DNA of 64,000 bases from the NCBI RefSeq assembly GCF_002081825.1, contig NZ_MUKU01000006.1, forward strand, positions 62,001 through 126,000, given 5' to 3'. Position 1 is the stretch's first letter, and each line of letters opens with the position of its first letter. This document shows positions 1 to 64,000 of the stretch, in pieces. Position numbers and translations under genes: made by a program. Below the pieces are notes generated by a model. The model was not told the DNA's origin, ran no database searches, and worked only from the letters and a program-made list of their open reading frames with translations. This DNA is from Chromobacterium haemolyticum. Lineage in GTDB: Bacteria; Pseudomonadota; Gammaproteobacteria; Burkholderiales; Chromobacteriaceae.

Positions 1-47
1 CAGATAGTTTTTTGAACTATTTGATTAGTTAAAAGCGTAAGTGCTGC

Positions 48-773
48 ATGGCAAATCGAGATTTAAAAAATTCCTCCCGTAGTTCCCGCGGCCGCTCATC
101 CAGCTCCAGAAGCGGAGGCGGCGGCATGGTGGCGGGCATCGTCATCGGCCTGATTGTCGGGGTTGCCGTCGCGGTAGGCCTCGCCATGTATCTGAATAAG
201 TCCTCTACGCCGTTCAGCAACTTGGAAAAGTTGGATCGCAAAGCGGCCAGCGCTTCCGCGCCGCCAACGGAGTTGCTGGCGCCGGGCACCCGCATTGCGG
301 ACGCCGCTTCGGAAACCGCCACTGCGCCGGCCCCGGTGAGCAAGCCGGCTCAGCCGCCATCCGCTCCACCGCCGATGCCGGCGGAAACTCCGGCCAAGCC
401 GACCTCGGCCGCACCGGCGGCCAAGGAGGCCGGCAAGGACGAGCAACGCTTTGATTTCTACAAGATCTTGCCTGGCCAGGTGGATGCGGTGCCAGGCAAG
501 AACGGCAAGGCGGCGGAACCTTCTGCTCAGCAGGCGGCCAAAAAGGTCTACTTGCAGCTGGGTTCTTTCCAGAATCAGGACGAGGCGGACAACCTCAAGG
601 CCAAGCTGGCTTTGTTGGGCGTAGAGGCCAAAATCCAGTCGGTAACTGTGCCGGAAAAGGGACTGGTGCATCGGGTTAGGGTGGGGCCGTATAGCCGCCA
701 GGACGAGGTGGATCGGGTGAAGGCTCAGTTGAAGCAGGATGGCATTGGCGCGACAGTCGTCAAGGCGGAATAA
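48..773 (+). CDS. SPOR-domain membrane protein (FtsN-like)
   Basis: A 241-residue single-pass inner-membrane protein. The first 25 residues are Ser/Arg-rich and cytoplasmic, followed by a Gly/Val-rich membrane helix at about residues 27-47 and an Ala/Pro-rich periplasmic linker. The C-terminal SPOR domain starts near residue 165 (KVYLQLGSFQNQDEADNLKA) and carries the usual repeat with HRVRVGPYSRQDEVDRVKA. SPOR domains bind denuded septal peptidoglycan, so a role at the division site or in cell-wall remodelling is likely. The domain layout matches FtsN, but I see no clear FtsN essential-region motif and therefore leave the symbol blank. dsbA follows 26 bp downstream on the same strand, so the two are probably co-transcribed. 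Confidence 0.85.
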   Translation: MANRDLKNSSRSSRGRSSSSRSGGGGMVAGIVIGLIVGVAVAVGLAMYLNKSSTPFSNLEKLDRKAASASAPPTELLAPGTRIADAASETATAPAPVSKPAQPPSAPPPMPAETPAKPTSAAPAAKEAGKDEQRFDFYKILPGQVDAVPGKNGKAAEPSAQQAAKKVYLQLGSFQNQDEADNLKAKLALLGVEAKIQSVTVPEKGLVHRVRVGPYSRQDEVDRVKAQLKQDGIGATVVKAE

Positions 774-799
774 ACTCTTCCTCTATTAGGGAATCGATA

Positions 800-1411
800 A
801 TGAAAAAGTGGTTATTGCTTTCGTTGATGCTGTTCAGCGGCCTGGCAAACGCGGCGATTGAGCTGGGCAAGGATTACACCATGCTGGCGACGCCGCAGCC
901 GGTGGCGGATCCGAAAAAGGTAGAGGTGATCGAGTTCTTCTCCTATCACTGCATTCACTGCCTGGAGCTTGAGCCGGCGATGAGCGCTTGGGAAAAGAGC
1001 AAGCCCGCCGACGTGGCTTTCTCCAAAGAGCAGATCGTGTGGCAAAAGTCGATGGAAGGCTTCGTGCGCATGTTCTCCGCCTTCAAGACCTCCGGCGCCT
1101 ACGACAAACTGCACCGCCCGGCTTTCGAGGCTGTGGTGAAGTCGCGCGTCAACCTGTCTGACGAGGGGGTGTTCGCCAATTGGCTCAAGCAGCAGAAGGG
1201 CGTTGACGCCGCCAAGGTGATGCAGGCGTACAAATCCTTCGGCGTGAACGCGCAGGTGGCCAAGGCGGCCAAGATGACTCGCGATTATGCGATTCAGGGT
1301 ACCCCGACGGTGATCGTCAACGGTAAATACGTAGTGACGCCGGTGGCGCCGGAGCGCATGGTGCAGGTGATTAACGAGCTGGTGGCTAAAGCCCGAGCCG
1401 AGAAAAAATAA
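800..1411 (+). CDS. dsbA: Thiol:disulfide interchange protein DsbA
   Basis: Periplasmic disulfide oxidase of 203 residues. The signal peptide (MKKWLLLSLMLFSGLANA) ends at about residue 18. The thioredoxin-fold active site is Cys51-Ile-His-Cys54, and the cis-proline loop is seen as GTPTVIVNGKY near the C-terminus. The enzyme donates disulfides to exported proteins, including type IV pilus and type II secretion parts and substrates encoded in this window. The dipeptide between the cysteines is Ile-His rather than the Pro-His of the E. coli protein, a variation that can tune redox potential. A strong terminator follows the stop codon. Confidence 0.93.
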   Translation: MKKWLLLSLMLFSGLANAAIELGKDYTMLATPQPVADPKKVEVIEFFSYHCIHCLELEPAMSAWEKSKPADVAFSKEQIVWQKSMEGFVRMFSAFKTSGAYDKLHRPAFEAVVKSRVNLSDEGVFANWLKQQKGVDAAKVMQAYKSFGVNAQVAKAAKMTRDYAIQGTPTVIVNGKYVVTPVAPERMVQVINELVAKARAEKK

Positions 1412-1437
1412 GAATCGAGCAAGACGCTTGGTGAAGA

Positions 1438-1461
1438 AGGCAGCCCCGGGGCTGCCTTTTG
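1438..1461 (+). terminator. Rho-independent terminator after dsbA
   Basis: A perfect GC-rich palindrome (GGCAGCCCC/GGGGCTGCC) is followed by TTTT. It ends the SPOR-dsbA unit just before uppP. Confidence 0.8.
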
Positions 1462-1494
1462 CGCATATTAAACCTTGATGGGGGATGGGTGGAC

Positions 1495-2316
1495 ATGGAT
1501 TTGATGCTGTTGGCTAAGGCTTTATTGCTGGGCATCGTCGAAGGGGTGACGGAGTTTTTTCCGATTTCCAGCACCGGACACTTGATTGTGGTGGGGGACC
1601 TGATCGGTTTTCAAAACAATGCTGACGTGTTTGAGGTGGTGATTCAGCTGGGGGCAATCCTGGCGGTGGTTTGGGAATACCGTCAGCGTTTTCTGGGCGT
1701 GGCGCAGGGCGCTTTGCAGCGGGATGCGCAGTCGTTGCGCTTCATCGGCAACTTGCTGGTGGCCTTCCTGCCGGCGGCGGTCATCGGTTTCTTCGCGATC
1801 AAGGCGATCAAACACTATTTGTTCAACCCGCTGACGGTGGCGCTGGCCTTGATAGTGGGCGGCGTCATCATTCTGCTGGTTGAGCGCAGACAGCGCGTGC
1901 CGCGGGTGAGCAGCGTGGACGCGATGAGCTGGCAAGACGCGTTGAAAGTGGGGGTCGCTCAGGTGTTCGCGATGGTGCCTGGCACATCGCGCTCCGGTTC
2001 CACCATTATCGGCGGTATGTTGTTTGGCCTGGACCGCAAAGTAGCCACCGAGTTTTCCTTTTTCCTGGCGGTGCCTACCATGTTCGCGGCCACGTTCTAC
2101 GACGTGTACAAGCATTGGCACCAGTTCACCGCCGCGGATGTGCCGGTGATAGGCGTTGGCTTCATCGCGGCCTTCATCAGCGCTTTCTTCGCGGTGCGTG
2201 GTTTGATCCGCTATGTGTCCAGCCACAACTTCAATGCGTTCGCCTGGTATCGCATCGTATTCGGCCTGGTGATTTTGGCTACATGGCAGCTGGGTTGGGT
2301 GGATTGGAGCATCTGA
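1495..2316 (+). CDS. uppP: Undecaprenyl-diphosphatase UppP (BacA)
   Basis: Polytopic inner-membrane enzyme that dephosphorylates undecaprenyl pyrophosphate to recycle the lipid carrier for peptidoglycan and other envelope polymers. The N-terminal motif [18 protein letters not shown] and the central PGTSRSGST motif are the two catalytic signatures of the family. The start is placed at ATG 1495, giving 273 residues, the usual family length; it is preceded by the purine-rich stretch GGGGGATGGG. An upstream in-frame TTG at 1459 would add 12 residues but lies inside the preceding terminator. Overexpression of this family gives bacitracin resistance. Confidence 0.95.
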
Positions 2317-2338
2317 ATTGGCTCAAGATAGAAATATC

Positions 2339-2367
2339 TTGACAGCCAAGAGCGGCTTGTATAATAT
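2339..2367 (+). promoter_or_regulatory. Sigma-70 promoter of the initiator tRNA gene
   Basis: A perfect TTGACA lies at 2339-2344. The -10 element is TAATAT at 2362-2367 (17-bp spacer) or the overlapping TATAAT at 2360-2365. The tRNA starts 13-20 bp downstream, which fits a strong stable-RNA promoter. Confidence 0.75.
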
Positions 2368-2380
2368 GCAACCTCTCTGA

Positions 2381-2457
<77 letters not shown>

Positions 2458-2463
2458 AATTCA

Positions 2464-2499
2464 AAAACCCAGCTTTCTTTGTGAAAGCTGGGTTTTTTG
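2464..2499 (+). terminator. Terminator of the tRNA-fMet gene
   Basis: Stem AACCCAGCTTTC/GAAAGCTGGGTT followed by a run of six T. It lies directly behind the tRNA. Confidence 0.85.
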
Positions 2500-2536
2500 T
2501 TTTCCCGGCGGCCTGTCTGATTAATGGCCGCTGAAT

Positions 2537-2568
2537 AAAAAAACCGCCGGGTAACGGCGGTTTTTTTA
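2537..2568. terminator. Bidirectional terminator between tRNA-fMet and purB
   Basis: Stem CCGCCG/CGGCGG flanked by seven A on the left and seven T on the right, so it can stop transcripts from either side. It probably serves purB on the minus strand, whose stop codon is 19 bp away. Confidence 0.8.
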
Positions 2569-2586
2569 TTGCTCGCGCAGGCGTGA

Positions 2587-4919
<2,333 letters not shown>

Positions 4920-4937
4920 CGAAATCCTTTTACATCA

Positions 4938-4965
4938 AGAAAAACGGGTGCTAGGCACCCGTTTC
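4938..4965 (-). terminator. Terminator of ffh
   Basis: On the minus strand a stem AAACGGGTGC/GCACCCGTTT is followed by T-rich sequence. It lies between the ffh stop codon and the start of the ATP-grasp gene. Confidence 0.75.
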
Positions 4966-4968
4966 AGC

Positions 4969-6324
4969 TTACATGCCGGGCATCATGCCCTTCATGCCGC
5001 GAAGCATTTTCATCATGCCTCCCTTGGAGGAGAACTGCTTCATCATTTTCTGCGTCTGCTCGAACTGGTTCAGCAGTTTGTTGACTTCCTGCACCGTCAC
5101 GCCGGCGCCGGCGGCGATGCGTCGCTTGCGGCTGGCCTTGAGCAATTCCGGTTTGTGGCGTTCCTGCGGCGTCATTGAATTGATGATGCCTTCGATGCGG
5201 CGCATGGCTTTCTCCGCCTCCGCGCCCTGCACGCCTTTGGCCATTTGGCCCAGTTGCCCGGGCATTTTCTCCAGCAGGTTGCTCATGCCGCCCATTTTTT
5301 TCATCTGCTGCATCTGGGCCTTGAAGTCCTCGAGGTCGAAACCCTTGCCGGATTTCAACTTCTTGGCCATGGCGGCGGCTTCGTCCTGATCGATGCCTTT
5401 TTGCACCTCCTCGATCAGCGACAGCACATCGCCCATGCCCAGAATGCGGCTGGCGATCCGGTCCGGGTGGAAGGGTTCCAGGCCAGACACCTTTTCGCCG
5501 ACGCCGATGAATTTGATCGGCTTGCCGGTGATGTGGCGGACCGACAGCGCGGCGCCGCCTCGGGAGTCGCCGTCCATCTTGGTGAGGATGACGCCGGTCA
5601 GCGGCAGCGCTTCATTGAAAGCCTGGGCGGTGTTGACGGCGTCTTGGCCCTGCATCGCATCGACGACGAACAGGGTTTCCACCGGATTCAGCGCGGCATG
5701 CAGCGCTTTGATCTCGGCCATCATCGCCTCGTCGATGGCCAAACGGCCGGCGGTGTCCACCATCAGGACATCGAAGAAGTGACGCTTGGCGTGATCCACT
5801 GCGGCGCGGGCGATGTCGACGGGATTCTGGTCGCCGGAGGAGGGAAACCATTCGACTTCGACCTGTTGGGCCAGCAGTTTCAATTGTTCGATCGCGGCGG
5901 GACGGTAGATGTCGGCGGAGACGACCAGTACTTTTTTCTTCTGGGTCTCTTTCAACAGCTTGGCGAGTTTGCCCACTGTGGTGGTCTTGCCGGCGCCCTG
6001 CAGGCCGGCCATCAGCACAATGGCGGGGGGCACGGCCGCCAGATTGAGGGCGTCGTTCTTCTCGCCCATTAATTTGGTCAATTCCTCATTGACCACGCCC
6101 ACCAGGGCCTGGCCCGGAGTCAGGCTGCCGGCCACGTCCTGGCCAAGGGCACGTTCCTTGACCTGGGAGATAAAGGTTTTGACCACGGGCAGGGCGACGT
6201 CGGCCTCCAGCAGGGCCATGCGCACTTCGCGCATCGCGTCCTGGATATTGGTCTCGGTCAAGCGCGCATTGCCGCGCAGATTTTTCATCACGCCGGACAG
6301 GCGGCTGGTCAGGTTGTCTAGCAT
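4969..6324 (-). CDS. ffh: Signal recognition particle protein Ffh
   Basis: GTPase subunit of the signal recognition particle, which binds 4.5S RNA and delivers ribosomes making membrane proteins to FtsY. It has 451 residues. The N domain is followed by the G domain with the P-loop GLQGAGKTTT, DTAGRL (G3) and TKMDGDSRGG (G4). The methionine-rich M domain ends in MMKMLRGMKGMMPGM, which forms the signal-peptide groove. The gene is divergent from a YpjD-type membrane protein gene, the same pairing as in many proteobacteria, with 107 bp between the two starts. Confidence 0.97.
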   Translation of the reverse strand: MLDNLTSRLSGVMKNLRGNARLTETNIQDAMREVRMALLEADVALPVVKTFISQVKERALGQDVAGSLTPGQALVGVVNEELTKLMGEKNDALNLAAVPPAIVLMAGLQGAGKTTTVGKLAKLLKETQKKKVLVVSADIYRPAAIEQLKLLAQQVEVEWFPSSGDQNPVDIARAAVDHAKRHFFDVLMVDTAGRLAIDEAMMAEIKALHAALNPVETLFVVDAMQGQDAVNTAQAFNEALPLTGVILTKMDGDSRGGAALSVRHITGKPIKFIGVGEKVSGLEPFHPDRIASRILGMGDVLSLIEEVQKGIDQDEAAAMAKKLKSGKGFDLEDFKAQMQQMKKMGGMSNLLEKMPGQLGQMAKGVQGAEAEKAMRRIEGIINSMTPQERHKPELLKASRKRRIAAGAGVTVQEVNKLLNQFEQTQKMMKQFSSKGGMMKMLRGMKGMMPGM

Positions 6325-6431
6325 GGTGCGTCCTTACTTCTGCCAACGGCTTGCCGGTTGGTGTAGACTCTCAAACCATTGATTTTACCACGAGCCGCCG
6401 GGCAGCACCCGGTTTTGATAAAACACTCGCC

Positions 6432-7253
6432 ATGACCAGCTTCCTGCTCGTACTTTCTATTGCGCTGATCCTCTCTTACGGGGTCTTTACCTGGCATTAC
6501 TTCGCCAACTGGCGCGGCCTGGCTTGCTGGCCGCGCAAGCCGCGGCTGGAGCACAGCCTATTGGGCGTGTTGCTGCTGCTACAGGCGATAGCCGTGCTGT
6601 TGCCGCTGACTCAGGGGGCTTTGCTGTCTCTTGGCGTTGGCCGCGCGCTGTCGGTAATGGTATGGATCATGATGCTGATTTATTGGACCTGCAGTTTTTT
6701 CTATCGCGTGGAAGGTTTGCAGCTGTTCATGATGCCGCTGGCGATGGCTGCGCTGGGTTTCGCTCTGCTGTTTCCAGGCCAACACGTGGTCCAGGACCTG
6801 AGCAATCCGGCTTTTGTACTGCATATCCTGGTGTCCTTGTTTGCCTATAGCCTGTTCGCCATCGGCGCCCTGATCGCCATTTTGATGCTGTTTTTGGAAA
6901 AGGCTCTGCACGATAAACGGGCGTCTCCGCTGCTTAGGCAATTGCCGCCTTTGCTTTCCCTGGAAAAAATGATGTTCCAAGTGATTGGCGTCGGCTTTTT
7001 GTTGTTGACGGTTTCTTTGTTGACCGGGGTGGTGTTTTCCGAGGAAGTGCTGGGGCACGCCGCGGCGCTGACGCACAAGACCGTTTTCGCCGTGTTGTCC
7101 TGGCTGCTGTTCGGCGGCTTGTTGATCGGCCGCAAGTTGCAAGGCTGGCGCGGTCGGGTGGCGATTCGCTGGACTTTGGCTGGTTTCCTGTCCTTGGCGC
7201 TGGCTTACATTGGCAGCAAGGTCGTCATAGAATTGATCCTGCAACGCGGTTGA
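6432..7253 (+). CDS. YpjD/CcsA-type cytochrome c assembly family membrane protein
   Basis: A 273-residue polytopic membrane protein with about eight hydrophobic helices, matching the CcsA/HemX-like cytochrome assembly family (YpjD branch). The start is put at ATG 6432 because the first helix (TSFLLVLSIALILSYGVFTW) follows at once; the upstream in-frame ATG at 6351 adds 27 polar residues. A conserved-looking His lies in the loop LTHKTVFAVLSWLLF. YpjD sits next to ffh in E. coli, which supports the assignment. Proper CcsA proteins carry haem to the periplasm; whether this branch does so is not established. Confidence 0.8.
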   Translation: MTSFLLVLSIALILSYGVFTWHYFANWRGLACWPRKPRLEHSLLGVLLLLQAIAVLLPLTQGALLSLGVGRALSVMVWIMMLIYWTCSFFYRVEGLQLFMMPLAMAALGFALLFPGQHVVQDLSNPAFVLHILVSLFAYSLFAIGALIAILMLFLEKALHDKRASPLLRQLPPLLSLEKMMFQVIGVGFLLLTVSLLTGVVFSEEVLGHAAALTHKTVFAVLSWLLFGGLLIGRKLQGWRGRVAIRWTLAGFLSLALAYIGSKVVIELILQRG

Positions 7254-7284
7254 GGTTGCTCAGTCCTGTCTCACAAGGAGATCA

Positions 7285-7668
7285 ATGATGAAAAAATTGT
7301 TAGCCCTGTTTGCCGCCCTGATGCTGATTTGCGGTACGGCTTTTGCCGCCGTCAACATCAATACCGCTAACCAGCAGGAGCTGGAGGCGCTGAACGGCAT
7401 CGGCCCGGTCAAGGCCAAAGCCATCGTGGAATACCGCGCCAAGAACGGGCCGTTCAAGAGTGTCGACGACCTGAAGAGTGTCAGTGGAATCGGCGACAAG
7501 ACCTTGGAAAAGCTGCGTAGCGAGATCTCTGTCAGCGGAGCGTCCAGCGCCGCCCCGAAAGCGGCGGCCAAGCCCGCTGCCGCCGCCAAACCTGCTGCGA
7601 CGGCTGCCAAGCCGGTGGCCGGTGCCAAGAAAGAAGCCTCCAAGCCGGCGGCCAAGAAAAAGCCTTGA
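7285..7668 (+). CDS. comEA: ComEA-like helix-hairpin-helix protein
   Basis: A 127-residue exported DNA-binding protein. A signal peptide (MKKLLALFAALMLICGTAFA after a first Met) is followed directly by the tandem helix-hairpin-helix domain: VNINTANQQELEALNGIGPV and SVSGIGDKTLEKL. This is the periplasmic competence protein type that grips incoming DNA behind the type IV pilus. The last 40 residues are an Ala/Lys/Pro tail that could add non-specific DNA or wall binding. The gene is isolated by a terminator. pilB, pilC and pilD are 3 kb downstream, so natural transformation machinery is plausible but not proven. Confidence 0.85.
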   Translation: MMKKLLALFAALMLICGTAFAAVNINTANQQELEALNGIGPVKAKAIVEYRAKNGPFKSVDDLKSVSGIGDKTLEKLRSEISVSGASSAAPKAAAKPAAAAKPAATAAKPVAGAKKEASKPAAKKKP

Positions 7669-7697
7669 TGCTTGCCAGGTAACGGTTTGCTGGAAAC

Positions 7698-7722
7698 AAC
7701 GCCCGCGGATGCGGGCGTTTTT
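7698..7722. terminator. Terminator between comEA-like gene and photolyase
   Basis: Stem AACGCCCGC/GCGGGCGTT with TTTTT on the plus side. It lies between two convergent genes and overlaps the last codon of the photolyase gene. Confidence 0.75.
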
Positions 7723-9167
7723 CATTGCTTGCCGAACAGGGCCAGAGCCAGCTGCCGTTGCTCGGCGTGGTCGACGATGGGGAGCGGATAGTCGCGGCCC
7801 AGCTCGAAGCCTTCCGGCAGCGCCTTGGCTTGCCAGGGAGCGTGAATCGCCTGATCGTTTAGTGCCGCCAGCTCCGGTACGTAGCGGCGGATGAAGCGGC
7901 CGTCCGGGTCGAATTTCTGCGATTGAGTCACTGGGTTGAAGATGCGGAAATAGGGCTGTGCGTCGCAGCCGGTGGAGGCGGCCCATTGCCAGCCGCCGTT
8001 GTTCGACGCCAGATCGAAATCCAGCAGTTTCTCCGCGAAATAGCGTTCTCCCAGACGCCAGTCAATCAGCAGATCCTTGACCAGAAAGCTGGCGGCGATC
8101 ATGCGCAGCCGGTTGTGCATATAGCCGGTTTGGTTCAGTTGTCGCATGGCCGCATCAATCAGCGGATAACCGCTTAGTCCTTTCTGCCAGCTTTCCAACC
8201 AGTCCGGGCGATTGGGAAAGGGCAGGTCGCGGTATTGCGGCTTGAAGCTGTGAGTGGAGGCATCCGGAAAGTGCCACAGCAGTTGCTGATAAAACTCTCG
8301 CCAGATCAACTCCTTCAGCCAGCACATAGCGCCCTCGCCGCCGTCGAAGCAGGCGAATTGCACCAATTGGCGAATCGAGAGGGTGCCGAAACGCAAGTGG
8401 GTGGAGAGGTAGGACACGCCCTTTACGCCGGGATAGTCTCTTTGTTGATGGTAGCGTTGGATGCGTTGCTGACAAAAATCGGCAAACAGTTCTTTTGCGC
8501 CGGACGCGCCCGGCGCCAGTAAGCAAGGCTCGGTCTGGGCAAATCCTAATTCTGCCAGGCTGGGTATGGCCGGCGTTCCCGCTGGCGGGCGCAGCCGGCC
8601 GGTCAGCGGCGGCACGGTCAGCGCTTGGCTGTGCTGTGGGCTCAGCCTTTTGAGCCAGGCATTGCAATATGGGGTAAACACGGTGAATGGTTTGCCGCTG
8701 GCCGTGAGCAGTTCGTCCCGGGCGAAAATGACCTGGTCCTTGTAGGCGTGGAAGGTCTTGCCCATCGTCGCCAAGGCTTGAGCGACCTGCGTGTCTCGCT
8801 GGCGCGCATAGGGCTCGTAATCCTCGTTCGCGTAAACGGCGTCGGCGCCTAGCTGAGCCGCTAGCCTGGGGATGATGTCTGGCGCCGGTCCGGTTTCGCA
8901 CCACAGCTCGCCGCCCGCCGCGCGTAGGGTGTTCTGAATTTCCCGCAGGGATTGCCAGATGAAGCCGAGGCGCCGATCGGTGGGGGAGAGCGTGTCTAGA
9001 ATATTGCTGTCGAAGACAAAGACGCATTGAACTGGGAGGCCCGAGGCCAGCGCTTGCTGCAAGGCGTGATTGTCTTCCAGACGCAAATCGCGCCTGAGCC
9101 AGTAAAGTGCAGCCTTGCTCGTAGGTAGATTCGCTGTGGTTTGATTGTCTGACAATGAATGGTCCAT
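7722..9167 (-). CDS. phrB: Deoxyribodipyrimidine photolyase
   Basis: Light-driven repair of cyclobutane pyrimidine dimers using FADH- and an antenna chromophore. The N-terminal Rossmann domain begins ALYWLRRDLRLEDNHALQ. The C-terminal FAD domain carries the family signatures LIWREFYQQLLW, YMHNRLRMIAASFLVKDLL and NNGGWQWAASTGCDAQPYFR. I chose the start at 9167 (481 residues), close to the usual 470. An in-frame ATG at 9230 would add 21 residues without a visible ribosome site. The gene is divergent from the porin. Confidence 0.94.
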   Translation of the reverse strand: MDHSLSDNQTTANLPTSKAALYWLRRDLRLEDNHALQQALASGLPVQCVFVFDSNILDTLSPTDRRLGFIWQSLREIQNTLRAAGGELWCETGPAPDIIPRLAAQLGADAVYANEDYEPYARQRDTQVAQALATMGKTFHAYKDQVIFARDELLTASGKPFTVFTPYCNAWLKRLSPQHSQALTVPPLTGRLRPPAGTPAIPSLAELGFAQTEPCLLAPGASGAKELFADFCQQRIQRYHQQRDYPGVKGVSYLSTHLRFGTLSIRQLVQFACFDGGEGAMCWLKELIWREFYQQLLWHFPDASTHSFKPQYRDLPFPNRPDWLESWQKGLSGYPLIDAAMRQLNQTGYMHNRLRMIAASFLVKDLLIDWRLGERYFAEKLLDFDLASNNGGWQWAASTGCDAQPYFRIFNPVTQSQKFDPDGRFIRRYVPELAALNDQAIHAPWQAKALPEGFELGRDYPLPIVDHAEQRQLALALFGKQ

Positions 9168-9471
9168 TTTTATGCCTATGAGCTTGTTGCTTTTTTGCAC
9201 TAAATTACTGCTTGTGTTGCGTAACTGCATCTAAATGGCGGTGGTACTTAGCTGTTGAGTTCATGTAAAACAATGGCTTGTGATGCTTGTGTTGTTTTTT
9301 TGAGTGCTTTTTTGTCGAAAGTACATGCTGTTTTTGTTTTTTCGCAACGTCAGTCTTATATTGAGGCTAGCGATCACCGAAGCATATCGGTGGCACATAA
9401 ATGTCCGGGTTCTCTGGCTTTAGAACAGCGAAATCAACAGGACAACATCAACTGACTTGAAAGGAACTGCA
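9168..9471. other. Intergenic region between photolyase and porin
   Basis: About 300 bp, T-rich from 9245 to 9360, with no credible gene; the short open frame through it has poor codon use and no ribosome site. It must hold the divergent promoters of the photolyase and the porin. The string TTGCGTAACTGCATCTAA at 9217-9234 resembles a motif upstream of the nuclease at 49.46 kb. The porin has an AAAGGAAC ribosome site just before its ATG. Confidence 0.5.
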
Positions 9472-10590
9472 ATGAACAAGACGCATATCGCTCTTGCAAT
9501 CGCCGCCCTGATGCCGGCCGCCGCCGCGATGGCCGACGTCACCGTTTACGGTGAAATCCGTGGTGGTTACGAGTACAACAAGTCTTACAGCTCCACGATC
9601 AACCTCGATGCCAACGGCAAGCTGCAAGGCGGCTCCGAGATCAATGACTGGACTTCGCGCATCGGTTTCAAGGGCAACGAAGATCTGGGCAATGGTCTGA
9701 AGGCGATCTGGCAAGTGGAAAGCCGCGTGCATATCGATGGCACTAAAGGTACTGCTAACGAGCCGAGCTCTGATGGCTTTGCTACTCGTGACAGTTTCAT
9801 CGGTTTGGCTGGCGACAGCTGGGGTAAGATTCGCTTGGGCAAACTGTCCAATTACGCCAACGATATGATGGAGCAGGTTGACCCTGGTTACTATAGCAGC
9901 CAGAGCGTTGGCGGCCTGGGGATGTTTACCCGCCTGGATGATCGTGTGACTAATGCGGTCCGTTATGATAGCCCGAATTGGAATGGTTTCAGTTTTGCCT
10001 TGTTGTACGGCACCGATGAAACCCGCAAGGTTGTTAGCGGCTCCACTACCAATAACCAGACTTGGAACCTGGGCCTGAGTTATGAGAACTCCGGTTTCTT
10101 CGGTAAGTACAACTACCAGAATTGGAATGATGCCAGCAAGCTTGCTAGCGCCAAAGACTGGCACCGTCTTGAGGCCGGCTATATGGCCAACAACCTCTAC
10201 GCCGCTTTGGGCTATCAGCAGATTCAGGGTTATGGTTTTGGCACCTTCTATAACGGGTCGCTGAGTTCCAGTTATAACACTGCGGCATTGGCAACTGGCG
10301 CGACCCAAGCTCAGATTGATGGGGCTAAGCTGAAAACCAAAGAACTCGCTTTGACTCTTGGTTACACCTTTGGTGCCTTCACTCCGTACTTCTCCTATGT
10401 CAAAGGTTACGATGCCAGCTTGAACGGCAATACCATCGACAAGTCCGGTTACGATCAGTTTGTTTTGGCTCTGGACTATGCGTTGTCCAAGCGGACCGAG
10501 GTTTACACTTCTTACGGTCATGTGAAGTGGAAAGACGGCGCTTTGGACAAGGAAAACTCCTTCGGCCTGGGCCTGGTGCACCGCTTCTAA
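9472..10590 (+). CDS. Gram-negative general porin (Neisseria/Burkholderia type)
   Basis: A 372-residue outer-membrane beta-barrel protein. The signal peptide MNKTHIALAIAALMPAAAAMA is followed by the first strand DVTVYGEIRGGYEYN. Alternating polar and aromatic strands run throughout, and the protein ends in Phe (GLGLVHRF), the signature recognised by the BAM complex. The pattern fits 16-stranded trimeric diffusion porins of beta-proteobacteria. The start at 9472 is set by the AAAGGAAC ribosome site and the signal peptide. Third codon positions are less GC-biased than in the neighbours, as often seen in highly expressed surface genes. It is monocistronic, with its own terminator. Confidence 0.93.
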   Translation: MNKTHIALAIAALMPAAAAMADVTVYGEIRGGYEYNKSYSSTINLDANGKLQGGSEINDWTSRIGFKGNEDLGNGLKAIWQVESRVHIDGTKGTANEPSSDGFATRDSFIGLAGDSWGKIRLGKLSNYANDMMEQVDPGYYSSQSVGGLGMFTRLDDRVTNAVRYDSPNWNGFSFALLYGTDETRKVVSGSTTNNQTWNLGLSYENSGFFGKYNYQNWNDASKLASAKDWHRLEAGYMANNLYAALGYQQIQGYGFGTFYNGSLSSSYNTAALATGATQAQIDGAKLKTKELALTLGYTFGAFTPYFSYVKGYDASLNGNTIDKSGYDQFVLALDYALSKRTEVYTSYGHVKWKDGALDKENSFGLGLVHRF

Positions 10591-10611
10591 GCACATTTGA
10601 GTTTGAGTTTG

Positions 10612-10637
10612 AAAGGACTGCTTCGGCAGTCCTTTTT
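10612..10637 (+). terminator. Porin terminator
   Basis: Stem AAAGGACTGC/GCAGTCCTTT closed by a stable TTCG tetraloop and followed by T-rich sequence. Confidence 0.9.
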
Positions 10638-10811
10638 GTTTTTGCGCGGATGCTTGGCGTAATCCGGCTGCGCCGGGATTTAAGTCAAAGCAGCCCCCGC
10701 ATTTTGCATATAATGTTGTAACGGTAGTGCGGCTGTCTTCAAGGTGGCGAGCTCTGACGCAGGAGCGCCGCGCGGTGTCGTCTAATCTGTTCACTGGTGA
10801 GTTGCAAGCGT

Positions 10812-12518
10812 ATGGAAGCTTCGGCTGGCATTTCCGGCTTGGGTCGGGCCTTGGTGCAAAACAATATGCTGTTGCAGCAGGATGCGGATGCGATCCTGCG
10901 TCAGTCTCAGGCATCGCATATCAGCTTTGTCGAGCAACTGATTCAGAGCAAGAAGATGACGGCGCAGGATGTGGCGATGTTCGCGTCCAAGACCTTTGGC
11001 TATCCCTTGTTGGACATGTCGGCCATCGATCTTGATCAGTTGCCCAAGGGCGTGGTGGATGACGAGCTGATCGCCAGCCGGCGCTTGCTGCCCCTGCTCA
11101 AGCGAGGCAACAAGCTGTATGTCGGCACCTCCGACCCCACCCAGACTTCGGCCTATCACGCCATCACCTTCAAGACCGGGATGACGGTGGAGGTGGTGGT
11201 GGTGGAGGACGATAAGCTGGGCAAGATGCTCGGCAAGTATAGCGAGGACGCCACCGCCGCGATCAAGGCCCTGGAGAACGAGGATTTTGGTGATCTGGAA
11301 TTCGCCGATCCGGATGCGCCGACCGATACCGGCCCACAGCCGGATGTCGACGATGCGCCGGTGGTCAAGTTCATCCATAAGGTGCTGTTGGACGCGATCA
11401 ATGGCGGCGCGTCCGATATCCATTTCGAGCCCTATGAGAAGTTTTACCGCATTCGCTATCGGGTGGACGGGGTGTTGAAGGAGATTTCACAGCCGCCCCT
11501 GGTATTGAAGGAAAAGATCGCCTCCCGGATCAAAGTGATTTCCAAGCTGGATATTTCGGAGAAGCGAGTGCCACAGGATGGCCGGATGAAGCTGGTCATC
11601 TCCAAGGTGCGGGCGATCGACTTCCGGGTCAGCACCTTGCCCACCTTGTACGGTGAGAAGATCGTGATGCGTATCCTGGACTCGTCGGCGGCGAATCTGG
11701 ATATCGAACAGCTGGGTTTCGAGCCGGAGCAGAAGCGCTTGTTGCTGGAGGCGATCGGTCGCCCCTACGGGATGGTGCTGGTGACCGGGCCTACCGGTAG
11801 CGGTAAAACGGTATCGTTGTATACCTGTCTTAATTTGTTGAATAAGCCGGACATTAATATCGCCACGGCGGAGGACCCGGTGGAAATCAACTTGCCGGGC
11901 ATTAACCAGGTCAATGTCAATGAGCGCGCCGGGCTAACTTTCGCCTCGGCCTTGAAGGCTTTTTTGCGGCAGGATCCGGATGTGATCATGGTGGGCGAGA
12001 TCCGGGACTTCGAAACGGCTGACATTGCGATCAAGGCGGCGCAAACCGGCCATATGGTGTTTTCCACCCTGCATACCAATAATGCGCCAGCGACATTGAC
12101 CCGGATGTTGAATATGGGGGTGGCGCCGTTCAATATAGCTAGTTCAGTGCTGCTGATCATGGCGCAGCGCTTGGCGCGCCGTCTGTGCGCGCATTGCAAG
12201 AAGCCGGCGGACATTCCCGAAGAGGCGCTGCTGCGAGCGGGTTTCAAGAAAGAGGAGTTGGACGGCAGTTGGAAGCCCTATGCGCCGGTGGGCTGCGAGG
12301 AGTGCCGCAATACCGGCTATCGCGGCCGTTCCGGCATTTACGAAGTGATGCCGATTACCGATGCGATGACGCGTTTGATCATGCAGAACGGCACCGCCAT
12401 CGATATCGCCGACTTGGCGCGCAAGGAGGGCATGGTGGACTTGCGCCATGCCGGTTTGCTGAAGGTGAAGGCGGGGTTGACGTCGTTGACGGAGATTGAG
12501 GCGGTGACTAACGAGTAA
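10812..12518 (+). CDS. pilB: Type IV pilus extension ATPase PilB
   Basis: Cytoplasmic hexameric ATPase that powers pilus polymerisation. It has 568 residues from ATG 10812. An in-frame GTG at 10797 gives five more residues; the GGTGAG there may instead be the ribosome site. The N-terminal MshE/GspE N domain (residues 1-150) precedes the motor domain with Walker A GPTGSGKT near residue 326, an Asp box, Walker B (DPDVIMVGEIRD) and a His box (GHMVFSTLHTNN). A tetracysteine zinc site follows (CAHC and CEEC). It starts the pilBCD-coaE-zapD-yacG run, although a repeat element splits it from pilC. Confidence 0.96.
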   Translation: MEASAGISGLGRALVQNNMLLQQDADAILRQSQASHISFVEQLIQSKKMTAQDVAMFASKTFGYPLLDMSAIDLDQLPKGVVDDELIASRRLLPLLKRGNKLYVGTSDPTQTSAYHAITFKTGMTVEVVVVEDDKLGKMLGKYSEDATAAIKALENEDFGDLEFADPDAPTDTGPQPDVDDAPVVKFIHKVLLDAINGGASDIHFEPYEKFYRIRYRVDGVLKEISQPPLVLKEKIASRIKVISKLDISEKRVPQDGRMKLVISKVRAIDFRVSTLPTLYGEKIVMRILDSSAANLDIEQLGFEPEQKRLLLEAIGRPYGMVLVTGPTGSGKTVSLYTCLNLLNKPDINIATAEDPVEINLPGINQVNVNERAGLTFASALKAFLRQDPDVIMVGEIRDFETADIAIKAAQTGHMVFSTLHTNNAPATLTRMLNMGVAPFNIASSVLLIMAQRLARRLCAHCKKPADIPEEALLRAGFKKEELDGSWKPYAPVGCEECRNTGYRGRSGIYEVMPITDAMTRLIMQNGTAIDIADLARKEGMVDLRHAGLLKVKAGLTSLTEIEAVTNE

Positions 12519-12660
12519 GAATCTGTTCAATGTCTGCTGCGCTTCAGCAGGATTGTTTAGATAAGGGCGTTGAAACCGACTTCAGAATGCTTATGTAATG
12601 TATGGACACCCAGCTTCTTAAGCCGTTTGCGCTCTTGCTCGCGAGACTTTGAACAGGTTC
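12519..12660. repeat. Inverted-end repeat element, copy 1 (between pilB and pilC)
   Basis: A 142-bp element that begins on the base after the pilB stop codon. Its ends, GAATCTGTTCAATGTCT and AGACTTTGAACAGGTTC, are inverted repeats matching at 15 of 17 positions. Internal blocks (TCTGCTGCGC, GGCGTTGAAA, CTCGCGAGA) are shared with the copy at 57470-57609. It contains no open frame of note. In this position it would be transcribed with pilB and could fold into a long-armed structure in the pilB-pilC message. Confidence 0.75.
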
Positions 12661-12734
12661 TAAGAGCGGTTTTTCACCTCCGGCAGCCGCCGGAACGCTG
12701 ACTTAACGGCTTGGAATAAGAAAGAGGCCATGGA

Positions 12735-13958
12735 ATGGCAGTCACGGTAGCAAAAAAAGCGACGCCGGGCTTTGTCTGGGAATGGGAAGGCAAAGACAGG
12801 GCGGGCAAGGCGATACGCGGGGAGTTGCGAGCGGAGTCCGAGGTGGTGGCCAAGACTCAACTGCGGCGCCAGGGCATTAATGTCGTCAAGATCAAGCGCC
12901 GGCGCGCTGGTTTTGGCAAGCGCATCACCGAGCGGGACATCACCTTGTTCACCCGGCAACTGGCGACCATGATGCGCGCCGGCGTGCCCTTGTTGCAGGC
13001 TTTCGATATCGCGGCCAAGGGCCACAACAACCCCGCCGTGACCAAGATGCTGCTGGAGGTGCGAGCCGACGTTGAAACCGGCTTGTCGCTGGCGGAATCC
13101 TTCCGCAAACGTCCCTTGTACTTCGACAAGCTGTTCTGCAACATTATCGCCGCGGGCGAAACCGGCGGCGTGCTGGACTCCTTGCTGGACAAATTGGCCA
13201 CTTACAAGGAAAAGGTGATGGCGATCAAGGGCAAGATCAAGTCGGCCCTGATCTATCCGTCTGCCATTGTCGGCACCGCCTTCATCATTACCGCCGTGAT
13301 CATGATCTACGTGATTCCGGCGTTCAAGGATTTGTTCTCCAGTTTCGGCGCCAATTTGCCGGCACCGACGCTGTTTGTGATCTGGCTGTCGGATGGCTTC
13401 GTCCATTACTGGTGGCTGATTTTCGGGGTGATTTTTGGCAGTCTGTTCGGCTTTCTCTACGCCTTCAAGCGCACGCCTAAGCTGCAAGAGCGGATGGATC
13501 GCATCCTGCTGCGTCTGCCGGTGATCGGCGATATCATCCGCAAGGCCACCATTGCGCGCTGGGCGCGCACCTTGTCCACCTTGTTCGCCGCCGGGGTGCC
13601 GTTGGTGGAAGCGCTGGATTCGGTGGGCGGCGCCTCTGGCAACCAGGTGTATGCGGATGCCACCAAGCGGATTCAGAACGATGTCAGCACCGGTTCCAGC
13701 CTCAACTATTCGATGCAGCGCACCGACTTGTTCCCTAATATGGTGCTGCAGATGACCTCGATTGGGGAGGAGTCCGGTTCGCTGGACCAGATGTTGGACA
13801 AGGTGGCGGATTTTTACGAAGAAGAAGTCGACAATGCGGTTGCCGCGCTCTCCAGTTTGCTGGAGCCGGCCATTATGGTGATTCTGGGGATCTTGATCGG
13901 CGGTTTGATCATTGCGATGTATATGCCGATTTTCAAAATGGGGCAGGTGGTTGGATGA
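12735..13958 (+). CDS. pilC: Type IV pilus inner-membrane platform protein PilC
   Basis: Polytopic inner-membrane protein of 407 residues on which PilB acts during pilus assembly. It has two homologous GspF domains (about residues 70-190 and 275-395), each followed by hydrophobic segments, with the typical motifs FTRQLATMMRAGVPLLQAFD and IGEESGSLDQMLDKVADFYE. The start MAVTVAKKATPGFVWEWEGK is the usual PilC N-terminus. Its stop codon overlaps the pilD start (ATGA), so the two are translationally coupled. The 74 bp upstream, after the repeat element, may contain a separate promoter. Confidence 0.96.
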   Translation: MAVTVAKKATPGFVWEWEGKDRAGKAIRGELRAESEVVAKTQLRRQGINVVKIKRRRAGFGKRITERDITLFTRQLATMMRAGVPLLQAFDIAAKGHNNPAVTKMLLEVRADVETGLSLAESFRKRPLYFDKLFCNIIAAGETGGVLDSLLDKLATYKEKVMAIKGKIKSALIYPSAIVGTAFIITAVIMIYVIPAFKDLFSSFGANLPAPTLFVIWLSDGFVHYWWLIFGVIFGSLFGFLYAFKRTPKLQERMDRILLRLPVIGDIIRKATIARWARTLSTLFAAGVPLVEALDSVGGASGNQVYADATKRIQNDVSTGSSLNYSMQRTDLFPNMVLQMTSIGEESGSLDQMLDKVADFYEEEVDNAVAALSSLLEPAIMVILGILIGGLIIAMYMPIFKMGQVVG

Positions 13959-14824
13959 TTGAGGAGTGGCGCTGGATCGCCGGTTCGTACCCGCTGGCTT
14001 TCGCCGGCGCAGCGCTGGCGTTGGGCTTGTTGCTTGGCAGCTTTTTGAATGTGATCATCCATCGCTTGCCGAAGATGTTGGAAGCCGAGTGGCGACGCAA
14101 TTGCGTTGATTGCCTGCAGTTGGAGGAGGGCGAGGCGTCCGAGCCCTACAATTTAATGCGGCCGGGCTCGCACTGCCCGCAATGCCGGGCCGCGGTGCGT
14201 CCGTGGCAGAATATCCCCGTGCTGAGCTTTGTGTTGCTGCGCGGACGCTGTGGCAGCTGCCGGACCAAGATCCCTTGGCGCTATCCGGTGGTGGAGCTGT
14301 CGACCGGGGCGTTGTTCGCCTTCCTCGCCTGGCGCTTCGGCTGGTCGGAACAGCTGCCGGCCTATATGGTTTTGACCGCGGTGCTGTTGGCCCTGACTTT
14401 TATCGACGCGGATACGCAGCTGCTGCCGGACAACCTGACTTTGCCCTTGTTGTGGGGAGGCTTGTTGTTCAATTTGCTGACCGGCACCGTGCCGCTGGCC
14501 GATGCGGTGATAGGCGCGATGGCTGGCTATCTGAGTCTGTGGTTGCTGTTTCACGGCTTCAAGCTGGCCACTGGCAAGGAAGGAATGGGCTATGGCGACT
14601 TCAAGCTGCTGGCGGCTTTGGGCGCGTGGTTGGGATGGACTTTGCTGCCTTTGGTGATCTTGTTGTCTTCACTGGTGGGCGCGGCGGTGGGCGTGGTCTT
14701 GATTTTGCTGGCCAAGCATGGCCGTGGTCAGCCCTTGCCGTTTGGCCCTTATCTTGCGGCCGCTGGTTGGATCGCTTTGATATGGGGGCAGGACATCGTG
14801 AATTGGTATTTGCATGCCTATTAA
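13955..14824 (+). CDS. pilD: Prepilin peptidase / N-methyltransferase PilD
   Basis: Membrane aspartyl protease that cleaves the leader of type IV prepilins and N-methylates the new N-terminus. It has 289 residues. The N-terminal cytoplasmic domain carries two CxxC pairs (CVDC, CPQC and further CGSC), the zinc-binding set of the methyltransferase part. The protease aspartates are seen in FIDADTQLLPD and in GYGDFKLLAALGAWLG. No gspO is present in the type II operon at 26-37 kb, so this enzyme probably also processes GspG, H, I, J and K. Overlaps pilC by 4 bp and coaE by 11 bp. Confidence 0.96.
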   Translation: MIEEWRWIAGSYPLAFAGAALALGLLLGSFLNVIIHRLPKMLEAEWRRNCVDCLQLEEGEASEPYNLMRPGSHCPQCRAAVRPWQNIPVLSFVLLRGRCGSCRTKIPWRYPVVELSTGALFAFLAWRFGWSEQLPAYMVLTAVLLALTFIDADTQLLPDNLTLPLLWGGLLFNLLTGTVPLADAVIGAMAGYLSLWLLFHGFKLATGKEGMGYGDFKLLAALGAWLGWTLLPLVILLSSLVGAAVGVVLILLAKHGRGQPLPFGPYLAAAGWIALIWGQDIVNWYLHAY

Positions 14825-15425
14825 AGTCGTGGGCTTGACCGGCGGCATTGGCTCCGGCAAAAGCGCGGCGGCCGATCGTTTCGCCGAATTGGGCGTGCCG
14901 GTGATCGACACCGACGCCATTGCTCACGAGTTGACCGGCCCGTGCGGCGCGGCGATGCCGGCCTTGGAGGCGGAGTTCGGCGCGGGGGCGGTGCGAGCCG
15001 ACGGGGCTTTGGATCGAGGCTGGATGCGCGAACGGGTGTTCGCCGACGCAGGCAGCCGGCAGCGGCTTGAGAGCGTGTTGCATCCGCTGATCCGGCGGCA
15101 GAGCGAGGCCAGGGTGGCCGCTGCGCGCGGGCCGTATTGCGTGTTGGTGGTGCCCTTGTTGTTCGAAACCGGGCATTATCTGCCGATGCTGGCGCGCACC
15201 TTGCTGGTGGATTGCGAAGAGTCGGTGCAACTGGAGCGGGTGATGCGGCGCAACGGCATGGACGAAAAGGCCGTGCGCGCGATCATGGCGGCGCAATGTT
15301 CGCGAGCGCAGCGACGTGAACGCGCCGACGATATAATTTGTAATAATGACAGCTTGGCTGCATTGAGGCTTCAAGTCGACGCCAAACACGATTATTATCT
15401 TGCCAGCCTAGCCGATAGATCATAA
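14814..15425 (+). CDS. coaE: Dephospho-CoA kinase
   Basis: Last step of coenzyme A synthesis: ATP-dependent phosphorylation of the 3'-hydroxyl of dephospho-CoA. It has 203 residues. The P-loop VGLTGGIGSGKSAAADRF is at the N-terminus, followed by the substrate-binding segment VIDTDAIAHELT and the lid region with Arg residues (LERVMRRNGMDE). It overlaps the end of pilD by 11 bp, an arrangement conserved in beta- and gamma-proteobacteria. Confidence 0.96.
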   Translation: MPIKVVGLTGGIGSGKSAAADRFAELGVPVIDTDAIAHELTGPCGAAMPALEAEFGAGAVRADGALDRGWMRERVFADAGSRQRLESVLHPLIRRQSEARVAAARGPYCVLVVPLLFETGHYLPMLARTLLVDCEESVQLERVMRRNGMDEKAVRAIMAAQCSRAQRRERADDIICNNDSLAALRLQVDAKHDYYLASLADRS

Positions 15426-15463
15426 CCGGGCTCTCGCGAGCCAAGCAGAAGGGCCGATGCGCC

Positions 15464-16222
15464 GTGATCAGTTTTGAGTTTCCCGTCACCGAGCGAACCC
15501 GCATCCTGCTCCGCCTGGAGCATCTTTACGCACGTCTTGGGTATTTCATCGGCAAGGACCATCCGTATGATCATCATGCGGCCCTGCTGGTGTTGTTCGA
15601 GCTGATGGAAACCGCCTCGCGCGCGGACTTGAAGGCGGATCTGCTGCAGGAGCTGGAGCGGCAGAAACAGATGCTGGAAGCGCTGCGCGAGAATCCGCAG
15701 GTGGCGGAGGAAACCCTGGAGGGCGTGCTGGAGGACATCGAGCACGCGTCCAGCCGTCTGCTGGCGCTGACCGGCAAGTTCGGCCAACACTTGCGTGAAA
15801 ACGAATGGCTGATGGCGATCAAGCAGCGCGCCGGCATTCCCGGCGGCACCTGCCAGTTCGATTTGCCGTCTTATCACCAGTGGCAGCAGAAGTCGGCTGA
15901 AGTGCGGCGCCAGGATATCAAACGCTGGGCGTCGCCGCTGATGCCCACAGCCGAGGCGGCGGGCATTCTGTTGACCCTGTTGCGCGACAGCGGCAAGACC
16001 CACCATTACGTGGCGCGCCGCGGCGTGTTCCAGCAGATGTCCGGCGGCAAGGTGGTGCAACTGATCCGCGTGGCCTACGACGGCGGCCTGGAACTGTTGC
16101 CCGAGCTGTCCGCCAATAAATACGCGCTCAATATCCGCTTCGTCAGCGCGGTGACCGGGGAATCCCGGCCGCGGCAGACTGAGCAGGATGTCGAGTTTCA
16201 CCTGACCAATTGCAAGTTCTGA
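15464..16222 (+). CDS. zapD: Cell division protein ZapD
   Basis: A 252-residue cytoplasmic FtsZ-binding protein that cross-links FtsZ filaments at the division ring. The N-terminus (ISFEFPVTERTRILLRLEHL) and internal segment (RAGIPGGTCQFDLPSYHQW) are characteristic of the ZapD/DUF1342 family. The start codon is GTG, preceded by a weak ribosome site. It lies in the conserved coaE-zapD-yacG order. Confidence 0.95.
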   Translation: MISFEFPVTERTRILLRLEHLYARLGYFIGKDHPYDHHAALLVLFELMETASRADLKADLLQELERQKQMLEALRENPQVAEETLEGVLEDIEHASSRLLALTGKFGQHLRENEWLMAIKQRAGIPGGTCQFDLPSYHQWQQKSAEVRRQDIKRWASPLMPTAEAAGILLTLLRDSGKTHHYVARRGVFQQMSGGKVVQLIRVAYDGGLELLPELSANKYALNIRFVSAVTGESRPRQTEQDVEFHLTNCKF

Positions 16223-16259
16223 CCGACGTGCGCCGGTCTTTGCCCCGTTTTGAGAAGCC

Positions 16260-16448
16260 ATGTCTGATTCTGTTCGTGTTGTTGCCTGCCCCACTTGTCG
16301 CGTCCCGGTGCGCTGGGAGCCGCAAAGCCAGTTCCGTCCGTTTTGCAGCAAGCGTTGCCGTCTGATTGATTTGGGCGAGTGGGCGACGGAAAGCTACCGA
16401 GTGCCAGCGCAGGAAGAGTCGCCGAGCGAGGCGAGCAGCGGCGAGTAA
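16260..16448 (+). CDS. yacG: DNA gyrase inhibitor YacG (zinc protein)
   Basis: A 62-residue zinc-ribbon protein. The zinc ligands are Cys10, Cys13, Cys29 and Cys33 (CPTC and CSKRC), followed by the family motif RLIDLGEWA. The E. coli homologue binds GyrB and inhibits its DNA binding. It ends the pil-coa-zap run and is closed by a terminator. Confidence 0.95.
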
Positions 16449-16466
16449 GCGCCCGGCCTCAATGAA

Positions 16467-16496
16467 AAACAGGTCCCATACGGGACCTGTTTTGTT
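16467..16496. terminator. Terminator after yacG
   Basis: Stem AAACAGGTCCC/GGGACCTGTTT followed by T-rich sequence. It lies between convergent yacG and amiC and can work in both directions. Confidence 0.85.
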
Positions 16497-16511
16497 TGGG
16501 CGGAGGGGAAT

Positions 16512-17753
16512 TCAGGCTCGGGCGGCCAGCGCCGCGCCTTGCGAAAAATAACCCTTCATGCCGGTGAAGATGGCATTGGCCATTTGCTGTTGGAAGTCGC
16601 TGCTGAGCAGGCGCTGTTCTTCCTCCGGGTTGGAGATGAAGGCGGTTTCCACCAGGATGGACGGGATGTCCGGCGCTTTCAGGACTGCGAAGCCGGCTTG
16701 CTCCACTGCGCTCTTGTGCAGTTTGTTGAGGCCGCCCAGATGCCCCAGCACGGTCTTGCCCAATTTCAGGCTGTCGTTGATGGTGGCGGTCTGGGTCAGA
16801 TCCAGCAGGGTATGCGCCAGGTATTTGTCCTTGCTGCCTATCTTGACGCCGCCGATCAGGTCGGCGTCGTTCTGGCTTTGCGCCAGGGCTTTGGCGAAGG
16901 CGCTGGTGGCGCCTTTTTCCGACAGCGCGAACACCGAGGATCCGCGCGCTGCGCGGTTGGGCGCGGCGTCGGCGTGGATGGAGACGAACAAGTCGGCGTT
17001 CAGCTTGCGGGCCTTGGCCACGCGCACGCCCAGGGGGATGAACACGTCCTCCTCGCGGGTCATATAGGCCTTCATATTGCTTTCCGCGTCGACCAGCCGT
17101 TTCAACTGCTTGCCGATGCGCAGCACCACGTCTTTCTCGCGGGTGCCGTTCAGGCCGACGGCGCCGGGGTCTTCCCCGCCGTGGCCCGGGTCCAGCATCA
17201 CGATGATGGGGCGGTTGCTGTCTTTTTTCTTGGGCTTGATCTGCGGCGCCGGTTGTTCCAGCTTGCCCTTGTTGTAGTCCTGAAGCAGGGCGAGCAGGGG
17301 ATCGTCTTGTTGGCCGCCGGCCGGGTAGAGGTCCACCACCAGCCGATGTTTGTATTCGGCCACCGGCGCCAGGGTGAAGGCTTGCGGCTTGACGTCGGCC
17401 TTCAACTCCAGCACCAGGCGCACGGTTTCCGGATCGAACTGGCCGGCGCGTGCTGTTTTGATATAGGGATCGGCGGCGGAAATCTGTCCGCCGATGTCTT
17501 TTAGCACGCTGTTGAGTTGCACGCCTTGCAGGTCGATCACCAAGCGGTTGGGGTTGGCGATGGTGAACTGCTTGTATTGGATGGCCTCGCTGGCCTCCAG
17601 CGTGATCCGGGTATAGGTCGACGCCGGCCAGATGCGCAAGGCGACAACCTGGCTGCCGGAGGCGAAGCCGACGCGGCTCACCGACAGCATGAAGGTGGCG
17701 GCCGCGGCGCCGATCAAGCGGCGGCGGATGGGATCGAAAGTCGAATCAGGCAT
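16512..17753 (-). CDS. amiC: N-acetylmuramoyl-L-alanine amidase (AMIN + Amidase_3)
   Basis: Periplasmic zinc amidase that cuts the peptide stem from MurNAc to split daughter cells. It has 413 residues from ATG 17753. The N-terminus has an [14 protein letters not shown] segment that looks like a Tat-type signal, as in E. coli AmiC. An AMIN domain (about 40-150) targets septal wall. The Amidase_3 domain starts at [17 protein letters not shown] with the zinc-binding His and Glu, continues with SIHADA and ends near the catalytic Glu in [10 protein letters not shown]. The gene is overlapped 40 bp by tsaE upstream, as in the E. coli tsaE-amiB pair. Confidence 0.93.
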
Positions 17754-18205
17754 GACTGTCCGGTTTCTGAGTGGGCGAGTAAACGATAATTGCGACCATT
17801 TCCGGCCACGGCTAGTTCCAGTACGATGTCGGCGCGCGGCAGCAAATCCGCGGCCTTGTCCGGCCATTCAACCAGGCACAGGCTGTCCGGGCCGAAGTAT
17901 TCGCGGAAGCCGGCATCCTCCCATTCCTCGGGATCGGCGAAACGGTACAGGTCGAAATGGTGCACGCTATAGTGAGGAAAAGAATAGCTCTCCACCAGAG
18001 TATAGGTGGGGCTCTTGACCTTGCCGGCATGGCCGAGCGCGGTCAGTAGGCCGCGCGTGAACGTGGTCTTGCCGGCGCCCAGGTCGCCTAATAGATAGAC
18101 GACGAGGCCGGCTCGCGCCGCTTCGGCGAAGGCTTTGCCCAGCGCCAGAGTGGCGGTTTCATCTTCCAGGTAGCCGCAGCGAACGCTGGTATCATCCATG
18201 GCCAT
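17714..18205 (-). CDS. tsaE: tRNA threonylcarbamoyladenosine synthesis ATPase TsaE
   Basis: Small ATPase that works with TsaB and TsaD to make t6A at position 37 of ANN-decoding tRNAs. It has 163 residues. Walker A is [17 protein letters not shown], followed by [12 protein letters not shown] and the acidic motif [14 protein letters not shown]; the family signature CLVEWPD is present. The start may be ATG 18205 or 18199; both lie inside or next to the divergent queG start. The gene overlaps amiC by 40 bp on the same strand. Confidence 0.93.
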
Positions 18206-19280
18206 GACCGAAAACTCTTTACAAAAAACGGATTATCCCGAATTGGCGCGCCAAATCAAAGCCTGGGCGTGCGAATTGGGCTTCGCCGACGCCAGAATCG
18301 GTCGCGCCGGCCTGCCGCCGGAGGCGGAACAGAAGTTGAACGCCTGGTTGGCCGCCGGTTATCACGGTGAGATGGACTATATGGCCCGCCACGGATCTTT
18401 GAGGGTCAAGCCGGCGGATCTGGTACCCGGCACTCTGTCCGTTATTTCTCTGCGCATGCATTACTGGCCTCAGGCCCGCGCTTCGGCCGAAGTGCTGGCC
18501 GACGGCGGCAAAGCCTATTTATCGCGTTACGCGCTGGGGCGAGACTACCACAAGGTCTTGCGCAACCGACTGCAGGCGTTGGCGGACCGAATCAAGCGGG
18601 AAATAGGCGATTTCGGCTATCGGGTGTTCACCGACAGCGCCCCGGTGGCGGAGGTGGCGCTGGCGGCCCAGGCCGGGCTGGGTTGGCGCGGAAAACACAC
18701 TCTGCTGCTGACCAAGAACGAGGGCTCCTTGTTTTTCCTGGGCGAGGTCTTCACCGATCTGCCCTTGCCGGAGGACGAGGCAGAGGACGGCCATTGCGGT
18801 CGCTGCACCCGCTGCATCGATGTCTGTCCCACGGCGGCCATCGTCGCCCCCTATACCGTGGACGCGCGGCGTTGCATTTCCTACCTGACGATAGAATTGA
18901 AGCGAGCGATTCCGGAGGAGATGCGGCCCTTGATCGGCAACCGGGTTTACGGTTGTGACGATTGTCAGCTGTTCTGTCCGTGGAACCGTTTCGCGGTCGA
19001 TACCCGTGAGACCGATTTTGCGGTGCGTCATGGTCTGGACGACGTGAGCTTGCTAGAGTTGTTCGCTTGGAGCGAGGCCGAGTTCAAGGAAAAGATGGCC
19101 GGCAGCCCGATTTACCGCATCGGCTACCTGAAGTGGCTGTCTAACTTGGCGGTGGGCCTGGGGAACGCGCCAACCACGCCGGAAGTGGTGGCGGGGCTGC
19201 GGGCGCGCTTGGATTTTCCCGACGAGATGGTGGCCGAGCCGGTGCGCTGGGCGCTGGGCCGGCACGGCGTCATCGTCTGA
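18198..19280 (+). CDS. queG: Epoxyqueuosine reductase QueG
   Basis: Cobalamin- and iron-sulfur-dependent enzyme that makes the last step of queuosine synthesis in tRNA. It has 360 residues. Two 4Fe-4S clusters are marked by CGRCTRCIDVCP and by CDDCQLFCPW with the preceding CISYLTIE cysteine. An N-terminal cobalamin-binding segment includes MDYMARHGSLRVKPADLVPG. The alternative ATG at 18204 would shorten it by two residues. It is divergent from tsaE with overlapping start codons and ends 3 bp before the convergent MaoC gene. Confidence 0.95.
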   Translation: MAMTENSLQKTDYPELARQIKAWACELGFADARIGRAGLPPEAEQKLNAWLAAGYHGEMDYMARHGSLRVKPADLVPGTLSVISLRMHYWPQARASAEVLADGGKAYLSRYALGRDYHKVLRNRLQALADRIKREIGDFGYRVFTDSAPVAEVALAAQAGLGWRGKHTLLLTKNEGSLFFLGEVFTDLPLPEDEAEDGHCGRCTRCIDVCPTAAIVAPYTVDARRCISYLTIELKRAIPEEMRPLIGNRVYGCDDCQLFCPWNRFAVDTRETDFAVRHGLDDVSLLELFAWSEAEFKEKMAGSPIYRIGYLKWLSNLAVGLGNAPTTPEVVAGLRARLDFPDEMVAEPVRWALGRHGVIV

Positions 19281-19283
19281 AGC

Positions 19284-19700
19284 TCAGGGTTTGCTGGGCG
19301 CCTTGACCAGAGATTCGCCTTCCAGCACCACCTTGCCGCGGACCGAGCATTGAGTCGCTAATTTGACGAAGTGTTTGTCCGGGTTCAGCTCTATCACGGT
19401 GGCGCGGGCGGTAACGGTATCGCCGATACGCACCGGCGCTTTGAAGCGGGTGGATTGCGATAGATAGATGGTGCCGTGGCCGGGCAATTGGGTCCCCACC
19501 ACCGTGGAGATCAGGCTGGCGGTCAACATGCCGTGCGCGATGCGTGTCTCGAACGGCGTTTGTTCCGCGTATTCCTGATTGATGTGCACCGGGTTGTTGT
19601 CGCCGGATACGGCGGCGAACATCAGCACGTCGGCTTCGGTGATGGTCTTGCTGAATTCGGAGAAATCGCCGAGCTGAAGATCTTCAAACCAAACAGTCAT
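19284..19700 (-). CDS. MaoC-type (R)-specific enoyl-CoA hydratase
   Basis: A 138-residue single hot-dog-fold protein. The hydratase-2 motif is complete: AAVSGDNNPVHINQEYAEQT with the catalytic Asp and His, and the HGML helix. This type (PhaJ-like) hydrates trans-2-enoyl-CoA to (R)-3-hydroxyacyl-CoA and can feed beta-oxidation intermediates into polyhydroxyalkanoate. The start at 19700 has a good AGGAG ribosome site. The etf-acyl-CoA dehydrogenase cluster lies divergently upstream, which fits a role in fatty-acid metabolism. Confidence 0.88.
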   Translation of the reverse strand: MTVWFEDLQLGDFSEFSKTITEADVLMFAAVSGDNNPVHINQEYAEQTPFETRIAHGMLTASLISTVVGTQLPGHGTIYLSQSTRFKAPVRIGDTVTARATVIELNPDKHFVKLATQCSVRGKVVLEGESLVKAPSKP

Positions 19701-20019
19701 GACCGCTCCTGACTTGATATGACGAGGAAATGCTGCGGTGCATTGTGACAGCTTTTGGCCGAAATGCAAATTGCCGAGAAATCACGTACTATCGGCGATA
19801 AGTTGCGTTTTTGCCACGCTGTATGCAATACAAATCAACCAAACGCTCGTTTGAATTTGTCCTTGGGGCATAATCAGGCTTGCTTCGGCAATAGCTGCTT
19901 CCGCGTTCGATCAATCCAGACGGCGGCATTTCTGAAACGGCCGCGCTTGGCGGCGCGGCGGTGGCAATCAGCCGCTCCAGGTTTCTTTTTAGAGATGTCC
20001 AGAGGTTTGTTGGAGGAAT
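19701..20019. other. Divergent control region of the MaoC gene and etfBA
   Basis: 319 bp without a credible gene. It contains the palindrome annotated at 19840-19853 and a good GGAGG ribosome site for etfB at its right edge. The rest has no recognised structure. Confidence 0.6.
19840..19853. promoter_or_regulatory. Palindrome resembling a PsrA/TetR-type operator
   Basis: CAAACGCTCGTTTG is a palindrome with arms CAAACG and CGTTTG around CT. The shape (C/G)AAAC-spacer-GTTT(G/C) matches the operator described for the fatty-acid regulator PsrA, which controls etfBA and beta-oxidation genes in other proteobacteria. Position (about 170 bp before etfB, 140 bp before the MaoC gene) allows control of either side. 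No regulator gene is in the window, so this is an inference. Confidence 0.5.
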
Positions 20020-20769
20020 ATGAAAGTTCTAGTCGCTGTGAAACGCGTTGTGGATTACAACGTGAAGGTTCGGGTCAAGGCCGACGGCACTGACGTGGAT
20101 ATCGCCAACGTCAAGATGTCGATGAACCCGTTTGACGAAATCGCGGTGGAAGAGGCGGTGCGTCTCAAGGAAGCCGGCAAGGTCAGTGAAATCGTCGCGG
20201 TGTCACTGGGCATGAAGCAATGCGAGGAAACGCTGCGCACCGCGCTGGCGATGGGCGCGGATCGCGCCATTCTGGTGGAAACCGATGTGGAGCTGCAGCC
20301 GCTGGCTGTGGCCAAACTGTTGAAAGCCGTGGCGGAGAAAGAACAGCCGCAGCTCTTGATCGTGGGCAAGCAGGCGATTGACGACGACGCCAATCAAACT
20401 GGCCAGATGGTGTCCGCGCTGTTGGGCTGGGGCCAGGGGGCTTTCGCCTCCAAGGTGGAACTGTCGGCCGAGACCGTAGATGTCACTCGCGAGATCGACG
20501 GCGGTTTGGAAACCGTCAAGCTGCGTCTTCCTGCGGTGGTCACTTCCGACCTGCGCCTGAACGAGCCGCGTTTTATCAAGCTGCCCAATATCATGGCGGC
20601 CAAGAAAAAGCCGCTGGACAAGACCACGCCGGCGGAACTGGGCGTGGACGCGGCTCCCCGTCTGAAGACGTTGAAGGTGGCGGAGCCTTCCAAGCGCAGC
20701 GCCGGCATCAAGGTGGCCAACGCCGCCGAGCTGGTCGCCAAACTGAAAACCGAAGCAAAGGTGCTGTAA
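20020..20769 (+). CDS. etfB: Electron transfer flavoprotein beta subunit
   Basis: Small subunit of the soluble FAD/AMP heterodimer that takes electrons from acyl-CoA dehydrogenases and passes them to ETF-ubiquinone oxidoreductase. It has 249 residues. N-terminal [17 protein letters not shown] and the family signature around [20 protein letters not shown] are typical. A GGAGG site precedes the ATG. It is 3 bp from etfA and followed by an acyl-CoA dehydrogenase gene, so the electron donor is encoded in the same cluster. Confidence 0.97.
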
Positions 20770-20772
20770 GCC

Positions 20773-21705
20773 ATGGCCATTCTCGTTATCGCTGAACACG
20801 ACAACCAGAGCCTGAAAGCAGGCACCCTGAATACCATTACCGCCGCCGCCAAGCTGGGCGAAGTGCACCTGCTGGTGGCTGGCCATAACGCCGCCGCCGC
20901 CGCCGAGGCCGCCAAGAGCGTGGCCGGCGTCGCCAAAGTGCTGCTGGCCGATGCCGCGCACTACGCGCACGGCCTGGCGGAGAACCTGGGCGCGCTGGTG
21001 TCCGGCCTGGCCAAGAGCTACAGCCACGTGCTGGCGCCGGCCTCTTCCTTTGGCAAAAACCTGCTGCCGCGCGTGGCCGCGCTGCTGGACGTGGCGCAGA
21101 TCTCCGAGATCGTCGCCATTGAGTCCGCCGATACCTTCGTGCGGCCCGTCTACGCCGGCAACGTGCTGGCCACCGTGCAGTCCGCCGACCCGATCAAGGT
21201 CATCACCGTGCGCACCACCGCCTTCGACGCGGCGGGCCAGGGCGGCTCCGCCGCGGTGGAGGCCGTGGCCGCGGCCGCCGACGCGCAGCTGTCCAGCTTT
21301 GTGGGTCAGGAACTGACCAAGTCCGATCGTCCGGAACTGGGCTCGGCCAAGGTCATCGTTTCCGGCGGCCGCGCGCTGGGTTCTGAGGAACAGTTCAAGG
21401 CGGTGATCGATCCGCTGGCGGACAAGCTCTCCGCCGCCGTAGGCGCTTCCCGCGCCGCGGTGGACGCCGGCTACGCGCCAAACGACTACCAGGTGGGTCA
21501 GACGGGCAAGGTGGTGGCGCCGCAGCTGTACTTCGCGGTCGGCATTTCCGGCGCGATCCAGCACTTAGCCGGCATGAAGGACTCCAAGGTGATCGTCGCC
21601 ATCAACAAGGACGAGGAAGCGCCTATTTTCCAGGTGGCGGATTACGGCATCGTCGGCGATCTGTTCACCGTGGTGCCGGAGTTGATGGCCGAGTTGTCCA
21701 AATAA
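20773..21705 (+). CDS. etfA: Electron transfer flavoprotein alpha subunit
   Basis: FAD-binding large subunit, 310 residues. The C-terminal FAD domain carries the family signature [19 protein letters not shown], then [20 protein letters not shown] and [20 protein letters not shown]. It pairs with EtfB immediately upstream. Codon use here is strongly GC-biased, as in the following dehydrogenase. Confidence 0.97.
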
Positions 21706-21921
21706 TCCCGGATCCGCGCCGCGAGTCTCTCGCCGGCGCGGACAGCGGGCCGGGCGAGCCGCCCGGAACAATAATATTCAGCCGGCAACGCCCGCGCGCA
21801 GTCATCGGCCCGATGCGGGCCGGACCCGCCGCGGCGCTTGCCGGCTTTTTCATGTCTGCGAATAGAAACCGATTGCCGGCGGCAGAGGCAATCCCAGCCA
21901 TCCAAACACGAGGAGAAGGCG

Positions 21922-23703
21922 ATGATTTATCAAGCACCGATCAAGGACATTCAATTCGCGCTCAACGAGCTGGCCGAGCTGCCGGCCGTCTGCGGCCTGC
22001 CGGGCTATGGCGAGTGCTCGGTGGAACTGGTGGACGCTATTTTGGAAGAGGGCGCCAAGTTCGCCGAGGGCGTGTTGGCGCCGATCAACAAGCAAGGCGA
22101 TCAGGGCGCAAAATGGCGCGACGGCGAAGTCAGCGCCGCGCCTGGCTTCAAGGACGCCTGGCGGCAATACGTCGAGTCCGGCTGGGTGGGCCTGCGCGCG
22201 CCGGAGGCCTACGGAGGTCAGGGCATGCCGGCCCTAGTGGCCACCGCGGCCGAGGAGATGTGGTGTTCCGCTAACCTGGCCTTCTCGCTGGCGCCGCTGT
22301 TGACGCTGGGCGCGATCGAGGCCATTCATCATCACGCCTCGGAAGAACTCAAGAGCGTCTATCTGCCGCCGATGTCCAGCGGCGCCTGGACCGGCACCAT
22401 GAATTTGACCGAGCCTCAAGCCGGTTCAGACCTGGCCCAAGTGCGCAGCAAGGCGATGCCGCAGGCCGACGGCAGCTATCGCGTCAGCGGCCAGAAAATC
22501 TTCATCACCTGGGGCGAGCACGATATGGCGGACAACATCGTCCATCTGGTGTTGGCCCGCCTGCCGGACGCGCCGGCGGGGGTGAAGGGCATCTCCTTGT
22601 TCATCGTGCCCAAATTCCTGGTCAACGCCGATGGCAGCCTGGGCGCGCGCAACGACGTGCGCTGCGTGTCGCTGGAGCACAAGCTGGGCATCCACGGCAG
22701 CCCCACCGCGGTGATGAGCTTCGGCGACCAGGACGGCGCGGTCGGCTATTTGGTCGGCGAAGCCAACAAGGGCCTGAACTATATGTTCACCATGATGAAC
22801 CATGCGCGTCTGGGCGTGGGCATCGAAGGCCTGGCGGTGTCGGAGCGCGCCTACCAGAAGGCGGTGGAATACGCGCGCGAACGGGTACAGAGCCGTGCCG
22901 TGGGTTCGCCCGATCCGTCCGGCGTGGCCATCATCCAGCATCCGGACGTGCGCCGCATGCTGCTGACCATGCGCGCCCAGGTGGAGGCGCAGCGCGCGCT
23001 GGCCCTGTATACCGCGGCGGCGCTGGACCGCGCCGCGCGCCATCCGGTGGCGAGTGAAAAAGCTCGCAACCAGGCGCTGGCCAATTTCCTGATCCCCATC
23101 GTCAAGGGCTGGAACACCGAGCAGGCCAATGAAATCACCAGCCTGGCGCTGCAGGTGCACGGTGGCATGGGATATATCGAGGAAACCGGCGTAGCGCAGT
23201 ACTATCGCGACGCGCGCATCACCGCCATCTACGAAGGCACCACCGGCATTCAGGCGTTGGATTTGATCGGCCGCAAGACCGCGGGCGAGGGCGGTGTCAC
23301 CGCGCGCGCCTTGCTGGAAGAAGCCGCCGGCTGCGTGGCCAAGCTGCGCGCCGCCGGGCTGGCCAGCCCGGCGGACAATCTGGACGAAGCGGTCAAGCAG
23401 GCGCGTCGCAGCGTCGATTTCATCCTGGCCACCTTCGCCGGACAGCCGCAACGGGCGGCGGCCGGATCCGTGCCCTTCCTTAAGCTGATGGGCATTGTGC
23501 TGGGTGGCTGGCAGATGGCGCGCGCGGCGCTGATCGCCAAGGCCAAACTGGGCGAGGCCGACGCGGATCAAGACTTCCTCAACGCTAAGCTGGCCACCGC
23601 GCGCTTCTACGGCGAACATCTGCTGCCGCAGGCGGGCGGCTTGGCGGCCGCCATCGTTGACGGCGCGGACAGCGTGCTGGAGATGGACGAAGCCTGGTTC
23701 TGA
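21922..23703 (+). CDS. Acyl-CoA dehydrogenase (large, about 65 kDa type)
   Basis: FAD enzyme of beta-oxidation with 593 residues, longer than the 380-residue classical type because of an extra C-terminal domain. The flavin motif MNLTEPQAGSDLAQVRSK, GQKIFITWGEHDM and the catalytic-glutamate region DARITAIYEGTTGIQALDL are seen. The start at 21922 has a GAGGAG site; the longer upstream frame is not supported. Electrons would go to the EtfBA pair upstream. The likely substrates are medium- or long-chain acyl-CoAs, but chain length cannot be read from the sequence. Confidence 0.93.
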   Translation: MIYQAPIKDIQFALNELAELPAVCGLPGYGECSVELVDAILEEGAKFAEGVLAPINKQGDQGAKWRDGEVSAAPGFKDAWRQYVESGWVGLRAPEAYGGQGMPALVATAAEEMWCSANLAFSLAPLLTLGAIEAIHHHASEELKSVYLPPMSSGAWTGTMNLTEPQAGSDLAQVRSKAMPQADGSYRVSGQKIFITWGEHDMADNIVHLVLARLPDAPAGVKGISLFIVPKFLVNADGSLGARNDVRCVSLEHKLGIHGSPTAVMSFGDQDGAVGYLVGEANKGLNYMFTMMNHARLGVGIEGLAVSERAYQKAVEYARERVQSRAVGSPDPSGVAIIQHPDVRRMLLTMRAQVEAQRALALYTAAALDRAARHPVASEKARNQALANFLIPIVKGWNTEQANEITSLALQVHGGMGYIEETGVAQYYRDARITAIYEGTTGIQALDLIGRKTAGEGGVTARALLEEAAGCVAKLRAAGLASPADNLDEAVKQARRSVDFILATFAGQPQRAAAGSVPFLKLMGIVLGGWQMARAALIAKAKLGEADADQDFLNAKLATARFYGEHLLPQAGGLAAAIVDGADSVLEMDEAWF

Positions 23704-23724
23704 AACCGTGTTAGGCCGTTGGTA

Positions 23725-23753
23725 AAAGTCGCGCTATAAGCGCGACTTTTTTT
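23725..23753 (+). terminator. Terminator after the acyl-CoA dehydrogenase
   Basis: Stem AAAGTCGCGC/GCGCGACTTT followed by seven T. The base composition turns AT-rich directly after it. Confidence 0.9.
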
Positions 23754-23961
23754 GTTATTTATTAAATATATTTATTTAATGTGAGTGGATATCAGATGAT
23801 TTAATGTTTATGTTGTTATGTTGATGCGATTTTAAAAGATTGGATAAGTTTGGTTGACTTTGATGGCTTTTCTGACCTCAAATGGAAAGTGCATCTCATT
23901 GCTATTGATAATTGGTCAATGTGATTGCATTGTTATTGAATTTATCTAATCAGGAGGTTTT

Positions 23962-24339
23962 ATGTTCAAGTTAGGACTAAGTATAATTTTAACCATGTCT
24001 GCCCTTTTTGCCTCCTCGGCTGTATTTTCCGCTCCATATCTTGGGAATATTTTAAGCAGAGCTAATTGTGCGACATTTAATGAGTCGGTAACTTGGGATC
24101 CAAGAGGAACTGGGCACTCAGCCTATGTTGAGTCTCATCAGCGAGATAGAGCTTCTGGCCGGGTGGATGTATTAAGGTCGCCAAGTCCCTACTCGAGTAG
24201 TTGGAGGCATTATGCTGGGAGGAATGTGTTGAACTCAAACTTCAGCATTCAAGGATGGCACTGGGAGCGCTTGGATAATAATAGTCAGGTTTCTTTTAGG
24301 ACTATTGCCGCAACTGGTTGCAATCCAGGTGATTGGTGA
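23962..24339 (+). CDS. Small secreted protein of unknown function
   Basis: A 125-residue protein I do not recognise. It has a clear signal peptide (about residues 1-23, ending AVFSA) and a perfect AGGAGG ribosome site. The mature part is about 100 residues, rich in Ser, Arg, Asn and Trp, with two cysteines (NCATF and GCNPGDW) that could form a single disulfide joining its ends. No repeat or membrane segment follows the signal. Its codon use is AT-rich, unlike the genes on both sides, which suggests acquisition by transfer. A toxin, inhibitor or adhesin-like role is possible but unsupported. Confidence 0.7.
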   Translation: MFKLGLSIILTMSALFASSAVFSAPYLGNILSRANCATFNESVTWDPRGTGHSAYVESHQRDRASGRVDVLRSPSPYSSSWRHYAGRNVLNSNFSIQGWHWERLDNNSQVSFRTIAATGCNPGDW

Positions 24340-24352
24340 ATTATATGAATAT

Positions 24353-24377
24353 CCCGCGTCATTGTTAATGACGCGGG
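24353..24377. repeat. Perfect 11-bp hairpin between two islet genes
   Basis: CCCGCGTCATT and AATGACGCGGG flank a 3-base loop. No T-run follows, so it may be a weak terminator, a message-stabilising hairpin or a protein site. It is GC-rich inside an AT-rich islet. Confidence 0.6.
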
Positions 24378-24398
24378 ACTTGATCGGAGGGTTTGCTT

Positions 24399-25004
24399 AT
24401 GAAGACCGTTCTGATATTGTTTTTGTTTGTCTTTGTAGGGGTGTGGTTTTTAAAGGGGGAAGATAAAAATTTGAAACAGTCTTTTTCAGGGAAAAGTGTG
24501 GTAAATGGGCTGGTGAATAAGGTTGAAGCAGATCAGATGGGTGGGGGTAAACCGGTTGTGGCTAGTTTGTTAAAGTCTTGGGCTCCAGATTTTGATGAAC
24601 CTAGTGCTGAGGTTTTATTGACCTCAATAGCTTCCTCTAACTATCCTGAAGAAATGAAAAAAGAATTTAGAAAGTCATCTGATAATTTAAAAATAAAGGG
24701 TAGCTTTAGCGGTGGTAAGGTGACGCATGAGTTTGTTAGCGATGATTTTTTAAAGCGAAGAGCTTTAGAGCTTGGTGGGGTGGAGGGCGTGAGAAAAAGG
24801 CTAAGCTACTCTTCAGTTGATCTTGCTCGTGTGTTGCCGGATATGGATATTGTCGGGGCAGATCGCACAGGTGTTTTTACCCCCGAAAAGGGATGGGGGG
24901 CTGCATTCTATTTATTGAGTGAGAGAAATGGTGTGAGACGAATTGAATTGAGTGAAATTTACTTGGGTAATAATGATACGAGTGTTCGGCGGTTTTTCCG
25001 ATAA
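24399..25004 (+). CDS. Membrane-anchored protein of unknown function, probably frameshifted
   Basis: A 201-residue open frame with a GGAGG ribosome site 8 nt before ATG 24399. An N-terminal hydrophobic anchor (KTVLILFLFVFVGVWFL) is followed by a polar, Lys/Ser-rich domain likely outside the inner membrane. The frame ends soon after LGNNDTSVRRFFR. Beyond the stop, the +1 frame continues with protein-like sequence (SDNVNDYIAGAPATVERLYD). Removing one T from the TTTTT run at about 24993-24997 would join both parts into a protein of about 271 residues ending at 25215. Either a mutation, a sequencing error or a true +1 frameshift explains this. I recognise no family. Confidence 0.6.
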   Translation: MKTVLILFLFVFVGVWFLKGEDKNLKQSFSGKSVVNGLVNKVEADQMGGGKPVVASLLKSWAPDFDEPSAEVLLTSIASSNYPEEMKKEFRKSSDNLKIKGSFSGGKVTHEFVSDDFLKRRALELGGVEGVRKRLSYSSVDLARVLPDMDIVGADRTGVFTPEKGWGAAFYLLSERNGVRRIELSEIYLGNNDTSVRRFFR

Positions 25005-25215
25005 TGTGAATGATTATATTGCCGGCGCTCCAGCAACCGTTGAGCGTCTGTATGACTCAAACAAGAAGGAAATTATCAATGTACATTGGTCGAGTGGCGG
25101 TAGAGATTTTTCGATCAGTACTCTGAATATGAATAGAGCGGAGGCGATGGCGATTGCAGAGAAAATCAGTCTAGATGTAAAAAAGGTCAATGAGCAGAAT
25201 GGAAGCAGGCAATGA
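24998..25215 (+). pseudogene. Out-of-frame C-terminal part of the preceding unknown gene
   Basis: About 72 residues in the +1 frame relative to the preceding gene (SDNVNDYIAGAP to KVNEQNGSRQ). There is no ribosome site at the nearest upstream ATG (24952), which lies inside the previous coding frame. Composition (NVHWSSGGRDFSISTLNMNR, then an amphipathic helix EAMAIAEKISLDVKKV) looks like genuine protein. Its stop overlaps the next start by ATGA, which suggests this frame is really translated and coupled to the downstream gene. Confidence 0.5.
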
Positions 25216-25529
25216 GGCCGAAATTAGGAGTGAGGTTGGGTTTGTGGGTGGGTTGGCTTTGCTTGTTATTATCGGTAGGGGCTTTTGTGGCCAGTTTGGC
25301 TTTTACGCCTGCTATTTTCGCAGCTTTGCTTGCTTTGTGTGGAGCTATTGGCTCTATGTGGGCAGGGGGGGGGAGAGTTGCAATATTGATCGTGTATTTT
25401 TCCCTTTCAACGGTTCTCGCTAGTCCATTTTGGGGGGAGAGCACACCATTCTGGCTGATCTCTCTGCTTCTCTTCGTTGGTATGGGCTTGTTAGTGGCAC
25501 TCTGTTTTCATTATGTAAAAGGCAAGTAG
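25212..25529 (+). CDS. Small polytopic membrane protein of unknown function
   Basis: A 105-residue protein with three or four hydrophobic helices (GLWVGWLCLLLSVGAFVASL, PAIFAALLALCGAIGSM, AILIVYFSLSTVLASPF, PFWLISLLLFVGMGLLVALC) and a short basic tail (HYVKGK). Its ATG overlaps the preceding stop (ATGA), so it depends on translation through the region that looks frameshifted. AT-rich codon use matches the two upstream islet genes. I cannot assign a family; a partner of the membrane-anchored protein upstream is a reasonable guess. Confidence 0.6.
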   Translation: MRPKLGVRLGLWVGWLCLLLSVGAFVASLAFTPAIFAALLALCGAIGSMWAGGGRVAILIVYFSLSTVLASPFWGESTPFWLISLLLFVGMGLLVALCFHYVKGK

Positions 25530-25710
25530 TTTCTATTATTTGTATCGGTATTGATGAGTCATCATGGTTGACTATCAGGATTGTACTGAAGCGTTGCATC
25601 ATCCTTCCTTGAAGAGGGGCTTGCAGTGTCTTGACTTGCTCACATGGCTGCCGTACCCATATCAGCTATCCAATGTATGTCGAGCGTGGTGAGGGCTAAC
25701 ACTGAGAGCG

Positions 25711-25792
25711 CCGCTTCGAAGTTCATGTGCTGTGCAGCTAGCTACTTTCTCCCTTTTCTCGCTCTCTGTTCGCGAGACTTTGAACCGGTTCC
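25711..25792. repeat. Inverted-end repeat element, partial copy 2
   Basis: Shares the right-hand part of the element found at 12519-12660 and 57470-57609: CGCTTCGAA, TCATGT, a TTTCTC block and the end CGCGAGACTTTGAACCGGTTC. No matching left arm is visible within 150 bp, so the copy is probably truncated. Confidence 0.55.
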
Positions 25793-26103
25793 AAGCCCAA
25801 GCTTGCTGCGAGTCGACACGCCGCGGCGTTTTTGCATGGCCGTGCGGGCAAGAGCGATTCTTGCATGAGCTTGTAATCAGGCTTTGAGATAATGGAAAAG
25901 ACCTTGTTGTGGGTTGCTGCGGCGCGGCATCAAAAACTGTTTGTCATTAAAAATATTTTGCCGCATAGTGTTTGCACCGCCCCTTGCTACGGGCGGTATG
26001 CGAAATCAGGCGGAAAAATAGTTCTTAATAGAAGAATTAATCGCATGGCGCGCTGATATTCGCTTGAATATTGCCTGGCTATGCAATTCGGTCTTTTTTT
26101 GGA

Positions 26104-26132
26104 TTGACCGTATCCTGATGGCGTGCAAATAA
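26104..26132 (+). promoter_or_regulatory. Candidate promoter of the gsp operon
   Basis: TTGACC (26104-26109), a 17-bp spacer and AAATAA (26127-26132). It is the best sigma-70 match in the 250 bp before gspC, leaving a leader of about 125 nt. The -10 element is weak. Confidence 0.35.
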
Positions 26133-26263
26133 TCCGCTGCATGACTCACAGCCAAGCTCGAGCCAAGTCCCGGCCGATCCCATCGCGGCGCGAGGCGCCC
26201 GCTTGAACTTGGCCGCAAGGTCCGCGCTTAGATTTCAAGAATGAATACAGAAGCCAGGATGCA

Positions 26264-26890
26264 ATGAAGCAAGTGGTCCATTGGAGTGAAAAGGGGAAGC
26301 GGTTGTTGCCGTCGGCGGCGACGCTGGGGCGTCTGGTCGCCGCTTTGCCTTGGCTGGCGCTGGCAAGCGCCGCCGTGTGGCTGGGTACGGTCGCCGCGCC
26401 GTTGCTGGGGCCCGCCGCCAAGCAGTGGCGAGGCTTAAGCGAGCCGGCGCCGCAGTCCGCCGCCGCCAATGTGGCGATGGCGCACTGGTTTGGCGAGCCG
26501 GTGGCGCAACAAGCCGCGGCTTTGCCGCCGGTCAAGTTGATTGGTGTGTACGCGCCGCAGACTTCCGGCGTGCCCGGCTTCGCGGTAATAGACGACAATG
26601 GCCGTTCGGTGGCCTTGTTGCTGGGCAAGACGACGCCGGATGGCTGGGAACTGGCGCAGATCACCGCCTCCGGCGTGCTGATGCGTTCCGGCGGCAGCGA
26701 GCAGTTCGTGCCCTTGGTTGAACGCGTGCCCGGTGCGGGCGCCGTTGTCGGCGGCAATGCCCCGCCGGCGATGCCGCCGCCGATTTCTCCTCCTTCCCAG
26801 GCCCCCGTTTCTCCCCCCGCCGTGGTCCCTGTGAATCCTGAAACCCCGCCGCAACCTGGGCTGGATTCCGCCAGCATGGTTCGCCAATAA
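26264..26890 (+). CDS. gspC: Type II secretion protein GspC (short form)
   Basis: Inner-membrane clamp protein linking the platform to the secretin, 208 residues. A short cytoplasmic start is followed by one membrane helix (PWLALASAAVWLGTVAAPLL) and the homology region, seen as PVKLIGVYAPQTSGVPGFAV with VALLLGKTTPDGWELAQI. After about residue 150 the protein is a Pro/Val-rich tail (PPAMPPPISPPSQAPVSPP) and lacks the PDZ or coiled-coil end of longer GspC proteins. It heads the gsp operon, 11 bp before gspD. Confidence 0.88.
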   Translation: MKQVVHWSEKGKRLLPSAATLGRLVAALPWLALASAAVWLGTVAAPLLGPAAKQWRGLSEPAPQSAAANVAMAHWFGEPVAQQAAALPPVKLIGVYAPQTSGVPGFAVIDDNGRSVALLLGKTTPDGWELAQITASGVLMRSGGSEQFVPLVERVPGAGAVVGGNAPPAMPPPISPPSQAPVSPPAVVPVNPETPPQPGLDSASMVRQ

Positions 26891-26901
26891 GAAGACTGAA
26901 T

Positions 26902-29058
26902 ATGCGTATCCACAAACTTGTCGCCATTCTGGCCCTGGTCTACGGTTGCAACGCCGCATTGGCCGCCACCCCGCAGAACGACGGAGTGATGCTCAACTTC
27001 GTCAACGCCGACATCGAAACCGTGGTCAAGGCGATAGGCGAGATCACCGGCAAGAACTTCATCATCGATCCGCGAGTGAAGGGCACGGTCAACATCGTGT
27101 CCAGCAAGCCGGTGCCGCGCGCGCTGTCTTACCAGATCCTGTTGTCCTCTTTGCGTTTGCAGGGCTTCTCAGCGGTGGAGGGCGGCGGCGTGGTCAAGAT
27201 CGTGCCGGAGGCCGACGCCAAGTTGCACGCCAAGGCCAGCAAGAGCATTCCGCGCGGCGATGGCGATCGCTTGATCACCAAGGTGTTCACGCTCAAATAC
27301 GGCAACGCTAATCAGCTGGTGCCGGTGATCCGTCCCATCGTGTCGCCCAACAACACGATCGCAGCCTACCCGCAGTCCAACGCGCTGATCGTCACCGACT
27401 ACGCGGACAATATTCAGCGCATCGAGTCCATCATCGATTCGATCGAGAGCGCCGCCGCCGGCGACACCGTGGTGGTGCCGGTGTTGTTCGGTTCCGCGGT
27501 GGAGCTGGCCGGCAGCCTGAACAAGTTGTTGCAGGACAGCGGCGCAGGCGCCGACGGCGGCAAGACCACCATCATTCCGGACGCGCGCGCCAATGTGCTG
27601 ATGGTGCGCGCCGACACCCCGGGCAAGATCGGCAAGATCAAAAGCTTGCTCAAGCTCTTGGACCAGCCCAGCCAGGCCGGCGCCAATGTGCGTGTGGTCT
27701 ATCTGAAGAACGCCGAGGCCGGCAAAGTGGCGCAGACGCTACGCGCCTTGATGACCGGAGACGCCGGTCCTTTGCAGGGGCGCACCGCGGTGAGCACTAA
27801 CGGCGGCTCCAGCTCCAGCCTGTTGAATCAGAGCGGCTCGGGCAGCGGTTCCGCCTCTTCGTCTAGCGGTTCCGCCAGCGCCGCGCAGGCGGCCAGTCCG
27901 GTGGGAGGCGACAGCGCGTCCGGCAGCGGAGGCGGCAGCGGTAGCGGGGCTGGCGGCGGCGGATCCATGATCCAGGCCGATCCCACCAACAACGCATTGA
28001 TTTTGAACGTGCCGGATTCCATGTACCAGAACCTGCGCAACGTTATCGACTTGCTCGACAAACGCCGCGCCCAAGTGCTGGTGGAAGCACTGGTGGTGGA
28101 AGTGGCTGCTCAACGGGCGATGGAATTAGGCGTGCAATGGCAGGCGCTGGGGGCGCTCAACGGCAACGGCGCCGGCGTGTTCGGCGGCACCAACTTCCCC
28201 GGCAACAGCGGCCCGGGCATCATAGGCTTGTCCGGCGGCGCATTGGCCGGCGGCACCGCCGCCACGCCGCTTGGTACCCTGGCGGGCTCCGGCGGCCTGA
28301 ACGTGGGTTGGGTCAAGGGCACAGTCAACATCCCTGGCATCGGCACCGTGTTGAATATGGGGGCGCTGGCCAAGGCGATGGAGACCGAGGTGGGTGGCAA
28401 CATTGTGTCCAGCCCGTCCTTGATGGCGATGGACAATGAGAAGGCCAAGATCCAGATCGGCCAGGAAGTGCCCATCCTGACCGGCCAATACAGTAATACC
28501 GGGGGCAGCAGCGGCGGCGCGGTCAATCCCTTCCAGACCTATGACCGCAAGACTATTGGTTTCAATCTGGAAATCACACCGCAGATTTCCGAGGGCGGTT
28601 CCATCCGCATGAAGATTTTGCAGGAAGCGTCCACCATCGTGCCGGGCACCGAGAAGAACCCGCAAGGGCCAACCACCAATAAGCGCTTGATAGAGACCAT
28701 CGCCAATGTCGACGACAGCGGCATCATCGCGATCGGTGGTCTACTGCAGGAAACGGTCAGCGACAATGAGAGCAAGGTGCCGCTGCTGGGCGACATCCCG
28801 TGGCTGGGCGCTTTGTTCCGCTACAGCAACAAGCAGCGCAACAAGACCAATCTGATGATTTTCATCAAGCCCACCATCATCCGCGATGATCTGGGCGCGC
28901 GCTCCATCGCCACTGATCGCTACAACTACATCATCGGCGAGGGCCAGAAGGCGGAGAGGGAGAAGCTGCAGATGAACCTGGATTCGGCGCTGAAATCGCT
29001 GCCGGAGGGTGGCATCCGCTCGACGCTGGAGCAGAGCCTGAAAGCGCAGCCAAAATGA
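26902..29058 (+). CDS. gspD: Type II secretion secretin GspD
   Basis: Outer-membrane channel subunit of 718 residues. A signal peptide (about 1-23, ending ALAA) precedes the N0 domain (LNFVNADIETVVKAIGEITG), N1-N3 domains and the C-terminal secretin beta-domain, marked by VGGNIVSSPSLMAMDNEKA, EVPILTGQY and VPLLGDIPWLGALFRY. A low-complexity Ser/Gly-rich insert of about 60 residues (roughly 293-353) interrupts N3. The last residues form the S domain, which usually meets a pilotin; no pilotin gene is near. It overlaps gspE by 4 bp. Confidence 0.96.
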   Translation: MRIHKLVAILALVYGCNAALAATPQNDGVMLNFVNADIETVVKAIGEITGKNFIIDPRVKGTVNIVSSKPVPRALSYQILLSSLRLQGFSAVEGGGVVKIVPEADAKLHAKASKSIPRGDGDRLITKVFTLKYGNANQLVPVIRPIVSPNNTIAAYPQSNALIVTDYADNIQRIESIIDSIESAAAGDTVVVPVLFGSAVELAGSLNKLLQDSGAGADGGKTTIIPDARANVLMVRADTPGKIGKIKSLLKLLDQPSQAGANVRVVYLKNAEAGKVAQTLRALMTGDAGPLQGRTAVSTNGGSSSSLLNQSGSGSGSASSSSGSASAAQAASPVGGDSASGSGGGSGSGAGGGGSMIQADPTNNALILNVPDSMYQNLRNVIDLLDKRRAQVLVEALVVEVAAQRAMELGVQWQALGALNGNGAGVFGGTNFPGNSGPGIIGLSGGALAGGTAATPLGTLAGSGGLNVGWVKGTVNIPGIGTVLNMGALAKAMETEVGGNIVSSPSLMAMDNEKAKIQIGQEVPILTGQYSNTGGSSGGAVNPFQTYDRKTIGFNLEITPQISEGGSIRMKILQEASTIVPGTEKNPQGPTTNKRLIETIANVDDSGIIAIGGLLQETVSDNESKVPLLGDIPWLGALFRYSNKQRNKTNLMIFIKPTIIRDDLGARSIATDRYNYIIGEGQKAEREKLQMNLDSALKSLPEGGIRSTLEQSLKAQPK

Positions 29059-30515
29059 ACAAGCCCAAGCTGTCGCCGGCGCTGGGTTTTCCGTTCGCGC
29101 GCGCCAACGGCGTGATCCTGTTGGACGGCGAGAGCGGCCGCCATCTGCTGCTGCGCGAAGACTGCCGGCCCGAGTCCTGGGCCGAGGTGCTGCGCCTGCA
29201 CGGCCAGGGGCTGGCCAGCGTGGAGACGCTGGAGGCGGCCTTGTTCGACAAGCGGTTGTCCGAGCATTATGCCAATCGCGACGGCGCGGCGGCCGAGGTA
29301 GTGGACGATATCGGTCAGGATTTGGACCTGACCCAGATGGTGGAGTCCTTGCCGACGGTGGAGGATCTGCTGGAGAGCGAGGGCGACGCGCCCATCATCC
29401 GCATGATCAACGCCTTGCTGACCCAGGCGTTGCGCGACGGCGCCTCGGACATCCACATCGAGGCCTTCGAAGACCGATCGGTGGTGCGTTTCCGCCTGGA
29501 CGGCTCGCTGCGCGACGTGGTCAGCCCGCACCGCGCGCTGCACGCGGCAATGGTGTCGCGGATCAAGATCATGGCCAATCTCGACATCGCCGAAAAACGC
29601 ATTCCGCAGGACGGCCGCATCTCGCTGCGTTTGGGCGGCCGTCCGGTGGACGTGCGGGTGTCCACGCTGCCCACCAGCCACGGCGAGCGCGTGGTGCTGC
29701 GTCTGCTGGACAAGGAAAACGCCCGTCTGGATCTAGCCACGCTGGGCATGGCGGCGGATACGCTGCAGGCGGTGGATAAGGTGATCCGCCAGCCGCACGG
29801 CATCCTGCTGGTCACCGGCCCCACCGGCTCGGGCAAGACCACCACGCTGTACGCGGCCTTGTCGCGGCTGGACGCGCGCCACACCAATATCATGACGGTG
29901 GAGGACCCGGTGGAGTACCACCTGGACGGCGTCGGTCAGACCCAGGTCAACCCGCGCATCGACATGAGTTTCGCCAAGGCGCTGCGCGCGATTTTGCGCC
30001 AGGATCCGGACGTGGTGATGATAGGGGAGATTCGCGATCTGGAAACCGCGCAGATCGCGGTACAGGCCTCGTTGACTGGTCACCTGGTGCTGGCCACGCT
30101 GCACACCAACGACGCCGCTTCGGCGGTGACGCGGCTGGTGGACATGGGCGTCGAGCCCTTCCTTTTGGCGTCCAGCCTGCTGGGCGTGATGGCGCAACGG
30201 CTGGTGCGCCGGCTGTGCCCGCACTGCAAGGCGCCGCATCCGGTGCCGCTGGAAGGTTCGGAGGACACGCCTCACTACCGGCCGGCGGGTTGCCCGAATT
30301 GCGGCCATTCCGGCTACAAGGGGCGATACGGTGTTTATGAACTGCTCTTGGTCGACGATCAATTGCAGCGCTTGATCCACGATCGCGCTTCCGAGCAGAA
30401 AATGCGCGATTACGCCGCCCGCCACGGCATGCGCTCGCTGCGCGACGACGGCCTGCGTTGGGTCAAGGCCGGCGAAACCTCGCTGGAAGAAATCATGCGG
30501 GTGACGAGGAACTGA
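29055..30515 (+). CDS. gspE: Type II secretion ATPase GspE
   Basis: Cytoplasmic motor of the secretion system, 486 residues. The N2-type domain and motor carry Walker A GPTGSGKTTTLYAAL near residue 255, Asp box, Walker B (DPDVVMIGEIRD) and His box (GHLVLATLHTND). A tetracysteine zinc site is present as CPHC and CPNC with shorter spacing than in E. coli GspE. The start overlaps the gspD stop by ATGA, and the stop overlaps gspF. Confidence 0.96.
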   Translation: MNKPKLSPALGFPFARANGVILLDGESGRHLLLREDCRPESWAEVLRLHGQGLASVETLEAALFDKRLSEHYANRDGAAAEVVDDIGQDLDLTQMVESLPTVEDLLESEGDAPIIRMINALLTQALRDGASDIHIEAFEDRSVVRFRLDGSLRDVVSPHRALHAAMVSRIKIMANLDIAEKRIPQDGRISLRLGGRPVDVRVSTLPTSHGERVVLRLLDKENARLDLATLGMAADTLQAVDKVIRQPHGILLVTGPTGSGKTTTLYAALSRLDARHTNIMTVEDPVEYHLDGVGQTQVNPRIDMSFAKALRAILRQDPDVVMIGEIRDLETAQIAVQASLTGHLVLATLHTNDAASAVTRLVDMGVEPFLLASSLLGVMAQRLVRRLCPHCKAPHPVPLEGSEDTPHYRPAGCPNCGHSGYKGRYGVYELLLVDDQLQRLIHDRASEQKMRDYAARHGMRSLRDDGLRWVKAGETSLEEIMRVTRN

Positions 30516-31726
30516 TGGCAGCCTTCCGCTTTACCGCTTTCGACCCTGCCGGCAAGGAGCAAAAAGGCTTGCTGGAGGCGGACTCCGCGCGCGCCGCGCG
30601 CAGCCAGCTGCGCGAGCGCGGCCTGCTGCCGCTGGAGGTGGAAAGCGTCAGCGCCAAGAACGGAGACGCCGGCAGCTCGGCGCTGCGCCGCGGCCTGCCG
30701 CGGGCGGAACTGGTGATGATCACCGAACAGCTATCCACCCTGCTCAACGCGGGTCTGCCGCTTGAAAAGGCGCTGACCGCGGTGACCGAGCAGTGCGAAC
30801 ACCCGCGCAGCCGCACCGTGCTGGCCGCTTTGCGCAGCGATATTCTGGAAGGCAAAAGCTTCGCCCAGGCGCTGTCCGCCGCGCCGGGCGTGTTTTTCCC
30901 CTTGTATCGTTCGCTGGTGCAGGCTGGAGAGCAATCCGGTCATCTCGACACCGTGATGGCACGCTTGGCCGAATACCTGGACAAGCGTCAGAACACCCAG
31001 CAGAAAGTGATGCTGGCGATGGCCTATCCCGCCGTGGTCACCGTGGTGGCCATCCTGGTGGTGGCCGGCCTGATGAGCTATGTGGTACCGCAGGTGGTTA
31101 GCGTGTTCGCCCAGACCAAGCAGACCTTGCCCTTCCTGACTCGCGCGTTGGTGGCCGCTAGCGATTTTCTGCGGCAATGGGGCATTGCGTTGCTGGCGGG
31201 CATCGTCGCCGCGCTCTTCCTGACCGTGCGCGCCTTGCGCGCGCCGGCGCTGAAGCGACGCTTCCACGGCAGGCTGTTGAAGCTGCCGGTATTCGGCCGC
31301 CTGCTGCGCGCGCTCAACACCGCGCGGATGGCCAGCACTCTGTCCATTCTGGTGGGCAGCGGCGTGCCGCTGCTGACCGCGTTGGAAACCGCGCGCGGCC
31401 TGATGACCTTGCTGCCGATGCAGGACGCGGTCAGCGAGGCGATGGCCAAGGTGCGGGAAGGCGTGGCGCTGTCGCGCGCGCTGCACGCCACCCGTCAATT
31501 CCCGCCGGTGCTGATTCATCTGATCGGCAGCGGCGAATCCAGCGGCACGCTGGCGCATATGTTGGACCGCGCCGCCCAGCAGCAGGAGCAGGAGGTGGAG
31601 CGCAAGCTCGCCACCTTCACCACCCTGATGGAACCGCTGCTGATCCTGTTCATGGGCGGCATGGTCTTGTTGATCGTACTGGCCATCATGATGCCCATCA
31701 TCGACATGAACCAGATGGTGCATTGA
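30515..31726 (+). CDS. gspF: Type II secretion inner-membrane platform protein GspF
   Basis: Polytopic platform protein of 403 residues starting MAAFRFTAFDPAGKEQKG, with its start codon overlapping the gspE stop by one base (TGATG). Two GspF domains are visible (about 70-190 and 270-395): TEQLSTLLNAGLPLEKALTA and ARMASTLSILVGSGVPLLTA, each followed by membrane helices. It is the homologue of PilC at 12.7 kb. The downstream gap to the small unknown gene is 23 bp. Confidence 0.95.
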   Translation: MAAFRFTAFDPAGKEQKGLLEADSARAARSQLRERGLLPLEVESVSAKNGDAGSSALRRGLPRAELVMITEQLSTLLNAGLPLEKALTAVTEQCEHPRSRTVLAALRSDILEGKSFAQALSAAPGVFFPLYRSLVQAGEQSGHLDTVMARLAEYLDKRQNTQQKVMLAMAYPAVVTVVAILVVAGLMSYVVPQVVSVFAQTKQTLPFLTRALVAASDFLRQWGIALLAGIVAALFLTVRALRAPALKRRFHGRLLKLPVFGRLLRALNTARMASTLSILVGSGVPLLTALETARGLMTLLPMQDAVSEAMAKVREGVALSRALHATRQFPPVLIHLIGSGESSGTLAHMLDRAAQQQEQEVERKLATFTTLMEPLLILFMGGMVLLIVLAIMMPIIDMNQMVH

Positions 31727-31749
31727 TTTTCGCGGAAAGAAGCACGGCA

Positions 31750-32010
31750 ATGTCTCACAAGGCAGTACTACAGCAATGGGTGTTGGAAGCGCTGGCCGCG
31801 CACGGCGGCAAGGCGGATCGGCTGACGGTGGCCAAGCACATCTGGCATGCGCGCGGGCGCGAGCTGGAAGGAACCGAGTTGTTCTACACCTGGCAATACG
31901 ATATGAGCTGGGCGGCGAGCGAGCTGAGAAAGCTGGGCCAGCTCAAGCCGGCCAATGCCGGACCCGCCGGCGTCTGGGAGTTGTCCAGCGACGGCCCCTC
32001 CCTGTTTTGA
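31750..32010 (+). CDS. Small winged-helix-like protein inside the gsp operon
   Basis: An 86-residue soluble protein beginning MSHKAVLQQWVLEALAAHGG. There is no signal peptide or membrane helix. The pattern is helix (4-17), helix (22-33, DRLTVAKHIWHARG), a loop, a third helix (DMSWAASELRKLGQLK) and a short beta wing (GVWELSSDG). This is the layout of a winged helix-turn-helix, similar in style to the N-terminal domain of Mrr-like proteins. It sits in the same direction between gspF and gspG, 23 bp and 30 bp from them, where no standard type II gene belongs. Function unknown: a DNA-binding regulator or an accessory protein that uses the fold for protein contact. Confidence 0.75.
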   Translation: MSHKAVLQQWVLEALAAHGGKADRLTVAKHIWHARGRELEGTELFYTWQYDMSWAASELRKLGQLKPANAGPAGVWELSSDGPSLF

Positions 32011-32040
32011 CCCTTTGAAACCTCGGTAGTAGGAGTAGAT

Positions 32041-32484
32041 ATGCGACACCTTTCCAAAGCGGCCCAGCGAGGCTTCACCCTGATCGAAATCATGGTGGTG
32101 ATCGTGATTCTCGGCGTACTCGCGGCGTTGGTGGTGCCCAAGGTGATGAGCCGCCCGGACGAGGCGCGCGCCGTCGCCGCCAAGCAGGATCTGGGCGCAT
32201 TGAGCCAGGCTTTGAAACTGTATCGGCTGGACAATGGCCGTTATCCCAGCAGCGAGCAGGGCCTGCAGGCGCTGGTGCAAAAGCCAACCTCCGCGCCGGA
32301 GCCGAAAAACTGGAAGCCGGGCGGCTATCTGGAGCGCCTGCCCAAGGATCCGTGGGGCAATCCCTACCAGTACGCCAACCCGGGCACTCACGGTGAAATC
32401 GATATCTGGAGCTTCGGCGCCGACGGCGAGCCGGGCGGCGAGGGCGTGGACGCCGACATCGGCAACTGGGACGCGGTCAAGTAA
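32041..32484 (+). CDS. gspG: Major pseudopilin GspG
   Basis: Builds the periplasmic pseudopilus; 147 residues. The prepilin leader is 11 residues with cleavage at [17 protein letters not shown], and Glu5 is present. The globular part ends in the calcium-binding loop region ([20 protein letters not shown] to [14 protein letters not shown]) typical of GspG. PilD at 14 kb is the likely processing enzyme. Confidence 0.96.
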
Positions 32485-32498
32485 GACCGGAGCCACTG

Positions 32499-32975
32499 AT
32501 GAACTCCTCCCTTCCGGCGCGCGGCTTCACCCTGATCGAGGTGATGGTGGTGATGCTGATCATCGGCGTGCTGGCCACCACGGTGACGCTCAGTATGCGG
32601 CCGGACACTCACCGCCAGGTCTCGGACGAAGCCTACCGATTGGCGCGGGTGCTGGAGCAGGCGGCGGATGCCGCTGAAATGGGGGATCCGCTGGCCCTGA
32701 TGTGGGATGCCAAGGGTTACGGCTTCCGCCGCCGCGGCGACAACGGGGACTGGGGCGGCGCCAACGACGAATTGCTGGCCGACCGGTTGTGGCCGGAGGG
32801 CGTGCACGGCGGCGCTTTGTTGCTGGACGGCCAACCCTGGCCGGCGGGGCGGCCGCTGCCCTTGTGGCAGGACGGGCGCGCCAACGCGCTGGCCCTGCAG
32901 ATCAAGACCGAGACGCGCGGCCTGGCCGTGACCCTGTCGCCGTTGGGACGAAGCAGGGTGGATGAAGGCTCATGA
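32499..32975 (+). CDS. gspH: Minor pseudopilin GspH
   Basis: Minor pseudopilin of 158 residues. A 9-residue leader ends ARG/FTLIEVMVVMLIIGV with Glu5. The rest is a beta-rich globular domain (ALMWDAKGYGFRRRGDNG) as in GspH. It overlaps gspI by 4 bp. Confidence 0.9.
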   Translation: MNSSLPARGFTLIEVMVVMLIIGVLATTVTLSMRPDTHRQVSDEAYRLARVLEQAADAAEMGDPLALMWDAKGYGFRRRGDNGDWGGANDELLADRLWPEGVHGGALLLDGQPWPAGRPLPLWQDGRANALALQIKTETRGLAVTLSPLGRSRVDEGS

Positions 32976-33352
32976 AGCGCGAGCGCGGCTTTACCTTGTT
33001 TGAAGTGTTGGTGGCGCTGGCCATCATCGCAGTGGCTTTGGGCGCTTTGTTGCGGGCCACCGGCCTGGCCGCCGACAACGGCGAAGGGATGAAGCGCCGG
33101 ATGCAGGCCGCTTGGGAAGCGCAGAACATGATCGCGCTGATGCAGGCGCGCCGCGAATGGCCGGACGTGGGCGAACAGGCGGGAGAGCTGGACGACGACG
33201 GCGCGCGCTGGCGTTGGCAGCGCGTGATCAGCCAGACGCCCAACCCCAATTTCCGCAAGGTGGTGGTGCGCGTGCTGGCCCAGAGCGACGGCCGTTACGT
33301 GCTGGCCGAGATGACCGGCTACCTGCGCATGAATGTTGGAGGCGGCTCGTGA
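32972..33352 (+). CDS. gspI: Minor pseudopilin GspI
   Basis: Minor pseudopilin of 126 residues that, with GspJ and GspK, caps the pseudopilus tip. The leader MKRERG precedes FTLFEVLVALAIIAVALGAL with Glu5. The segment AWEAQNMIALMQARREWPD is typical of the family. Its stop codon overlaps the GTG start of gspJ. Confidence 0.92.
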   Translation: MKRERGFTLFEVLVALAIIAVALGALLRATGLAADNGEGMKRRMQAAWEAQNMIALMQARREWPDVGEQAGELDDDGARWRWQRVISQTPNPNFRKVVVRVLAQSDGRYVLAEMTGYLRMNVGGGS

Positions 33353-33924
33353 GGCGCGGCCGGCAGGACGGCATGACCTTGATCGAGATTCTGGTGGCGA
33401 TGAGCTTGCTCGCCATCTTGTCGGTGCTCGGCTACAAGGCCTTCGGCTCCTTGCTGATCTCGCGCGAACGACTGATGCAGACCAGCGAGCAATGGGTGGA
33501 CGCCGCGCGCGCTTTCCGGCGGCTGGAAGGCGATTTGACCGGCCAGATGCCGGCGCCGACGCAAGGGCAGGGGCCCAGTCTGGGCGGCAGCCAGCTATTG
33601 CTGCAAAGCGACGGCGACGGCCAGACGCTGACCTTGCAGAGTTTTTCCGCCCGCTATCCCGGCGGCCAGGAGCGCATCAGCTACCATGCCGGCGCTCAGG
33701 GCCTCAGCTGGGCGGCGGGCGACGCCCAGGGCGCGGCGCCGACCGCCTACGTGCTCTTGGGCAAGGACGCCGCGGTGCGCTGGCGCGTGCTGCTGGACGA
33801 CGGCAATTGGCTGGACAACTGGCCGCCGCGCGAGGCCAGCCCGGCGCACAGCCCGCGCGCGCTGGAAATGCGCATCCGCATGCCGGGCAATGAATGGGCG
33901 AAACGGATATGGGCGCTGCCATGA
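33349..33924 (+). CDS. gspJ: Minor pseudopilin GspJ
   Basis: Tip pseudopilin of 191 residues. The start is GTG 33349, overlapping the gspI stop. The next ATG (33373) would remove the leader, because cleavage falls at RRGRQDG/MTLIEILVAMSLLAILS, so the GTG start is needed for processing. Glu5 is present. The C-terminal half (EMRIRMPGNEWAKRIWALP) matches GspJ. Confidence 0.9.
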   Translation: MRRGRQDGMTLIEILVAMSLLAILSVLGYKAFGSLLISRERLMQTSEQWVDAARAFRRLEGDLTGQMPAPTQGQGPSLGGSQLLLQSDGDGQTLTLQSFSARYPGGQERISYHAGAQGLSWAAGDAQGAAPTAYVLLGKDAAVRWRVLLDDGNWLDNWPPREASPAHSPRALEMRIRMPGNEWAKRIWALP

Positions 33925-34901
33925 GGACGCCGGAAAGCCGGAAGCAGCGCGGCATGGCGGTGATCATGGCCTTGCTGATCGTGGCGCTGGCCACCACCGC
34001 CGCCTCGCTGGTGCTGTGGCAGCAAGGCCTGTGGTGGCACCAGCTCGACAACGACCGCAATCGCGCCCAGCTGCGCCTGGTGGCCGACGCCGGCCTGGGC
34101 TGGGCGATGGAAATCCTGCGTTTCAACAACGGCGCGGCCGGCAACGGCGTGGTGGCCCTGTCGCAGCTGTGGGCCCAGCCCTTGCCGCAGACCGAGGCCC
34201 AGGGCGTGACCGTGTCCGGCCGGCTGAGCGATCTGCAAGGGCGCTTCAATCTGAATTCGCTGGTGCAGAACGGTCAGACCAATGCGCGCCAGCTGGTGTT
34301 CTACAAGCGGCTATTGACCACGCTGGGTCTGCCCACGCGCTTGTCCGAACCGCTGGTCAAGCAACTGCGCGGCGGCAAGGATCCGGAGGACGCCAGCCAG
34401 CCGGCGGGAGAGGGCCGGCCGCCGGAGCCGGGCGCTGCCCAGCCCGGCAACCCCTTGCTGCGGGTGGAGATGCTGCGCTGGCTGCCGGGTTACACCCCGG
34501 AGGTCTTGGACAAGTTGCTGCCGCATGTGGCCGCCTTGCCGGCCGACGTCAGCCAGATCAACATCAACACCGCCACGCCGGCGGTGATGAAGACGCTGCT
34601 GCCGGGCGTGGGCGAAGGCAATCTGCTGGTGCTGCTCAATCAGCGCAAGGTCAATTACTACAAGGACGCCAATGATTTCAAGGCGCGGCTGCCAGCGCCA
34701 GGCATCATCGCCGACACCGATATCGCGGCGGCGTCCAATTACTTCATGTTGGACAGCTCGGCCCGGCTGGAGCGGGCGCGGCTGGAAATGCGGGCGCTGA
34801 TCTACAGCAATATGAACGTGGTGAAGACGCTGTGGCGGCAAGACGGCGCGGCACGCCCGCCGCCGGCCAGGGGAAACGGAAACCAGAATGACAACGCTTA
34901 G
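33921..34901 (+). CDS. gspK: Tip pseudopilin GspK
   Basis: Largest pseudopilin, placed at the pseudopilus tip with GspI and GspJ; 326 residues. ATG 33921 overlaps the gspJ stop (ATGA); ATGs at 33894 and 33909 would lengthen the leader. Cleavage is at RKQRG/MAVIMALLIVALATTAAS. There is no Glu5, which is normal for GspK. The alpha-domain follows, with SQININTATPAVMKTLLPGV near the helix-hairpin-like segment of the family. It overlaps gspL by 14 bp. Confidence 0.92.
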   Translation: MRTPESRKQRGMAVIMALLIVALATTAASLVLWQQGLWWHQLDNDRNRAQLRLVADAGLGWAMEILRFNNGAAGNGVVALSQLWAQPLPQTEAQGVTVSGRLSDLQGRFNLNSLVQNGQTNARQLVFYKRLLTTLGLPTRLSEPLVKQLRGGKDPEDASQPAGEGRPPEPGAAQPGNPLLRVEMLRWLPGYTPEVLDKLLPHVAALPADVSQININTATPAVMKTLLPGVGEGNLLVLLNQRKVNYYKDANDFKARLPAPGIIADTDIAAASNYFMLDSSARLERARLEMRALIYSNMNVVKTLWRQDGAARPPPARGNGNQNDNA

Positions 34902-36078
34902 ACTGTATTTGCGGGCCGGTTGGCCCGATAGCGAACCGGGGCTGCCCTGGGCCTTGTTGGGCCCGCGCGGCGAACCGAGCGCTCAGGGCGACAGCGCGCC
35001 GAGGGGCTGGCCGCGCGCCGATCGTTGCGAACTGATCCTGCCCGCCGGCCGCACCCTGTTCACCCAGGCGCGGCTGCCGGCCGCGGTCAAACAGCCGACG
35101 GCGGCGATGATGGGTTTCGCTCTGGAGGAGGGGCTAATCAATGATCCCTCCACCAATCTTTACGCTCTTGGCGGGGAGTTGCCGGACGGTAGTCGGGCGG
35201 TGGCGGTGACCGAGGCTTTTCCGGTACGCCGCGCCGTGGCCATGCTCAAGAGCGCGGGGCGGCTGTGCGACCGCATCCTGCCGGAGGAAAGTCTGCTGCC
35301 GTCGCCGGCGCGCGACGGTTGGAGCGTGGCGCGTGGCAGCGAAGGCTGGTTGCTGCGGCTGAGCGCCACGCGTGCGGCCTGGCTGCCCTATTGCGGCGAA
35401 ACTACAGAACAACTGCTGTTCGCGCGGCTGGCGACACAGCTGCCGCCGGCCAGCCTGACCGTGTGCGGGGCTGAAGCGGCGGGGTTGATCGGTTCGCGCC
35501 TGCCGGCGTGGCAAGGCGAGCCCAAGCAATTGGCCGCTCATGATTGGCGGCAGGGCCAGGCGCAACAGGCTTTCGACTTCGCCAACGGCGAACTGGCGGC
35601 CAATCGGCGCTGGCGCGACTGGGGGCCGGCGCTGAGACGAACCGGCCTGGTGTTGGGCGGCTTGTTGGCGGCGCAACTGGCGCTGACCCTGGGCCAGGCC
35701 GGCTGGTACGCCTGGCAGAAACAAAGCCTGTCGGCCGACATCCGCGCCGCCGCCAAGCCCTGGATCGGCGGTCAGGCGATGCCGGGCAGCAGCGCGCTGG
35801 CAATGACGCGGGCGGTGGACAAGCTGCGGCTGAGCCACGGCCTGCCGGCTCGCGACGACGCCTTGGAGCTGATGGGCGCGCTGGCCGCGCTCAGCGGCCG
35901 CGATCTGCAGACCCGCACGCTCAGCTACGAAGGTGGGCGGCTCAAGCTGCAAGTGGCGGACGTGCCGGCGGAAACCCTGCAGCGCTGGCGCAGCCAACTG
36001 GGGGCTAAGCAGATCCGCTTGGACGTGACCGCCACTCAGCAAGGGACCAAAGAACTCAGCCTGTCCCGGGAGCCTTGA
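34888..36078 (+). CDS. gspL: Type II secretion protein GspL
   Basis: Bitopic inner-membrane protein of 396 residues that recruits GspE. The cytoplasmic actin-like domain (about 1-245; LILPAGRTLFTQARLPAAVK) is followed by one membrane helix (GLVLGGLLAAQLALTLGQAG) and a periplasmic ferredoxin-like domain. It overlaps gspK by 14 bp and lies 1 bp before gspM, its partner. Confidence 0.9.
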   Translation: MTTLRLYLRAGWPDSEPGLPWALLGPRGEPSAQGDSAPRGWPRADRCELILPAGRTLFTQARLPAAVKQPTAAMMGFALEEGLINDPSTNLYALGGELPDGSRAVAVTEAFPVRRAVAMLKSAGRLCDRILPEESLLPSPARDGWSVARGSEGWLLRLSATRAAWLPYCGETTEQLLFARLATQLPPASLTVCGAEAAGLIGSRLPAWQGEPKQLAAHDWRQGQAQQAFDFANGELAANRRWRDWGPALRRTGLVLGGLLAAQLALTLGQAGWYAWQKQSLSADIRAAAKPWIGGQAMPGSSALAMTRAVDKLRLSHGLPARDDALELMGALAALSGRDLQTRTLSYEGGRLKLQVADVPAETLQRWRSQLGAKQIRLDVTATQQGTKELSLSREP

Positions 36079-36079
36079 A

Positions 36080-36589
36080 ATGAAGCAATACCGTGAACAA
36101 TTCGTCGCCTACTGGCGACAGCGCAGCCGCCGCGAACAAGGGTTGCTACTGGCGATGGCCGTCGTGCTCGGCGTCGGCGTGCTTTACGCTGGCGTTTGGG
36201 AGCCGGCCGGCAAATCGGTGGAGCGCAACCGCGCCGCCGCGGCGCGTCTGCAAGCCGAGCTGAGCTATGTGCAGTCTTTGGCTCGCGAGGCGGAGCAACT
36301 GAAGCGTCAGCCGGCGCAAGCGGCGCTGCCGGCCAAGGAACTGTTGCCGGTGATCCGTCAGGTGGCGCAGAGCCAGGGCTTGTCCGAGGCCGGCTGGCAA
36401 TTGAGCCCCGAGGGCGAGTCCGGCGTGGCGATGGAGGGGACGATGGCGTTCGACGCTTGGGTCAAGCTGGCCGGCGTGCTGGCGGCTCAGCATCAGGTAC
36501 GCGTGCTCAGCGTGAGGGCGGAGGCGCAGCCGATGCCGGGTCAAGTGCATATCAAGGCGCTACTGGCGCATGCCGGAGGCGGCGCATGA
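36080..36589 (+). CDS. gspM: Type II secretion protein GspM
   Basis: Bitopic inner-membrane partner of GspL, 169 residues. A short cytoplasmic segment rich in Arg (YWRQRSRREQGLLLAM) leads to a membrane helix (LLLAMAVVLGVGVLYAGVW), a periplasmic coiled coil (SVERNRAAAARLQAELSYVQ) and a small ferredoxin-like fold. Its stop overlaps the gspN start by ATGA. Confidence 0.9.
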   Translation: MKQYREQFVAYWRQRSRREQGLLLAMAVVLGVGVLYAGVWEPAGKSVERNRAAAARLQAELSYVQSLAREAEQLKRQPAQAALPAKELLPVIRQVAQSQGLSEAGWQLSPEGESGVAMEGTMAFDAWVKLAGVLAAQHQVRVLSVRAEAQPMPGQVHIKALLAHAGGGA

Positions 36590-37335
36590 AACGGAAGATT
36601 CTGATAGGCGCGCTATTGGGCGCGCTGTTTCTGGCCGGCCTGATCGCCGCCTTGCCGGCGAGCTTGCTGTCGCTGCCCTTGTTGCGCGCCACCGGTGAGC
36701 GCTGGCAGTTCAGCGGCGCGCAAGGCACGGTGTGGCAGGGCAAGACACAGTTGGTCTATGTCGGCGACAAGGGCGAGGTGTTGCCTATGAGCCGGATTGG
36801 CTGGCATTTCCAGCCCAAGGCCCTGTTGTCGGGCCGGGCGATCTGGTTGCTGGAGAGCGACGGCCAGGACGGCAGGCTGGAGTGGGGTTGGGGCGGCGTG
36901 GAGGTGAACGGCGTGAATTTGATGCTGCCGGTGGCTGCCTTGGCGAATTTGTCCAAGACCTGGCAGGCGGCGCGGCTGGGCGGCTATCTGCAGTTCAAGG
37001 TCGGCCAGTTCAGCCGCAAGGGCGGCCAATTGGCCGGCAATCTGCAGCTCAGCTGGCTGGGCGCGGCCTCGCCCTTGAGCCCGTTGTCGCCGTTCGGCTC
37101 CTACCAAATGGACGTCAACGGGGCCGGCGCGGGCGTGGCCTTGAACGTGGCGACGCTGGACGGACCCTTGAATCTGAGCGGGCAGGGGCAGTGGCAGCCG
37201 GGGGCGGCCTTCTCGCTGGCCGGCAGCGCCGACAGCCCGCCGGAAAAATACGACGCCTTGAAGCCGCTGATGTTGATGCTGGGCAAATCGAGCGGACCGA
37301 CCAGCGTGCAGTGGCAGATCCGTCCCGGGGCTTGA
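36586..37335 (+). CDS. gspN: Type II secretion protein GspN
   Basis: A 249-residue inner-membrane-anchored protein with an N-terminal helix (ILIGALLGALFLAGLIAALP) and a periplasmic beta-rich domain (WQFSGAQGTVWQGKTQLVYV, GWHFQPKALLSGRAIW). GspN is found only in some type II systems and is not essential in those tested; its role is unclear. The start at 36586 overlaps gspM by 4 bp, and it is the last gene of the operon. Confidence 0.88.
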   Translation: MKRKILIGALLGALFLAGLIAALPASLLSLPLLRATGERWQFSGAQGTVWQGKTQLVYVGDKGEVLPMSRIGWHFQPKALLSGRAIWLLESDGQDGRLEWGWGGVEVNGVNLMLPVAALANLSKTWQAARLGGYLQFKVGQFSRKGGQLAGNLQLSWLGAASPLSPLSPFGSYQMDVNGAGAGVALNVATLDGPLNLSGQGQWQPGAAFSLAGSADSPPEKYDALKPLMLMLGKSSGPTSVQWQIRPGA

Positions 37336-37367
37336 TGGTCGTTCATTTGTCATGTTATGGAATTTTC

Positions 37368-37396
37368 TTGTGGTTTTTCCTGTTCAGCGTTACTAT
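37368..37396 (+). promoter_or_regulatory. Candidate carA promoter
   Basis: TTGTGG (37368-37373), 17-bp spacer and TACTAT (37391-37396). A start near 37403 would give a carA leader of about 200 nt that includes two hairpins. Confidence 0.45.
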
Positions 37397-37411
37397 AGAA
37401 AGGTTTAACCA

Positions 37412-37445
37412 AACGGGACTGATGCGCTAGGCATCGAGTCCCGTT
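37412..37445 (+). other. Strong leader hairpin upstream of carA
   Basis: AACGGGACTGATGC pairs with GCATC-G-AGTCCCGTT around a 5-base loop, a 14-bp arm with one bulged base. It is not followed by a T-run. It could end gspN transcripts weakly or act as part of a carA leader. Confidence 0.6.
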
Positions 37446-37548
37446 CTTCACATAAAGCAATTCGAAAACTTAGGGTAGGGACAGATCCCCTCTGTCGCGG
37501 CGGCGGTCTTGCGCGAGCAAGGCGGCCGGGCAGGCGGACGGGGTCAAC

Positions 37549-37572
37549 AAAACCGGCGCAGCCGGTTTTTCC
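37549..37572 (+). terminator. Terminator-like hairpin just upstream of carA
   Basis: Stem AAAACCGGC/GCCGGTTTT with a GCA loop and a T-run, only about 30 bp before the carA start codon. If the carA promoter lies upstream of it, it is a candidate attenuator; otherwise it simply ends upstream transcripts. Confidence 0.65.
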
Positions 37573-37603
37573 TTACCCGTCGCAAACGCAATAGGAGCAG
37601 CTT

Positions 37604-38731
37604 GTGTCAACCGTACCCGCAATACTTGTCTTGGCCGATGGCACCGTGTTCAAGGGCAGTGCTATTGGGGCCGCCGGACATACGGTGGGCGAGGTGGTGT
37701 TCAATACCGCCATCACCGGCTATCAGGAGATTTTGACCGACCCCTCCTATACCAAACAGATCGTCACCCTGACTTATCCCCATATCGGCAACGTCGGCGC
37801 GAATTCGGAAGACACCGAATCTCGCGCCGTTTTTGCATCCGGCCTGATCATTCGCGATCTGCCGCTGTTGCATAGCAACTTCCGCGCCGAAGACTCCTTG
37901 TCCGCTTATCTGAAGCGGCACAATGTCGTCGCCATCGCCGACATCGACACCCGTCGCTTGACCCGCATTCTGCGCGAAAAGGGCGCCCAGGCCGGCTGCG
38001 TGATGGCCGGGGATGTCGATGAGGCGCGTGCGCTGGAGCTGGCGCGGGGCTTCGGCTCCATGGCAGGCCAGGATCTGGCCCAGGTGGTCAGCTGCGACAA
38101 GCCTTACGCCTGGACCGAGCGCGAGTGGACATTGGGCGCCGGCTATCAAGTGCAGTCGTCTACCCGCTTCCATGTGGTCGCCTACGACTTCGGCGTCAAG
38201 CACAATATTCTGCGCATGCTGGCCGAACGCGGCTGTCAGTTGACGGTGGTGCCGGCCAAGACCCCGGCCGCCGACGTGCTGGCTCTGAATCCGCACGGCG
38301 TCTTCCTGTCCAACGGCCCTGGCGATCCGGAACCGTGCGATTACGCCATCGCCGCCATCCGGGACATTCTGGACGCCAAGCTGCCGGTATTCGGCATTTG
38401 CCTTGGCCATCAACTGTTGGGTCTGGCTAGCGGTGGCAAGACGTCCAAGATGAAGTTCGGCCACCACGGCGCCAACCATCCGGTGCAGGACCTGGACAGC
38501 GGCCGGGTGATGATCACCAGCCAGAACCATGGTTTCCAGGTGGATGAAACCAGCCTGCCGGCCAACGTGCGCGTCACCCACCGCTCCTTGTTCGACGGCA
38601 CGGTGCAGGGCATCGCATTGACCGACCGTCCAGCCTTCTCCTTCCAGGGCCACCCGGAAGCCAGCCCGGGGCCGGAAGACGTCGCTTATCTGTTCGACCG
38701 TTTCATCGCCTCGATGGCGGAACGCGTTTAA
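37604..38731 (+). CDS. carA: Carbamoyl-phosphate synthase small subunit
   Basis: Glutaminase subunit that feeds ammonia to CarB for carbamoyl phosphate, the shared precursor of arginine and pyrimidines. It has 375 residues from GTG 37604, with the ribosome site TAGGAGCAG. The class I amidotransferase domain has the nucleophile Cys near residue 266 in [13 protein letters not shown] and the His-Glu pair in [12 protein letters not shown]. It is separated from carB by a LysE-type exporter gene instead of being adjacent. Confidence 0.97.
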
Positions 38732-38746
38732 GCGGGGAGCGGGGAC

Positions 38747-39397
38747 ATGCTGGGGATTACCGATCTCACCACCTATCTGCTGGGCGCCGTTCTCATTGTG
38801 CTGTTGCCGGGGCCCAACTCCATGTATGTGCTGTCGGTGGCGGCGCAGCGCGGCACGCGCGCCGGCTTTGCCGGCGCCGGCGGCATCATCATCGGCGACT
38901 TCATCCTGATGACGCTGGCGGCTACTGGCGCGGCTGGTCTGCTGAAGGCCAACCCGATGCTGTTCGCCGTGGTCAAGTATCTGGGCGGCGGCTATCTGGC
39001 CTGGCTGGGCTTCAATATGCTGCGCGGCGCGCTGACGGCCTGGCGCCGCTCCGCCCGCGGCGAAGCGGCCGAGGCCAAGTCGGTGCTGGTGGGAGAGGAA
39101 AATCCTTTCGTCAAAGCCTTGCTGATCAGCTTGATGAATCCAAAGGCCATCCTGTTTTTCGTGTCCTTCTTTGTTCAATTCGTTGATCCCGCTTACCCGC
39201 ATCCGGCGCTGACTTTCGTCGCGCTGGGGCTGATCGTGGAAGTATGCAGCACGCTGTATCTGACCGCGCTGATCGTCGCCGGCCACCGGCTGGCCCAGGC
39301 CTTCCGCCGTCGCCGCAAGTTGAGCGCGGCGCTGGGCGGCTCGGTGGGCGCGCTGTTCGTCGGCTTCGGCGCCAAACTGGCCGCGGCGAGCCTGTAA
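38747..39397 (+). CDS. LysE-family amino acid exporter
   Basis: A 216-residue inner-membrane protein with about six hydrophobic helices. The family motif near the N-terminus, VLLPGPNSMYVLSVAAQRG, and LLISLMNPKAILFFVSFFVQ are the hallmarks of the LysE/RhtB group, which export amino acids (LeuE/RhtC-like). It lies 15 bp after carA and 91 bp before carB in the same direction, so it is likely co-expressed with carbamoyl-phosphate synthase. Export of an amino acid linked to arginine or pyrimidine metabolism is a guess from context. Confidence 0.9.
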   Translation: MLGITDLTTYLLGAVLIVLLPGPNSMYVLSVAAQRGTRAGFAGAGGIIIGDFILMTLAATGAAGLLKANPMLFAVVKYLGGGYLAWLGFNMLRGALTAWRRSARGEAAEAKSVLVGEENPFVKALLISLMNPKAILFFVSFFVQFVDPAYPHPALTFVALGLIVEVCSTLYLTALIVAGHRLAQAFRRRRKLSAALGGSVGALFVGFGAKLAAASL

Positions 39398-39488
39398 GGC
39401 AGAGATTTAATATTCGCCGTGAAGCGGCCAGGCGTCTCAGGCGTCCGGGCTTCGCGGCAAACAAAATGCAATCATAAAGAGTAGAACC

Positions 39489-42698
<3,210 letters not shown>

Positions 42699-42766
42699 GT
42701 CCTGACGCGGGGGCTTGGAAGCGGGAGGGGTTTGCCGTTACAATCCCTCCCATAACCCGCTACTTC

Positions 42767-42799
42767 AAGCCGCCGTCCAGTACGGCGGCTTGTGCTTTT
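42767..42799 (+). terminator. Terminator after carB
   Basis: Stem AAGCCGCCGT/ACGGCGGCTT with CTTTT a few bases later. It lies between carB and greA. Confidence 0.65.
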
Positions 42800-42836
42800 G
42801 ATGAAGGCGGATGCCGCCTCTGGAGAGAATTCTGAA

Positions 42837-43313
42837 ATGATCAAAGTCCCGTTGACCGTGCGCGGTGCCGAGCTGCTGAAAGAAGAGCTGCAACGCCTCA
42901 AGAGCGTGGAGCGTCCGGCCGTGATCGAGGCGATTGCCGAAGCACGCTCGCATGGCGACCTGTCGGAGAACGCCGAATACGACGCGGCCAAGGAGCGCCA
43001 GGGCTTTGTCGAAGGCCGTATCGCCGAGCTGGAAGCCAAATTGTCCAATGCGTTGGTGGTGAACCCGGCCGAACTGGACGCCGACGGCCGTGTGGTGTTC
43101 GGCGCCACCGTCGAGCTCATGGAGCTGGAGACCGAGGAAAACGTCACCTACCAGATCGTTGGCGACGACGAGGCTGACATCAAGGTGTGCAAGGTGTCGG
43201 TCAATTCCCCGATCGCGCGCGCGCTGATCGGCAAGGAAGCCGGCGACGTGGCCGAGGTGGTGGCCCCGGGCGGCATCCGCGAATACGAAGTGCTCGACGT
43301 CAAATACATCTGA
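42837..43313 (+). CDS. greA: Transcription elongation factor GreA
   Basis: Stimulates RNA cleavage by backtracked RNA polymerase. It has 158 residues from ATG 42837, exactly the E. coli length, with a GGAGAG ribosome site. The N-terminal coiled coil ([20 protein letters not shown]) has the acidic tip [13 protein letters not shown], which places catalytic Asp and Glu residues in the polymerase channel. The C-terminal FKBP-like domain ends [20 protein letters not shown]. It follows carB in many beta-proteobacteria. Confidence 0.97.
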
Positions 43314-43375
43314 GTCCCGCCGGCGAGCGGGCTTGACGGTCCGCGCGCGGCGTGGCGTGGGAGAGGGGCTGAGAC

Positions 43376-43804
43376 ATGGATGGATTGCGTTCCATCGCCA
43401 AGACGTTCTGGATTGGCGGCTTGTGGGTGATCGGCATCATTGTGGCACCGGTGCTGTTCGCCATGCTGGACCGGGTCACCGCCGGCATGGTGGCCGGCAA
43501 GCTGTTCGCCAGCATCGCCTGGGTGGGGCTGGTGTGCGGGGCGATCCTGCTGGTAGACCATATCCGCCGCAACGGCGCGGCGGGGATCAAGGAAAGCGGT
43601 TTTTGGCTGGTGATGGGCATGCTGGCCTGCACGCTGATCAATCATTTCGCCGTCACTCCCATCATCGCCAACCTCAAGGCGCAGATGAATCATGCGGCCG
43701 AAGGCCTGTTCGGCGGAGGCTTCGCCACCTGGCACGCGATTTCCAGCCTAATCTATCTGGTGCAGAGCTTGATGGGCTTGGTCTACGTCTGGCGCAACGA
43801 TTAA
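43376..43804 (+). CDS. DUF4149 membrane protein
   Basis: A 142-residue inner-membrane protein with four hydrophobic helices (TFWIGGLWVIGIIVAPVLFA, LFASIAWVGLVCGAILLV, GFWLVMGMLACTLIN, WHAISSLIYLVQSLMGLVYV). The pattern of the first helix with Gly and Pro and the central His (INHF) fit the DUF4149 family (TMEM205-like). The function is unknown. It is usually found next to greA in beta-proteobacteria, as here (62 bp after). Confidence 0.82.
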   Translation: MDGLRSIAKTFWIGGLWVIGIIVAPVLFAMLDRVTAGMVAGKLFASIAWVGLVCGAILLVDHIRRNGAAGIKESGFWLVMGMLACTLINHFAVTPIIANLKAQMNHAAEGLFGGGFATWHAISSLIYLVQSLMGLVYVWRND

Positions 43805-43850
43805 GGCGCCGTTCACGGTCCGTGAATATCCCGTCTGGAGCGGACAAAAC

Positions 43851-43876
43851 AAAAGCGGTGGCATGCCACCGCTTTT
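43851..43876. terminator. Bidirectional terminator between the DUF4149 gene and yhbY
   Basis: A perfect palindrome, AAAAGCGGTGGCA/TGCCACCGCTTTT, between convergent genes. Confidence 0.85.
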
Positions 43877-43904
43877 CTTCAAGCGCGATCGCTGCGAACG
43901 GCGT

Positions 43905-44225
43905 TCAGCCCTTCAGCGCCTGCTTGTTCTTAGGCAGAACAATGCGCTCTTTATCGCTGGGGCGCCACAGCACCAGCAACTTGCCGATGTGCTGGACCGG
44001 GGCGGCGCCCAAGTCTTCGCAGATCTGCTCGAACATGGCGACGCGCGCTTCGCGGTCGTCGCCCAGCACGCGGACTTTGATCAGTTCGTGGGCGTCCAGA
44101 TTGATGGCGACTTCGCGGATCACCGCTTCGGTCAGGCCGTTGTTGCCTATCATCACCACCGGGTTGAGGTCGTGCGCCAGTCCCTGCAGATACTTGCGCT
44201 GGAACGGCTTGAGTTCAATTTTCAT
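43905..44225 (-). CDS. yhbY: RNA-binding protein YhbY (CRM domain)
   Basis: A 106-residue single CRM-domain protein that associates with pre-50S ribosomes. The signatures are QRKYLQGLAHDLNPVVMIGN, GLTEAVIREVAINLDAHELI and the GxxG-type loop. It is divergent from rlmE, the same pair as in E. coli (yhbY-rlmE), where both act on the large ribosomal subunit. The start at 44225 gives the usual family length; no strong ribosome site is seen. Confidence 0.93.
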   Translation of the reverse strand: MKIELKPFQRKYLQGLAHDLNPVVMIGNNGLTEAVIREVAINLDAHELIKVRVLGDDREARVAMFEQICEDLGAAPVQHIGKLLVLWRPSDKERIVLPKNKQALKG

Positions 44226-44364
44226 GAGAAATACGGATTTACAAAGCAAAAGCCGATTCTACTCGAGTTGAGCGCTTTCCCAAAGTCCGGACCTAAAATA
44301 AATGAAAAACAACAGGATAGCGCGGCTGACCTGTTGCCCCATCTAAATATAAAGAGCATGCACA

Positions 44365-44982
44365 ATGGCTAGAAGCAAGACCAGCAATGGCTGGCTGAAG
44401 GAACACGTCAACGATCCCTACGTCAATCAGGCGCAGAAAGACGGCTACCGCGCGCGCGCTGCGTACAAGCTGCTGGAAATCAACGACAAGGACAAGCTGA
44501 TCGGTGTCGGCACGGTGCTGGCCGACCTCGGTTCCACCCCCGGCAGCTGGTCGCAGGTGGCGGCGCGCATCGTCGGCGACAGTGGCAAGGTGTTCGCGCT
44601 TGACATCCTGGACATGGATCCGGTGCCCGGCGTCGACTTCATTCAAGGCGACTTCCGCGAAGAGGAAGTGCTGGCGCAATTCGTGCAATTGCTCGGCGGC
44701 CGCGAATTGGACCTTGTAATTTCCGATATGGCGCCCAATATGTCAGGCATGAGCGCCATCGACCAGGCCAGGAGTTTTCTGCTGTGCGAACTGGCGTTGG
44801 AATTTGCGCGAGATCACTTGAAACCTGGCGGTCATTTTCTCGTCAAAGTGTTCCAGGGCAGCGATTTCCAAGCCTATCTCAAGTCCATGCGCGAGCTGTT
44901 CGACGAGGTAGTCACCCGCAAGCCGAAAGCGTCGCGCGACCGTTCCAGCGAAATTTACCTGCTGGGCAAAGGGCGACGCTGA
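44365..44982 (+). CDS. rlmE: 23S rRNA 2'-O-methyltransferase RlmE (FtsJ/RrmJ)
   Basis: Methylates U2552 in the A-loop of 23S rRNA on the 50S subunit. It has 205 residues. The SAM motif is [20 protein letters not shown], the following catalytic Asp lies in [12 protein letters not shown], and Lys in [14 protein letters not shown] completes the K-D-K-E set with Glu in [10 protein letters not shown]. ftsH follows 83 bp downstream in the conserved order. Confidence 0.97.
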
Positions 44983-45065
44983 CATAAAGTGGCTCGCGGC
45001 GTACAATCAAAGCAAATATCTAGACAAGCAACCAAAAAGTCAGGGCACAGAGGAGTCCGCCACTC

Positions 45066-46976
<1,911 letters not shown>

Positions 46977-46990
46977 GTCTCTCCGTCACG

Positions 46991-47028
46991 AAGCCGGGCA
47001 AGCCTTGAAGGGCTTGCCCGGCTTTTTT
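46991..47028 (+). terminator. Terminator after ftsH
   Basis: A 14-bp perfect stem, AAGCCGGGCAAGCC/GGCTTGCCCGGCTT, with a run of T. It lies between ftsH and folP. Confidence 0.92.
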
Positions 47029-47074
47029 GCGACAATCCGTTCTCATTTCTTCCTCTCCATAGTGTAGCCAGATC

Positions 47075-47917
47075 ATGAAACCCTCTTTGCAATGCGGGCG
47101 CTTCACGCTCGATCTGTCCCGTCCCTTGGTGATGGGCATTCTGAACGTCACCCCTGACTCCTTTTCCGACGGTGGCCGTTTCAACGGCCTGGAACAGGCG
47201 CTGCGCCACGCCGAGCGGATGCTGGAGGAGGGCGCGGCCATCCTCGATATCGGAGGCGAATCTACGCGACCCAACGCTCCCCATGTCAGTCCGGAGCAAG
47301 AGATGGAGCGGGTGCTGCCGGTGCTGGAGCGTCTGCGCGACATCGGCGCGCCGCTGTCGCTGGATACCCGCCGCGCGGCGGTGATGCGCGAAGCGTTGGC
47401 CTTGGGCGCGGTGGATTTGGTCAACGACGTGTCGGCGCTGGAAGACGCGGGCGCGTTGGAGCTGATGGCGGCTGCCGACGTCGCGGTTTGCCTGATGCAC
47501 AAGCAGGGCAACCCGGACACGATGCAGGATCGGCCGGAGTACGCGGATGTGGCGGCTGAAGTGGCGGGCTACCTGGTTCGCCGCGTCCAGTTGTGTCTGG
47601 ACGCCGGCATCGCCCGCGACAGGCTGCTGGTTGATCCCGGCTTTGGTTTTGGCAAGACGCTGGAACACAACCTGGCCTTGCTGCGCGGCTTGCCGGAGAT
47701 TGAACGCGCTGCCGGTGCGCCGTTGTTGGTGGGCTTGAGCCGCAAATCCATGTTGGGCGCGATCACCGGCGAAGCGGCGCCGGCGGAGCGGCTGGGCGCC
47801 AGCGTGGCCGCGGCGTTGGAGTCGGCGCGTCGCGGCGCGCGCATCATTCGCGTGCACGACGTCAAGGCCACCCGTCAGGCCTTGCAAGTGCTGGGCGCTT
47901 TGGAAAGTTTGAACTGA
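47075..47917 (+). CDS. folP: Dihydropteroate synthase
   Basis: Joins 6-hydroxymethyl-dihydropterin pyrophosphate with p-aminobenzoate in folate synthesis; the target of sulfonamides. It has 280 residues with the signatures MGILNVTPDSFSDGGRF, GAAILDIGGESTRPNAP and, at the end, GARIIRVHDVKATRQAL. It lies between ftsH and glmM, the gene order common to many proteobacteria. Confidence 0.97.
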   Translation: MKPSLQCGRFTLDLSRPLVMGILNVTPDSFSDGGRFNGLEQALRHAERMLEEGAAILDIGGESTRPNAPHVSPEQEMERVLPVLERLRDIGAPLSLDTRRAAVMREALALGAVDLVNDVSALEDAGALELMAAADVAVCLMHKQGNPDTMQDRPEYADVAAEVAGYLVRRVQLCLDAGIARDRLLVDPGFGFGKTLEHNLALLRGLPEIERAAGAPLLVGLSRKSMLGAITGEAAPAERLGASVAAALESARRGARIIRVHDVKATRQALQVLGALESLN

Positions 47918-47995
47918 GAGTGGTGTCTGGCGCACAATAGCCGGCGTAGCGATTACAGCGGTTGGCCAGAAGCCGGCCGGATTCGAGAGAAAAAC

Positions 47996-49330
47996 ATGAG
48001 CCGTAAATACTTTGGCACCGATGGCGTGCGCGGCGAGGTCGGTCAATTCCCGATCACGCCTGAATTCGTGATGAAACTGGGCTATGCCGCCGGCCGCGTA
48101 TTGGTCGACCACGACAAGGCGCATCGTCCCACGGTTTTGATCGGCAAGGACACCCGGATTTCCGGCTATATGCTGGAAGCGGCGCTGCAAGCCGGTTTTT
48201 CCGCCGCCGGCGTCAATGTGCTGCTGACCGGCCCGTTGCCGACGCCGGGCATTGCTTACCTGACCCGCGCGCTGCGCCTGGAGGCCGGGGTGATGATCTC
48301 CGCTTCGCACAATCCGTTCCAGGATAACGGCATCAAGTTCTTCGCCGAAGGCGGCAAGAAGCTGGACGACGCCATTGAGCTGGAAATCGAGTCGATGCTG
48401 GAGCAGCCGATGGCGACCAATCCGTCCGAGGAATTGGGCCGGGTGCGCCGCATCGAAGGCGCGGTAGAGCGCTACATCGAGTTTTGCAAAAGCAGCTTTC
48501 CCAACGATCGCGATCTCAAGGGCTTGAAGTTGGTGGTGGATTGCGCCCACGGCGCCACCTACCACGTCGCGCCCAAGGTGTTCCATGAACTGGGCGCCGA
48601 GGTGGTGACCATAGGCGGCGAGCCGGACGGCTACAACATCAACGAGAAGGTGGGCGCCACCTATCCCAAGACCTTGCAGGTGGCGGTGCTGGAGCACCAT
48701 GCCGATTACGGCATCGCGCTGGACGGCGACGGTGACCGTCTTATCATGGTGGACCGTGAAGGCACCGTATACGACGGCGATCAGCTGATCTATGTGATCG
48801 CCAAGGCGCGCGCGGCCAGGGGCGAGCTCAAGGGCGGCGTGGTCGGCACGGTGATGACCAATCTGGCGATGGAGCTGGCGCTGAACAAACAGGGCGTGGA
48901 GTTTGGCCGAGCCAAGGTGGGCGACCGCTATGTGTTGGAAATGCTGCATGGCAAAGGGTGGCAGGTGGGCGGCGAAGCCTCCGGCCATATCTTGTGCCTG
49001 GACTGCCACTCTACCGGCGACGGCATCATTTCCAGTCTGCAAGTGCTGGCCAGCCTGACCGATCTGGGCATGAGCCTGGCCGACGCCTGCAGCGACTGGC
49101 AGCCGTATCCGCAGACGCTGATCAATGTTCGCCACAACGGTTGCGATTGGAAGAGCGCTTCCGCGGAATCCCTGGCCGCTGCCGAGCAGGCCTTGCAAGG
49201 CCGCGGCCGCGTGGTGTTGCGTCCATCCGGCACTGAGCCGGTGGTGAGGGTGATGGTGGAAGCCGACGACAAGGCGCTGGCCGATCAGTGGGCGCAGTCC
49301 ATTGCGGCGGCGATCCAGAGCGTCGCCTGA
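47996..49330 (+). CDS. glmM: Phosphoglucosamine mutase
   Basis: Converts glucosamine-6-phosphate to glucosamine-1-phosphate for UDP-GlcNAc, the precursor of peptidoglycan and LPS. It has 444 residues. The phosphoserine is in [13 protein letters not shown] (around residue 102), the metal site is [13 protein letters not shown] and the phosphate-binding C-terminus is [15 protein letters not shown] terminator with a long T-run follows. Confidence 0.97.
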
Positions 49331-49363
49331 TCGCGACAGCCGGCTAGCGCCGGCATCAGCATG

Positions 49364-49397
49364 AAAACGCCATACATTGTTTGTTTGGCGTTTTTTT
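49364..49397 (+). terminator. Terminator after glmM
   Basis: Stem AAAACGCCA/TGGCGTTTT followed by seven T. Confidence 0.85.
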
Positions 49398-49458
49398 ATT
49401 GCCTGAATTTGAAAAGAAGCGGAGCTTACTGTTTTCAGGTGAAACATACAGATAGCGA

Positions 49459-49475
49459 CTTTGCGTGCAACTGTA
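49459..49475. promoter_or_regulatory. Shared 17-bp motif upstream of the nuclease gene
   Basis: CTTTGCGTGCAACTGTA differs at one position from 60436-60452 (CTTTGCGAGCAACTGTA). Here it continues as TCTAATG, and ATACAGAT lies about 20 bp to its left as a partial inverted counterpart of CTGTAT. It is a candidate operator; no regulator is identified. Confidence 0.35.
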
Positions 49476-49547
49476 TCTAATGACATCTTTTTGTCATTGC
49501 GCACTGGTTAGAATCAGCGCTCCTTACGCTCGTGATGAACCCAGACA

Positions 49548-51491
49548 ATGAAGACAGCAAACGCATTCAAAGCGCTGAGCCCCATCGCCATGGCAGTGGC
49601 GTTGGCGATTCCGGCCCTGGCCCAGGCCGCTTGCGGCGGCGCCGGCGCCACTTTGATCCATGAGGTGCAGGGCCGCGCCGTCGGCAGTCCGATGCAGGGC
49701 AAGACCGTCACGGTGGAGGGCGTTGTCAGCGGCGCCTTCACCGGAGCCGGCCAACTGCGTGGTTTCTACTTGCAAGAAGAAGCGCGGGACCAGGACGCGG
49801 ACCCGGCCACTTCGGAAGGCGTGTTCGTCTTCCTCGGCAATCTGGCCGCGCCGGCGCTTAAGCCCGGCGACGTGGTGCGCGTCACCGGCAAGGTGTCCGA
49901 GTACAGCCGCAAGGGCGACGCCGCCAGCGAGACCCAGATCACCCCGACCACTATCGCCGCGGTGGAGCAGTGCGCCTACCGCGAGCCGCTGACCTACGCC
50001 AGCCTGCGGCTGCCCTTGAAGTCCAGCGCCCAGCTGGAGGCGCTAGCCGGCATGGCAGTGCGCCTGGAAGGTCCTGTCTACGTCGCCGCCAATTACGACT
50101 ATGGCCGCTACGGCGAACTGACGCTATCCAGCCAGCCGCGGCTGTGGACCGCCACCCAGCGCTTTCTGCCCGGTAGCGCCGAAGCCAAGGCGCTGACCGA
50201 GGCCAATCAATTGGAAAAGCTGACCCTGGACGACGGCTTGCAGATCCAAAACGCCAATGCCTGGCTGCCGGCGCCCGGCGGCCTCTCCGCCAGCCAGACC
50301 TTGCGCAGCGGCGACCGTCTGGACGGCGTGACCGGCGTGGTCAGCTACGCCTTCGGCAAATATCGGCTGCAGCCGCTGGCCGCGCCGCGCGTGACGGCCG
50401 GCAATCCGCGCCCCGGCGCGCCGAAGCGTCAGCCGGAAAGCGTGCGTTTCGCCAGTTTCAATGTGCTCAACTTCTTCAATGGCGACGGCCAGGGTAAGGG
50501 TTTCCCAACGCCGCGCGGCGCCAAGACTCTGCAGGATTTCGAGCGCCAGCGCGCCAAGATCGTGGCCGCGATCCGTCAACTGGACGCTGATGTAGTGGGC
50601 CTGATGGAAATCGAGAATGATGGCTTCGATCGCTACTCGGCGATTCAGGACCTAGTTAATGCGTTGAACCAGGGCCAGCCCCAGCCCAAGCAATACCAAT
50701 TCGCCAACCCCGGCCTGCCGCAAGTGGGCAGCGACGCGATCACCACCGGCCTGATCTACCGTCCGACCGTGGTGACGGCGGAGGGCAAGGCCGAGGTGAG
50801 GGTGGTGGGCAATCCGCAGAAGAATCGGCCGGCCTTGTTGCAGACTTTTGTGCTGGACGCCAAGAGCAAGACCCGGGTCACGGTGGCGGTCAACCATCTG
50901 AAGTCCAAGGGCAGCAGTTGCGCCGACGTGCTGGTGGACGGCCAGGCCGACGTGGATAAGGGCGACGGTCAGGGTAATTGCAATCTGACCCGGGTGCAGG
51001 CGGTGCGCGATCTGATGGCGTGGTACGCCACCCGTCCGCAGCCCGGCCCTAACGATGGCATGCTATTGCTGGGCGATATGAATTCCTACGCCAAGGAAGA
51101 TCCGATCCGCGCCTTTGAAAGCGCGGGCTTCAACAATCTGCTGGCGCGTTGGAGCCGCGATGCCTATTCCTATGTATTCAACGGTGAATCCGGCAACCTG
51201 GACCATGCCTTGGCCGATAAGCCGCTGAGCTCCATGGTGCTGGCCGCCGGGGAGTGGCACATCAACGCCGATGAGCCGACGGCGCTGGAATACAGCAGCG
51301 AGTTCAAGAGCGCGGAGCAGCAACAGAAATACTACGCGGCGGACGCTTATCGTTCTTCGGACCATGATCCCTTGTACGTCGACGTGGCGCGTCGCGGCAA
51401 CGCGGTGGCGGCGGCGGATGAAGGCGGCTTGGCTCTGTTGCTGGGCTTGGGCGCATTGGGGGCGACGGCGCTGTGGCGCCGCAAGCGCTGA
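49548..51491 (+). CDS. ExeM/NucH-type extracellular endonuclease with GlyGly-CTERM tail
   Basis: A 647-residue exported nuclease. The signal peptide ends ALAQAA near residue 26. An N-terminal beta-rich domain (YLQEEARDQDADPATSEGVF) precedes the endonuclease/exonuclease/phosphatase domain from about residue 300, with FASFNVLNFFNGDG, GLMEIENDGFDRY, VNHLKSKGSSC, LLGDMNSYAKEDP and SSDHDPLYVDV. The C-terminus is DEGG, a hydrophobic helix and RRKR, the GlyGly-CTERM signal that rhombosortase cleaves. Such proteins leave the cell through type II secretion, encoded at 26-37 kb. The next gene overlaps by 19 bp and encodes that protease. Confidence 0.9.
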   Translation: MKTANAFKALSPIAMAVALAIPALAQAACGGAGATLIHEVQGRAVGSPMQGKTVTVEGVVSGAFTGAGQLRGFYLQEEARDQDADPATSEGVFVFLGNLAAPALKPGDVVRVTGKVSEYSRKGDAASETQITPTTIAAVEQCAYREPLTYASLRLPLKSSAQLEALAGMAVRLEGPVYVAANYDYGRYGELTLSSQPRLWTATQRFLPGSAEAKALTEANQLEKLTLDDGLQIQNANAWLPAPGGLSASQTLRSGDRLDGVTGVVSYAFGKYRLQPLAAPRVTAGNPRPGAPKRQPESVRFASFNVLNFFNGDGQGKGFPTPRGAKTLQDFERQRAKIVAAIRQLDADVVGLMEIENDGFDRYSAIQDLVNALNQGQPQPKQYQFANPGLPQVGSDAITTGLIYRPTVVTAEGKAEVRVVGNPQKNRPALLQTFVLDAKSKTRVTVAVNHLKSKGSSCADVLVDGQADVDKGDGQGNCNLTRVQAVRDLMAWYATRPQPGPNDGMLLLGDMNSYAKEDPIRAFESAGFNNLLARWSRDAYSYVFNGESGNLDHALADKPLSSMVLAAGEWHINADEPTALEYSSEFKSAEQQQKYYAADAYRSSDHDPLYVDVARRGNAVAAADEGGLALLLGLGALGATALWRRKR

Positions 51492-52063
51492 AGGCCTTGG
51501 CCGGCCGGCTGCAGCTGGGTTTGGGCCTCGCCGTCCTGCTGCCGCTGGCCGCGCCCTGGGGCGCGGCGGCGTTGGCGTGGCGTTTCGAGCCGTGGAACGC
51601 CGAGGAGTGGTGGCGGGCGCTGAGCGGCGGCTGGGTGCACGCCGACGCGCGTCATGCCTGCCTCAACAGCGCGGCGCTGGCGGTGCTGGCCTGCTTGGGG
51701 CGTGACCGGGCGTCGTTGCTGCTGGGGTTGGCGCTGGCGGCGCCGCCTCTAATCGCAGTAATGCAGTGGCTGTGGCCGACGCCGCAGGCCTTTGTCGGCG
51801 CGTCCGGCCTGGTTTATTGCTGGTGGGCGGCGCTGGCCCTGACGCAGCCGCGCTGGCGCGGCTTGTGGCTGGCCGCCCTGCTGGCCCGGCTGGTTTGGCA
51901 AAGCCTATTTCCGGGCAACTGGAGCGGCGGCGAGCCGGTATTGACGTCGGCGCATTGGAGCGGCGCGGTCTTGGGTGTGTTGGCCGCCTGCGGCTGGCTG
52001 CGCTGGATTCAGTTATTAACGAGGCGCGGCACTCTCGGCGCCACTGCGCACATCAGTTCGTAG
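51473..52063 (+). CDS. rrtA: Rhombosortase (rhomboid-family protease)
   Basis: A 196-residue polytopic membrane serine protease of the rhomboid family. The segment GGWVHADARHACLNSAAL matches the conserved His/Asn region. The catalytic Ser111 is in FVGASGLVYCWW and the catalytic His161 in LTSAHWSGAVLGVL. Rhombosortases trim the GlyGly-CTERM tail of secreted proteins. The GTG start lies inside the end of the nuclease gene (19-bp overlap), so enzyme and substrate are translated together. Its 3' end overlaps alr on the opposite strand by 55 bp. Confidence 0.85.
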   Translation: MAPQALKALAGRLQLGLGLAVLLPLAAPWGAAALAWRFEPWNAEEWWRALSGGWVHADARHACLNSAALAVLACLGRDRASLLLGLALAAPPLIAVMQWLWPTPQAFVGASGLVYCWWAALALTQPRWRGLWLAALLARLVWQSLFPGNWSGGEPVLTSAHWSGAVLGVLAACGWLRWIQLLTRRGTLGATAHISS

Positions 52064-53082
52064 CCCAAGGTGCCCGCGCCGGCGGCGACTTGTTCTATCG
52101 GCACTTGAGGGCCCCACAGTTCAACCCGGCTGCCAATGCCGGCCTGGGGCAGAGCGCTCAGGTCCACCGCCAGCATGTCCATCGATACCCGGCCGACGAT
52201 GCCGCTGGGCAGGCCATCCACCGCGACCGGCGTGCCGTTGTCGGCGATGCGCGGATAGCCGTCGGCGTAGCCGCAAGCGACGATGCCGACGCGCATTTCG
52301 CCTTCGGCCACCAGGCGGCGGCCGTAGCCGACGGCGTCGCCGGTCGGCACCCTTTGCACCGCGATGACGCGGCTGCTCAGCGTCATCGCCGCCTGTAGGC
52401 CCAGGCCGGCGGCGTCGATATCGGCGAAGGGCGAACAGCCGTAGAGCACGATGCCGGGGCGCACGATGGCGCCGTGGGTATGCGGGTGGCGGAACAGCGC
52501 GGCGGAGTTGGCGGCGCTGACCGGCAGCGCGCTGGGTGCGATCAAGGGCTGGAAGCGCCCCCATTGCTCGGCGACGCCGTAGTCGTCGTCGGCGGTGGCG
52601 AAATGGGTCATCAGCGCATCGACGCGCGCGCCGGGCTGAGCGTGCAATTGCGCCAGCGCGGCGGGGGCTTCCGCCGGGGTGAAGCCCAGCCGGTTCATGC
52701 CGCTGTTGATCTTGAGCCAGACGGAAACCGGCTGTTTGGCGGAACCTTTGGCCAGCCAGCTTATCTGTTGTTGGGAATGTACCGCGCCGCCTAGCCGGTA
52801 ATGCGCCATCGCCGCGGCTTCCTCGGCGTCGAAAGCGCCTTCCAGCAGTACGATGTCCTGTTGGACGCCGGCTTCGCGCAAGCGGACGGCGTCCTCGATA
52901 TTGAGCAGGGCGAAACCGTCGGCGACATCGGCCAAGGCTTGGACCGCGTCCAGCAGTCCATGGCCGTAGGCATTGGCCTTGAGCACGGCGTATGCCTTGG
53001 ATTGAGGGGCCTGGGCGCGGGAAAGCAGGTAGTTGTGGCGGATGGCGGCGCGGTGGATTTCCACCTGGATAGGGCGAGTCAT
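52009..53082 (-). CDS. alr: Alanine racemase
   Basis: PLP enzyme that makes D-alanine for peptidoglycan. It has 357 residues. The PLP lysine is Lys35 in YAVLKANAYGHGLLDA. The catalytic Tyr of the second half is in CGYADGYPRIADNGTPV, and MSMDMLAVDLSALP follows. It is convergent with the rhombosortase gene and overlaps its end by 55 bp. Confidence 0.97.
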   Translation of the reverse strand: MTRPIQVEIHRAAIRHNYLLSRAQAPQSKAYAVLKANAYGHGLLDAVQALADVADGFALLNIEDAVRLREAGVQQDIVLLEGAFDAEEAAAMAHYRLGGAVHSQQQISWLAKGSAKQPVSVWLKINSGMNRLGFTPAEAPAALAQLHAQPGARVDALMTHFATADDDYGVAEQWGRFQPLIAPSALPVSAANSAALFRHPHTHGAIVRPGIVLYGCSPFADIDAAGLGLQAAMTLSSRVIAVQRVPTGDAVGYGRRLVAEGEMRVGIVACGYADGYPRIADNGTPVAVDGLPSGIVGRVSMDMLAVDLSALPQAGIGSRVELWGPQVPIEQVAAGAGTLGYELMCAVAPRVPRLVNN

Positions 53083-53195
53083 GTCAAGAAAGTCTGCGTT
53101 GGAGGTGTGCTATTATAAGCCCCTGGTGATGTACCCCGATAACGCAGCCGCGCCAGGATCGTCCTGAACGGAGACATGGCGGCAAGCGGAACAAA

Positions 53196-53816
53196 ATGGA
53201 CACTCTGCAAATACTTCTCGATTTTTTCACTGGCTATGGCTACGTCGCCGTATTCACCGTGTTGCTGGTATGCGGTTTCGGCGTGCCGATCCCCGAAGAC
53301 ATTACCTTGGTGGCCGGAGGCATTATTTCTGGCCTAGGCTACACCAATGTGCATTGGATGTTTCTCGTCGGCATGGCCGGGGTGCTGGCCGGAGACGGCA
53401 TCATGTTCACCGCCGGGCGGGTGTTCGGCAACCGGGTGCTGAAGTTCCGGCCCATCGCGCGGATACTGACTCAAGAGCGTTTTGAAGCGGTGCAGGAGAA
53501 GTTCGAAAAGTACGGCAATTGGGTATTGTTCGTCGCCCGTTTTCTACCGGGACTGCGCTCTCCCATCTTCATTACCGCCGGCATGACTCGCCGCATCTCC
53601 TACTGGCGTTTCTTGCTGATGGACGGCTTCGCCGCGCTGATCTCGGTGCCGGTGTGGGTGTATCTCGGCTATTACGGCGCCGCCAACCGCGAGTGGTTGA
53701 TGACCATGGTGCACCGCGGGCAGGCCGGCATTCTGGCGGTGGTGGCCGCCTTGCTGCTCGGCGTGGCCTTCGTCTGGATGCGTCGCCGTCGTCAGCATCA
53801 GTGCGTGAAGAAATAA
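53196..53816 (+). CDS. DedA/SNARE-associated family membrane protein
   Basis: A 206-residue polytopic inner-membrane protein. The DedA signatures are GFGVPIPEDITLVAGGII, an acidic residue pair and FVARFLPGLRSPIFITAGM with the conserved Arg residues. DedA proteins help recycle undecaprenyl phosphate or maintain membrane lipid balance and proton-motive force; the exact substrate here is not known. A terminator follows. Confidence 0.9.
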   Translation: MDTLQILLDFFTGYGYVAVFTVLLVCGFGVPIPEDITLVAGGIISGLGYTNVHWMFLVGMAGVLAGDGIMFTAGRVFGNRVLKFRPIARILTQERFEAVQEKFEKYGNWVLFVARFLPGLRSPIFITAGMTRRISYWRFLLMDGFAALISVPVWVYLGYYGAANREWLMTMVHRGQAGILAVVAALLLGVAFVWMRRRRQHQCVKK

Positions 53817-53833
53817 GCTCGCGCCATCCAATG

Positions 53834-53862
53834 AAAAAAGCTTCCCTGGGGAAGCTTTTTTT
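53834..53862. terminator. Bidirectional terminator between dedA-like gene and FKBP gene
   Basis: Stem AAAAAGCTTCC/GGGAAGCTTTTT with flanking A and T runs between two convergent genes. Confidence 0.88.
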
Positions 53863-53883
53863 ACGTCCTTGCGCAGCTGGGGT

Positions 53884-54210
53884 TCAACCCACTTGCAAGA
53901 GATCCACCTCGAACACCAGAGTGGCGTTGGGAGGAATCACGCCGCCGGCGCCGCGCGCGCCGTAGCCCAGCTCGGCCGGAATGGTCAGTTTGCGCTTGCC
54001 GCCCACTTTCATGCCGGCCACGCCTTGGTCCCAGCCCTTGATCACATAGCCGGCGCCCAACGGGAAGCTGAACGGCTGGAAGCGGTCCTTGCTGGAATCG
54101 AACTTGGTGCCGTCGGTCAGCCAGCCAGTGTAGTGCACGGTGACTTCCTGGCCGCTGACGGCTTCGGCGCCGTCGCCGATCGCCAGTTCTTCGATAATCA
54201 GTTCGCTCAT
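53884..54210 (-). CDS. FKBP-type peptidyl-prolyl cis-trans isomerase
   Basis: A small cytoplasmic single-domain FKBP, 108 residues without signal peptide. The motif [35 protein letters not shown] and [20 protein letters not shown] hold the active-site aromatic residues. It catalyses proline isomerisation during folding. It is monocistronic, convergent with the DedA-like gene. Confidence 0.95.
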
Positions 54211-54397
54211 GAGATGTCCTTTCGCGCAAGCGCGGGATGAGGCCCGGCCCGGCGGCGCGAAGCGCGGCGCGCGCCAAGGGCCGTGGCAATCGCGGGATTA
54301 TAGCAGCCGGACGGCCAGCTTGTGTTTTGCGACGCGTGGCGTATAACGGTAAGGATGCGGGGGCTGCCTCGCATCGTATCCTTGAGGGGGATTTGTC

Positions 54398-55180
54398 ATG
54401 GACGCGACTCACGATATCCCGCGCGATCGCCCGGTTGCGCGCAAGGTGGAAACCTCCCGGCCGTTGCAATGGCTGAAAAAAGGCTTCCGCGATTTTCAAA
54501 AAGCCCCGGCCGACTGCCTGTTTTACGGCGCGGTATTCGTGTTGATGGGGTATTTGCTGACCTTGTACTCCGAGCACTCTCCTGAACTGATTATCACCTT
54601 CGCCACCATTTTCCTGTTGGCCGGCCCCTTTTTGGCGATAGGCCTGTACGACATCGCCAAGCAGATGGAGGCTTTCGACGGTCATGGACGGGTCAAGCTG
54701 GCGCACAGCATGGCGGCTTGGCGCGTCAACTTGCCTGCTTTTACCTTGTACGCGGCCTTGCTGGCGGTGCTGGTGTTCGGTTGGTTCCGGGTGTCCTTGC
54801 TGATGTTCGCGCTGTTCTACGACACTGCCGCCTTGCCGTCCTTGAACGACATTGTGGCCAACGCCTTCAACCCGGACAATGTCGCCTTCCTGGTGGCCTA
54901 CTTCGCGGTGGGCTTCCTGTTTGCCCAGGTGGTGTTCTCGGTTAGCGTGATCTCCATTCCCTTGATGCTGGATAAGGAGGTGGACACCGTCACCGCCATG
55001 ATCGCCAGCGTGCAAGCGGTGCTGAAGAATCTGCTGACGATGGGCATATGGGCGGCTATCATTGTGGCGCTGAGCGCGGTGGGCTTTGTGACTTATTTCC
55101 TGGGCCTGATCATCATCATGCCGGTTCTGGCGCTGGCCAGCTGGCATGCTTACCGCGATTTGATCACTTTCGAGAGATGA
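54398..55180 (+). CDS. DUF2189 integral membrane protein
   Basis: A 260-residue membrane protein with six hydrophobic helices (CLFYGAVFVLMGYLLTLYS, TIFLLAGPFLAIGLYDIA, NLPAFTLYAALLAVLVFGWF and others). The conserved WLKKGFRDFQKAPADCLFYG and GPFLAIGLYDIAKQME mark the DUF2189 family, of unknown function and common in proteobacteria near respiratory or redox genes. A GAGGGGG ribosome site precedes the ATG. It is 11 bp before the hydroxyacid dehydrogenase gene. Confidence 0.85.
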   Translation: MDATHDIPRDRPVARKVETSRPLQWLKKGFRDFQKAPADCLFYGAVFVLMGYLLTLYSEHSPELIITFATIFLLAGPFLAIGLYDIAKQMEAFDGHGRVKLAHSMAAWRVNLPAFTLYAALLAVLVFGWFRVSLLMFALFYDTAALPSLNDIVANAFNPDNVAFLVAYFAVGFLFAQVVFSVSVISIPLMLDKEVDTVTAMIASVQAVLKNLLTMGIWAAIIVALSAVGFVTYFLGLIIIMPVLALASWHAYRDLITFER

Positions 55181-55191
55181 CTGAATAGCCG

Positions 55192-56142
55192 ATGACTCAC
55201 TCCGTCGTGTTTCTTGACCGGGACAGCTTGCCTGTCCCGGTTCCGCTTTTGCCGTTCCCGTCCGAATATCACGAGTTTCCCTCCACCAGCGTCGAAGACG
55301 CGGCGATGAATTGCTCGGGGGCGGATATCGTCATCACCAACAAGGTGCCGTTGCGGCGGGAAACCCTGGAGCAACTGCCCGGGCTGAAGCTGGTGGCGGT
55401 GGCCGCCACCGGTTACAACCATGTCGATCTGGACGCTTGTCGCGAGCTGGGCATCGCCGTCTGCAACATCCGCCATTACGGCGACGACACCGTGGCCGAA
55501 CACGCGCTGACCCTGATGCTGGCCCTGGCCAAGAACCTACCCGCCTATCAGCGTGACGTCGCCGCCGGGGTGTGGCAGCAATCGAGGCAGTTCTGCCATT
55601 TCGGCGCTCCGATCCGCGATTTGCGGGGCGCGACCTTGGGCATTGTTGGCGCGGGCGGCATTGGCCTGCGCCTGGCGGAGATGGCTGGGGGGTTTGGCAT
55701 GGAGGTGTTGTTCGTCGAGCGCAAAGGCGCCAAGGAAGTGCGTTCCGGGCATGTGGCTTTTGCCGAGGCCCTGGCGCAGGCCGATGTGATTTCGCTGCAT
55801 TGCCCGCTGACCGAGGACACCCGGGACCTGATCGCCCAGCCGGAACTGATTCTTATGAAGCCCGGCGCCTTGCTGATCAATACCGCGCGCGGCGGTCTGG
55901 TTAACGAGGAGGATCTGGTGGCTGCGTTGAAATACGGGCAACTGGGCGGCGCCGGTTTCGACGTGTTGAGCGAAGAACCGCCGGTTCATGGCAATCCTCT
56001 GTTGAAAACCCGCTTGCCCAATTTGATTGTCACCCCTCATGTGGGTTGGGCTAGCCGGCAGGCGATGGAGCGTCTGGCCGCACAGCTGGTGGACAATATC
56101 GCGGCCTTTGTCGCGGGCATAGAGCGCAATCGTTTGTTGTGA
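55192..56142 (+). CDS. D-2-hydroxyacid dehydrogenase (glycerate dehydrogenase type)
   Basis: NAD(P)-dependent oxidoreductase of 316 residues. The N-terminus VVFLDRDSLPVPVPLL and ADIVITNKVPLRRETL are typical of hydroxypyruvate/glycerate dehydrogenases. The Rossmann motif is GIVGAGGIGLRLAEMA, and the catalytic Arg-Glu-His set is seen in LINTARGGLVNEEDLV, SEEPP and VTPHVGWAS. It probably interconverts glycerate and hydroxypyruvate; other 2-oxoacids are possible. A hairpin lies within codons 9-17. Confidence 0.88.
   Translation: MTHSVVFLDRDSLPVPVPLLPFPSEYHEFPSTSVEDAAMNCSGADIVITNKVPLRRETLEQLPGLKLVAVAATGYNHVDLDACRELGIAVCNIRHYGDDTVAEHALTLMLALAKNLPAYQRDVAAGVWQQSRQFCHFGAPIRDLRGATLGIVGAGGIGLRLAEMAGGFGMEVLFVERKGAKEVRSGHVAFAEALAQADVISLHCPLTEDTRDLIAQPELILMKPGALLINTARGGLVNEEDLVAALKYGQLGGAGFDVLSEEPPVHGNPLLKTRLPNLIVTPHVGWASRQAMERLAAQLVDNIAAFVAGIERNRLL
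55217..55241 (+). other. Hairpin inside the start of the hydroxyacid dehydrogenase gene
   Basis: ACCGGGACA and TGTCCCGGT form a 9-bp perfect stem with a 7-base loop in codons 9-17, followed by a pyrimidine-rich TCCGCTTTT. It is placed where it could slow early translation or end transcription early. Confidence 0.4.
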
Positions 56143-56163
56143 GGCGCGCCTATTTGAGGCTTC

Positions 56164-56187
56164 AAGCCGGCTAAGGCCGGCTTTTTT
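56164..56187 (+). terminator. Terminator after the hydroxyacid dehydrogenase
   Basis: Stem AAGCCGGC/GCCGGCTT with a TAAG loop and six T. Confidence 0.9.
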
Positions 56188-56287
56188 GATGATTCATTTT
56201 AAATATAATATTTATATAAATGATTTAATATTTTATTTGTTGTTAACTGTTAAAAAACTATTTGCATTTTGTTTATTGTGGGAATAG

Positions 56288-56370
56288 CATGAGGGTGCTC
56301 TTCTGGCTTTGCCAGTACGAGCTGCCCCGCTTGATCGCCGTGGAGGGTTTCCCCCCACGGCTCTTTTTTT
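56288..56370 (+). ncRNA. Candidate structured small RNA
   Basis: Two hairpins in series without an open reading frame. Hairpin 1 (56293-56327) pairs GGG with CCC, GCTC with GAGC and CTGGC with GCCAG around a TTT loop, with small internal loops. Hairpin 2 (56337-56361) pairs GCCGTGG with CCACGGC plus an inner GGG/CCC and is followed by CTTTTTTT, a classic terminator. No gene on this strand starts downstream for 600 bp, so it is not a leader of a close gene. I do not recognise it as a known RNA family. Confidence 0.5.
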
Positions 56371-56388
56371 GCCTGTCGCCAGGCAATG

Positions 56389-56416
56389 CAAAACGCCCGG
56401 CGGAACCGGGCGTTGG
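56389..56416 (-). terminator. Terminator of the DUF1841 gene
   Basis: On the minus strand the stem AACGCCCGG/CCGGGCGTT is followed by TTTT. Confidence 0.8.
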
Positions 56417-56446
56417 TCATGGGAAGCGCTTGTCGGGCGTGCGGCG

Positions 56447-56926
56447 TCAGTCCGGGATGTCGTTGGGGTTGATGCGGAGTTGCTCCTCCGCCCCCATGCC
56501 CAACTTGCCGCGAATACAGCCGATGTAGCGATTCACATCCGGGCCGCCGCCATGACGCTGAGCGTGCCAGATCATCTCGCCGAGACAATCCATCATCGCG
56601 TGCTGCGCCAGATGTTCGCTGCCGTGGCGCAGCGCCAGCTGTGCGTACAGCGAGCGGATGCCGAAGGGCTGGTCGATAGAGCGTTGTTCCTCAATAGCCA
56701 CATGCAGGCCCAGGTGCAGGAAGGGATTGCTCTGGCCCATTTCCGGAGTCCACTCCTGTTCCATATACTGTTCCGGCCGATCCAGAATGGCGTGATACTC
56801 CGGGTGGTCTATAAGAATGGGGAGCACCATTTTTTCCAGATCGGACAAGTCCGTCCCGGATTTGGATTTCTGCCAGGTGTCGAAGAAGAAGCGCCGGGCG
56901 TCCTGCCGGCTGGGATTGAACAACAT
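56447..56926 (-). CDS. DUF1841 family protein
   Basis: A 159-residue soluble protein found mainly in beta- and gamma-proteobacteria, of unknown function. The recognisable segments are MLFNPSRQDARRFFFDTWQK, NPFLHLGLHVAIEEQRSID and DCLGEMIWHAQRHGG, with conserved His residues. It is divergent from the glutathione peroxidase gene with 57 bp between the starts. Confidence 0.88.
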   Translation of the reverse strand: MLFNPSRQDARRFFFDTWQKSKSGTDLSDLEKMVLPILIDHPEYHAILDRPEQYMEQEWTPEMGQSNPFLHLGLHVAIEEQRSIDQPFGIRSLYAQLALRHGSEHLAQHAMMDCLGEMIWHAQRHGGGPDVNRYIGCIRGKLGMGAEEQLRINPNDIPD

Positions 56927-56983
56927 TCGGATAGTGCCTGAGTGGATTCTCGGGAGCGCTCATTATACGAGACGGAGGTGGCC

Positions 56984-57469
56984 ATGACCACGCTTTACGA
57001 CTTCACCGCCGCGCGCATAGACGGCAGCGAACAGCCGCTGTCGGCCTACACCGGCCAAGTGACGTTGGTGGTGAATACCGCCAGCGAGTGCGGCTATACC
57101 CGGCAGTACGCCGGCTTGCAGGACTTGCAGCAAGGCTTGGGCGGCCGCGGACTGGCTGTGCTGGGATTCCCTTGCAATCAGTTCGGCGGCCAGGAGCCGG
57201 GCGACGAGGCCGAGATCGAGCGTTTTTGCCGGACGCGCTTCGAGGTGGATTTCCCCATGTTCGCGAAGGTGGAGGTCAACGGGCCGCGGGCTCATCCGCT
57301 GTGGCGCTGGCTGACTCAGGCTGACTCCACCCATCCGCACCCGGTGAAGTGGAACTTCACCAAATTCCTGATTGATGCCAAGGGAAGGGTGGTAAAGCGT
57401 TACGAGCCGGCGGTGGAGCCGCACGAATTGCTGGAGGATATCGAGGCCTTGCTGCCGCGGGGCGGCTGA
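56984..57469 (+). CDS. Glutathione peroxidase (Cys type)
   Basis: Thiol peroxidase of 161 residues reducing hydrogen peroxide and organic hydroperoxides. The peroxidatic Cys36 lies in VNTASECGYTRQYAGLQ. The GFPCNQFGGQEPG motif holds the conserved Gln, and VKWNFTKFLIDAKG the Trp and Asn. Bacterial members of this type often use thioredoxin instead of glutathione. The start at 56984 has a GGAGGTGG ribosome site. An inverted-end repeat element begins on the base after the stop codon. Confidence 0.94.
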   Translation: MTTLYDFTAARIDGSEQPLSAYTGQVTLVVNTASECGYTRQYAGLQDLQQGLGGRGLAVLGFPCNQFGGQEPGDEAEIERFCRTRFEVDFPMFAKVEVNGPRAHPLWRWLTQADSTHPHPVKWNFTKFLIDAKGRVVKRYEPAVEPHELLEDIEALLPRGG

Positions 57470-57609
57470 GAACGTGTTTACGATCTGCTGCGCGTCGGCG
57501 ATACGGCGTTGAAAACGGCTTCGAAATGCTCATGTACCGTGTGTACACTCCGCTTTCTCAGCTGTTTTCGCCTTGTCTCACCTTAGCTCGCGAGATCGTA
57601 AACACGTTC
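57470..57609. repeat. Inverted-end repeat element, copy 3
   Basis: A 140-bp element with perfect 16-bp terminal inverted repeats: GAACGTGTTTACGATC at 57470-57485 and GATCGTAAACACGTTC at 57594-57609. It has no coding capacity. Internal blocks TCTGCTGCGC, GGCGTTGAAA, CATGTA, CGCTTTCTC and GCTCGCGAGA recur in the copies at 12519 and 25711. It begins directly after the stop codon of the peroxidase, as copy 1 does after pilB. Confidence 0.85.
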
Positions 57610-57610
57610 T

Positions 57611-57631
57611 GAGAGACTTTGAACCGGCTCT
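57611..57631. repeat. Extra right end of the repeat beside copy 3
   Basis: GAGAGACTTTGAACCGGCTCT repeats the right-end sequence of copies 1 and 2 (GAGACTTTGAACNGGTTC) directly behind a complete element. It looks like a remnant of an older copy into which, or beside which, copy 3 inserted. Confidence 0.5.
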
Positions 57632-57632
57632 G

Positions 57633-57656
57633 ATGCCCGCCGCTTGCGGCGGGCAT
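57633..57656 (-). terminator. Terminator of trmB
   Basis: Stem ATGCCCGCCG/CGGCGGGCAT just behind the trmB stop codon on the minus strand. Confidence 0.7.
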
Positions 57657-57665
57657 GGGAGGCGA

Positions 57666-58346
57666 TCAGCGGCGGCGGAAAATCACGTCCCACACGCCGT
57701 GGCCCAGCTTGATGCCGCGGGCCTCGAACTTAGTCAGCGGACGGTAGTCCGGACGAGGCGCGTAGCCATCGGCGGTATTGGCCAGCTGCGGCTGGCTGCT
57801 GAACACGTCCATGATTTGCATGGCGTAGTCTTCCCAGTCGGTGGCGGCGTGCAGGTAGCCGCCCGGCTTGAGCTTGGTGATCAGCTTCTCCACCAGCGGC
57901 GCCTGGATCAAGCGCCGCTTGTTGTGGCGTTTCTTGTGCCAGGGGTCGGGGAAGAAAATAAGCACGCCATCCAGGCTGCCGTCGGCCAGCATGTGATCCA
58001 GCACTTCCACCGCGTCGTGGCGGATGATGCGCAGATTGCTCAATTCCTTTTCCGCGATCAGCTTGCACAGATTGCCGACGCCGGGCGAATGCACTTCCAC
58101 GCCCAAGTAGTCTTGACCCGGATTGGCGGCGGCGATTTCGGCGGTGGCGCCGCCCATGCCGAAACCGATCTCCAGAATTTTGGGCGCGGCGCGGCCGAAG
58201 GCCTGCTCCAGATCGATGCGCTCGGGGCGGTATTCGATGCCCCAGCGCGGCATGCCTTCGTCCATCGCGCGTTGCTGGCCGGGAGACAGATGGCCTTGGC
58301 GCAGCACGAAGCTGCGGATGGCGCGTTGAAATGCCGGATTTTCCAT
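57666..58346 (-). CDS. trmB: tRNA (guanine-N7-)-methyltransferase
   Basis: Makes m7G46 in the tRNA variable loop. It has 226 residues. The SAM motif [20 protein letters not shown] is followed by [13 protein letters not shown], and the catalytic and binding region is [20 protein letters not shown] with the conserved PDPW. It lies 36 bp after the SDR gene on the same strand, so it is the second gene of a two-gene unit. Confidence 0.97.
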
Positions 58347-58382
58347 AGAGAAGCCTGCTGAAAACTCAAAAAAACCGCGATG

Positions 58383-59303
58383 TTACCGAATCTTGGCCGC
58401 TGAGGCGAGCGCGACGGCGATGCGTTCCGGCGCTTGGGCCAGCGCCGCCAGGTAGACGGCGGTGTCGGGCCAGCGGAGTTCCGGCAGCAATTCCCGGCGC
58501 AAACGCCGGTTGTCCAACCGCCTGGACTCCATCATATAAGACCATAGACCAGCGGAGACCCGGGCGCGGACCTCTTCCCGTGGCAGCAAGGGCGGCAAGG
58601 CCAGGTCCAGCGCGGCGGCCAGCCGGCGATACCATTCGCTGATCGGCAGCGGCTGATCGTCGTTGGCGTTGTATACGCGCGGGCCGCCGCGACATTGCCG
58701 CAATGCGGCTACGCAGGCGGCGGCAAGGTCGTCGGCGTGGATGTGATTGCTCCAGCTGTCCTCTTCCGGGCGGATCAGCGGGGTTTGAGAGGCGAAGCGG
58801 CTCAGTGGCAGGCGGTTGTCGGCGTAGATGCCCGGCGCGCGTAACACGGTCAGTTGACTGCCGTGGGTTGCGGCAAAGCCTCGCAACTGGGTTTCTGCGT
58901 CCAAGCGGCGCCAGGCGCGGTCATTGTGAGGGCGGAGGCGGGCGCCTTCGCCCAGCAAAGCCCCGTCGGCGTTGCCGTACACGCCGCTGGTGCTGATATA
59001 GACTAGACGCTGTGGTATCCTGCAACCTTTTGCCAACGCAGACAACAACTTGCGCATGCGCAAGTCCTTGCGGCCGGTTTCCTGGGGGGGAGCGGTCAGC
59101 AGCAGATCGTCGGCCAGGCCGGCCAATCGGCGCAAAGTGACGGGGTCGTCCAGATCGCCCCGGATGGGCGTGACGCCCTGGCGGCGCAGCGCTTCGGCGC
59201 TGGCGCTCGAGCGGCATAGCGCCAGTACTCGCCAGCGGCGGGTCAGTTCAGGCAAAGCGCGGCGCGCGACATCGCCGGCGCCGATGATCATCAAGGTTCG
59301 CAT
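58383..59303 (-). CDS. SDR-family NAD(P)-dependent epimerase/reductase-like protein
   Basis: A 306-residue Rossmann-fold protein of the extended SDR group. The cofactor motif is MIIGAGDVARRALPEL (GxGxxA type), and the YISTSGVYG segment holds the catalytic Tyr/Ser region; NHIHADDLAAACVAAL is common in YeeZ/NAD-epimerase relatives. The start at 59303 is chosen at the motif; an in-frame ATG three codons earlier is possible. Substrate unknown. It precedes trmB and is divergent from the iron-sulfur flavoreductase gene. Confidence 0.82.
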   Translation of the reverse strand: MRTLMIIGAGDVARRALPELTRRWRVLALCRSSASAEALRRQGVTPIRGDLDDPVTLRRLAGLADDLLLTAPPQETGRKDLRMRKLLSALAKGCRIPQRLVYISTSGVYGNADGALLGEGARLRPHNDRAWRRLDAETQLRGFAATHGSQLTVLRAPGIYADNRLPLSRFASQTPLIRPEEDSWSNHIHADDLAAACVAALRQCRGGPRVYNANDDQPLPISEWYRRLAAALDLALPPLLPREEVRARVSAGLWSYMMESRRLDNRRLRRELLPELRWPDTAVYLAALAQAPERIAVALASAAKIR

Positions 59304-59341
59304 GATGCGCATTTTAGCCAGATATTGAGTAGAGGAAACAG

Positions 59342-60370
59342 ATGACAGCGCAGGTGAAAGTGCTCCCCAGCGGGCATACATTTGGCGTCGAGCCGCATGA
59401 AACCGTATTGGAAGCGGCGTTGCGTCAGGGAGTGGGGCTGCCCTACGGCTGCCGCGACGGCGCGTGCGGCGCCTGCAAAGGCAAGGTAGTGGAAGGCGAA
59501 GTGAGTCAGGATGGTTTCCAGGAAAAGGCCTTGACCGAGGCCGAACGCGCCCAGGGCCTGGCGCTGTTCTGTTGTTCCCGTCCTCAGGGCGACATCACCA
59601 TCGAGGCTCGCGAAGTGGCCGGAGCCGGCGATATCCAGATCAAGACCTTGCCGTGCCGTGTAGAGAAAATCGAAAAAATCCACGACGTGGCGGTGCTCAA
59701 GCTCAAGCTGCCGGTATCGGAGCGCCTGCAGTTCAAGGCTGGTCAATACATCGACATCCTGATGAAGGACGGCAAGAAGCGCAGCTTCTCTATCGCAAAC
59801 GCGCCGCATGACGACGCTTTTCTAGAGCTGCACATCCGTCATCAGCCCGGCGGCTCGTTCTCCGATTATGTGTTCAGCCAGATGAAGGAGCGCGAGATCA
59901 TGCGCTTCAAGGGGCCCTTGGGCTCCTTCTTCCTGCGCGAGGATTCTGACAAGCCCATCCTCTTCGTGGCCAGCGGCACCGGCTTCGCGCCGGTCAAGGG
60001 TATTATCGAGCACGCGATCCACAGCGGCATCCAGCGCGAGATAGTGTTCTACTGGGGAGCGCGGACCAAGGCCGACCTTTATATGGCGGAGCTGGCCGGC
60101 GCTTGGCAGGCGCAGAATCCGAACATCACCTTCATACCGGTATTGTCCGACGCCTTGTCGACAGACGACTGGGCGGGCCGCACCGGCTTCGTTCATCAGG
60201 CGGTGCTGGAGGATTTCGAAAATCTGTCCGGCTATCAGGTTTACGCTTGCGGCGCGCCGCTGATGGTCGAGGCCGCGCACGGTAGCTTCACGCGCGAGCG
60301 CGGCTTGCCGGAGGACGAATTCTTCTCAGACGCGTTCTTCCTGTCCAAGGATATGGGCGGCAGCAAGTGA
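59342..60370 (+). CDS. Iron-sulfur flavoreductase (CDP-6-deoxy-glucoseen-reductase-like)
   Basis: A 342-residue electron-transfer protein. The N-terminal ferredoxin domain has the plant-type 2Fe-2S ligands in YGCRDGACGACKGKV and a fourth Cys in LFCCSRPQGD. A FAD domain follows (KRSFSIANAPHDD, RxYS-like) with the NAD-binding domain (LFVASGTGFAPVKGIIEHA) and the C-terminal CGAPLMVEAA. It passes electrons from NAD(P)H to an iron-sulfur acceptor. Genes named after AscD are common in beta-proteobacteria without the dideoxysugar pathway, so the physiological partner is unknown. Confidence 0.88.
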   Translation: MTAQVKVLPSGHTFGVEPHETVLEAALRQGVGLPYGCRDGACGACKGKVVEGEVSQDGFQEKALTEAERAQGLALFCCSRPQGDITIEAREVAGAGDIQIKTLPCRVEKIEKIHDVAVLKLKLPVSERLQFKAGQYIDILMKDGKKRSFSIANAPHDDAFLELHIRHQPGGSFSDYVFSQMKEREIMRFKGPLGSFFLREDSDKPILFVASGTGFAPVKGIIEHAIHSGIQREIVFYWGARTKADLYMAELAGAWQAQNPNITFIPVLSDALSTDDWAGRTGFVHQAVLEDFENLSGYQVYACGAPLMVEAAHGSFTRERGLPEDEFFSDAFFLSKDMGGSK

Positions 60371-60374
60371 GCGC

Positions 60375-60409
60375 ATCGGCGCGACATGAATGACGTGCGC
60401 CGATTTTTG
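60375..60409 (+). terminator. Terminator after the flavoreductase
   Basis: Stem ATCGGCGC/GCGCCGAT followed by five T. Confidence 0.85.
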
Positions 60410-60414
60410 AGATG

Positions 60415-60454
60415 GAACTGATCCGAACTGTATCGCTTTGCGAGCAACTGTAAT
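60415..60454 (+). promoter_or_regulatory. Three phased AACTG repeats before a -10-like box
   Basis: GAACTGATCC (60415), GAACTGTATC (60425) and CAACTGTAAT (60445) start at 10-bp and 20-bp intervals, one face of the helix. TATAAG follows at 60457-60462. The last repeat is part of the 17-bp motif shared with the nuclease upstream region. This looks like an operator array for a regulator not encoded here. Confidence 0.45.
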
Positions 60455-60482
60455 GATATAAGTTACTGATTTTTAGGGAATG

Positions 60483-60510
60483 AGCCCCTGGCGAGAGCCA
60501 GGGGCTTTTT
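60483..60510 (+). terminator. Second terminator, upstream of the FNR-driven gene
   Basis: Stem AGCCCCTGGC/GCCAGGGGCT with a GAGA loop and five T, about 20 bp after a -10-like TATAAG. Only a very short RNA would be made between the two. Confidence 0.85.
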
Positions 60511-60544
60511 ATTTGCCTTGCATCAAATTTGCAGGTCATGCCAT

Positions 60545-60558
60545 TTGATTTGGGTCAA
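60545..60558. promoter_or_regulatory. FNR/ANR box upstream of the DUF3149 gene
   Basis: TTGATTTGGGTCAA fits the TTGAT-N4-RTCAA consensus. Its centre is about 41 bp before a start predicted from the -10 box TAAGAT at 60580-60585, the class II activation geometry. It indicates induction at low oxygen. Confidence 0.75.
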
Positions 60559-60633
60559 TGGGCGGACGCCCCAACTGGCTAAGATGAGGGTCAAGAAACC
60601 TATATGGGGCGTGGCCCCGGAAAAGGAGTGGCG

Positions 60634-60762
60634 ATGGAACTTCTGACTCTGCTTCTCTCCGACGATGTCGGCATTTTAAGCTTGGTGACCATTGTGGTGA
60701 CCACCTTGGTGGTGCTAGGCGCTCTGGTGGCGATTTTCAAGAACGTGAAAAAGCCAGAGTAA
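60634..60762 (+). CDS. DUF3149 small membrane protein
   Basis: A 42-residue protein (MELLTLLLSDDVGILSLVTI, then a continued hydrophobic helix and a KNVKKPE tail). One membrane helix fills most of it. The SDDVGILSL segment and length match the DUF3149 family of tiny proteobacterial proteins, of unknown function. A strong AAAAGGAG ribosome site precedes the ATG. An FNR/ANR box upstream and a strong terminator 47 bp downstream make it a single-gene, oxygen-responsive unit next to the anaerobic arginine deiminase locus. Confidence 0.8.
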   Translation: MELLTLLLSDDVGILSLVTIVVTTLVVLGALVAIFKNVKKPE

Positions 60763-60808
60763 GCGCCTGAGCAAACAGCATGTGTTTATCCTCTTGATGT
60801 GTGTGTTG

Positions 60809-60843
60809 GTGGATGCGGTGGTGGGCCGCATCCACTTTTTTTT
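60809..60843 (+). terminator. Terminator of the DUF3149 gene
   Basis: Stem GTGGATGCGG/CCGCATCCAC followed by eight T. Confidence 0.92.
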
Positions 60844-61109
60844 GCGCCTTGATCTTGATCCCGCTCTCTTTCATCGCTTAATTGACGCGCGATGCGCGCT
60901 TATCCTGAATTTCTCCTTGCCGGAATATCCCCTTCTTGAATCTTCGCCCGCAAAGTTCCACGCATCCAATAATTAATAATTAGTTAAAAGAAAGGTAAGT
61001 AAATATTTTGTGCGCTGCACATTTTATTGTTTTGTCATTCTTGTGGGGGGGTTCTATAAAGCTTTTGTTCTATTGCCATTGTGGGTGAGATAGAGCAGGG
61101 GTGAGCTAT

Positions 61110-61123
61110 TTGACGCAGGTCAA
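61110..61123. promoter_or_regulatory. FNR/ANR box upstream of arcD
   Basis: TTGACGCAGGTCAA is a perfect inverted repeat TTGAC-N4-GTCAA. Arginine deiminase operons of Pseudomonas are induced by ANR under oxygen limitation through such boxes. The -10 element is not clear; TAAATC (61152) is a candidate. Confidence 0.75.
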
Positions 61124-61242
61124 ACGGATGTTCGACTGTTCTGGCGATCACTAAATCCGAGGTATACCATTGTCTCAGATGATAAGAATTTAATTATATA
61201 ACAACAGATTTGCAGGTTAATGTACTCTCACGGAGAACGAAA

Positions 61243-62682
61243 ATGTCTACGGAAACTGAAACCCAAGGCGGCGGCGCTCCCAAGCTCAAGCTTGGCGCGC
61301 TGACCGCTCTGGTGGTGGGCTCCATGATCGGCGGCGGCATCTTCTCGCTGCCTCAGAACATGGCGGCGGGGGCCGGAGCCGGCGCTATCTTGATCGGTTG
61401 GGTAATTACCTTCTTCGGGATGTTGACTCTGGCATTCGCTTTCCAGATGCTGGCCAACCGCAAACCGGAAGTTGAAGGCGGCGTTTATGGCTACGCCAAG
61501 GCGGGTTTTGGCAACTACATGGGCTTCAACTCGGCCTGGGGTTACTGGATTTCGGCCTGGATCGGCAACGTATCCTACTTTGTGGTGATGTTCTCGGCGC
61601 TGGCCTTCTGGTTCCCAGTGTTCGGCGAGGGCAATACCGCCACCGCCATCGTCTGCGCATCCATCCTGCTGTGGGCCTTGCACTTTCTGGTGCTGCGCGG
61701 CGTGCACGGCGCGGCCTTCATCAACACCATCACCACCGTGGCCAAATTGGTGCCGTTGGCGTTGTTCATCCTGCTAGTCGTCTTCGCCTTCAAAGTAGAT
61801 ACCTTTAACCTGGATTTCTGGGGCTCGGCCAAACTCGGCTCGGTTGTCGACCAAGTCAAGAGCACCATGTTGGTGACGGTATGGGTGTTCATCGGGATCG
61901 AAGGCGCGTCGATGTTCTCCAGTCGTGCGGAAAACATGAAAGAAGTGGGTAAGGCCACTGTGATTGGCTTCCTGTTGACTATCGCCTTGCTGGTTGCGGT
62001 GTCGGTGCTGTCGCTGGGCGTAATGACCCAGGCTGAACTGGCCGCGCTGAAAAATCCGTCCACCGCTTATGTGTTGGAAAAAGCCATCGGGCCGTGGGGC
62101 GCCAACCTGATGAACGCCGGCCTGGTGATCTCTGTGGGCGGCGCGTTGCTGGCCTGGACGCTGTTGGCTTCCGAAGCGCCCTACCTGGCGGGCAAGGACG
62201 GCGTGATGCCCAAGGTATTCGGCACCACTAACGCCAATGGCTCTCCGGCCGCCTCGCTGTGGCTGACCAACGGTCTGATCCAACTGTTCCTGATCATCAC
62301 TCTGTTCAGTTCCGCGGGTTACCTGGCGCTGCTGTCGCTGGCCACCTCGATGATTCTGATTCCTTACCTGTTGTGCTCCGGTTACGCCTTGCTGGTTGCC
62401 AAGCGCGGCGAAGGCTACGCCCAGGGCGAGTCCAGCGGCAAAGAGTTCGGTATCGCCACGATCGCGTCGGTCTACGGCGTCTGGCTGATCTACGCCGCCG
62501 GCCTGAAGTATCTGTTCCTGTCGATGGTGCTGTACGCCCCGGGTCTGCTGTTCTACCTGTGGGCTCGCAAGGAACGCGGCGAGAAAGCGTTCACCGGTCC
62601 CGAGGCGGTACTGGCTGCGCTGATCGTGGTGGCGGGTTTGTTCGCCGGCTACGAGTTGCTCACCGGAGCGCTGACGCTCTAA
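61243..62682 (+). CDS. arcD: Arginine/ornithine antiporter ArcD
   Basis: Inner-membrane exchanger of the APC family, 479 residues with about 12 helices. It imports arginine in exchange for ornithine, the product of the arginine deiminase pathway. The first helix carries VGSMIGGGIFSLPQNMAAGA, the substrate-binding GxG-type motif of the family; EGASMFSSRAENMKEVGKAT is the conserved TM6 region. The start at 61243 follows CGGAGA; an upstream TTG is less likely. arcA follows 87 bp later, so the unit is arcDA(BC). Confidence 0.95.
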   Translation: MSTETETQGGGAPKLKLGALTALVVGSMIGGGIFSLPQNMAAGAGAGAILIGWVITFFGMLTLAFAFQMLANRKPEVEGGVYGYAKAGFGNYMGFNSAWGYWISAWIGNVSYFVVMFSALAFWFPVFGEGNTATAIVCASILLWALHFLVLRGVHGAAFINTITTVAKLVPLALFILLVVFAFKVDTFNLDFWGSAKLGSVVDQVKSTMLVTVWVFIGIEGASMFSSRAENMKEVGKATVIGFLLTIALLVAVSVLSLGVMTQAELAALKNPSTAYVLEKAIGPWGANLMNAGLVISVGGALLAWTLLASEAPYLAGKDGVMPKVFGTTNANGSPAASLWLTNGLIQLFLIITLFSSAGYLALLSLATSMILIPYLLCSGYALLVAKRGEGYAQGESSGKEFGIATIASVYGVWLIYAAGLKYLFLSMVLYAPGLLFYLWARKERGEKAFTGPEAVLAALIVVAGLFAGYELLTGALTL

Positions 62683-62769
62683 GTCGGATGTTGAAGTAAG
62701 AAGATTACCGGAGGCGCGCGAGATCCACGGGCCTCCACCAGCTCCCCCAATATCATTAAGGAGTTTGTC

Positions 62770-64000
62770 ATGACCAAGTTTGGTGTTCATTCCGAGTGTG
62801 GCAAGTTGCGAACTGTGATGGTGTGCCGTCCCGGCCTGGCGCATAAGCGCCTGACCCCGGACAACTGCCACGGCCTGCTGTTCGATGACGTCATCTGGGT
62901 AGAGCGCGCACAGAAAGACCACGCCTACATGGTTGAGCAAATGCGCTCCCGCGGCATCGAAGTGGTGGAAGTGCACGATGCGCTGGCCAAAGTATTGGAC
63001 GACAAGGCCTCCCGCGCCTGGGTCCTGGACCGCAAGGTCAAGGCCGACAACGTAGGTATCGGCATGTTGCGCGACCTGCGCAGCTGGCTGGATGAAATGC
63101 CTTCGTCGCAGCTGGCCGAGCATCTGGTGGGCGGCATCGCCAAGTTCGAACTGCCGTTCGACCCGAAAGGCCTGTTTGGCGGCTACCTGGACCAGTCCGA
63201 ATTCGTGCTGCCGCCGGTGCCTAACAGCCTGTTCCAGCGCGACCCGTCTTGCTGGATCTATGAAGGCGTGACGCTGAACCCGATGTACTGGCCGGCGCGC
63301 CGTCAGGAAACCCTGATCCTGCAATCCATCTACAAATTCCATCCGATGTTCGCCGGCAAGGTGAAAGTATGGTGGGGCGATTGCGACCAGGAGCATGGCG
63401 CGGCCACGCTGGAAGGCGGCGACGTGATGCCTATCGGCAACGGCGTGGTCCTGATCGGCATGGGCGAACGCACCAGCCCGCAGGCGGTAGTGCAAGTGGC
63501 CAAGCGCGTGCTGGGCAAGGAAGGCGGCGCCACTCGCGTGATCGCTTGCCAGATGCCGAAGTCCCGCGCGGCGATGCACTTGGACACCGTGTTCAGCTTC
63601 CTGGACATTGACCTGCTGTCGCTGTTCCCGGACGTGGTGGACGACATCACATGCACCAGCATGTACGTTGGCGACCGCGAAGGCGAAGTCCGTTTCGAAC
63701 GCCATGAAGGCGTGCATCTGGTGGAAGTGGTGCGCCAGGCGCTTGGCCTCAAGGAAATTCGCGTGATTCAGACCGGCGGCGACGCCTACCAGCGCGAACG
63801 CGAGCAGTGGGACGACGGCAACAACGTGGTGGCGCTGGATCGCCGCGTGGTGGTGGCCTACGACCGCAACACCTACACCAACCGCCTGATGCGCGAGCAC
63901 GGAGTGGAAGTGATCGAGATTCCGGCTTCCGAGCTGGGCCGCGGCCGTGGCGGCGGTCACTGCATGACCTGCCCAATCACTCGCGACGAAGTGAAACTGT
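62770..64000 (+). CDS. arcA: Arginine deiminase (3' end just beyond the window)
   Basis: Hydrolyses arginine to citrulline and ammonia, the first step of anaerobic ATP production from arginine. The frame starts [20 protein letters not shown] and is open for 410 codons to the window edge. Guanidino-group-modifying signatures are [36 protein letters not shown] with the catalytic His/Glu region and [19 protein letters not shown]. The nucleophile is Cys398 in [15 protein letters not shown]. Compared with the 418-residue Pseudomonas enzyme only about one codon and the stop should be missing. arcB and arcC probably follow. Confidence 0.96.

Follow-up and report, generated by a model that had tools for sequence, protein, structure and literature searches.

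MITEs, whose definition rests on their ends, are usually viewed as insertion sequences in decay, and the ends of the Correia/NEMIS repeats of Neisseria differ from those of the element analysed here. MITEPsy1 of P. syringae resembles the present element in length (~100–140 bp), lack of a transposase, IS5-family ends and a short TA-centred target duplication, although its ends (GGAAGGTCTGAAAAAGCC) and 4-nt target are different; its transposition has been seen in vivo (PMC3189936). ERIC, likewise a palindromic MITE, sometimes lies at the 3' ends of genes (PMC2229807, PMC10969869), but it is 127 bp long with TA termini and other ends (PMC2229807), whereas the present element measures 140 bp and is flanked by TNA. 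By description, the R0/R2 repeats of P. fluorescens are also comparable, being high-copy, intergenic and bounded by inverted ends identical to those of resident insertion sequences (ISs) (PMC2718517), as are the Correia/NEMIS repeats, high-copy folding MITEs from the same order, Neisseriales, with TA termini unlike the TNA duplication found here (PMC2229807, PMC10969869). The core shared by several such repeats, described below, is absent from the portions drawn on here of a review of bacterial MITEs (PMC10969869) and of accounts of P. syringae MITEs (PMC3189936), small mobile sequences (PMC2229807) and P. fluorescens repeats (PMC2718517), and no description of it was found in the open-licence literature.

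Copies, target site and past movement

The window, that is, the whole stretch of 64,000 nucleotides of Chromobacterium haemolyticum that was analysed, holds two complete copies of an IS5-type MITE, characterized by its short length, IS-like ends, TNA target duplication and empty orthologous sites. At 140 bp, such elements are too short to encode their own transposase. The features in the window are as follows.

57470–57609, plus strand: copy 3, complete 140-bp element with a type A end (GAACGTG...) on either side
57467–57469, plus strand: left target duplication TGA of copy 3, the stop codon of a glutathione-peroxidase-like gene
57610–57612, plus strand: right target duplication TGA of copy 3
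57504–57577, minus strand: core hairpin of copy 3 (core model R2, E 3.5e-20)
57613–57630, plus strand: right end, belonging to an older B-type element, that directly adjoins copy 3, then TGA at 57631–57633
12519–12660, plus strand: copy 1, complete element of 142 bp, end type B
12516–12518, plus strand: left target duplication TAA of copy 1, the stop codon of a pilB-like gene
12661–12663, plus strand: right target duplication TAA of copy 1
12565–12638, minus strand: diverged core hairpin of copy 1 (core model R2, E 2.4e-6)
25771–25791, plus strand: right end, type B, of what is probably a decayed third copy, left part unrecognisable

The original prediction had described copies 1 and 3 as a dispersed repeat with inverted ends and common internal blocks, and this was confirmed, the internal blocks matching at 76% over 72 bp (blastn). 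The ends of copy 3 pair perfectly, as had been claimed, over 17 of 17 positions instead of the 16 bp first given, and those of copy 1, which were correctly said to differ from copy 3's, nevertheless pair at 15 of 17, with mismatches at positions 4 and 13. Inverted ends matching in at least 15 of 16 positions at a 140-bp span occur at a single position in the window, that of copy 3 (17/17). The core model had no match in the probable decayed third copy ending at 25791. Copy 3 has the glutathione-peroxidase-like gene upstream and a convergent trmB on its other side, while copy 1 has the pilB-like gene upstream and a PilC/GspF-family gene next to it, assignments for which three of four queries scored below their curated cut-offs, two of these being deliberately partial. 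Both full copies were also rightly predicted to begin directly after a stop codon (TGA at 57467–57469, TAA at 12516–12518), since the stop codon is the left half of a 3-bp TNA target duplication; a search for target-site duplications accordingly found an identical TNA triplet on both sides of copies 1 and 3.

The element is abundant in its own 5.29-Mb genome. The pattern of TNA plus an element end occurs 122 + 131 = 253 times (reversed control, 0 + 0), a figure that counts ends, often two per copy and including those of ISs, and not copies. A covariance model of the whole element (R1), built from 36 copies, has at least 150 matches at E ≤ 1e-6, and 159 copies were extracted by script, 91 of which are 140 bp long. 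Identical TNA triplets flank 99 of the 159 (TAA 53, TTA 28, TGA 15, TCA 3), and 118 have TNA on both sides. The 99 copies with identical triplets reveal a preference for C-TNA-G as target (C in 67, G in 75). Because the element starts with G and ends with C, each insertion restores C-TNA-G at both borders, and copies can therefore stack end to end. Another element end stands directly behind the duplication at 36 of 316 flanks, as against 34 of 43,514 control positions, and copy 3 is itself a case of stacking, adjoined by the right end of the older B-type element. Separately, a C. alkanivorans contig (L128, about 4959–5240) seemingly carries the element in tandem where the window's genome has a single copy, as judged from alignment blocks overlapping by 140 bp; such an arrangement is expected if insertions restore their target.

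Among copies with identical TNA and sufficient flank, and for reading frames of at least 95 codons, TAA or TGA duplications provide the in-frame stop of a gene in the element's orientation in 42 of 66 cases, and TTA or TCA duplications that of an opposite gene in 12 of 30, compared with 7/66 and 5/31 on control sides where the triplet is no stop. In the window, non-coding TNA is a stop codon at 51 of 601 sites and non-coding C-TNA-G at 8 of 29, a baseline resting on crude scripted gene calls and, for C-TNA-G, on a small sample, and the excess of stop codons is partly due to the choice of C-TNA-G as target. There is a tentative bias in element orientation at stop sites (42 vs 12, p 5e-5), set against 24 vs 18 elsewhere (p 0.44). 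Codirectional gene contexts yielded no significant bias in the window's genome (16 vs 11) or in other genomes (25 vs 18), in a count for which no gene was called on either side of 47 of the 158 own copies, and for this reason the orientation bias was dropped as evidence for an RNA.

Collecting copies with the covariance model, a check that the original prediction had proposed, returned matches in 34 of 61 genomes, the window's own included, with a very uneven distribution within the genus. Empty-site alignments were inspected for five of 19 genus genomes at each window site. The site of copy 3 is unoccupied in three genomes, with a single TGA there in G005 and G002 and a single TAG in G014; in G001 it holds a B-type relic, fuller than the end abutting copy 3 in the window, and in G017 the alignment is ragged and without the element. 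The site of copy 1 is empty in G005 and G014 (one TAA), occupied by a diverged copy in G001, and ragged without the element in G002 and G007. Flank identity is 91–93% for G005 and G014, and, judging from these alignments, the element has evidently moved, both window sites being empty in these two genomes. Copy 1 and the G001 element at the same site are diverged far beyond their flanks, as might follow from replacement or conversion of one of the two.

End types and resident insertion sequences

Three end types were distinguished, namely A (..TTTACGATC), A' (..TTCACGATC) and B (..TTCAAAGTC). When A' is counted as A, the 158 copies that remained after one of 159 was dropped (zero length) comprised 93 AA, 39 BB, 12 AB, 7 BA and 7 other pairs, so that homotypic ends (132/158) far outnumber heterotypic ones (19/158). 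Copy 3 carries GAACGTG at both ends, whereas most A copies normally have it at a single end. Within the AA copies (n = 93), matched double changes were seen at position 10 (10 copies), position 3 (7), position 4 (2) and position 1 (1), with none at the other 13 positions; the 39 BB copies had three in total. A few copies, such as the second copy of L006 and L016, have the same rare change in both arms. On a tree built from the interiors, which took in 150 of the 158 copies, 25 switches of end type were counted for the 132 homotypic copies, where shuffling gave a mean of 34 and a minimum of 27, and this switching implies that ends and interiors reassort.

These counts overturn the argument of the original prediction that changed yet complementary arms signal selection on a fold. 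The arms are instead two types of IS end with little compensation within a type, the scarcity of matched double changes ruling out terminal-arm covariation as proof of folding, and transposase recognition plus exchange between copies suffices for the paired change in the outer arms. The suggested search for a transposase with matching ends was successful, as both A and B types were found on a resident IS5-family element. This element (L071) ends in GAACCTGTTCAAAGTC and GAACGTGTTTACGATC, with a B end on the left and an A end on the right, its transposase matches NF033580, PF13340 and PF01609, and its flanking triplets are unlike (TAA, TTA). Duplication of TNA is the rule for the IS5 branch in question. 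In all, the genome has four matches to PF13340, three of them above the cut-off. Pieces at contig ends include two borders starting GAGCCTGTTCACGATCTTTT, one of them a left border adjoining the transposase reading frame, and we infer that the two belong to one second IS. Three elements of ~370 bp (L336, L337 and L338, on contigs 9, 11 and 22) have A or A' ends around a different interior.

The core hairpin within and beyond the genus

Folding of the whole element gives a long, irregular hairpin, with z values of -6.6 on the plus and -8.0 on the minus strand for copy 3 and of -2.7 for copy 1. Its core, read on the minus strand, is GGAR-N-TTAC-loop-GTAA-N'-TGA with covarying outer stems; the Chromobacterium form is GGAA-T-GTAC...GTAC-A-TGA or near, two letters off the GGAG form seen in Pseudomonas and others. 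An alignment of 36 of 78 own copies contained 94 cells in which both sides of a pair had changed, compared with 35.9 when shuffled and 4–6 when slid, and 14 pairs with such changes compared with 10.9 when shuffled; the structure was derived from the same 36 sequences, which favours it against slides, and came from ribosum scoring, the default scoring of RNAalifold giving a poor consensus (72/78 copies). A second alignment, of 41 core sequences across phyla, had 113 such cells vs 48.3 shuffled and 67/57 slid by one, and a covariation score of 0.292 vs 0.118, with four of the 45 sequences (L131, L135, L136, L169) omitted for an insert or a mismatch-rich stem arm, an omission that favours the structure. 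The number of pairs with both-side changes in this second alignment (11) was not above the shuffled value (10.7). With a tree-based null, implemented as a script in the manner of R-scape that re-places inferred substitutions (245 sequences clustered to 103), the five strongest column pairs were core base pairs, at approximate E-values of 4e-5, 0.0045, 0.0058, 0.035 and 0.22 from a fitted tail over a gapless alignment. The column pairs at ranks 6 to 8, with E of at least 1.7, do not correspond to base pairs, and other pairs of the core, -6/+7 for example, came further down. The GGA/TGA internal loop and a bulge are kept across phyla, some of their bases being fixed by the search pattern. Selection of the core as a folded single strand is thus supported by covariation in the interior (36, 41 and 103 sequences), and the original proposal of such selection holds there and not for the terminal arms.

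Two other readings of the core were rejected. The GGA/TGA loop does not fit the geometry of a kink-turn, with its 3-nt bulge. A coding role was discarded: although, by eye, the plus strand of copy 3 has an open frame running from the core's ATG to the right target duplication, the forms in Pseudomonas and Alistipes carry a GTAA stop region in frame.

A scan of one genome per species for exact matches to the plus-strand centre, AAATGCTCATNTAC-N5-GTANANTCCGCTT, found at least 115 stretches, a sampling in which the pattern bases are invariant by construction and well-conserved sequences are favoured. Among the 80 of 115 stretches listed, isolates belong to Pseudomonas, Chromobacterium, Methylophilus, Undibacterium, Marinospirillum and Vreelandella, and MAGs to Nitrosomonas, Nitrosomonadales and Gallionella; a further 20 are Bacteroidota (Alistipes, other Rikenellaceae including Tidjanibacter, and Lentimicrobiaceae), all of them MAGs and most from ruminant guts. 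Bases beyond those fixed by the pattern are often shared too, the stems commonly being preceded by GCGTT and followed by GCCTTG (107 distinct contexts with enough flank). The inverted ends around the core differ by lineage, comprising GAACCTGTTTACGATC (TNA), CAGGCnGTTGAAAAAC (YTAR), GAAGTTGTCTAACAAG, GGGCnCCTCTAAAAAC, GAGnnTGAATAAAAAG, TTACTGTGTCACA and GAGACCTTTGCACGG; ends were found by script for 84 elements, with rough boundaries and clusters. As far as these sequences indicate, Pseudomonadota and MAGs of Bacteroidota between them enclose the core in no fewer than seven kinds of dissimilar inverted ends.

Of 299 genomes in the phylum, 40 contain the motif GGAGnTTAC-N3-6-GTAAnTGA, the reversed pattern being listed once, and the bases beside TTAC and GTAA, in the places listed, are mostly T-A or C-G pairs. 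Within the phylum, the core model had matches in 38 of 199 genomes. It also matched two Pseudomonas plasmid elements (L344 and L345; E 3e-15 and 5e-11), one element on an aphid-symbiont plasmid (E 3e-8), elements in three genomes of the same class (E 2e-5 to 8e-5) and one Staphylococcus aureus record, in the 16S-23S rRNA spacer (E 1.9e-12). The spacer core lies at 184–254 of L347 on the minus strand, in the rRNA sense orientation. The ends of MITEPsy1 were not found on the two Pseudomonas plasmid elements. In one genome of the same phylum (G175, 2.0 Mb), the short core motif is present 185 times (88 + 97), with no match to the reversed control.

The central motif of ERIC, GGAG-N-TTAC-loop-GTAA-N'-TGA, is that of the core, of which Chromobacterium has a near form. 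It corresponds to the C-G form of the motif, and a 44-nt ERIC centre is present in 5375 of 5426 E. coli genomes. The core model had no match to ERIC with default filters; with filters off, seven loci selected because they carry the motif gave E-values of 4e-4 to 5. ERIC may be a distant branch of the core family. Rfam 15 had no match at the element at the gathering threshold in the window and 10 loci, and at E ≤ 5 in six small loci it had none to a core family, aside from a sub-threshold match of ERIC to V_AS5. The absence of a named family from the original prediction therefore stands as far as Rfam and the open-licence literature go. The match in question, between an E. coli ERIC (L346, 109–232) and RF02818 (V_AS5, Vibrio RNA AS5), scored 46.4 bits against a threshold of 96, which suggests that V_AS5 is ERIC-like; V_AS5 had no match in the window at the gathering threshold.

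Explanations for a core with exchangeable ends

We consider, with a probability of about 0.7, that the element is a MITE moved by IS5-family transposase, in which a conserved folded core is combined with exchanged, transposase-specific ends. IS5-family transposases encoded elsewhere in the genome would bind the ends and move the element, and the two ends would agree because one transposase has to be served by both. Insertion would prefer C-TNA-G, often a stop codon, and with the target restored, copies would stack. The loop sequence and stem pairing of the core would be kept across phyla while the transposon ends are replaced, the core being selected as a folded strand and the unit surviving by gaining ends suited to the transposase available. 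Perhaps, as a guess, the fold makes an insert tolerable or stable in transcripts. A broader proposal, which we hold tentatively and at somewhat below even odds, is that one selfish hairpin lineage, with ERIC as a branch, persists across phyla because its folded core is selected as an undescribed functional motif, its arms being swapped for the IS ends of each host.

It is unlikely that we are dealing with an ordinary IS5-family MITE whose interior is inert filler, recently spread between genera by horizontal transfer and conserved by descent, even though all the usual MITE features are present and pattern-based sampling favours well-conserved sequences. The ends vary by lineage while the core is common to all, the reverse of what is expected of inert filler, the stems change with pairing kept, and the motif is common in the phylum (40/299 genomes; reversed control, 1). 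Equally doubtful is arm-to-arm copying, in which the palindrome folds during replication and one arm templates the other with no selection on the fold. The dominance of homotypic ends (132/158), the rare changes common to both arms of the second copy of L006 and of L016, and the two GAACGTG ends of copy 3, where a usual A copy has one, are all consistent with such copying. However, it should erase mismatches, whereas the GGA/TGA internal loop and bulge persist (some bases being fixed by the pattern), and matched double changes within end types are few. Quite improbable, finally, is that the core serves as a duplex DNA site for a host protein with the hairpin incidental: TTAC...GTAA does form a dyad with conserved flanking bases, but the outer stems vary and yet keep pairing, which a duplex site does not need.

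Where MITEs are concerned, what appears to be novel here, on the evidence of the alignments, is a conserved, covarying core that outlives its ends. Contrary to the usual definition, the ends look changeable and the internal fold constant, across phyla, a pattern suggestive of a small parasite whose core stays the same while its vehicle is exchanged. If true, the exchange of ends around a folded core would link repeats that have been studied separately (ERIC and those of Pseudomonas, Chromobacterium, Nitrosomonas and Bacteroidales), would provide a search model for many unannotated insertions, and would raise the testable question of what recognises the GGAG/TGA hairpin. Insertion at stop codons into a self-restored target would explain both the harmless siting at gene ends and the pile-up of copies.

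As for the strand involved, core pairs read on the plus strand are more often A.C, which is G.U on the minus strand, than G.T (54 vs 21, p 2e-4), while in the alignment of 36 own copies the counts are equal (G.T 57, A.C 57). With the orientation that prevails at stop sites, however, it is the plus strand that enters the mRNA. On balance, the minus strand (GGAG...TGA) is somewhat more likely to act as RNA than as DNA, a weak preference. Folding is lower on the minus strand in 94 of 103 cores and in 126 of 149 own copies.
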